Positions 1 through 36,696 of a stretch of 36,696 nucleotides of DNA are shown here, piece after piece. A program made the translations under genes and the position numbers. Every line of letters starts with the position of its first letter. The stretch's first letter is position 1. Under the pieces are notes generated by a model, which worked only from the letters and a program-made list of their open reading frames with translations, was not told where the DNA came from and did not search any database. The DNA is from a candidate division CPR2 bacterium GW2011_GWC2_39_10 (GTDB taxonomy: Bacteria > Patescibacteriota > CPR2): the NCBI GenBank assembly GCA_000993275.1, contig LBVV01000005.1, forward strand, positions 1 to 36,696. The letters are read 5' to 3'.

Positions 1-99
1 TAAGTTAAAGTATTTCAACTTTTTTAATAAAAATGAAGCTAAAATAGCCCTTTTTAGCAACACTTTTTAAGCATTATGCCCATTCCGGACATTCCTTTA

Positions 100-205
100 G
101 AAATTACAATCAGTTGATCCGGAATCTATTCTTTATGGATTCCAAATCCCTCCAACCGCCAGAGGCGGTCAGGAAGGCGGGCAGGCAAGTTTGGAATGAC
201 ACAGT
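100..205. repeat. dispersed palindromic repeat (CCGGAATC ... GGAATGACAC type)
   Basis: GATCCGGAATCTATTCTTTATGGATTCCAAATCC ... AAGTTTGGAATGACAC, same family as other GTCATTCC repeats in the window. Confidence 0.5.
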
Positions 206-299
206 GCACGTAAATTTGACAAATAAGCACTGTAGTTTTATAATTTAAGCATAATCAAGGGACATAAACATGGAGTCCTGATTAGTTTCACGAAAAATT

Positions 300-582
300 A
301 AAAAAGCGTTTGATTTGGGAGTAATGTCGCCCAAAAAGCTGCCGGAAGAACCCGTTATTGGTCATTCTGAATTTAGTTCAGAATCTCTTCCTTAATACAG
401 ATAGAGATCCTGAAACAAGTTCAGAGCCTGCCCTCAACTTGATTGGGGGATGACGAATCAACACAGTAGAACCGGACGGGTAAGCCCGTAAAAGCCTTAA
501 CGAAGGGGCCAAATTTATGTTGGCAAACAAGGTGGTACCGCGGATTTAGATTCGTCCTTAAGAAAAGGGGCGTTTTTTATTT
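300..582 (+). promoter_or_regulatory. T-box leader of valS (tRNA-responsive riboswitch); 3' antiterminator/terminator part at about 460-582
   Basis: AAGGTGGTACCGCGGATTTAGATTCGTCCTTAAGAAAAGGGGCGTTTTTT matches the T-box antiterminator (GGTGGNACCGCG) and terminator; hairpin ACGGGTAAGCCCGT upstream; located directly before valS. Stem I and specifier not resolved. Confidence 0.87.
350..465. repeat. dispersed GTCATTCTGAA/TTCAGAATC-type repeat inside the valS leader
   Basis: GGTCATTCTGAATTTAGTTCAGAATC ... GATCCTGAAACAAGTTCAGAGCCTG ... GGGGGATGACG resembles 25487-25570 and 9765-9870. Confidence 0.6.
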
Positions 583-682
583 ATTATCAAACAAATAGTT
601 TGATTAACCATCAAAGAAAAATTAAAAGTAATGGCTAATGTGCTGCTATGCCATTATGCTAATGCCCTCATGAGGAGTTTTT

Positions 683-2992
683 ATGGCTGAACTAGAAAAA
701 AGATTCGATCTCGCCCAGGAACAAAAGATTTATGAAGAATGGGAAAAGGGCGGATATTTTAAACCTGAAATAAATAATGATAAAGATAAGGGCGAATATT
801 GCATAATCATGCCGCCCCCAAATGCCAACGGCAATCTTCATCTAGGGCACGCCTTAATGGTAGCCGTGGAAGATATTTTGATCCGATACAACCGGATGCT
901 CGGCAAAAAAACGTTATGGCTGCCGGGCGCTGACCATGCCGGTTTTGAAACCTGGGTTGTATTCGAAAAAGTATTACAAAAACAAGGAAAATCCAAATTT
1001 GATTTTGATCGGGATGATCTTTATAAACAAATTTGGGATTTCACCCAAAACAACAAGGAAGTTATGGTTAGCCAACTAAAATCACTTGGCTCTTCATGCG
1101 ATTGGAGCAGGGAAAAGTTTACTCTGGATAAAGATATTGTAAAAACCGTCTATAAAATATTTAAAAAAATGCATGACGAGGGGCTCATTTACCGCGGAAA
1201 CCGAATTGTAAACTGGGATCCGTATCACCAGACGGGTTTTTCAGACTTGGAAATTAATCACGTTGAAAGAAAAACCAACCTTACTTATATAAGATATCCA
1301 ATAAAAGGCAGGGAAGACTTTATTACGGTCGCCACAACCAGACCGGAAACAATGCTTGGCGACACGGCCGTAGCTGTAAATCCAAATGACATACGATACA
1401 AGAATTTAATCGGTGAAATTGCTGTTTTGCCCATTTTAAATAGGGAAATTCCAATAATTGCAGACGAAGCAGTTGAAATGGGGTTTGGTACCGGCGCTGT
1501 CAAAATTACGCCGGCGCACGATAATTTAGACTTTGAAATTGGGGAAAGACATAATTTGCCAGCCATCCAGGTAATTGATAAGTTTGCCAAAATGACGGCG
1601 GAGGCAGGCAACGATTTTGAAGGACTAAAAGTAAAAGAAGCCAGAACCAAAGTATTGGATAAACTGGAAGAGCTGAAACTAATAGAAAAAGTAGAAGAAA
1701 TTACACATAACGCCTCTGTCTGCTATAAATGCGGGCGGGATATAGAGCCTTTAATTACCGAGCAATGGTTTATAAGGGTAAAGGATTTAGCCAAAAGCGC
1801 TATTGAAGCCGTGGAAAATGGAGACACCAAATTTGTTACTGCGCGCTACGAAAAAATATTCTTTAATTGGATGGAAAACTTAAAGGACTGGAATATTTCC
1901 CGCCAAATTGTTTGGGGTATCAGAATTCCCGCATGGTTCTGCGAGTGCGGCGAAATCATGGTAACCGATGGCGAAGTACCAAAGAAATGCCCTAAATGCG
2001 GCTCGCCAAAGCTTACACAGGATCCGGATACTTTTGACACATGGTTTTCTTCGGCCCAATGGCCTTATGCCACGCTTGGCTATCCCGACGGCAAGGATTA
2101 TCAGGATTTTTATCCAACGGATGTTATGGAAACAGCCTGGGATATTTTAATTTTTTGGGTAGCCAGAATGATTATGATGGGCATTTATACAACAGGCAAG
2201 GAGCCGTTTAAAACCGTCTATATTCACGGCCTGATACGTGATAAAAAAGGCGCTAAGATGAGCAAGTCTAAGGGAAACGTGGTAAACCCAATGGATTTAA
2301 TAGAAAAATACGGATCTGATGCCCTAAGATTAAGCTTAATCATGGGTAATGCTCCCGGAAATGATTTGAATTTCATGGAGGAAAAAATAATCGGTTCCCG
2401 AAATTTCGTAACCAAATTATGGAACATAGCCAGATTTATACAAATGAATACTGAAGAAGTTAATAATGTTTCACATGAAACATTTACTATTGCCGATAAC
2501 TGGATTAATAGCGAATTAAACTCAACACTAAAGCTAGTCACGAAAAATATAGATACATATAATTTAAATCTCGCAATTGAAGAACTTTATGATTTTGTCT
2601 GGTCTAAATTTGCAGCTATATATATAGAAAGTGCTAAATTCTACCTAAATAACGGGATAAATAAAGATAACGTAAGTTTTACACTAAGAAGCGTGTTTAG
2701 GCACGTTATAAAAGCTCTGCACCCATTTATGCCGTTTGTGACGGAAGAAATTTGGCAGAACTTAAAACTATCGGACAAAATGTTAATTGTTGAAGACTGG
2801 CCGAATAATAATCAAGTGGAAACAAATGAAGCAGCAATCAAGAAATTTAATGGCGTTATAGCCGTAATCAGCGATATCCGAAATAAAAATATGGACCCAA
2901 GCGATTCATACACTATAGACAATAGTGAATTTTCTGAAGAAGAAATCAACTTAATTATGTCTCAAGTTAAAATTCGTGAAATTAAGCATTAA
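683..2992 (+). CDS. valS: Valyl-tRNA synthetase
   Basis: HLGH (HIGH) and KMSKSKGNVVNP motifs, GADHAGFETW, class Ia synthetase architecture, T-box upstream. Confidence 0.96.
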   Translation: MAELEKRFDLAQEQKIYEEWEKGGYFKPEINNDKDKGEYCIIMPPPNANGNLHLGHALMVAVEDILIRYNRMLGKKTLWLPGADHAGFETWVVFEKVLQKQGKSKFDFDRDDLYKQIWDFTQNNKEVMVSQLKSLGSSCDWSREKFTLDKDIVKTVYKIFKKMHDEGLIYRGNRIVNWDPYHQTGFSDLEINHVERKTNLTYIRYPIKGREDFITVATTRPETMLGDTAVAVNPNDIRYKNLIGEIAVLPILNREIPIIADEAVEMGFGTGAVKITPAHDNLDFEIGERHNLPAIQVIDKFAKMTAEAGNDFEGLKVKEARTKVLDKLEELKLIEKVEEITHNASVCYKCGRDIEPLITEQWFIRVKDLAKSAIEAVENGDTKFVTARYEKIFFNWMENLKDWNISRQIVWGIRIPAWFCECGEIMVTDGEVPKKCPKCGSPKLTQDPDTFDTWFSSAQWPYATLGYPDGKDYQDFYPTDVMETAWDILIFWVARMIMMGIYTTGKEPFKTVYIHGLIRDKKGAKMSKSKGNVVNPMDLIEKYGSDALRLSLIMGNAPGNDLNFMEEKIIGSRNFVTKLWNIARFIQMNTEEVNNVSHETFTIADNWINSELNSTLKLVTKNIDTYNLNLAIEELYDFVWSKFAAIYIESAKFYLNNGINKDNVSFTLRSVFRHVIKALHPFMPFVTEEIWQNLKLSDKMLIVEDWPNNNQVETNEAAIKKFNGVIAVISDIRNKNMDPSDSYTIDNSEFSEEEINLIMSQVKIREIKH
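2467..2482. promoter_or_regulatory. parS-like 16-mer TGTTTCACATGAAACA (within valS)
   Basis: one centre mismatch to the ParB parS consensus TGTTTCACGTGAAACA. Confidence 0.6.
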
Positions 2993-2997
2993 AAAAT

Positions 2998-3013
2998 TGT
3001 TTCATGTGAAACA
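2998..3013. promoter_or_regulatory. parS-like 16-mer TGTTTCATGTGAAACA
   Basis: reverse complement of the other two copies; extended arms AAATTGTTTCA/TGAAACAATTT. Confidence 0.6.
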
Positions 3014-3061
3014 ATTTAAAAGTAAATTTACTTATTTGGAGACAAGTGTCATAATTAGTCT

Positions 3062-3919
3062 ATGAGCAAACTTCAAACGTCAATTTACACCGCAATTATT
3101 GTTATTTTTTCAGTTGTAACATCGCTATTCATTTTGAAGGCTCCTCAAATACTTGAGCCTAGGCGCGTACTATATATCAATAATACAACAGCCTTATTCA
3201 ATGATGGAAATTTTGAGGAAGGCTTATTTAACCTCAAAAAAGCCGAGTTTATAAAAAAAGATGATAAAACAAACCTTCTTCACGGAATGTACAGCTTTAA
3301 TAGCGAAGATTACAGCGACGCACTACCGTATTTAGATGATTTATCTTCAAAAAACGCAATTTATTGGTCCGGCACCTCTTACTTAAAACTTTTACAAGGC
3401 GATAAAGCTGCGTCTAAATTCGAAAAGTTAATTGAAAGTGAAGATAAAGAATCCTATAGAGAAAATTTGCTTCAGGCATATTTACTGGACGGAAAACTGG
3501 ATAAAGCCGTTAAATTTTCAAGAGAATCTAATAAAATATACAAAAATAACTCATCCTTTTTAAGGGTTATGAACTTTTTTACACTAAGTAGCGTAAATAT
3601 CCAAAAACAAGCCCTCTTTTATCTAGAAAACGCCAATTGGCTGTTACAGAATAACTATTATAAGTCTGCCATTAATATGTCAAACAAGGCGCTAATATTG
3701 TTTCCCCAATATCGGGATGCTTATTTGGTAAAAGGGGACGCCGAGCTATCCTCGGACAATAACGACTCGGCCATAAATAATTTTAATAAAGCAATAAAAA
3801 TTGATCCGGCCTATTATTTTTCCTATTTAAAATTAGCCGAGGCATTGCAAAAAACCGGCGACATCCAAGGCAAGGAAGATGCCCTAGAAAAAGCTCGCCT
3901 ATTTGGCTATAAAGATTAG
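3062..3919 (+). CDS. TPR-repeat protein with N-terminal membrane anchor
   Basis: N-terminal TM segment; C-terminal TPR-like repeats (YRDAYLVKGDAELSSDNNDSAINNFNKAIKIDPAYYFSYLKLAEALQKTGD). Confidence 0.75.
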   Translation: MSKLQTSIYTAIIVIFSVVTSLFILKAPQILEPRRVLYINNTTALFNDGNFEEGLFNLKKAEFIKKDDKTNLLHGMYSFNSEDYSDALPYLDDLSSKNAIYWSGTSYLKLLQGDKAASKFEKLIESEDKESYRENLLQAYLLDGKLDKAVKFSRESNKIYKNNSSFLRVMNFFTLSSVNIQKQALFYLENANWLLQNNYYKSAINMSNKALILFPQYRDAYLVKGDAELSSDNNDSAINNFNKAIKIDPAYYFSYLKLAEALQKTGDIQGKEDALEKARLFGYKD

Positions 3920-4213
3920 CTACTTATGAATAAACTGAATGATGTGCAACGTAACGATAGCTACTCCAAAGAAAGTTCTTGTATATATTCTCCAAATTCT
4001 ACCATTTAAGCTTTTAACAGAAAATAAATCACTAATCCCATCAATTACCAGAAAAAGAGCTGCCAGAAAAGCCAAAATATCGATAGTTATAGGATCTAAA
4101 TAACTGCAGCTCGCATTTATTTTGGATTGTCCCGTAAACTGAATGTAAACAGCAATTAATATCACAACGCAGGAACCAACGATTAGAAAGTTTAATCTCT
4201 TTTTGTTATTCAT
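3920..4213 (-). CDS. small hypothetical membrane protein
   Basis: 97-aa ORF, about three hydrophobic segments. Confidence 0.5.
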   Translation of the reverse strand: MNNKKRLNFLIVGSCVVILIAVYIQFTGQSKINASCSYLDPITIDILAFLAALFLVIDGISDLFSVKSLNGRIWRIYTRTFFGVAIVTLHIIQFIHK

Positions 4214-4410
4214 AAGTATATTATAAATTAGTTGCTAGCTATTTTCCATAAGCGATTGACGAAAAGCATCGATTTTCATGGCTTGACATTTGAAGCTTGC
4301 CAAAAAGCATCGTTTCCTAATTGAGGTACCCTACTTGCCGACTCCGCCGAAGCGGCTGCGAAGGCCGGACGCTAAAGCTATGTAGGGCATTTTACGCTTG
4401 TTGCGTAAAA

Positions 4411-4430
4411 TGGCGGAGGCGAGAGGATTC
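4411..4430. repeat. duplicate of tRNA-Ser 3' end (TGGCGGAGGCGAGAGGATTC)
   Basis: identical to 4526-4545 at the 3' end of tRNA-Ser(CGA). Confidence 0.85.
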
Positions 4431-4525
4431 CCTTCGACTTCGCTCAGGATAAACTTCTCATCTAACTTATCGTTATGTTTCGTCGAGCCCACCAAAATCA
4501 CTATAATGGTGAGCTTGCCGAACCA
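4431..4525. repeat. insertion-like repeat CCTTCGACTTCGCTCAGG ... GGTGAGCTTGCCGAACCA
   Basis: imperfect inverted ends; bounded by the tRNA 3'-end duplication. Confidence 0.5.
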
Positions 4526-4617
4526 TGGCGGAGGCGAGAGGATTCGAACCCCTGATGCCCTTTCGGGCATACCTGATTTCGAGTCAGGCCCATTCAACCA
4601 AGCTCTGGCACGCCTCC
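4526..4617 (-). tRNA. tRNA-Ser(CGA)
   Basis: reverse complement GGAGGCGTGCCAGAGCTTGGTTGAATGGGCCTGACTCGAAATCAGG...GGGTTCGAATCCTCTCGCCTCCGCCA; anticodon loop CTCGAAA; CCA encoded. Confidence 0.95.
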
Positions 4618-4783
4618 TAAATTCCACTGATCTAATCTGCTTTTTCCGTCCATGACGGACCAGCCTTGGGCCGGCGAGAGCGGCACCTTTTTAGCCGCCT
4701 TGGGTGGCCAACCACTCTAACACCTATCCCGGGCAAGCACTGGTAGCTAATGGCTGATAGCTTATAGTCTCTTAATGTCAAAT

Positions 4784-4799
4784 TGTTTCACATGAAACA
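4784..4799. promoter_or_regulatory. parS-like 16-mer TGTTTCACATGAAACA
   Basis: identical to 2467-2482; within CAAATTGTTTCACATGAAACAATTTG. Confidence 0.6.
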
Positions 4800-4861
4800 A
4801 TTTGATCTAATTAGCCAAATGCTATCAGCTATAGGCCATGCGTAAAAACAAAGTTTTTCTA

Positions 4862-4937
4862 TGGTATCCCCGGGAGGATTCGAACCTCCGACCTTCGGCT
4901 CCGCAAGCCGACGTTCTATCCACTGAACTACGGGGAC
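4862..4937 (-). tRNA. tRNA-Arg(GCG)
   Basis: reverse complement GTCCCCGTAGTTCAGTGGATAGAACGTCGGCTTGCGGAGCCGAAGGTCGGAGGTTCGAATCCTCCCGGGGATACCA; anticodon GCG. Confidence 0.95.
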
Positions 4938-5016
4938 CAAAATTCTAGCTTATTGTAACTTTTACAATTACAACGCTCAAACTAAAACAAATTCTACCAT
5001 AAAAAATCAGGAAAGT

Positions 5017-5577
5017 TTAGATTTTTAGTACCCGAGAGATTTTTTCTAGGAAATCGTGGTTAAAGGATTGCTCGGGAATATGTTTAATTAGGACGCTTCT
5101 TAACAAAACGGGGTCAAGGTCATCCGGTATTGAAATTTCTATCGTGTACATATACCTTTTATTAGTTAAAAGCTGTAAAATTCTTTTATTGTTCCCATAT
5201 GAAATCCCGAACGAGTAAAGATCCGTATAGCTATAGAAACGGTCATTAAACTCTATGCCAACCGTAGTAACATTGCACTGAGTCATTTCTGGAGTTCGGT
5301 TTAAATAAACAAAATAAACGATTGCCAACATGGTCGTTACAATAGCCGCAGACCATTGCCTACTCCCGCTACCCCACAAAAAATAAACATTAAGGACAAC
5401 AAAGAATAAACCAAAAAGTATGTACCAAACTAGACCTCTGTCATAAACATGCTCCTGAACTTCCCAGCTAAGTATCGGCTCTATTTCTTGCGCTTTTTCT
5501 TCCGAAGCTTCCATAGTCATCGGATCTTCGTTGTTTTCGCGTCCTATAAATTCTTCTTGTTTATTTTCTTCGTCCAT
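5017..5577 (-). CDS. conserved hypothetical membrane protein (two TM segments)
   Basis: long ORF with acidic N-terminus then TM pair. Confidence 0.7.
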   Translation of the reverse strand: MDEENKQEEFIGRENNEDPMTMEASEEKAQEIEPILSWEVQEHVYDRGLVWYILFGLFFVVLNVYFLWGSGSRQWSAAIVTTMLAIVYFVYLNRTPEMTQCNVTTVGIEFNDRFYSYTDLYSFGISYGNNKRILQLLTNKRYMYTIEISIPDDLDPVLLRSVLIKHIPEQSFNHDFLEKISRVLKI

Positions 5578-5640
5578 GTATTTATAATATCACCATCAGT
5601 TAAAAATAAAATAGGTTTTCCTTAAACGAAGGGGCATTAA

Positions 5641-6873
5641 ATGAAAAAAAAGACAAAATTCAAAATAGTTATGTATTTACTTTCACTTTTAATAGTTTTT
5701 TTTATAGGCTATAAGGGCAAGGATTTTTTAAACGGCCGGTTAGCACCGAGCGAAAAAGGGGAGACTAAATCTACCGCCGCCAAGACAGTTACAAAGCCGG
5801 ACAGCCTGCAAGTTAACCAAATGTATTTTGGGGATGTTTTTTGGGGGAGATACATAAACGATTGGGCAATGGCCAGCGACCTTAAGGAAAAATACCCATT
5901 TTCCGGACTAAACACGTTTAACCGAGAAGACTACCAGGCATGGATTGGCAGCTTAAATTGTCCAATTACTGCAAACCAAGTACCATCCGAAACTCAAAAC
6001 GATCTTTTAATGTTTAATTGCACTCCAAATTATCTGGCCGAAGCCAAAAAATGGTTCAATATTTTTAGTTTGGCCAATAGTCATACCGATAATCAAAATG
6101 GCATGGTAGGTTTTACTTCGACTCGAAATTATCTGGATCAAAACGGCATTCAATATTTTGGCCACAATAATAAAGATGTAACAGACGAAATTTGCGAAAT
6201 AGTTTCAATAAAAAGTAAGGCGCTAACCGGCGCAGTAAATTATGAAAATAAAAATTATGACTTAAAAGATTTTTATGTACCCATCGCCATGTGCGGATAT
6301 CATAACACCTTTAGCTTGCCCACAGAGGCTCAGCTGGACGAAATTGCCAAATATGTCGATATTTTTCCAACCTTTGTTTATGCCATTCAGGGACCCGAAT
6401 ATCCGATAGAAGCGGACGACCTTCAGAAAGCCTATTTTAGAATGATGATTGATAGGGGAGCCGACGCCGTTATTGGCAAGGGCGCCCATGTAGTTCAAAA
6501 CACAGAAAGCTATAAGGGGAAGCCCATTATCTATTCAATGGGCAATTTTGTTTACGACCAGCAATTTAGTGAGGACGTAAGGCAGGGGATAGGAGTAAAG
6601 GTGAAAATTGATTTAACATATGACGAAAATATGGAAAAATGGCAGCAAATAGCCAGCACCTGCACCAAATTTAAGGATAGTTGCCAGAAAAAAGCAAAGG
6701 AGCTTAATTTATCTAAGCCAAAATATACGGTTGCCTACGATATTGTAGCCACCGATAACTCGGCCAAGTTGGCCAAAAAAGCCTCAGACACTGTTCTGGA
6801 GAAAATGCTAGAAAGAACCAGGTGGAAACAAACCCTTGCCGGACTAGGGAAAGAAGAAGAATTTTCTAATTAA
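5641..6873 (+). CDS. CapA/PgsA-family (metallophosphatase-like) protein
   Basis: GDVFWGR near N-terminus, LANSH, GADAVIGKGAHVVQNTESYKGKPIIYSMGNFVYDQ. Confidence 0.85.
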   Translation: MKKKTKFKIVMYLLSLLIVFFIGYKGKDFLNGRLAPSEKGETKSTAAKTVTKPDSLQVNQMYFGDVFWGRYINDWAMASDLKEKYPFSGLNTFNREDYQAWIGSLNCPITANQVPSETQNDLLMFNCTPNYLAEAKKWFNIFSLANSHTDNQNGMVGFTSTRNYLDQNGIQYFGHNNKDVTDEICEIVSIKSKALTGAVNYENKNYDLKDFYVPIAMCGYHNTFSLPTEAQLDEIAKYVDIFPTFVYAIQGPEYPIEADDLQKAYFRMMIDRGADAVIGKGAHVVQNTESYKGKPIIYSMGNFVYDQQFSEDVRQGIGVKVKIDLTYDENMEKWQQIASTCTKFKDSCQKKAKELNLSKPKYTVAYDIVATDNSAKLAKKASDTVLEKMLERTRWKQTLAGLGKEEEFSN

Positions 6874-6881
6874 TACCACGG

Positions 6882-8648
6882 TCATTCCTTAACCGTTTTT
6901 AATATTTCTTCAACGGTGGTAAATCCTTGAAGGGCTTTTAAAATCCCGTCCTGCTCCATAGTAAGCATGCCATTTTTCACGGCCGCCGCCTGAATAACGC
7001 TTGGTAGAGCTTTACTCATTATTAATTGCTGCATATCTGTTGTAATCTTTAGCATCTCAAAAATACCGATCCGGCTTTTGTATCCAATCCCGTAGCACCT
7101 GTCGCAACCCTTACCTTTGTAAAAATGAAGATTTTTAGCCCTCTCCTGATAACTTACCGGCAAGTGGGCAAGAATTTGGCTAACAGCCGCGGCTTCATCA
7201 GCATTTAAATTATGGTCGGTGCGGCAAAATGGACAAATTTTTCTAACCAAGCGCTGAGCCACAATTAAATTTATGGCAGAAGAGATAAGAGACATATCGC
7301 CAACAAGATCCGTTAGCCTGGCAATAGCCGTGGCAGCGTTATTGGCATGGTAGGTAGTAAGCAAAAGATGGCCGGTTAAAGCAGACTGCAAGGCCGTTTT
7401 GGCGGTGTCTAAGTCTCTAATTTCACCGATCATAATGACATCCGGATCTTCGCGAAGCACCGCCCTAAATCTGTCTAAAAAGCTTTCACCGGTATTAAGT
7501 TGCGACTGGGACAACCCGGGCAATTCATATTCAACCGGATCCTCTAAAGTAACAATTTTTCTTTCCGGATTATTTAGCTCGTTTAGTAAAGCATACAAGG
7601 TGGACGTTTTGCCCGATCCGGTAGGACCCACAACAATCATCATGCCATGAGGTCGAACCAAAATTTCCTTGATTATGGGATAAACCTCGTGGGTAATGCC
7701 GAGGTCGGAAAGTTTTAACATAGTAGCGTCGCCTTGAAAAAGTCGCATCACCACTTCCTGACCATGGAGAACCGGTATTGTCTCTACCCTAATGTCAATT
7801 TCTTTAATGCCATTTAAGTTGGGGATGGCCTTTAAGTGGCCGTTTTGCGGCCTGTCGGCATCCAGTCGCAAAGCGCTATTTATTATGATTTCCGATATCA
7901 AATAGTTATATTTATCTCTTGGGACTCTGGCAATAGGATGCAGCGCTCCGTCAATTCTAAATCTAATATCGGCATAGGTATTTTGAGGTTCAATGTGAAC
8001 GTCTGATGACTTGGTGGTAATGGCCGCCGTTAAAAGATCGGCCAGCAAAAATTGAATTCCGTCATTTATAAGCAAATCTTTTAATTTTTCAATATTCGTA
8101 ACTTTATTTACATCAATATCAATTGTTCCCTGATCCACGTGGTCTTTTTCGTAGGTTTTTATAAAATCATATCGATCAATATTTTCCCTGAAACTTTCGG
8201 GAGAAATTAAAACAACAACAACATCGTGATCTTCCCTTAAGTTCTTAACAAAGGCGGTTAGTCCTTCTTTATAAGGATCAACTATGCCAAAAAAAAGCTT
8301 GCCTTGCTTAATTGCTATTGGCAAAGAGAGATATTTTATGGCGTCTTCTTTAGCTATTATTTTAATATAGTCTTCTTCGGGGATAATTTGCCTAAGGTCG
8401 GCGTATTTTATACCAAGTTTTTTGGCTTTATGAAGCGTTTCTAACTCCTCGGAATCACGATAAGCCTTACTTTGTACGCCGTGTGCGTCTCCTGCATATT
8501 GGGCATGCAAATCTTGAGTAACACCGCCTGAAGAATAATGAGTATTCTGAGCAGCTGAATCCATATAATGATCCCTCAAGCTGGAAGATGTGTTCCCCGA
8601 AGATGGATTGCTTCGTATTTGATGATTTACATTTGAGTTGTCCGACAC
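6882..8648 (-). CDS. pilB: Type IV pilus assembly / type II secretion ATPase (PilB/GspE family)
   Basis: GPTGSGKTSTLYALL Walker A, VTLEDPVEYELPGLSQ, EDPDVIMIGEIRD, CPFC...CDRCYGIGY zinc motif. Confidence 0.92.
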   Translation of the reverse strand: MSDNSNVNHQIRSNPSSGNTSSSLRDHYMDSAAQNTHYSSGGVTQDLHAQYAGDAHGVQSKAYRDSEELETLHKAKKLGIKYADLRQIIPEEDYIKIIAKEDAIKYLSLPIAIKQGKLFFGIVDPYKEGLTAFVKNLREDHDVVVVLISPESFRENIDRYDFIKTYEKDHVDQGTIDIDVNKVTNIEKLKDLLINDGIQFLLADLLTAAITTKSSDVHIEPQNTYADIRFRIDGALHPIARVPRDKYNYLISEIIINSALRLDADRPQNGHLKAIPNLNGIKEIDIRVETIPVLHGQEVVMRLFQGDATMLKLSDLGITHEVYPIIKEILVRPHGMMIVVGPTGSGKTSTLYALLNELNNPERKIVTLEDPVEYELPGLSQSQLNTGESFLDRFRAVLREDPDVIMIGEIRDLDTAKTALQSALTGHLLLTTYHANNAATAIARLTDLVGDMSLISSAINLIVAQRLVRKICPFCRTDHNLNADEAAAVSQILAHLPVSYQERAKNLHFYKGKGCDRCYGIGYKSRIGIFEMLKITTDMQQLIMSKALPSVIQAAAVKNGMLTMEQDGILKALQGFTTVEEILKTVKE

Positions 8649-8841
8649 GCCTAACCCTCCTACATAAAGTATAACCTAAACAAAATTCATTGTAAAACTT
8701 CAATAAATTAGGTATAATTGAAGCTGTTATTTTGCAAATAAACAAAATTTTTAAAAAATTTTGTTTACAGAAAGAGATAGTGAAAGCCTGATAGTGTTTA
8801 TTGATTGATAAACACGAAAAAGCTGCAACAATCTCTGACGA

Positions 8842-8931
8842 GGAAGGGTGCCAGAGTGGACGAATGGAACGGTCTTGAAAACCGTCGTGGCTGCAAGGTC
8901 ACCGTGGGTTCGAATCCCACCCCTTCCGCCA
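8842..8931 (+). tRNA. tRNA-Ser(UGA)
   Basis: GGAAGGGTGCCAGAGTGGACGAATGGAACGGTCTTGAAAACCGT...GGGTTCGAATCCCACCCCTTCCGCCA; anticodon TGA; long variable arm. Confidence 0.95.
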
Positions 8932-9078
8932 AAGAAGTGTTGCTCAAATGTATTATAAATGCGATAAAGTCGTGTATAATGAAGACTTGCTTAAAGCAGA
9001 TTCACCGGCAAAGTAGTTTTAGAAATAAATTAAAGATTAGCTATTAGCCAAAAGCCGTAGGCTATTAGTGTTTACCTT

Positions 9079-9171
9079 GGAGAGGTACCCAAGAGGCTGA
9101 AGGGGCGGGTTTGCTAAACCTGTAGGGTGACTCACGTTGCCGCGAGGGTTCGAATCCCTCCCTCTCCGCCA
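9079..9171 (+). tRNA. tRNA-Ser(GCU)
   Basis: GGAGAGGTACCCAAGAGGCTGAAGGGGCGGGTTTGCTAAACCTG...GGGTTCGAATCCCTCCCTCTCCGCCA; anticodon GCT. Confidence 0.95.
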
Positions 9172-9337
9172 GGAAAATTTCATTTTCACCGATAGCTTAT
9201 AGCTTATGGCTAATGGCTAGTTTTATAAATACCTTTAGGGAGGGTGAGAACCCTCGAAAAAGATGCGAAAAAAGTAGAGCTTTATAAGGCTTTGGCAAAT
9301 TGGCAATCTTTATAAGGTTTGGTTTATAATAATTAAT

Positions 9338-9688
9338 ATGAAGACTAACCGAATAATAACTGTGGCCCTATTTATAATATTAATTTTTATTGGGATCGGT
9401 TATTTATTGGCATCAAAGACTGAAAGAATCGATAATGGTGTCTGCAAATTGGAAACTTGCCATGGGATGGATTTTGAGTGTGGCGCAAAACCTGCCACAG
9501 TTTGTACGGAAATGTATATGCTGGGCGACAAATGCCTGCAACATGCTGAGTGTCAAATTAAGGAAGGCAGCTGTCAAAAAGTAGAAACCAATGAGTTTAA
9601 AGAATGCAAATTGTGCGTTTTGAATTGCGAAAGCACAAATAAGAATGATCCCATTAAAGCCTCCGCGTGTGAAAGCAGCTGTGAGTAA
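9338..9688 (+). CDS. membrane-anchored cysteine-rich extracytoplasmic protein
   Basis: N-terminal hydrophobic helix followed by about 90 aa with 12 Cys. Confidence 0.65.
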   Translation: MKTNRIITVALFIILIFIGIGYLLASKTERIDNGVCKLETCHGMDFECGAKPATVCTEMYMLGDKCLQHAECQIKEGSCQKVETNEFKECKLCVLNCESTNKNDPIKASACESSCE

Positions 9689-9764
9689 CAAAACAACAAG
9701 AAACGATAAACAGAAATAAGCCCATCTGTTCACCCTCCCTACCTGTCCAAGAACTTTCATTCCC

Positions 9765-9871
9765 GTCATCGTCTCCGAGGTCGCTCAGACTCGAGGAGCG
9801 AAGGTGGGGATCCAGAAGCTCTAACGTGTAACCAAACTTTCTGGATCCCCGTTTTCACGGGGATGACAGCT
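9765..9871. repeat. palindromic dispersed repeat TGGGGATCCAGAA ... TTCTGGATCCCC
   Basis: inverted arms plus CACGGGGATGACAG end. Confidence 0.65.
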
Positions 9872-9895
9872 AAATAAGAGCGGCTCAGATAGTGT

Positions 9896-9986
9896 TCTTG
9901 CTTTATTCCTTATTCTATATTCCCATTCTTTATACTTTATACCAAATTCTTTATTCTCTTTGCTTACTGTTTACTGATTCCTGTAC
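9896..9986. repeat. degenerate heptad-phased repeat array
   Basis: TTATTCC TTATTCT ATATTCC CATTCTT TATACTT TATACCA AATTCTT TATTCTC TTTGCTT ACTGTTT ACTGATT CCTGTAC. Confidence 0.6.
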
Positions 9987-10687
9987 TAGTCTCTTGCAAA
10001 AACCGCCACTACTACTTCTCTTGCGCCGGCTTTCTTTAGCACCTTAACACATTCTTTAATGGTAGATCCGGTGGTTAAAACGTCGTCAACTAAAATGACC
10101 TTTTTGGGAACTTCGCCAATTACGGTATAAGCTCCTTCTAAATTTTTCTGCCTGTCTTTCTTTTTTAAATCCATTTGCGGTTTTCGACTCTCTTTTCTTA
10201 AACAATCCTTTGTTTTTAAATTACTTTCAAAGGCCAAATGCTTAGCAATTAGAAAGCTTTGATTATATCCCCTTTCTCTAAATCTTTTTTTATCTAAGGG
10301 AACCGGCACCAAAACAAAATTCTCCAAATTTGGAAGCAATTTTATTTTTTCGGCCATCACTTGCGCCAATTCCTTTTTACCGCGAAATTTTAAATTCCAA
10401 ACTATGTTTTTTACCGGACCTTCGCGGTAATAACAATAAGCAACGCCGTTTTTTACCCTAAATTCCTTCCGGCACTTGTCGCATACTCTTTTATCCATTA
10501 TACGACCGCAAAAAAGACATTTTTTATCTGACACCAAAATAATTTCTTTTTCACACTTTTCGCATAAAAAAGTATCAATCTTTCCACAGCTAACGCATCG
10601 CTTGGGATACAAAAAATCCTTTAACAAGGGCCAAATTTTATATCCTAAATAGTATTTATTTTCTTGCTTTTTCCCTTCGAATTTCAT
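9986..10687 (-). CDS. comF: ComF family protein (phosphoribosyltransferase-like)
   Basis: Zn-ribbon Cys pairs, ERGYNQS, VILVDDVLTTGSTIKEC PRPP motif. Confidence 0.93.
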   Translation of the reverse strand: MKFEGKKQENKYYLGYKIWPLLKDFLYPKRCVSCGKIDTFLCEKCEKEIILVSDKKCLFCGRIMDKRVCDKCRKEFRVKNGVAYCYYREGPVKNIVWNLKFRGKKELAQVMAEKIKLLPNLENFVLVPVPLDKKRFRERGYNQSFLIAKHLAFESNLKTKDCLRKESRKPQMDLKKKDRQKNLEGAYTVIGEVPKKVILVDDVLTTGSTIKECVKVLKKAGAREVVVAVFARD

Positions 10688-10734
10688 ATAATTATATTAA
10701 CTAAGCATTAAAGGTAAGTCTAGGAGGGAATATT

Positions 10735-11178
10735 ATGGCCAATTCGCCGATATCTAAAATTAAGGAAAATGGAGACGTTCTGGAAAACAGTGATTTTTTT
10801 CAAAGCGTTCTTGAAGAAACAGTCGGCGAGGACTGGATGGAAGAAGCAGAAGGTCAGCTTGCGGTTGACGTCTACCAAACCAAGGACGAGCTAATTATTA
10901 AAGCCCCGATTGCCGGCGTAAAGCCCGAAGATATTGATATTGCCATAACCGACGACGTTGTAACGGTTAAGGGTCATCGTTCGGATACCAAAGAGGTGGA
11001 AAGCGAGCATTATTTTGCTCAGGAATGTTATTGGGGAGCTTTTTCCAGGTCAGTTATCCTTCCGGTTTCTACTGTAGCAGACAAAGCCCAAGCCTCCTTT
11101 AAAAACGGCATTCTTTCTATCAGAATTCCAAAAGCAGACCAAGCAAAAGTGAGGAAAATCCAAATAACAGCAGAATAA
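10735..11178 (+). CDS. Hsp20/alpha-crystallin family small heat shock protein
   Basis: DVYQTKDELIIKAPIAGVKPEDIDIAITDDVVTVKGHR...GAFSRSVILPV...ASFKNGILSIRIPK. Confidence 0.93.
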   Translation: MANSPISKIKENGDVLENSDFFQSVLEETVGEDWMEEAEGQLAVDVYQTKDELIIKAPIAGVKPEDIDIAITDDVVTVKGHRSDTKEVESEHYFAQECYWGAFSRSVILPVSTVADKAQASFKNGILSIRIPKADQAKVRKIQITAE

Positions 11179-11208
11179 GACAGAAATCAGTAACCAGAAA
11201 ACACCTAA

Positions 11209-11235
11209 AAAATAACTTCTTCAATTGATAATTGA
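11209..11235 (+). pseudogene. possible 3' stub of a four-helix-bundle gene (encodes KITSSIDN*)
   Basis: AAAATAACTTCTTCAATTGATAATTGA matches the end of the intact gene (AAAATAACGTCCTCAATTGATAATTGA) with 2 mismatches. Confidence 0.4.
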
Positions 11236-11602
11236 AAATTAAATCGGCAATTAACCACCGCGCCCTGACCGCATGAAAACACTTTGTGTTATTTTAGTTA
11301 TTTGCTTATCGTTTTTTATCCCCATTCTTGGGGCTTTATTCATTATTCTTGATTCAACTGCCTTACTCCCAAAGACTAGAATAAGGCGAAAAACTATATT
11401 TAGACTTCTTTCAAAACCCCCCCATTTTTACTACTCTATACTAAATTCCTTATTCTTTTTTTGTCATTCCTGTTTTCGACTCTGAGGTCTAGCGACTTTG
11501 TTGCTTACCTCGTGCTGACTCTCGAAGCGCGCAGGTAGTAATGTTATGACAGAAAAGGGTTAAGGGTTTGATATTAAAAAACCGCACTTCAGAGGCTTTT
11601 TT

Positions 11603-11637
11603 TGTTTCCTGTTTCCTGTTTACTGTTTCCTGATAAT
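11603..11637. repeat. heptad array TGTTTCC TGTTTCC TGTTTAC TGTTTCC TGATAAT
   Basis: 7-nt phased tandem copies. Confidence 0.75.
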
Positions 11638-11653
11638 GGTTTATTATTTATCT

Positions 11654-12391
11654 ATGAGGGTAACAAAACTTCTAATTATTTCATTTGCTTCTTTGTTTTT
11701 TGTTTTTTTGTCAACCAGTAAAGCTTTGGCAGAGAAAACGGTTACCATTATTGCCTGCCCAACAGGATTAGATAATACTAATTTAAGCCTCTATTCCGCA
11801 GAAATTAATTATGGCGACGGAAGTAAAAGAACAATTGTAGACATGGATCAAAACATCGCAGATTGCCCAGAAGGTTTTGGCTATGAGAAAGAAATTAAAT
11901 TGCCGGATAAAGTTTATGGTAACGACACCTACTCTTATGCAATCAAGATATCACAAAATGGTCAAGAGATCAGCACTTCCAGTAACGCTATGGGTTCATT
12001 TAAGGCTAACGATATAGAAGATGGCAAAGTCTTAACAATAAAATTTACAGTGGGTACGGTTGACAAGCCCGCGACAGGAAAAATCACATCAGAACCACCC
12101 ACCGAAGGCACACCTTCTGATGAAGATGTTTGCACGATGTTTGGTTGCTTTGGAAAAGAAACTGCTTTAAAAGACTATACAAATGCGGTCTTTACTTGGG
12201 CGTTGTGGGCCGCCGCAGTTGCGGCACTGTCAATTTTGGTTTATGCTGGATTTATGTACATGACAAGCGGCGGAAATCCGGACTCCATTACCAATGCCAA
12301 GGGCTGGATATTCAGCGCCCTTTCCAGCGTCGCCCTGCTTGCCCTAGCTAAATTAATATTTTCAATATTTGGAATAAAATGGTTCGGATAA
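11654..12391 (+). CDS. VirB2/TrbC-like T4SS pilin protein with N-terminal ectodomain
   Basis: signal peptide; C-terminal two-TM pilin-like part ALSILVYAGFMYMTSGGNPDSITNAKGWIFSALSSVALLALAKLIFSIFG. Confidence 0.75.
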   Translation: MRVTKLLIISFASLFFVFLSTSKALAEKTVTIIACPTGLDNTNLSLYSAEINYGDGSKRTIVDMDQNIADCPEGFGYEKEIKLPDKVYGNDTYSYAIKISQNGQEISTSSNAMGSFKANDIEDGKVLTIKFTVGTVDKPATGKITSEPPTEGTPSDEDVCTMFGCFGKETALKDYTNAVFTWALWAAAVAALSILVYAGFMYMTSGGNPDSITNAKGWIFSALSSVALLALAKLIFSIFGIKWFG

Positions 12392-12441
12392 TGAGACGCG
12401 AAATTAATCTATGCCCTAATAGCGCAAATACTTTACTTACG

Positions 12442-13425
12442 ATGAAAAAAATATGCATTACATTTCTAATTCTAGCAGCAATTGCTGTAATCACGGCACC
12501 AGCTTATGCCGCCAAGCCCGATCTTGTAAATTCAGATTTGGCAAAAGCAACATATGAAATGATTAATCTTAAGAGCGGAGATGGCACTTTTGCAATAAAA
12601 GTTACTCCAAGATCTGGCACTTATCCTAGCTTTACCCTCGGAGATACGTATAGCTTTAGCTTAGCTAAAGAATATGACTATACCAAAACCCCTGTGCCTC
12701 TAAGTTGGGACAGAAAGGCGCATGACAACCTGCCGGCACCTGAAATCTTTGGTTATCGTTATGCCTGGTTCTCAAATAATTCTTCCTCCTGGTTCCATCT
12801 TATAATTAGCCGCGATAAACCATATCAGCCCATTGCTTTACTGAAGGGAGGATCTGCGCCATATGAAATTATTGATAGCAGCATAGTTGGTGCCACTTTG
12901 GCGAATTTTCAACCCCCTTCTAAACCTTATGATGAGCTTTTTAAGGAATATAACAATTCTGGCGGCATATCTGAAGGCAAGGAAAATGTACCGCCTGTTG
13001 ATGATGGGCTTGGTCAAAATGAGTTTGACGGAATTGATGGCCCCCAAACAGTCCCCGATTCGAGCAGCCCTTCTTTTAATATTCACGAAGAAGTTACGGC
13101 CGAAAAAGATCCCTTAAATAGCGTTGACTGTACTGTTGATGGCGGATTAATCGGACTTGTGCTTGGTAATTGCACTACACCTCCCGGGCCTGATCAAGTT
13201 AAGGATCTTTTTATAAAAGCTACTCAATTTTTACTCAGTATTGCCGCAATTGTGGCCGTTATTATGATTATCATAAATGCATACAAGCTGATGTCCTCTA
13301 TGGGCAATGAGGAAATGGCCGGGGCCGGAAAAAGTGGGTTGACAGCAACTATTACAGGACTCATAATAATTATGTTAGCAAAATTTATATTACAAGTTGT
13401 AACTTGGGTTCTAGGAGGAGGGTAA
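12442..13425 (+). CDS. VirB2/TrbC-like protein with long N-terminal ectodomain
   Basis: signal peptide MKKICITFLILAAIAVITAPAYA; C-terminal two-TM pilin-like segment. Confidence 0.7.
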   Translation: MKKICITFLILAAIAVITAPAYAAKPDLVNSDLAKATYEMINLKSGDGTFAIKVTPRSGTYPSFTLGDTYSFSLAKEYDYTKTPVPLSWDRKAHDNLPAPEIFGYRYAWFSNNSSSWFHLIISRDKPYQPIALLKGGSAPYEIIDSSIVGATLANFQPPSKPYDELFKEYNNSGGISEGKENVPPVDDGLGQNEFDGIDGPQTVPDSSSPSFNIHEEVTAEKDPLNSVDCTVDGGLIGLVLGNCTTPPGPDQVKDLFIKATQFLLSIAAIVAVIMIIINAYKLMSSMGNEEMAGAGKSGLTATITGLIIIMLAKFILQVVTWVLGGG

Positions 13426-13445
13426 TCCTTCATGAAAGGAGTTTT

Positions 13446-13826
13446 ATGAAATTATCAAAAGGCATTCTCTATCTGGGAATGATTACGATGCTTCTATCAA
13501 TTCCGGTGATTGTATCGGCTGTTGATACTGGGATAGTAATGGTGAAATGGAATAATATTTATGATTTCTTGCAATTTATTGTAAAAACAATGCTAAGCAT
13601 TGCGGCGATAATTGCAGTTATTTTCCTAATAATCGGTGGAGTACGGTATGTGGTTTCCGCCGGCAACACGGATTCGGTTGAAGGAGCTAAAAATACTATT
13701 CTTTATGCGGTTATAGGCTTGATTGTCATTATGCTTGCTTGGTTTATTGTAACGGCAGTAGCAAATATATTTGGATCCGATACTGACTCTGGCACTCCAT
13801 CATCTGGCTCTACTCAAGTCAACTAA
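13446..13826 (+). CDS. VirB2/TrbC-like pilin subunit
   Basis: signal peptide, AAIIAVIFLIIGGVRYVVSAGNTDSVEGAKNTILYAVIGLIVIMLAWFIVTAVANIF. Confidence 0.82.
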   Translation: MKLSKGILYLGMITMLLSIPVIVSAVDTGIVMVKWNNIYDFLQFIVKTMLSIAAIIAVIFLIIGGVRYVVSAGNTDSVEGAKNTILYAVIGLIVIMLAWFIVTAVANIFGSDTDSGTPSSGSTQVN

Positions 13827-13841
13827 ATATTAATCATGACT

Positions 13842-13868
13842 AAAGGCTCCCTCTCGGAGCCTTTTTTT
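13842..13868 (+). terminator. intrinsic terminator after the pilin genes
   Basis: AAAGGCTCCCTCTCGGAGCCTTTTTTT. Confidence 0.9.
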
Positions 13869-13937
13869 ATTTCGCCGGAATTATAACCACTGTTTAAAAA
13901 ATCAGTAAATTGAATGTCAAATTTACAAATGAACCTC

Positions 13938-14034
13938 CCTCGTCATTCCCGCCTGTCTCGTTTGGTACTCGCCAAGACGGGCAAAGGCGGGAATCCAGAA
14001 GAAATGGATTCCGGCTCGGCGGCCGGAATGACAA
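13938..14034. repeat. GTCATTCCCGCC ... GGCGGGAATCC ... GGATTCCGG ... CCGGAATGAC dispersed repeat
   Basis: inverted arms and family resemblance to the other copies. Confidence 0.65.
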
Positions 14035-14127
14035 GAAAATTTTTTGTTTATTTAAGGAAACTGAAGAAGCTGTTTCATGGCTATTACTGTTTACTGTCTG
14101 TCCTTCATAGCTTTTGTTTCCTGTTTA

Positions 14128-14271
14128 GTAACTGCTCACAACCCCCGCTTTGTCCATTCGGATCCGTACAAGGACGAGTGAAACGAAGTAATCTCCTTGT
14201 ACACGAAACAAGATTGCCGCACTCTCCGGCGGCTGCCGGATCGCTCGCAATGACAGATTGTGAGCAGTTAC
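14128..14271. mobile_element. MITE-like element with perfect 14-bp terminal inverted repeats
   Basis: GTAACTGCTCACAA (14128-14141) / TTGTGAGCAGTTAC (14258-14271). Confidence 0.6.
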
Positions 14272-14280
14272 CCCGTTTCT

Positions 14281-14308
14281 TGTTTACTGTTTATTGTTTA
14301 TTGTTTAT
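14281..14308. repeat. heptad array TGTTTAC TGTTTAT TGTTTAT TGTTTAT
   Basis: 7-nt phased tandem copies. Confidence 0.75.
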
Positions 14309-14317
14309 TATATTTGT

Positions 14318-16120
14318 ATGAGAGTTTGTAAATCCTTCAAGTTGTTATTAATATCAACCCTATTAATGATCTCTTTTTCGTTATTTTATTCGGTACTAGC
14401 AGAGCCATCTATTGCTTATGCGAAAGAGAAAACAACAAATGAATTATTAGACGAAAATTCCGGCAACGTTAGCCCTAACTATTATCAACAAATTGACTAT
14501 AACCAGGATTGCGAAAATCTTTGGACCAAATATGTCCCCCTTAGTAAAGATTTCTTTTATTGTAAGATAATTGCAACAACTATTGAAATTTCTCGACTAT
14601 TTGGCGGCCTTGCTGCCTATGGTGTAATGGCAGCCAAGATGTTTGTAAACGGGGTGGTTATTATAGGCGCCGGAGACTTTGAAAAAGGCAATGATATGTA
14701 CCAAATATGGGACATGACGCGTAATGTTACCAACGGCCTTTTTGGTGCCGCCTTAATTATTATGGCTTTTGCCAACATGTTTAGAGTGGACGTTAAAAAT
14801 TGGGATATTAAAGTTCTGCTTCCTAAATTTTTAATTACCATTGTGCTTGTAAATTTCAGCTGGTTTATTTGCCGGATGGTTGTTGATTTTGCCAATATGC
14901 TTGCCGAATATGCAATTCACATAAACACCAATATAACAGGCAATGCTTTTCTTTCCGGTTTTGATTATCAAAAAATAATTGACCCCGATGCAGGGAGCGT
15001 CGTCGGAGGATTTGGAGCGTCGATTCTTACTGCTCTTCTATATTTACTAATATTTATAATAGGTCTTTTCTTGGGGCTTTACCTGATGCTTCTTATGGCC
15101 TTTCGAGTTGCTATAATTTGGATATTGGTTATGGTTGCGCCTTTAGCCTTTGGCATGAATTTACTTCCGTTTACCAAAAAAATGAATAGCCAATGGTGGA
15201 GTTATTTTTCTAGCTGGGTTTTTATGGGACCTGTTACAGTATTTCTCTTATCTATTGGTGAACGTATTATACTCTCATTTCCCAGTACTGTTGTCATGGG
15301 CTCTTTGTGGGTGAGGCCAATTATGGTGGTGGTTATTTTAGCCGCCGCCGTCTCCGTGCCGCAAATGCTGGGCGGTAAGATAATGGGCATGGCATCATCT
15401 CAGGTACAAGGGCTTGGCATGAAGGGTAAGAACAGGTTTATGACCGGCGCTGCTGACGGCAAAGGACAAGGCGGATACAATTACTATTCGGGCAGAAACA
15501 GAAGAAAAGCGCAAGGCCAAGCCATGAACAAAGTACTAGAAGCTAAACACATTAATAATGCCAAAAGAAGAGCCGTGTATCGCGAAGATCAACTAAAGGG
15601 ACTGCCCTACTTTACGCGCAAAAAAGAAGAATTAAAATATAAAATAGCCGATCTTAAACCAACGCCCTTTCTTAAGAAAACTGAAGGGGAAAAAGACTAT
15701 AAAAGTTATCCTAGTATTGGCGCGGCATTTGCGGGGGAATCTGCAGGCTCGTTTAAAGGTGATGACAGGCAATTTTCACAATTTTGGACAAATCAGGAAA
15801 GATTTGATTTTGTGAAGCCCGGCATAAATGATGTCAGGCTACAAAATGGCGAGCTAAAACCTATCCTTGCTCTTTTAAAAGAAACTAATGGGGACAGGGA
15901 GAAAGCAATGTCAATGTGCGGGGACGAAGCCAATGCAAAAACATTAAGCAGAGGCTTCTATGCGATACAAAACACGGAAAATGATAGTTACAGGGCTGGC
16001 GCAGACAGAAAAATAATTGTTAACCACGAAGGCAAAGATGAAGTGTTGTCTTCTGCCGTTGAGAATCTTATCAAAGAAATTAAAATTAAGGGTAGTCCTC
16101 CCACTAGCCCAACACCATAG
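14318..16120 (+). CDS. VirB6/TrbL-like polytopic T4SS membrane protein
   Basis: multiple TM helices, position between VirB2-like and PrgI genes, hydrophilic C-terminal tail. Confidence 0.75.
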   Translation: MRVCKSFKLLLISTLLMISFSLFYSVLAEPSIAYAKEKTTNELLDENSGNVSPNYYQQIDYNQDCENLWTKYVPLSKDFFYCKIIATTIEISRLFGGLAAYGVMAAKMFVNGVVIIGAGDFEKGNDMYQIWDMTRNVTNGLFGAALIIMAFANMFRVDVKNWDIKVLLPKFLITIVLVNFSWFICRMVVDFANMLAEYAIHINTNITGNAFLSGFDYQKIIDPDAGSVVGGFGASILTALLYLLIFIIGLFLGLYLMLLMAFRVAIIWILVMVAPLAFGMNLLPFTKKMNSQWWSYFSSWVFMGPVTVFLLSIGERIILSFPSTVVMGSLWVRPIMVVVILAAAVSVPQMLGGKIMGMASSQVQGLGMKGKNRFMTGAADGKGQGGYNYYSGRNRRKAQGQAMNKVLEAKHINNAKRRAVYREDQLKGLPYFTRKKEELKYKIADLKPTPFLKKTEGEKDYKSYPSIGAAFAGESAGSFKGDDRQFSQFWTNQERFDFVKPGINDVRLQNGELKPILALLKETNGDREKAMSMCGDEANAKTLSRGFYAIQNTENDSYRAGADRKIIVNHEGKDEVLSSAVENLIKEIKIKGSPPTSPTP

Positions 16121-16128
16121 ATTTAATT

Positions 16129-16839
16129 ATGTCACTTCAATATAAAGTTCCCGAAAATATCGATATGGAAGATAAAGTTATAGGCTTACTTACGCTTAAG
16201 CAGTTTTTGTATATCTTTGCCGCCATTGCGCTTTTTGCCACTTGCTACAGCATCTTTAAACCTAAAAATTTAGCTATTTTTACTTTCACGCTTAGTCCGG
16301 CTTTTATGCTGGCGGGCATGATGGCTTTCTTTAGACCAAACGACCGCCCCATGGAATCTTTTTTACTTTCCGCTCTTCAGTTTTTACTTAATGCGCGAAA
16401 AAGAATTTGGCGCCGGGAAACAAGCAACATAACGGACATTATTATTAAAAAACCGGAAAAGAAGGAAGAAACACCGCATAAGCAGGTTCCGGCAAGAAGC
16501 CAGCTGGAAGTTTTAGCCCGAGTGGTAGACACCGCCGGTTGGGGACAAGAAGGCTTGGATAATACCGGAAGAATTAAAGCGCCCGAATACAATAAGATGC
16601 TGGAAAATACCTTGGTTGACCCTCAAGAAGAAACGGATAAGCAAAAAAACGGGCTGACAAAATATATCGAATCTGTAACAGCAAAACACGAGAAGCAAAA
16701 GCCTGAACCAACCGTTGGACAAATGACCACCATGGAACCCGAACAGCAAAAGTTTGACTATGAACAAGACGCCATCCAACTTGCCGACTCCGACATAATA
16801 AAAATGGCACAAGATTACTCGAAGCACAAAAAGAAGTAA
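16129..16839 (+). CDS. PrgI family T4SS protein
   Basis: YKVPENIDMEDKVIGLLTLKQFLYIFAAIALF N-terminal two-TM PrgI signature. Confidence 0.88.
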   Translation: MSLQYKVPENIDMEDKVIGLLTLKQFLYIFAAIALFATCYSIFKPKNLAIFTFTLSPAFMLAGMMAFFRPNDRPMESFLLSALQFLLNARKRIWRRETSNITDIIIKKPEKKEETPHKQVPARSQLEVLARVVDTAGWGQEGLDNTGRIKAPEYNKMLENTLVDPQEETDKQKNGLTKYIESVTAKHEKQKPEPTVGQMTTMEPEQQKFDYEQDAIQLADSDIIKMAQDYSKHKKK

Positions 16840-16885
16840 ATTTTCAATTATCAATTTTGCAATTTTCAATCAATAATCAATGACT
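16839..16885. repeat. 47-bp repeat (inverted copy at 24555-24601)
   Basis: AATTTTCAATTATCAATTTTGCAATTTTCAATCAATAATCAATGACT identical to the reverse complement of 24555-24601. Confidence 0.95.
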
Positions 16886-17239
16886 CAATTACAAAACAAA
16901 TTTGATCTAGAGGATAGAACCGCTAAATTAGGGGAAACTGTTATTGACTTTTGTAGGACTTGCACTCAAGACGTAATTTCAAAACCTCTTATTAGTCAAA
17001 TAATAAGATCCTCGACAAGTATTGGAGCAAATTATATGGAAGCTAATGGTGCTTGTTCAAAGAAGGATTTTAGAAACAAAATTTTTATATGTAAAAAGGA
17101 AGCACAGGAAACGAAGCATTGGTTAAGAATGTTGACAAAATGCTTTCCTGACAAAAAGGAAGAATTACTTGCTATATGGAAAGAAGCTCAGGAATTAACT
17201 TTGATATTTCAAAAAATAACGTCCTCAATTGATAATTGA
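16880..17239 (+). CDS. four-helix bundle protein (S23 / 23S rRNA intervening-sequence protein family)
   Basis: family-typical ISKPLISQIIRSSTSIGANYMEANGACSKKDFRNKIFICKKEAQETKHWLRML. Confidence 0.9.
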   Translation: MTQLQNKFDLEDRTAKLGETVIDFCRTCTQDVISKPLISQIIRSSTSIGANYMEANGACSKKDFRNKIFICKKEAQETKHWLRMLTKCFPDKKEELLAIWKEAQELTLIFQKITSSIDN

Positions 17240-17423
17240 TTAATTGAAAATTCAATGAAAATTGCAAAATTGGTAATTGAAAATTAAACTGGCAATTAAT
17301 CACCGTGACCTAACCTCACAATGGCACTCTCTGTTATTTGCTTATTGTTTATTGTTATTTGAAGAAATCCTTCCTTCGGATTTCTTCCCGTTGTATAATG
17401 TACCCACTAAAACGAGCTTGAAA

Positions 17424-18494
17424 ATGTCCTTAAAAAGTCTCAAAATTCAAAATTACAGGACCTACGGCAAAGCAGAGCTGGAGATAGGGGATATTAATAT
17501 TTTAATTGGCGGCAATACTGAAGGAAAAACTAACCTCTTGGAGGCAATATCTTATCTCACTTTCGGCAAGTCCTTCAGGAGTCATGACAAGGATTTGGTT
17601 AAATGGGGTGAAGAATATTTTCGGATAGAAGCGAGGAGAAACGACAATAAAAAAATTGAAATATTCTACAGCCCCGAACCTCCTAAAAAAGTTCTTAAAA
17701 TTGACAACAAACCCAAAAAACAATCGGAACTTTTTGGCCTTAATTTGGCAGTTGTTTTTACACCGGAGGATATCAACCTAATTGCTTCCTCTCCTGATAA
17801 GAAAAGAAGATATTTGGATATGGTTATTTCTCAGGTTGATAAAAAATATCTTTACCATTTAATTGGTTACAAGAAAATTTTAAAGCAGCGAAATTCCCTT
17901 CTTTTGCGAATCAGGGAGGGATCCGGAGGCTTAAAAGAATTAGCGGTTTGGTCGGATCAATTAGTCCAAAAGGGTATTTACATAATAAAGAAAAGGTTCG
18001 AGTTTTTTGCTGATCTTGAGCCTTTACTCCTTAATTCTTACCAAATTTTTTCCGATGATAACTTATGGCTAAAATACGCACATTCGGTTGATAACAGCGA
18101 GGAGTTCTTTAAAAGACGGCTTAAGGAGTTTGAGAGCATAGACATAATAAGCGCCAAAACAACAGTGGGGCCTCACAGGGATGATTTTACTTTTTATTTA
18201 AATGATAAAAGTTTGGAAAGCATCGGATCCAGGGGGGAATTTAGAAGTGCGGTTCTGTCCTTAAAACTTTCTGAAATTAAGTATTTGGAAAATAAAACCG
18301 AAAATAAGCCCATATTTTTACTTGATGATGTTTTCTCGGAGCTTGACATTAAAAGGAGAGGGGCTTTATATAACTTAATTACGAATTATCAAACAGTAAT
18401 AACCAGTACGGACTTGGATCATTTAAGCCCGGAGCTGCTAAAAAAAGCCAACCTATTTAAAATAGAGAATCATGAGGTGGTAAGAGAGAAATAG
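17424..18494 (+). CDS. recF: DNA replication and repair protein RecF
   Basis: MSLKSLKIQNYRTY, Walker A GGNTEGKTNLLEAI, FLLDDVFSELD, TTVGPHRDDF; internal ATG preferred over ORF start at 17277. Confidence 0.94.
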   Translation: MSLKSLKIQNYRTYGKAELEIGDINILIGGNTEGKTNLLEAISYLTFGKSFRSHDKDLVKWGEEYFRIEARRNDNKKIEIFYSPEPPKKVLKIDNKPKKQSELFGLNLAVVFTPEDINLIASSPDKKRRYLDMVISQVDKKYLYHLIGYKKILKQRNSLLLRIREGSGGLKELAVWSDQLVQKGIYIIKKRFEFFADLEPLLLNSYQIFSDDNLWLKYAHSVDNSEEFFKRRLKEFESIDIISAKTTVGPHRDDFTFYLNDKSLESIGSRGEFRSAVLSLKLSEIKYLENKTENKPIFLLDDVFSELDIKRRGALYNLITNYQTVITSTDLDHLSPELLKKANLFKIENHEVVREK

Positions 18495-18510
18495 CCCTAC
18501 CCTTTAGAAC

Positions 18511-18750
18511 AACACCCTCCCCTAACCCCTCCCTGAAGGAGGGGAATAGAAGGGAAAGATGCTTTGCTTGTTTACTGATGGAGGGGGATAGAAGGGAAAA
18601 GTTTACTGAGGAGGGGGATAGGGGGGATCGCTGATTTAAGAATAACTAACTAAAATTTTTGTTTTAAAGCCATGTGGAGAAAAATATATAATCCTAAAAA
18701 AAGGTACATGTAATCCCCTCTCCTTTTAGGAGAGGGTTAGGGAGAGGTAA
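18511..18750. repeat. CCTCCCC/GGAGGGG and CCTCTCC/GGAGAGG palindromic repeats
   Basis: CCTCCCCTAACCCCTCCCTGAAGGAGGGG; CCTCTCCTTTTAGGAGAGG. Confidence 0.75.
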
Positions 18751-19161
18751 TTGACAAGTAGAAAAACAACTCTGGCAAGAAACTTAAGGAAAAATCAAAC
18801 AGACGCGGAAAGAGTTTTGTGGAGCAAGTTACGAGCAAAACAGCTGGACGGAATCAAATTTAGAAGACAGCAACCTATCGGATGCTATATTGTCGACTTT
18901 GTTTGTCGCAAAAGACACCTGATCATAGAACTAGATGGTGGACAACATGCAACTGACGTAATTCATGATAAAATAAGAGGAAGTTATCTTGAAAGGCAAG
19001 GATTTACGATATTACGATTTTGGAACAATGATGTTTTAAAAAATATCGATGGGGTATTAGAGGTAATTAGAAGGAATGTTTTGAATAATTGTAGCACTAA
19101 CGAAAATGGGATGAGTGAAGACCCTCCCCTAACCCCTCCCAAAGGGAGGGGAATAGAATAG
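18751..19161 (+). CDS. DUF559 domain-containing protein (predicted endonuclease-like), TTG start
   Basis: LRKNQTDAERVLWSKLRAKQLDGIKFRRQQPIGCYIVDFVCRKRHLIIELDGGQH...RFWNNDVL. Confidence 0.9.
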   Translation: MTSRKTTLARNLRKNQTDAERVLWSKLRAKQLDGIKFRRQQPIGCYIVDFVCRKRHLIIELDGGQHATDVIHDKIRGSYLERQGFTILRFWNNDVLKNIDGVLEVIRRNVLNNCSTNENGMSEDPPLTPPKGRGIE

Positions 19162-19300
19162 GAATAGTACCCTTACTGCTCCCTCTCCTCCCATGGAAGG
19201 GTATCTTACCCCCTCTCGCGTTTGCGAGAGGTTACAAAAGGGGCTGCTCTGTCTTACCCCCTCTCCTCTTAGGAGAGGGTTGGGGAGAGGTAGGGAGGTA
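19121..19300. repeat. cluster of GC-rich palindromes (same type as upstream of the DUF559 gene)
   Basis: CCCCTAACCCCTCCCAAAGGGAGGGG; CCTCTCGCGTTTGCGAGAGG; CCCTCTCCTCTTAGGAGAGGG. Confidence 0.8.
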
Positions 19301-19314
19301 AAAAAAGGAATCAA

Positions 19315-19590
19315 ATGGAAAAAATAGATAAAAAATTATTCGAAAAGAGACTTAGGAAAATGGGCATTAAAAGACAGGTTGATTCTGCTTTGGTTTGCCA
19401 AGAGTTTAACGCAGCTGTTAAAAACGTATTGGGCTCAGACGGCGCGAGAAATATTGAGGCGGTATCCTTTAACAAAGGAACATTAAAAGTAAAAACCGCA
19501 AGCAGCATTTGGGGTCAAGAACTGTTTTTGAAAAAAGAGAAGCTACTGGCAAATATAGAAGAGGTTAAAGACCTTAAATTATCTTATTAA
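19315..19590 (+). CDS. DUF721/DciA-like protein
   Basis: 91 aa, recF-proximal location, ...FNKGTLKVKTASSIWGQELFLKKEKLL. Confidence 0.75.
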   Translation: MEKIDKKLFEKRLRKMGIKRQVDSALVCQEFNAAVKNVLGSDGARNIEAVSFNKGTLKVKTASSIWGQELFLKKEKLLANIEEVKDLKLSY

Positions 19591-19613
19591 GAAATTAAGG
19601 CTTATCTTAACTG

Positions 19614-20291
19614 CTAGAGATACCTTACCTCAAACTTACCCGGATCTGAGCCTTTGCTTTTAATCCACTCCAAAGCTTTATTTTTAGAAAATACATTATC
19701 ACTACCTTTAAGCTGAATATTTAAAACTATGGTTCCATTCCTAAGGACTTCGTAATCCACAGCAAAATCCGCGGCCTCATAAGGCAAAAACTGGATTACA
19801 GAGAAATTTGGGTCTGTTCCATCTTCCAAAGTATCCGTTTTTTCGATTAATAGCTCTTTTAAGGCAGGAGTTAGCCTGTTATCGTTGGCAGACTCTGTTG
19901 TGAATGAGGATTCGAATTCGTTTCCTTTTCGGCCAGATAGACTAAGAGGTATAATTTTTATCTTGTAGTTTGAGCTGGGTATAAGCGTTAAATTGGGGTC
20001 CGACACAAAAACAAGCCTATTTGCCGAAACATTGATTACTCCCTTGGGGTTCACAATATCGTTAATAACAAAAAACTGCTCTGCCTGCTTCTTGGAAATG
20101 TTTTTATCGAATATTACGGTTATTGGTAATCCCAGGGAAACGTTTTTAGCGCCATTTGAGGGATCAACGGATTTTACCTTTGGTATTTTGCTTACATTTT
20201 TTATATACAATACTGCGGAAATAATAGCAACAACGACTAGTGCACTAATTAACCATCTTACAAGTCTCGGTTTATCAAACCCCATGTCCAT
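19614..20291 (-). CDS. membrane-anchored protein with bacterial Ig-like (Big_5-like) domain
   Basis: TM then VKSVDPSNGAKNVSLGLPITVIFDKNISKK...LVFVSDPNLTLIPSSNYKIKI. Confidence 0.75.
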   Translation of the reverse strand: MDMGFDKPRLVRWLISALVVVAIISAVLYIKNVSKIPKVKSVDPSNGAKNVSLGLPITVIFDKNISKKQAEQFFVINDIVNPKGVINVSANRLVFVSDPNLTLIPSSNYKIKIIPLSLSGRKGNEFESSFTTESANDNRLTPALKELLIEKTDTLEDGTDPNFSVIQFLPYEAADFAVDYEVLRNGTIVLNIQLKGSDNVFSKNKALEWIKSKGSDPGKFEVRYL

Positions 20292-20292
20292 A

Positions 20293-21174
20293 TTAATATC
20301 TCCCCAATTTCGACCAATTATTCCGACCATAATTCCTATACTGGTTTATTTTAACGACGCCCGAACTCGTATTGCCTTCGATAGTATATAGAGTTCCATC
20401 CGGATCGACTTTATAGACAATTCCTACGTGAGTTTTGCCTGATCTGTAAATAACGTCTCCCGGTTGCGGAATATTACTATCTATGTCTAGCATTTGGTGT
20501 GGGGAGCGATTGAACTGATTTATAAGGAGGGTTGCGCTGCAGCTTCTTACTCCGGTAGCGCCGGCTTGCTGGTAAACCCAACTGACAAAGCCTGCGCACC
20601 AAGGATTCGGACAGCTGCAACCTCCTGACTTTAAATAAACGCATACCGCATCCCCGCCATTTTTTCCAATTTCCCTAACTCCAAGCTGACTCAGGGCAAT
20701 TTCTACTATTCTTGCTTGTATGCCCTCGAGATTTTCCGGTCCCTGTATATCGCCGGGGTTTGTTACTCCGGAAATAGTGTCGCCGTCATCGCTTACTCCA
20801 CCTAAACCAAAGATTGCAAAGCCTACAATGATAATGAGCATAAGCGCTAACACAGCGCCTCCCCCATAAATTAAGATGTATTTGCTTGCATATTTCTTAA
20901 GGGCTTGCTTTCCAAATTGCCCTAAAGCTTCGGCTGCTTCCCCCTCTTTATTGCCTTCACTCATCTTGTTTCTTAGATCTTTATATCTTTCCCCTCTATC
21001 GTTGTTTCTTCTGGAGTCGTCTCCTCCTCCTGAATAATCTTCATCATAGCCGTCACCATAATCACCATCCTCGTAACCGGAATCGTCGAAACCTTCATCA
21101 TCTTCAAATTCTTCTTGTTGATCCGAAGTTAGGGGGTCGTCTTCTACTATTTGTTTATTTTCTTCTTCGTCCAT
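20293..21174 (-). CDS. membrane-anchored CHAP-domain cell-wall hydrolase
   Basis: CPNPWCAGFVSWVYQQAGA...PQPGDVIYRSGKTHVGIVYKV...YTIEGNTS. Confidence 0.82.
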   Translation of the reverse strand: MDEEENKQIVEDDPLTSDQQEEFEDDEGFDDSGYEDGDYGDGYDEDYSGGGDDSRRNNDRGERYKDLRNKMSEGNKEGEAAEALGQFGKQALKKYASKYILIYGGGAVLALMLIIIVGFAIFGLGGVSDDGDTISGVTNPGDIQGPENLEGIQARIVEIALSQLGVREIGKNGGDAVCVYLKSGGCSCPNPWCAGFVSWVYQQAGATGVRSCSATLLINQFNRSPHQMLDIDSNIPQPGDVIYRSGKTHVGIVYKVDPDGTLYTIEGNTSSGVVKINQYRNYGRNNWSKLGRY

Positions 21175-21201
21175 AATATAAATTATACCTAAATAACTAT
21201 T

Positions 21202-21684
21202 TTATTCCAGTTTGGTCGACGAAACATTATCAATAAGCCATCTATCTTTTTTAACCAGCTTTATTTCTACCCTTTCCTTACTTTTTAAATTCATTTCTTT
21301 TGGGATTAACACTCTGTCGATGGTAATTTTAACGGTATAAGAATTGTCGTCATTCTTTACTACCGAAGTAGTGTTGTTTGTTATTTTAATTTCGGAGCCC
21401 GTTGGTGGACCGTATTCAGCCTGCATCTTCTTTAATGCATCAGCGTTTAATAAATAGTCTTTATATAAAACATCGGTTACTAAAGGTTTTATAGAATCTA
21501 AGTATTTTTGACTGCTTTCATCGTCAAAATTACCCCATTTGGCAACAAAAGTGGTTGCCGCATCCTTAACTTTATTTGTAGTAATATAATCCATAACGGT
21601 CGAGTAAACGAAAAAGCTGACAACTAAAAGACCTATGCCAATAGATGCCGGTAAAATGTATTTCTTTATGATGTCATTGCCCAT
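21202..21684 (-). CDS. hypothetical single-TM protein, T4SS-cluster (VirB8/NTF2-like fold possible)
   Basis: N-terminal TM plus about 120-aa soluble domain; operon context only. Confidence 0.5.
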   Translation of the reverse strand: MGNDIIKKYILPASIGIGLLVVSFFVYSTVMDYITTNKVKDAATTFVAKWGNFDDESSQKYLDSIKPLVTDVLYKDYLLNADALKKMQAEYGPPTGSEIKITNNTTSVVKNDDNSYTVKITIDRVLIPKEMNLKSKERVEIKLVKKDRWLIDNVSSTKLE

Positions 21685-21693
21685 TAATCCTCC

Positions 21694-22413
21694 TTAATTA
21701 CATAGTCCTAAAGCCGTGTTTTGATCTTTTACAAAAGCAATGGTTACCCGACCTTTGTTGTCGCTTGGATTATCCGTATAAGGATCTGAAGCGCCAATAG
21801 CCTTATAAACTTCCGGTGGAGCGCCAAGATTTACACCGTTTTTATCAGTTACCCATACGGCAGGACCAGATTCCTCAACACTTGCAACAACCGCCTTTCC
21901 GGTCTCCATACTGGTAATTAATATTTTTTTATGGTCAATTCCAGCTCTCTGTTCCTTAGCTCCCGGGTCATTGGATTTTGTAGGGGCTCTGTGGTATTTG
22001 GTTGGCTCCCAGTTCCATCCAAGCCATTGGGCATTAACATACCAGTGCTCCTGGTCCGTTGTATGCGGAGCAAATGCTCCCGGCCCCGCAAAAGTAAGCG
22101 GGTTGGAATTTGCCCCAACATAATGTGAGGGGTTGGTTTGGGTTAAATGCTCCTCATGTCCGAGTTTGCCATTAGCATATGGAAGAAGAATGCCATCAAC
22201 GGAAGAAACAGTCTCTATATTTACGCAAGTTGAAGCTACAACTTCTCCTTCGTCATAATCTCCCGAGGCACCGCCTCCTCCGCTGTCTCCTCCCCCAAAA
22301 CCAAACGGGGAAGCGGCGGCTACAACAATTAGAAAAAATATTATTAAGAAAAAAATGCAGCCAATTGCTATAAGCGGCAAAAATCCTTTTTGATTATTTT
22401 TCTTCGGCTTCAT
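21694..22413 (-). CDS. secreted/membrane-anchored protein, possible double-psi beta-barrel (RlpA-like) domain
   Basis: GKAVVASVEESGPAVWVTDKNGVNLGAPPEVYKAIGA pattern; Gly-rich linker after TM. Confidence 0.5.
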   Translation of the reverse strand: MKPKKNNQKGFLPLIAIGCIFFLIIFFLIVVAAASPFGFGGGDSGGGGASGDYDEGEVVASTCVNIETVSSVDGILLPYANGKLGHEEHLTQTNPSHYVGANSNPLTFAGPGAFAPHTTDQEHWYVNAQWLGWNWEPTKYHRAPTKSNDPGAKEQRAGIDHKKILITSMETGKAVVASVEESGPAVWVTDKNGVNLGAPPEVYKAIGASDPYTDNPSDNKGRVTIAFVKDQNTALGLCN

Positions 22414-24190
22414 CCCTAGCCATTTCCTCTAACTGCTTGGGGTTGGTGGTAATTAACATGTCTTCGGAATAGGATGGCACTGTGGCGATGGCAACATGGT
22501 TTAAACCGGCAAAGAACAACCCCTCTCCGACTTCAGCATTAAGCAGCAAATATTTTTCAGCTTCCGTTAAATTAAAGGTCTTTGCCACCATATCCACCGC
22601 CGCCGGATGTTGCTTGAGTAAAAGCGATAACGATGAATTAGTAACAATGGCCTTGCCGTAAGGAGAACCCAAAAAGTCTTCCACGTCTTGGCTGATGGTG
22701 GTAAGCCCCAAATAATATTTTCTGGATCTTTTTGCAATGCTGAATATAAACTGGGCGGAGTCGGGATATTTTAAGAAATACCACGACTCGTCAATAACCA
22801 AGATTCTTCTTCTGACATCCGATTTTACTTTATTCCAAATATAGTTAAGGATTATGTACATGGCAATTGGCCGCAGTTCTTCCTCTAAATCTCTGGTAGA
22901 AAAAACGATCATTTGTTTATTTAATTCGATATTGGTTTGTTCGTTGAATAGTCCGGCAAAAGAACCCGTGGTAAACTTTCTAATTTGCATGGCCAGTTCT
23001 TCGCCGCCGGTAACCGACATTAGAACTTTTTGAAGATCTTCCATGGTAGGCGGTTTTAAATGGTGAGTTGACGGATCGGCCGTAATTCCTTTGGAGGCAT
23101 ATGTTTCAATTAAAGCCTTGTCCATAACATCGTCATCTTTGGCATTCATTTTCCCCAATATTAAGCTCATTAATCCATGAAGCGTAATAACATTGCTTCT
23201 TAAAGCGTCTCTCCCTTCTTCCTTGTTGGAAAGAACCGGCAAATCAAAAGGATTAATACGTTTTGGGGAATTTAAGGAAATGCTAAGATAAGAACCGCCA
23301 ACAGCCTTGCAAAGCTGCTCGTATTCGTTTTCCGGGTCGATTACGATAACTTCCGTCCCAAACATTAAACTGCGTAGAATTTCCAGCTTGACGGCATAAG
23401 ACTTGCCGGCACCGGACTTAGCAAGCACCACCGAGTTGGCATTTTCCAGCTCAAATCTATCAAAAAGGATAAGACCGTTGTTATGACGGTTAATCCCGTA
23501 AAGGATCCCGCTGTTGGAAGTAAGCTCGGAACTTACGAAGGGAAAACAAGTAGACAAAGCGCCGGTGTCCATATTGTGAGTTATCTTTAGCTTGTCTTTA
23601 GCCATTGGCAAACAAGAATCGAAGCCCTGTTCCTGCTGCAGATTAGCCTGCTTAACGTAAACCAACTGGGAATTTAAAGCGCTTTCCAGTCTCTTAGTAT
23701 TTTCTTCCAATTCCTCTTTGGATTTAGCGTAAACAGTAAAATACAAGGCAAAATGAAACAGCTTGGATTCGCCTTTTTGCAGTAAATCTCTTAAAGTTTC
23801 TATATCCTCATAGGCGGTTTCTAACTGTGGATCCCTAACCATTCCTTTTTCTGCCTCCATAGCCGCCCTGGATTCTAGCCGTCCAACCTGAGTTTTTAAT
23901 TTCTTCATCACATCTTGGGTGTTTATCGGATAAATATAAAGAGACGTGTCCATGGTTACATCAAAGTTAACTACCGGGCTTAGCCATTCTGTGTACAAAT
24001 AGCGAGGATAAGACAAAACAAAAAAGGACCTAATAAAGTAATTGCCAAGCCGGATATAATTGAAAGTTATTTCCATTGCTTCGGGCGCAATAATATCGCG
24101 AAGAGTGGTAACCCCTTCACGGTAAATCTGCTGTGCCTCCTTTAAGGAAGCATACGGATCCTCAACTGGTTGTTTTTTAAAAAAAGACAT
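22394..24190 (-). CDS. VirB4-family T4SS ATPase
   Basis: LAKSGAGKSYAVKLEILRSLMFGTEVIVIDPENEY, LVIDESWYFLK, TTISQDVEDFL. Confidence 0.92.
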   Translation of the reverse strand: MSFFKKQPVEDPYASLKEAQQIYREGVTTLRDIIAPEAMEITFNYIRLGNYFIRSFFVLSYPRYLYTEWLSPVVNFDVTMDTSLYIYPINTQDVMKKLKTQVGRLESRAAMEAEKGMVRDPQLETAYEDIETLRDLLQKGESKLFHFALYFTVYAKSKEELEENTKRLESALNSQLVYVKQANLQQEQGFDSCLPMAKDKLKITHNMDTGALSTCFPFVSSELTSNSGILYGINRHNNGLILFDRFELENANSVVLAKSGAGKSYAVKLEILRSLMFGTEVIVIDPENEYEQLCKAVGGSYLSISLNSPKRINPFDLPVLSNKEEGRDALRSNVITLHGLMSLILGKMNAKDDDVMDKALIETYASKGITADPSTHHLKPPTMEDLQKVLMSVTGGEELAMQIRKFTTGSFAGLFNEQTNIELNKQMIVFSTRDLEEELRPIAMYIILNYIWNKVKSDVRRRILVIDESWYFLKYPDSAQFIFSIAKRSRKYYLGLTTISQDVEDFLGSPYGKAIVTNSSLSLLLKQHPAAVDMVAKTFNLTEAEKYLLLNAEVGEGLFFAGLNHVAIATVPSYSEDMLITTNPKQLEEMARDEAEEK

Positions 24191-24302
24191 AAGACCTCAC
24201 TTGATGGAGTACTATACCTATTATAAATACAAAATGGCAAATGGAAAAGTAGAATAATGAATAAAGCCCCAAGAATTAAGTATAGGAATCATGAATTAAG
24301 AA

Positions 24303-24496
24303 TTACTGATTTTCAAAACTTTTCAATCTGGTTGCTTTAATGAGCCCGTTAATTAGCTTATGAGAAGTTACTGACAAAGAAGCTGACTTATCGAAATCTT
24401 CTTTATTTAAATAACCAACACTAATTTATGACTTTCCTGCCAAGCGATTAAATCGGTAAATTTTGTAATCTTAGTAAAAACGTTTTCATTATTCAT
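24303..24496 (-). pseudogene. internally deleted four-helix bundle protein gene
   Basis: minus strand reads MNNENVFTKITKFTDLIAWQESHKLVLVI* then, frameshifted, YLNKEDFDKSASLSVTSHKLINGLIKATRLKSFENQ*. Confidence 0.8.
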
Positions 24497-24602
24497 TAAT
24501 TCTAAATTCCCATACTTTATACTTGATTCGTAATTCTTTATTCATTTTTTGCGAAGTCATTGATTATTGATTGAAAATTGCAAAATTGATAATTGAAAAT
24601 TA
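24491..24602. repeat. long heptad-phased degenerate array
   Basis: ATTCATT AATTCTA AATTCCC ATACTTT ATACTTG ATTCGTA ATTCTTT ATTCATT ... AAATTGC AAAATTG ATAATTG AAAATTA. Confidence 0.65.
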
Positions 24603-24604
24603 AA

Positions 24605-25321
24605 TTAGATTTCTAACTCTTCTGTTCCTTTGTCCCTGGTTGATCCTGAGTGAATAACGTTGTTGGTAATATTTTTAATATCCGTAAGACGCTGATATTG
24701 GGCGGTTTCGGGATTATAGCTTTGATAAAATAATTCGATAAGCTCTTGGGTATCTAAAGAAGCACATCGAAGCCCCATGCTGCTTAAATGACCGGAAATT
24801 ACATCTACTCTTTGAATCAGCTGAAGTCGGTTTCCTTCAAATTCTTCGGCACTCATGGAAGTTGGCTGATTCTGTTTATTTCCCTTTACCTTGTTTATCA
24901 TTTTACCGGTTGTCTGTGCCATTGGCGGATAAAAAGGAATGACAACATAAAACTGCTTGTCCATAATATTGGCGACTTCTAAAAGCGAATTGATAAAAGC
25001 AATGTAATCCTCTGTTTGTGCCCGTAACAGCTCATTTTTTTGCTTTCCTGCCACTTCATTCATTTTGACTAAATAGTCTTTCAAATCCAACCTTCTGGAT
25101 CTTATTAGAACCTGAATGTCAAAGCTTAGATAATTTAAAAAATTTTGAAAGCTATAAATAATACCGTCTTTTTCTTCTTCGCTTTTTAGGGCAAAGTTGA
25201 TAGAAGAAACTAAAAGGACCGCCCGGAGGGACCCATCTTTTAAGATAATAACGCCGTCATGAACCTCCGCGATCTCCATGAAGTTTTGAGTACTAGTTTT
25301 TTTAGGACTGCTTGCTGCCAT
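24605..25321 (-). CDS. TraC/VirB4 N-terminal-like T4SS protein
   Basis: IAEVHDGVIILKDGSLRAVLLVSSINFALKSEEEKDGIIYSFQNFLNYLSFDIQVLIRSRRLDLKDYL; upstream of virB4 on the same strand. Confidence 0.7.
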   Translation of the reverse strand: MAASSPKKTSTQNFMEIAEVHDGVIILKDGSLRAVLLVSSINFALKSEEEKDGIIYSFQNFLNYLSFDIQVLIRSRRLDLKDYLVKMNEVAGKQKNELLRAQTEDYIAFINSLLEVANIMDKQFYVVIPFYPPMAQTTGKMINKVKGNKQNQPTSMSAEEFEGNRLQLIQRVDVISGHLSSMGLRCASLDTQELIELFYQSYNPETAQYQRLTDIKNITNNVIHSGSTRDKGTEELEI

Positions 25322-25448
25322 GTATTAATTATAAGCGCTAATATCTAAATATCAAATACTAAACAAATCCAAAATCATAATTTCTCAAACGTCTGAACTG
25401 CCATCACTCTTAACATTTAAAAATCGGCACCATCTACACCCTATTGTC

Positions 25449-25584
25449 ATCAGACTGTCCGAAAATGTGTGAATTCACTAAATTCGTCATTCTGAACTTG
25501 TTTCAGAATCCCTTTGCAGAGCTATTTTCCATAGCTTCTGGATTCCGGATCAAGTCCGGAATGACAGTTCTCGGACAGTCTGAT
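25449..25584. mobile_element. MITE-like element with perfect 14-bp terminal inverted repeats
   Basis: ATCAGACTGTCCGA (25449-25462) / TCGGACAGTCTGAT (25571-25584); nested GTCATTCTGAAC...GGAATGACAG arms. Confidence 0.65.
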
Positions 25585-25711
25585 CCAGAAAGCTTGGTCT
25601 TTCATCAAAACTACTGGATTCCCGCCTGCGCGGGAATGACGGAGCAAGGGTGTTTCATTTTGAAATTTGATATTAGATATTGTTTAGTATTTCGTGCTTA
25701 GAATTTAGATA

Positions 25712-26812
25712 TTAACTACGTAGCGGCATAATAATATAAATATAATCTTTTATTTCAGCAGTTTTCATAATTCCTGGCGTTAATTCGCCGGTTATTTCTA
25801 AACTTATTTCTTTCGCGTTCACATTTTGAATGTAATCCATTATAAAACGCCCGTTAAAAGATATTTCTCCTCCTTTACCGGTAACATCGGCATCCAAAAA
25901 CGATTCATTGCTCCCAACTTGATTTGCTACTACATTAACCTCCAACTTACCCTTCGGATTAATCTTTATAGTCAAGGTATTAGCATTTTCTCTAGCAAAT
26001 AACACGGCTACCTTCAAAAGGTTTAAAAAATCAGAGGATTTTATATTTGCTTTAGTCTCGGACCCTTCGGGGATTATTTGCCTATAATTTGGATATTGTC
26101 CCTCGATAAGCCTGGAAACAAGCTCAACGCCGTCAACTTCGAAGGAAATTTGATTATCACTTAAATAGACATTAATTTCTCCGTCGATATCCGAAATAAT
26201 TTTTGAAATCTCATTAATCGTTCTTATGGGAACAATAACTGAGAAATCGATACCTAAATCTTTTGAAAGAGTAATATTTTTTTCAGCCAGACGATAACTA
26301 TCTGTTGCAGCAAAAGTAAGTTTTTTTCCCTCCTTAACAATATAGACGCCGGAAAGAACGGGACGAGAATCGTCCACTGCTGCGGCAAATGACACTAATT
26401 TTAGAGCATCCTTAAAAATTTTATTGTCCAAGGACAAGACTTTACTTTCCTTAATATCCGGAATTAATGGAAACTCCTCGGCGGTTATTCCTTTTATTTC
26501 CGATTTAAAATTGCCGGCCTTAATATTTAAAGTCAAATCGTTTAACTTTATTTCAACCTTTTCTCCGGGTAAAGAATTTACCAATTCTGTAAAAAGTCGA
26601 GCAGGAACGGTTATACTGCCGTTTTCCTCCACTTTCCCCCCTATTTTATATGTGATTCCAATTTCCAGGTTGGTACTTGCAAGCTTTAGTCTGCCATCCT
26701 CTGTTGTTATTAAAACATGAGATAAAACCGGTAAAGAATTTTTTGTACTCACAATTCTACCTACAGTGTTTAATGCCTTTGCAAGATTTTCTTTTAAAAC
26801 ATTTACTTTCAT
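25712..26812 (-). CDS. dnaN: DNA polymerase III subunit beta
   Basis: MKVNVLKENLAKALNTVGRIVSTKNSLPVLSHVLI...YIIMPLR. Confidence 0.96.
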   Translation of the reverse strand: MKVNVLKENLAKALNTVGRIVSTKNSLPVLSHVLITTEDGRLKLASTNLEIGITYKIGGKVEENGSITVPARLFTELVNSLPGEKVEIKLNDLTLNIKAGNFKSEIKGITAEEFPLIPDIKESKVLSLDNKIFKDALKLVSFAAAVDDSRPVLSGVYIVKEGKKLTFAATDSYRLAEKNITLSKDLGIDFSVIVPIRTINEISKIISDIDGEINVYLSDNQISFEVDGVELVSRLIEGQYPNYRQIIPEGSETKANIKSSDFLNLLKVAVLFARENANTLTIKINPKGKLEVNVVANQVGSNESFLDADVTGKGGEISFNGRFIMDYIQNVNAKEISLEITGELTPGIMKTAEIKDYIYIIMPLRS

Positions 26813-27233
26813 TTTTTCCTCTCTTTATTTTTTACACTGTTTTAATTATAAGTTATTTAGTAATTAATAGTAATAGTAGTAGTAAGGTATGTGTACAACA
26901 AGGATAAGTTATTTTTTTACCTGTATAAGGGCTAAAAACTAATATGATTGTGTTGATAGAATAAAGGATAAGTATTAAAAAACTGTTAACTTCCTAGGGA
27001 TAAAATATGGATAAGTTAATTTCCACTTTAAACGAAAATTTATGAGGGTTGTGAACGATTTTCAAAATAATTACCCCCACTTTGTCCAGGGATTTCCCCA
27101 AAAAAACAAGGGTTATCCACAGTTTTACACAATAATTAGGTTTTCTTTGCAAGCTAGACGAAAAGTATTATTGATGTTAATTTATGTTTATCTTATTTTT
27201 AAAAACCCATTAACCTATTGCCTATTAACCCAC
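26813..27233. other. candidate oriC spacer between dnaN and dnaA
   Basis: DnaA box TTATCCACA at 27113-27121; GGATAAGT motifs at about 26902, 26966 and 27009; AT-rich. Confidence 0.6.
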
Positions 27234-28607
27234 CTATGCCATATAAAGGCGTTCTTTGAGTAAATTGATTTCCTGTCTTATGTGCTCGTTTATATCAATT
27301 TCCTTTTCTATTTTGTGGCAGCCGTGCATTATGGTTGTATGATCTCTGCCCCCTAATGATTGGGCAATTTTGGGGTAAGAAAGAGCCAACTCCTCTCGCA
27401 TTAAGTACATGCAAATTTGCCTGGGGGTAACAATATCCTTATCTCTTTTGGGGCCGGTTATTTCGTCCACCTGCAAATCATAAAAGCCGGCAATTTGCTC
27501 TATAACTTGCTTTGGTGAAAGAGCCCTTTTTCTTGGGTTTGAAATGATATTTCCCAGAAGTGAGTGCGCAACAGAGACGGACGGAGCTGAGCCGTTAAGT
27601 TCGCAGTAAGCCATAATTCGGGTTAAAGCCCCTTCGAGTTCCCTAATATTGTGTTGAACATTCCGGGCAATGTAGTCAATTATATCAAGGGGCATATCAA
27701 AACCCCTCGCTTGCGCCTTGCGTTGTAATATGGCAATCCTGGTTTCTAAGTCCGGTGGCTGGATGTCGGCTATCATTCCCCATTCAAATCGAGACCTGAG
27801 TCGTTCTTCTAACGTGGGAATAGCCTTGGGCACCCTGTCCGAAGTAAGGATAATCTGTTTATTCGCTTGGTGGAGGGCATTAAAGGTGTGAAAAAATTCT
27901 TCCTGAGTTTGTTCTTTGCCGGCTATAAATTGCATGTCGTCAATTAATAAAAGGTCAACGGTCCGGTACTTCTCTTTAAAGTGGTTGGTTGTTTTTTTAG
28001 AAAGGGAGGCAATAAATTCGTTTGTGAAAATTTCTGAGGTTGTGTACCCAATTTTCTTTTTAGGGTCTTTCTTTAATATCGCATTGCCGACAGCCTGCAT
28101 AAGGTGAGTTTTACCAAGTCCGACCCCACCATAGATAAACAGTGGATTGTAGTTATTGCCGGGATCTGCCGCAACGGATTGAGCGGCAGCATATGCCAAG
28201 CGATTAGACGCACCAACCACAAAAGATTCAAAGGTTAGTTTTGGATTTAAATTAGTTTTAGTTGATTTTAAAGGCGTTTCCTCAAAAGACGAAGTATTTA
28301 TTTTTTCATCGATGGAAATCGTTGGTTGAGAAGAGTTTTTTTTAAAAACAGCGGCCTTTCCGGATCCAACCTTATATTCTATCGATTGGACATCTCCTTT
28401 TAAAAGATCCGTAAAAGCGGCAAAAATTTCCTTGTGGAACTTTTTGCCCAGCCACTCTTGAGTATAGACGTTAGGAACGGATACCACAATCTTGCCATCA
28501 TCCTGCGATAAAATGGAGGTATTTTTAAACCACGTAGCAAAATTGGCCTTCGAAAGCGTGATTTCAAGCTGACCCAAGACAGCCTGCCAAAGGTTTGTAT
28601 TATCCAT
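27234..28607 (-). CDS. dnaA: Chromosomal replication initiator DnaA
   Basis: FIYGGVGLGKTHLMQAVGN, LLIDDMQFIAGKEQTQEEFFHTFN, GGRDHTTIMH. Confidence 0.97.
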   Translation of the reverse strand: MDNTNLWQAVLGQLEITLSKANFATWFKNTSILSQDDGKIVVSVPNVYTQEWLGKKFHKEIFAAFTDLLKGDVQSIEYKVGSGKAAVFKKNSSQPTISIDEKINTSSFEETPLKSTKTNLNPKLTFESFVVGASNRLAYAAAQSVAADPGNNYNPLFIYGGVGLGKTHLMQAVGNAILKKDPKKKIGYTTSEIFTNEFIASLSKKTTNHFKEKYRTVDLLLIDDMQFIAGKEQTQEEFFHTFNALHQANKQIILTSDRVPKAIPTLEERLRSRFEWGMIADIQPPDLETRIAILQRKAQARGFDMPLDIIDYIARNVQHNIRELEGALTRIMAYCELNGSAPSVSVAHSLLGNIISNPRKRALSPKQVIEQIAGFYDLQVDEITGPKRDKDIVTPRQICMYLMREELALSYPKIAQSLGGRDHTTIMHGCHKIEKEIDINEHIRQEINLLKERLYMA

Positions 28608-28637
28608 TCTCCCACCTCATTAGAGAACATTAATAAC

Positions 28638-28676
28638 TTATCCACAAGTTAACTTTATGTTAGACAATTATCCACA
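28638..28676. promoter_or_regulatory. two consensus DnaA boxes TTATCCACA
   Basis: 28638-28646 and 28668-28676, upstream of dnaA. Confidence 0.85.
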
Positions 28677-28806
28677 AAAAAGCAAGCATTATCTAGAGGA
28701 GGAGCCAGGAAACAGAAACCAGTAAACATCTTTGTAATTAATTTGCTTTGAAACCGATAGTTTTTCTAAAACGCTTGTATTTTTTGTTTCCATTTTCATA
28801 ATTAAC

Positions 28807-28902
28807 TGATTCCTGATTCCTGATTCCTGATTCCTGATTCCTGATTCCTGATTCCTGATTCCTGATTCCTGATTCCTGATTCCTGATTCCTGATTCCTGA
28901 TT
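28807..28902. repeat. 13 perfect tandem copies of heptamer TGATTCC plus partial
   Basis: direct count by position. Confidence 0.97.
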
Positions 28903-28938
28903 TTTGTGGGTCAAATATCTTAATAAACAGGATCTATC

Positions 28939-29073
28939 ATGAAACGAACTTACCAGCCGAAAAAAAGAAGAAGATTTAGAGTGCACGGCTTCCTAGAAAG
29001 AATGAGCACAAAAAATGGCCGAAACGTGCTAAAAAGAAGAAGAGCTAAGGGACGAGCCAAAATAACTGTTTAA
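28939..29073 (+). CDS. rpmH: 50S ribosomal protein L34
   Basis: [44 protein letters not shown] (not in the ORF track, read directly). Confidence 0.96.
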
Positions 29074-29442
29074 ATGTTAAAAAAGCAGCATAGAATAACT
29101 TCAGAAAAAGATTTCAAAAGGATTTACCAGAAAGGTAAATTCTTTAATATTGACGGAATAAACATTAGGTTTATGCCAAATCGACTTTCTTATTCCAGAG
29201 TAGCCATAGTTGTATTGAAAAAAGGAACCAAAAAAGCAGTAAAAAGAAACAAAGTCAAAAGGCAGGTTAGAGAAATTATTAGACTTATGTTTCTAAAAAT
29301 AAAGCCTCGGTTTGATATAGTAATTACCGTTAAAATAGATCTTTCAAGCAAAAAATATCAGGAAATAGAAAAGTCTTTGCTCGAAGGCCTAAAAAGGATT
29401 AGACTAATAGATGATGAGAAAAATAGGAATAACATTAATTAA
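29074..29442 (+). CDS. rnpA: Ribonuclease P protein component
   Basis: [21 protein letters not shown]...[14 protein letters not shown]; directly after rpmH. Confidence 0.94.
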
Positions 29443-29647
29443 TATTTATCAAAAAACGCTTTCGCCGGATCATGGACCGTTAAGAGGACTTTTTCCGAAC
29501 GGGGCTTGTCGGTATCAACCGACTTGTTCGCAGTACACCAAAGAAGCAATAGAGAAATACGGCTTAACAAAAGGAAGCTTTAAGGGGGCATTAAGAATTT
29601 TAAGGTGCCATCCATGGGCAAAAGGTGGGGAAGATCCTGTTAGGTAA
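29411..29647 (+). CDS. yidD: Membrane protein insertion efficiency factor YidD
   Basis: [37 protein letters not shown]...[13 protein letters not shown]. Confidence 0.95.
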
Positions 29648-29743
29648 GTCAATCAGTTAAAAAAGTAGAGTAGTTAAATAGTTTTAATACTTTGGTTAAC
29701 AAATTAACTATTTTACCAAGCAACTAAATACAAAGGAGCAAAA

Positions 29744-30556
29744 ATGTTTGAAGAACTTTACAAAGTTATTTATAACCTTCTTATAGGTTTTTGGGCGGTA
29801 TTTCCATATCACGATATGGGTCTGGCGGTTATATTTGCCACCGTTGTCATAAAGTTAATAATTTGGCCGGTTGAGAAAAAAGGCCTTCATTATCGAAGGG
29901 CTATGCAAAATATGCAACCGGAAATGATGAAGGTAAAAGAAAAAGCAGCCGGCGATAAGATGAAAGAATATAAGCTTATGCAGGAAATGCATAAGGAAAA
30001 AGGCGTCAATCAATTTACCGGCGGCTGCTTGCCTTTGTTTATCCAACTTCCTTTTTTGTTCGGCTTGTTTACTGTTTTTCAGTCTTGGTTGAAAAATCCT
30101 CAATATCTAAGCGAAAAAACCTACGGCTTTGTCCATAATCTTCCGTTTGTGCAAAAAGCAATTTCCGAGCCCTCTTTATTTCACCCGTCATTTTTTGGTT
30201 TAAACATATCCTTGCCGGGCAAGACAGGCCTAATATTCATGATTTTCCCAATAATTGCAGCCCTAATGCAGTACTATCAGACAAAAATGCTGATGCCAAA
30301 GGAAAATTTAGATGACCAACAAAAGCTGATGGCGCGGATGAATGTTTTTTTTCCGGTGATGGTAATTGCGTTCGGTTATAGCTGGCCTCTAGCACTATCT
30401 TTATATTGGATTGCTTTAAGCGGAGTGGGAATTGTAGAGCAGTTTATAGTCATAAAATCAGACGTAGAAAAAGAAGAGAAGATTATAGAATCAACAGCCG
30501 TAGAAGTAAAACCAAAAGCCTTAAAGCCCAAGAAGAAGAAAAAGAAGAAAAGATAA
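29744..30556 (+). CDS. yidC: YidC/Oxa1 family membrane protein insertase
   Basis: synteny; MQPEMMKVKEKAAGDKMKEYKLMQEMHKEKGVNQFTGGCLPLFIQLPFLFGLF. Confidence 0.94.
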   Translation: MFEELYKVIYNLLIGFWAVFPYHDMGLAVIFATVVIKLIIWPVEKKGLHYRRAMQNMQPEMMKVKEKAAGDKMKEYKLMQEMHKEKGVNQFTGGCLPLFIQLPFLFGLFTVFQSWLKNPQYLSEKTYGFVHNLPFVQKAISEPSLFHPSFFGLNISLPGKTGLIFMIFPIIAALMQYYQTKMLMPKENLDDQQKLMARMNVFFPVMVIAFGYSWPLALSLYWIALSGVGIVEQFIVIKSDVEKEEKIIESTAVEVKPKALKPKKKKKKKR

Positions 30557-30621
30557 GATCAATTATCTTTTGAATTCAGCCCAGCTTTGTGCTAAAATAT
30601 GCCCAGATAACGGCTTAATCT

Positions 30622-31713
30622 ATGTTTGAAATATATTTATTCTATGCATTTATAGCTTTTTTGCTGACATATTTTGCCACGCCTATTGTAATTAGGGCGT
30701 CATATGCTATTGGGGCGTTGGATCATCCGGGGGTTCGGCGGATTCACAAGAAAGCGACTCCCAACATTGGCGGCTTGGCAATCTTTTTCGGATTTATAAT
30801 GGTTACTATTTTTTCTCTGGAGCTTTCGAGGGAAGTTTTGGGGTTAATTTTGGGATCAACATTAATGCTAATTATGGGCTTTGTGGACGACATAGTTGGA
30901 CTTAAAGCAATTCCGAAACTCATTTCACAAATAACCGGCGCTTTAATTTTAATTTATTTTGGAATAAGTATAGAGTTTTTAACTAATCCTACCGGAGCAA
31001 CAAGCGTTTTTGCTTTGGGATGGCTGTCTTATCCCTTAACTGTTATTTGGATTGTCGGTATTACAAACGCCATTAATATTATAGATGGCATTGACGGCCA
31101 GGCGGCCGGAGTGGTGACTATTTCGGCGGCGGTTATTGCGGCGGTAGCGTTTTTAACCGGCAGGCCTCAAATTCTTCCACTTGCTCTTTATTTGGGGGCT
31201 TCAAGCTTGGCTTTCCTTAGATATAATTTTTTCCCCGCTAAAATTTTTATGGGAGACACCGGTTCCCAATTTTTAGGCTTTACGTTAGCCGGCATTGCCA
31301 TTATTGGGACACTGAAATCGGCGGCTTTAATTTCCCTTTTAATTCCGGCCTTAGCGGTGGGAGTTCCTTTATTTGATACGGCGGCCGCCATAATTAGAAG
31401 GACCAAGAATAAAAAACCAATTGCCGTGGCCGACAAAGAGCACTTGCACCATTTCTTTTTAAATATGGGATACAATCAGCGCCAAGCTGTTTTAATTATG
31501 TACGGACTTAATACAATTCTGGGGTTATTGGCCATTATTTCTACGCAGGTTTCTAGCTGGCAGTCTGTAGTCTTATTTCTGATGGCAATTATTTTCATGA
31601 TTTTTATAAAAACCGGTAAATTTAAAACAAAAAAGTCCACCAAGACAACTGTCAAAAAAAGTAGCGAAAAAAAGAACACTAAAAAACCCGTCAAAAAGGA
31701 GAAGAAAAAATGA
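30622..31713 (+). CDS. MraY/WecA-family glycosyl-1-phosphate transferase
   Basis: GFVDDIVGL, NAINIIDGIDGQAAG, FMGDTGSQFLGF, DKEHLHH. Confidence 0.92.
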   Translation: MFEIYLFYAFIAFLLTYFATPIVIRASYAIGALDHPGVRRIHKKATPNIGGLAIFFGFIMVTIFSLELSREVLGLILGSTLMLIMGFVDDIVGLKAIPKLISQITGALILIYFGISIEFLTNPTGATSVFALGWLSYPLTVIWIVGITNAINIIDGIDGQAAGVVTISAAVIAAVAFLTGRPQILPLALYLGASSLAFLRYNFFPAKIFMGDTGSQFLGFTLAGIAIIGTLKSAALISLLIPALAVGVPLFDTAAAIIRRTKNKKPIAVADKEHLHHFFLNMGYNQRQAVLIMYGLNTILGLLAIISTQVSSWQSVVLFLMAIIFMIFIKTGKFKTKKSTKTTVKKSSEKKNTKKPVKKEKKK

Positions 31714-32618
31714 AGTATGTTGTAGGCCATAAAAATCCGGACACCGATTCGGTTGTTTCCGCTTATTGTCTGGCTGAATTCTTGGGAGATGGGTATAAAG
31801 CGGCAAGAGCCGGCGAACCGAATAAGGAAACTCAATTTGTTTTTAAATATAGTAAAGCAGAAATGCCTGAGCTAGTTGATGCAAGCAAGGCCGATGCCTT
31901 TGTCTTGGTAGATCATAATGGAGATTGTCAGATACCAAAAGATGTTGATAGGGATAGAATCGAAATGATAGTTGATCATCATAAATTAGAAGGATTATCT
32001 TTAAACAGCCCTATCTCTATTAGGATAGAACCGGTGGGTTCAACCTCTACCTTGGTTGCCAAAATGTATTCCAAAAATAATATAGAAATATCGAAAGAAG
32101 TAGCGGCACTTCTTCTTTCGGGAATTATTTCCGACACACTTAAAATGACGTCTCCGACCACAACATCGGCAGATAAAGAAACGGCAAAAGAATTGGCGAC
32201 TAAAGCAAGAATTAATATAGATGAACTTGCATCCGAAATGTTTAAAATAAAAAGCGACTTAACCGGCATGTCAATTTCTAAAGTAGTGGGTTCTGATTAT
32301 AAAAACTTTCAAATGGGTAAAAATAAAGTAGGCTTTGGTGTATTTGAAACAGTAGATCCGAAACCGGCGATTAAAAAGAAAAAGGAAATAATAGCTGCTT
32401 TAACGGATTTAAAAAACAAGGAGGAGGTAAATTTAATTTTTTTTGGAATTGTCGACATAATTAAAACAATAACTTATCTTGTGATACTTTCTAAAGATGA
32501 GGCCGAGGTGGCCGAAAAGGGTTATGGAGGCAAAACAGAAGATAATATACTAAAACTGACGGGCATTGTATCCAGAAAAAAAGAAATGATTCCTCTGCTA
32601 GAAAAAGCACTAACTTAA
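31710..32618 (+). CDS. ppaC: Manganese-dependent inorganic pyrophosphatase (DHH family)
   Basis: VVGHKNPDTDSVVSAY, LVDHNGDCQ, IVDHHKLEGL, EPVGSTSTLV, SGIISDTL. Confidence 0.92.
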   Translation: MKYVVGHKNPDTDSVVSAYCLAEFLGDGYKAARAGEPNKETQFVFKYSKAEMPELVDASKADAFVLVDHNGDCQIPKDVDRDRIEMIVDHHKLEGLSLNSPISIRIEPVGSTSTLVAKMYSKNNIEISKEVAALLLSGIISDTLKMTSPTTTSADKETAKELATKARINIDELASEMFKIKSDLTGMSISKVVGSDYKNFQMGKNKVGFGVFETVDPKPAIKKKKEIIAALTDLKNKEEVNLIFFGIVDIIKTITYLVILSKDEAEVAEKGYGGKTEDNILKLTGIVSRKKEMIPLLEKALT

Positions 32619-32650
32619 AGCTCTAACCTTAGCTTAATTAAAGAGAAAAA

Positions 32651-32863
32651 ATGTTTAACGAATTTGAAGTTACAATAAAAGCCCTAAAAAAAGATGAGGC
32701 CGTTCTGCTAACGGAAAAAGGTTTAGAATTTACTTATCCTTTGGTATTACTTCCATCAAAAGTTAAGGAAGGATCTAAAATTTATTTTTCTCTTTCGCGG
32801 GAAAGATTTTCCCGGGCAACCGAATTATTAAATAATCTGCTTTTAGGTAATGAAGAAGATTAA
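32651..32863 (+). CDS. small hypothetical protein
   Basis: 70-aa ORF between ppaC and vanW-like genes, overlapping the next start. Confidence 0.6.
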   Translation: MFNEFEVTIKALKKDEAVLLTEKGLEFTYPLVLLPSKVKEGSKIYFSLSRERFSRATELLNNLLLGNEED

Positions 32864-34562
32864 TTATAAAGACAATTTAAATCTTAATTTTGCTGTCATA
32901 ATTTTTATATTATCTTTGTTGTTTTTAATTGGCACTATTAATAACGGCAACCTAATTTTTAAAAATACTTCGGTGGCCGGCATTAATTTATCCGGAAAAA
33001 ATAAGACGGAAGCAAAAAAAACGCTTCAAGATGCGGTTAAGAATTACGAAGGTTTCAAATTTGGCGACAAAACAATATTACCTCAGGAGGCAGGCGTTAA
33101 TTTTGACGTAGAAAGCACTTTAAATAAAGTTTATTTTTATGGCCGGAATAGTAGCTTGCCGGTTGGTCTTTGGGAAAGAATGGCCGCTAATTTTACCAAA
33201 AGAAACTACGAGTTAGAAACTAAGATCGATGAAAAGCAGTTATCATCTTTTCTTTCTAAAAAAACAGATGATTACAACACTGCTTCCGAGGATTATTCAT
33301 TGGCTTGGGATAACGGTCTAAAGATAAAGCCGGAAATACCGGGGAAAAGGCTGCTTATTACGGACACCAAAGAACAAATGCTGGAAAATGCCAGGTTCTT
33401 AAAAGACGACCAAGCTTTAAAAACAGAAACAGTAACTACAAATAAAAGTGTTAAGGATTTGGAAAGCGCAAACCTTTTTAAGCAGACGGAGTCTTCCATA
33501 ACGGTTGTTCTTGATTCAAGAAAGTGGGAAATAAATCCGGCAACTCTTGCCGAGTGGATTATTTTTGAAAACAGCACTCAAAATGCCGGCCTATCAAGCT
33601 ATATCTGGCCCTTTTTAAAGCCAACTTCTTTTAAACTTTCCCTTGACGATAATAAAATTAATATATTTTTGGAAAAAATCGCAAAAGAGGTTAATATTAC
33701 GCCTCAAAATGCCATGCTGACAATTGTTGATGGAAAAGCGACGGTTTTTGCACCCTCAAGAGATGGATACATGGTAGATGTGGCGGATGGCAATTCTAAA
33801 ATAAAAGATGCTTTTATTGCTGACGATCGAACGGCTAGTTTAAAGGTCAATAAGAAACCGGCCGAAGTTCGCGAGGATAATTTAAATAATTTGGGAATAA
33901 AAGAACTAATTGCTACCGGAACCTCAAATTTTGTAGGGAGCCCTTCTAACAGGGTACATAATGTTAAAAATGGCGCCTCGAAGTTTAGCGGTCTAATCAT
34001 TGATCCGGGCCAGATTTTTTCCTTTAATAAACTTGTTGGGGCCGTCGATGCCTCCACCGGATATGTGGAAGGGTTGGTTATTAAGGACTTTAAAACCGTG
34101 CCGGAGTACGGTGGCGGCTTGTGTCAGGTATCAACAACAATGTTTAGAACCGCCTTAAATGCCGGATTGCCAATAATAGAGCGCTATCCCCATGCCTATC
34201 CGGTTCAGTATTATAGTCCGGTGGGAACAGATTCCACAGTTTATGATCCGAATCCCGACCTTAAATTTAAAAATGATACAGATGCTCACATTTTAATTCA
34301 ATACAATGTCACCGGCACTATTTTGAAATTCGAATTTTACGGCACAAAGACGGCAAAAACTGTTAAATTTAGCGGCAACGAGGATGGGTCAGCGGCAGTT
34401 GATAGAGCGGAAAATTTAAAGCCAACGATTTTCGATCAGGACAAAAAGGGCAAAGGATCCTTAACCGCGCTTTGGTGGAGATTTATTTACGAAGGAAATA
34501 AGCTGGTAAGACAGGACAAATTTTATTCCGCATACGATTCACCAGATAAATACCCACACTAA
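32850..34562 (+). CDS. VanW family protein with PG-binding (YoaR-like) repeats
   Basis: GQIFSFNKLVGAVDASTGYVEGLVIKDFKTVPEYGGGLCQVSTTMFRTALNAGLPIIERYPHAYPV. Confidence 0.9.
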   Translation: MKKINYKDNLNLNFAVIIFILSLLFLIGTINNGNLIFKNTSVAGINLSGKNKTEAKKTLQDAVKNYEGFKFGDKTILPQEAGVNFDVESTLNKVYFYGRNSSLPVGLWERMAANFTKRNYELETKIDEKQLSSFLSKKTDDYNTASEDYSLAWDNGLKIKPEIPGKRLLITDTKEQMLENARFLKDDQALKTETVTTNKSVKDLESANLFKQTESSITVVLDSRKWEINPATLAEWIIFENSTQNAGLSSYIWPFLKPTSFKLSLDDNKINIFLEKIAKEVNITPQNAMLTIVDGKATVFAPSRDGYMVDVADGNSKIKDAFIADDRTASLKVNKKPAEVREDNLNNLGIKELIATGTSNFVGSPSNRVHNVKNGASKFSGLIIDPGQIFSFNKLVGAVDASTGYVEGLVIKDFKTVPEYGGGLCQVSTTMFRTALNAGLPIIERYPHAYPVQYYSPVGTDSTVYDPNPDLKFKNDTDAHILIQYNVTGTILKFEFYGTKTAKTVKFSGNEDGSAAVDRAENLKPTIFDQDKKGKGSLTALWWRFIYEGNKLVRQDKFYSAYDSPDKYPH

Positions 34563-34584
34563 AATAGTAATCAGGAACCAGAAA

Positions 34585-34870
34585 CCAGGAAACCCTTCGA
34601 CAAGCTCTCCTCGAGTCTGGTTCCGCTGAGGTCACCACTCGAAGTGAGTGACCTCGCCATTCGGTCTTTAAGCTCATGGTCGAAAGAGAGTCGAAGACGG
34701 GGGAGGCAATAAGCAAGAAGAAATGTCATTGCGAGGCCGTTAGGCCGCGGCAATCTTGTTGGAGCATAATCAAAGTCAAGCTGCAAATGCCAAACCTGTC
34801 TCGCTTTGCTTGCCTGTCTAGGCGCCAAGACTGGCCTGTCTCGTTGCCAAGGCGGACCAAGGCGGATAAA
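34585..34870. repeat. composite of dispersed repeats
   Basis: CCTTCGACAAGCTCTCC; GAGGTCAC...GTGACCTC hairpin; GTCATTGCGAGGCCGTTAGGCCGCGGCAATC. Confidence 0.55.
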
Positions 34871-34994
34871 GCACCAAATTCTAATATCTAATCGCTAAAC
34901 AATATCAAATGTTAAAAATTCAAAACACTAGAAATTAGACTAGTATTTCTCATTAGCAGGCTTTAGCGAGATAGGTGCTTAGAATTTGGGGTAG

Positions 34995-35465
34995 TTATTC
35001 TTTAGCGGCTTTTTTCTTCCCGAAGCCGTTCAGGCGGTATTTGTTGGCAAGGGCTAAACCAATTAGGGTGCCGAAGAAAGAGAACGAATGAAGGGTTGGA
35101 TCAAAATTCAAAATTTTAACAACCGTGATATAAGAAACAATAAACCCTAAAATAATTACCAAAGTTAACATATTTGGATCCCGAGGTTTCTTATCTTTGG
35201 CAAAATAGTTAAAATAAACACCATAATAGATGATGGCCTGAAATAAGCCAAGGGCAAGCATTATGCCTACAACGTGGAAAATACTTAAGTTTCCTTCCAT
35301 AACAACATCAGCCAAAGCCGCATTTAAAAGGCTTTCAAAAAAATACATATTGCCAAAAATAATAACCATGTAAATTGTGGCCAGAATTAAATATTCTTTG
35401 TAATTTTTTTTAAAAGAATCGGCTATTTCCTTAATTTCTTTTTGGGGATCTAATTTTTTGCTCAT
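34995..35465 (-). CDS. hypothetical membrane protein (four TM segments)
   Basis: 156-aa ORF with several hydrophobic segments. Confidence 0.65.
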   Translation of the reverse strand: MSKKLDPQKEIKEIADSFKKNYKEYLILATIYMVIIFGNMYFFESLLNAALADVVMEGNLSIFHVVGIMLALGLFQAIIYYGVYFNYFAKDKKPRDPNMLTLVIILGFIVSYITVVKILNFDPTLHSFSFFGTLIGLALANKYRLNGFGKKKAAKE

Positions 35466-35555
35466 TTTTAAAAGCTCCTTTTTTTAATGATAGGACAAAT
35501 TGTCGTCCTTTCGCAAGATAAATCTTTTAAAAAGGGGGCTTTCCCTTCGTATTTC

Positions 35556-35584
35556 TTGACATTTAAGAGCTAAACGGATAAAAT
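35556..35584 (+). promoter_or_regulatory. sigma70-type promoter of attenuator A
   Basis: TTGACA - 17 nt - TAAAAT. Confidence 0.75.
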
Positions 35585-35591
35585 TCCTTCA

Positions 35592-35648
35592 ATGAAAACA
35601 AGGATCAGCCAGAAATTTTATTACTTTTGGTTTAGCTTGCAAGCCTAG
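35592..35648 (+). CDS. attenuator leader peptide A: MKTRISQKFYYFWFSLQA
   Basis: ATG 7 nt after the -10; aromatic run shared with leader B; followed by terminator. Confidence 0.8.
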   Translation: MKTRISQKFYYFWFSLQA

Positions 35649-35653
35649 AGCGC

Positions 35654-35712
35654 TGTAAGCGGTTTTACATTTAATGTAAGTTAAGGCCGGCCTACAAAGC
35701 GCGGGCTTTTTT
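35654..35712 (+). terminator. attenuator A antiterminator/terminator region
   Basis: TGTAAGCGG can pair with CCGGCCTACA (antiterminator) or AAGGCCGGC with GCGCGGGCTT followed by T-run (terminator). Confidence 0.78.
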
Positions 35713-35830
35713 GGTTGCACATTAATATTATAAATTTTGAATTTGTGGGAGAACGCAAAAGGAGGAATTGTTGCGATCGCGATTGTTAAAGCTAAAAAAG
35801 GCAAACAAATAATATTTAAGGAGTTGTGTT

Positions 35831-36265
35831 ATGAATGCTTTAGATTTACCCAAACAGCGTCAAAATGTTATACAAAGCTGCCTAGATATAAGCGCTGTTG
35901 TTGATTTCGTAGAGAATTACATTAATCCTCAGGTATACTCAGGGATTTTTGTCTGTTTGCAGGAAGCGTGTTCATTTTTTCAGGAAGCCAGAGTTGGCGC
36001 CCAGGTAGTTGAAGGAGCGTCGTTCGGTCTTGGACAAGAGATATTGAGAGTGCTTAAAGGAGGTCAAGCTCAGAAACTACCATCAAAATGTTCCTTAATC
36101 TCGCTAGTTATCATTAAGACCGGCAAATTCTTTAGATCAGTGATTGACCTTGGTATTGTAAATGTCCGCCAGTTTGGACCACCTGAATTGAAAGAAGAAG
36201 AAGTACGGGAATTGGGCGACAAAATCCTCCAGGTGTATAGCAAGTACTTATCTAAAGGGTATTAA
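35831..36265 (+). CDS. hypothetical protein downstream of attenuator A
   Basis: 144-aa ORF with AAGGAG Shine-Dalgarno 8 nt upstream. Confidence 0.65.
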   Translation: MNALDLPKQRQNVIQSCLDISAVVDFVENYINPQVYSGIFVCLQEACSFFQEARVGAQVVEGASFGLGQEILRVLKGGQAQKLPSKCSLISLVIIKTGKFFRSVIDLGIVNVRQFGPPELKEEEVRELGDKILQVYSKYLSKGY

Positions 36266-36305
36266 ACGGCAACCCAGTATCGTATTTGAATTCTTCCACA
36301 CAAAT

Positions 36306-36345
36306 TTCTGGTAGCCCGCGTTATCAACCCTTTGGGCTACCAGAA
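36306..36345. other. 12-bp perfect stem-loop
   Basis: TTCTGGTAGCCC / GGGCTACCAGAA, 16-nt loop, no T-run. Confidence 0.8.
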
Positions 36346-36386
36346 TTATCGTAAAGCGGTTTTAATTTTCAAAATAACAAAGAAGC

Positions 36387-36415
36387 TTGCATTTGGAATG
36401 AAAAATAGCTATTAT
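36387..36415 (+). promoter_or_regulatory. sigma70-type promoter of attenuator B
   Basis: TTGCAT - 17 nt - TATTAT. Confidence 0.7.
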
Positions 36416-36422
36416 GTGCCTA

Positions 36423-36488
36423 ATGAAAAATCATTTAAATCAAAATTTTTATTACTTTTGGTTTAACTTAGAGGCCCCAGGCTTGTAA
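36423..36488 (+). CDS. attenuator leader peptide B: MKNHLNQNFYYFWFNLEAPGL
   Basis: ATG 7 nt after the -10; core FYYFWF identical to leader A. Confidence 0.8.
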   Translation: MKNHLNQNFYYFWFNLEAPGL

Positions 36489-36553
36489 GCGGTTTTTTAT
36501 TTAGTTAATAAAGATCAAGAAAGATAACCCGGCTTACAGGCGCGGGTTTTTTT
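36484..36553 (+). terminator. attenuator B antiterminator/terminator region
   Basis: TGTAAGCGG/CCGGCTTACA antiterminator; AACCCGGC TTACAG GC-G-CGGGTT TTTTT terminator. Confidence 0.82.
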
Positions 36554-36607
36554 GATTCTTTGGTACCTTGGACAATTGGTTGAAATTTTGAAATGGGGGG
36601 ATTTGAG

Positions 36608-36696
36608 ATGTTAAGCGGCAGGGGAAGAAAAACAAGCGCAGAGAAAGCAACGCTTTTATTTGGAGCGTTAAGGAGGTATAGGCTTGCTTTAGAAGA
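36608..36696 (+). CDS. partial ORF downstream of attenuator B (MLSGRGRKTSAEKATLLFGALRRYRLALE...), runs off window
   Basis: ATG after a G-rich stretch; open to window end. Confidence 0.45.
   Translation, partial: MLSGRGRKTSAEKATLLFGALRRYRLALE

Follow-up and report, generated by a model that had tools for sequence, protein, structure and literature searches.

Does the end of this window carry two tandem attenuators that read the supply of aromatic amino acids through a translating ribosome, and, if so, what would they serve in an ultrasmall bacterium that looks unable to make these amino acids? The window (the whole stretch of DNA analysed, 36,696 nt) spans contig C5 completely; the genome to which it belongs measures 1.1 Mb and is 97% complete. 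From the sequence and from thermodynamic modelling, we consider it probable that both elements are trp/phe-type transcription attenuators, mediated by the ribosome, which sense how much charged tRNA-Phe, tRNA-Tyr and tRNA-Trp is available.

The original prediction placed two attenuators about 830 bp apart, each in the order promoter, short ORF, competing helices and U-tailed hairpin. This order was present in both copies, A and B, at a measured spacing of 831 nt, and both leader peptides and their stop codons were read where they had been proposed (coordinates refer to the plus strand unless indicated). Promoter A (TTGACA-17-TAAAAT, 35556..35584) matched the consensus at 11 of 12 positions, with the same spacing in relatives, and was followed by leader ORF A (MKTRISQKFYYFWFSLQA, 35592..35648; ATG at 35592, TAG at 35646-35648). 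Promoter B (TTGCAT-17-TATTAT, 36387..36415) preceded leader ORF B (MKNHLNQNFYYFWFNLEAPGL, 36423..36488; ATG at 36423, TAA at 36486-36488). In both copies the promoter spacer was 17 nt and the ATG lay 7 nt 3′ of the -10 box, so transcription would start on the start codon itself or no more than a few bases away. The mRNAs of A and B thus appear effectively leaderless, a point absent from the original prediction. The same layout recurred in all nine copies described below: a -35 box, a 17-nt spacer, a -10 box and then the start codon 7-8 nt on. In a single copy the ATG was 10 nt from the -10 box, yet an in-frame GTG was 7 nt away.

Such leaders were rare in a 4.4 Mb Markov sequence used as a null. 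The window held two promoter-plus-leaderless-ORF candidates with a 6/6 aromatic stretch, against none of 1008 in the null, where 2/1008 reached 5/6. Among null ORFs of 15-22 codons, 6.6% contained all three aromatic residues, and 0.9% combined all three with a 4/6 aromatic stretch. A scan of all loci for further leaderless aromatic leaders gave only two weak candidates.

The antiterminator arms were located as proposed, with TGTAAGCGG as the 5′ arm in both copies and a CCGGCYTACA-type 3′ arm. In copy A, TGTAAGCGG (segment 2, 35654..35662) began 5 nt after the leader stop, and its partner CCGGCCTACA (segment 3, 35687..35696) overlapped the 5′ arm of the intrinsic terminator (segments 3:4 and a U run, 35683..35715). 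In copy B, TGTAAGCGG (36484..36492) overlapped the stop codon itself, and CCGGCTTACA (36529..36538) formed the 3′ arm; terminator B (36526..36553) followed. Both U-tailed hairpins folded, as a check suggested with the prediction had called for. The bulged G said to be common to the two terminators was found in B, which carried one bulged G and a U run (-11.7 kcal/mol, z -2.5). Terminator A was less regular: the arms quoted for it contain a G.G mismatch, and RNAfold preferred a stem with three unpaired bases at -9.7 kcal/mol. A simple terminator detector returned zero for A and B; since it misses bulged stems, this is no counter-evidence.

These parts suggest the following sequence of events. 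Transcription would begin on the leader start codon or beside it; a ribosome could then load on the leaderless RNA and trail the RNA polymerase. When aromatic amino acids are plentiful, the ribosome would reach the stop codon and cover segment 2 (in the window, TGTAAGCGG), leaving segments 3:4 to fold into the intrinsic terminator. A ribosome stalled on the Phe, Tyr or Trp codons would leave segment 2 free to pair with segment 3. The terminator would be destroyed, and the polymerase would read into one or two small orphan genes. Leader translation, stalling and termination are our inference, as is the idea that the small proteins help an aromatic auxotroph respond to starvation.

The element proved to be shared with relatives. 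A DNA search of 59 relatives found one similar stretch, in a genome of the same family (G002). A covariance model built from A, B and the G002 copy, run on related genomes as had been proposed, matched one copy per genome in six members of a different family within the same class (hereafter the second family), giving nine copies, eight of them distinct, in eight genomes. A second covariance model, run with strict filters over 380 genomes of the phylum, matched class members only; the sample included 364 genomes from beyond the class, and none of these gave a copy. The element was absent from G001, which belongs to the same genus as the window genome, and neither pattern matched the viral contigs searched.

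The aromatic codons, on whose conservation in homologous loci the original prediction was to stand or fall, were present in G002 and in the six second-family genomes. The G002 leader had the core KFNYFYFWF. The second-family leaders (MKREMIQVKYWFTFRA, MKIKMIQTKYWFTYMA, MKRKMIQTKYWFTFKA, found twice, MKRKMIQTNWFTYMA and MKRKMIQNKYWFTCMA) started with GTG in four of six cases and had K(Y)WFT(F/Y/C) or NWFTY cores in widely divergent nucleotide sequence; G007 carried Cys at the last sensor position. Phe, Tyr and Trp all occurred in each of the eight distinct leaders, with 3-6 aromatics within six residues, and the distance from the start to the Trp codon took the values 27, 30, 36 and 42 nt, so that the frame was always kept.

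Pairing was conserved as well. In the antiterminator helix, 89.7% of alignment cells were paired, compared with 35-48% in slid controls, and three pairs had changed on both sides; its covariation score was equalled by 5/500 shuffles, in a small sample and in a test that relatedness inflates. RNAfold also predicted a helix 1:2 in B (CUUA-G-AGGCC / GGCUU-G-UAAG, 36467..36489) as a competitor of the antiterminator, with a counterpart read by eye in G002 and a competing 1:2 helix (ACYUNCA / UGYRGGU) in the second family. In B and the second family this would be the classical three-helix plan. The parts, their order, their conservation, the pairing and the switch geometry are all seen by sequence and comparative computation.

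The claim that a stalled ribosome favours readthrough and a terminating one termination was borne out by a partition-function scan, in which the ribosome was set on one codon after another, with its footprint taken to extend to +12 from the A site, and the RNA 3′ of it was folded. The modelled RNA switched in all eight distinct copies, with P(terminator) of 0.00-0.10 at the last aromatic codon and 0.61-0.99 at the stop. The respective values were 0.00/0.79 for A, 0.00/0.95 for B, 0.00/0.86 for G002, 0.10/0.81 for G011, 0.00/0.61 for G004, 0.08/0.98 for G014, 0.00/0.65 for G012 and 0.00/0.99 for G007. With the upstream sequence shuffled, 0-10 of 200 trials were equally low at the last aromatic codon. 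The contrast held in all eight copies for a footprint edge at +11 to +12, and several copies lost it beyond +13 to +15. Without translation, the equilibrium model favoured readthrough in the window family (P(terminator) 0.00-0.09) and termination in the second family (0.59-0.98). These features of a trp/phe-type attenuator were found together: a short ORF with codons for the sensed residues in nine copies (its translation being predicted), a mutually exclusive antiterminator and intrinsic terminator, and, in the thermodynamic model, a stop codon that leads to the terminator and sensor codons that lead to the antiterminator.

The position of the switch bears on what is sensed. The leader could belong to a true ribosome-stalling attenuator that answers to another signal, either as an arrest peptide for an antibiotic or small molecule or through a general slowdown of translation. 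Stalls at several non-aromatic codons 5′ of the core also favoured readthrough in the model, as this alternative would have it, and nothing known ties the regulated genes to aromatic metabolism. In the second family, however, the flip fell at the codon directly after the aromatic core (in G007, after the Cys that replaces the last aromatic), just past the last aromatic codon; in B and G002 it came two to three codons later than in the second family, and A was noisier. The peptides that flank the core also differ between the families (NFYYFWFNLEAPGL, KFNYFYFWFREPQAL, KYWFTFRA). Because the shared feature is aromatic content of varying number and order, codon sensing fits better than a specific arrest sequence, and we regard another signal as unlikely.

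A less probable alternative, in our view an improbable one, takes the conserved unit for an RNA structure element, be it bound by a protein or ligand or processed, in which the ORF is incidental. The 18-nt core is identical in A and B, synonymous sites included; the two window copies by themselves therefore cannot tell codon conservation from nucleotide conservation, some of which may act at the RNA level, and the hairpin of the three window-family copies takes in the core aromatic codons. A second-family helix joins the MIQ codons to the 2-3 loop and shows a single compensatory change (U-A/A-U). An incidental ORF, however, sits poorly with length changes that preserve the frame, with a start codon that keeps a set distance from the -10 box in almost every copy and with all three aromatics in every leader, compared with 6.6% of null ORFs. 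Moreover, no Rfam family scored above threshold for the element: Phe_leader (RF01859) reached 18.5 bits, below its gathering value of 55, and Trp_leader (RF00513) 15.8 bits, below 41. No T-box was matched at the gathering threshold over the window, nor at E ≤ 10 over 35500-36696. That there is nothing more than a leaky, constitutive terminator separating the promoter from the small genes, and that the competing helix is fortuitous, is scarcely credible, as the pairing survives changes on both sides and the switch is reproduced in 8/8 distinct copies of the model, even though terminator A is modest.

If the elements are aromatic attenuators, they would control small orphan genes. Upstream of A lies a VanW / PG_binding_4 gene (Pfam; 32850..34562), which is also the neighbour in relatives. 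The gene under A (35831..36265) encodes a 144-aa orphan protein with a distant homologue behind the G002 leader (E 5e-7). It had no match over cut-off in Pfam, NCBIfam, PHROGs or PADLOC and none in a protein search of the genome contigs, and its AlphaFold model had a pLDDT of 38.5. Only the 5′ end of the gene under B (36608..36696) lies in the window, where the contig ends. Its apparent continuation is in contig C25, whose end overlaps that of the window contig exactly over 99 nt, and the overlap suggests that the two join. In C25, gene B would be a 125-aa orphan ORF, followed by a 109-aa ORF and tRNA-Asn.

The G002 locus comprised VanW, a 240-aa ORF, the leader, ORFs of 108 and 154 aa and tRNA-Asn. 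In the second family, VanW was followed by the leader, a ~80-aa protein whose residues 4-7 read FCHG, another protein of 70-118 aa and tRNA-Asn, an order intact in four of six loci. The order conserved across families was VanW, attenuator, small orphan genes and tRNA-Asn. None of the small proteins tested had a family above the curated cut-offs in the libraries tried, and homology between those of the two families could not be shown. AlphaFold modelled one second-family protein as three helices (pLDDT 80.3), with no PDB match at E ≤ 0.001. In the other class genomes examined, VanW was followed by other sequence and no leader. At two such loci of another class family (L023 and L025, G003 and G008), the region 3′ of VanW held different small genes and no leader, which suggests a variable-gene site behind VanW.

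Several further observations concern the same region. In the second-family loci (L013-L018), a second overlapping inverted repeat (GGCTATTTTT / AAAAATAGCC, then TTT) is kept just past the terminator, as is a TTTTTGTACCTT block 5′ of gene 1. Group I introns (RF00028) were found at the tRNA-Asn that closes the locus in L018 (minus strand, G007), L026:2269-2850 (G009) and L013:2566-2824 (G011). ORFs resembling GIY-YIG or HNH endonucleases lay close to these introns or within them, and in G007 and G009 the anticodon was interrupted by the intron (GGCTGT^...^TAACC). In the window genome, a partial 5′ copy of tRNA-Asn and a GIY-YIG-like ORF directly precede an intact tRNA-Asn (L064:10030-10350, minus strand) and resemble a remnant or an invader at the same hotspot. 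Elsewhere in the window, an ORF at 28738-28986 (minus strand) carries NQESGIR peptide units in tandem, encoded by a short DNA tandem repeat that adjoins dnaA.

What such a switch could serve depends on the host. Chorismate synthase was absent from 16/16 class genomes and detected in 14/14 controls. The chorismate route to aromatic amino acids should therefore be closed to the class, whose members look like aromatic auxotrophs. The ribosomal protein bL30 was also absent from the class and detected in 13/14 controls, which we take to fit Patescibacteria (CPR). Without chorismate synthase, the switch cannot be a control of chorismate-derived aromatic synthesis, as trpL and pheL are; a role in biosynthetic feedback is not supported, and sensing of the outside aromatic supply by an auxotroph is the likely one. 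The regulated genes may have a role in aromatic amino-acid uptake or use, or the small proteins might act in starvation or in a detached state. We tentatively offer, as a doubtful idea, that the three-amino-acid leaderless attenuator of an epibiont or scavenger reports that the host or food is gone, and that the small proteins reshape the cell state (e.g. dormancy or a detached stage), not metabolism. A 2024 perspective described the mechanisms by which Patescibacteria differentiate between host-attached and starved free states as completely unknown, with translation regulation likely to be key (PMC11665869). For this question of state control, the element provides a concrete candidate sensor with named target genes.

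The original prediction invoked the logic of trpL/pheL attenuation. The switch design supports it; the physiological role differs, as the regulated genes are not aromatic biosynthesis genes. Like the enteric trpL, pheL and pheM (pheST) leaders, those described here have a short ORF rich in the sensed residues, a mutually exclusive antiterminator and intrinsic terminator, and a stop codon whose position lets a terminating ribosome mask the antiterminator arm. They differ in their leaderless start, in holding all three aromatics in one leader, in their orphan small-protein targets, in organisms without chorismate synthase and in the two tandem copies at one locus. Judging by the title of the report, the polycysteine leader ORFs of mycobacteria (Canestrari et al. 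2020, doi 10.1111/mmi.14498; title cited in PMC9094748 and PMC13236596) are likewise leaderless short ORFs that act as amino-acid-responsive attenuators; they involve cysteine instead of aromatics and belong to actinobacteria. The trp, trpS, leuS and ilvB attenuators predicted computationally in actinobacteria (PMC1262725) also combine a leader peptide and a terminator outside proteobacteria, but control biosynthesis or aminoacyl-tRNA synthetase genes. The putative Trp-rich trpL leaders of Chlamydia (PMC3937554) were likewise proposed as sensors in host-dependent bacteria; they sit in trp operons, whereas no aromatic pathway gene lies downstream here.

A literature search that covered few subscription papers, and is weak evidence for that reason, gave no account of an attenuator in Patescibacteria or in the candidate phyla radiation. 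Together with the lack of an Rfam family, this agrees with the suggestion that the tandem composite aromatic sensor may be undescribed, and the element would carry leaderless leader-peptide attenuation into a lineage for which that search turned up no report of it. Attenuators that sense amino acids usually provide feedback on biosynthesis; in this case one has been retained, twice over, in organisms that lack the pathway and before fast-evolving orphan genes, which suggests that attenuation has been reused as a pure nutrient sensor. The type of switch is classical; a setting with no biosynthesis genes, and with translation predicted to start right at the 5′ end of the RNA, appears undescribed. 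The mechanism itself is known; what appears new is the combination of a leaderless start, a three-aromatic sensor, an auxotrophic host and orphan targets.
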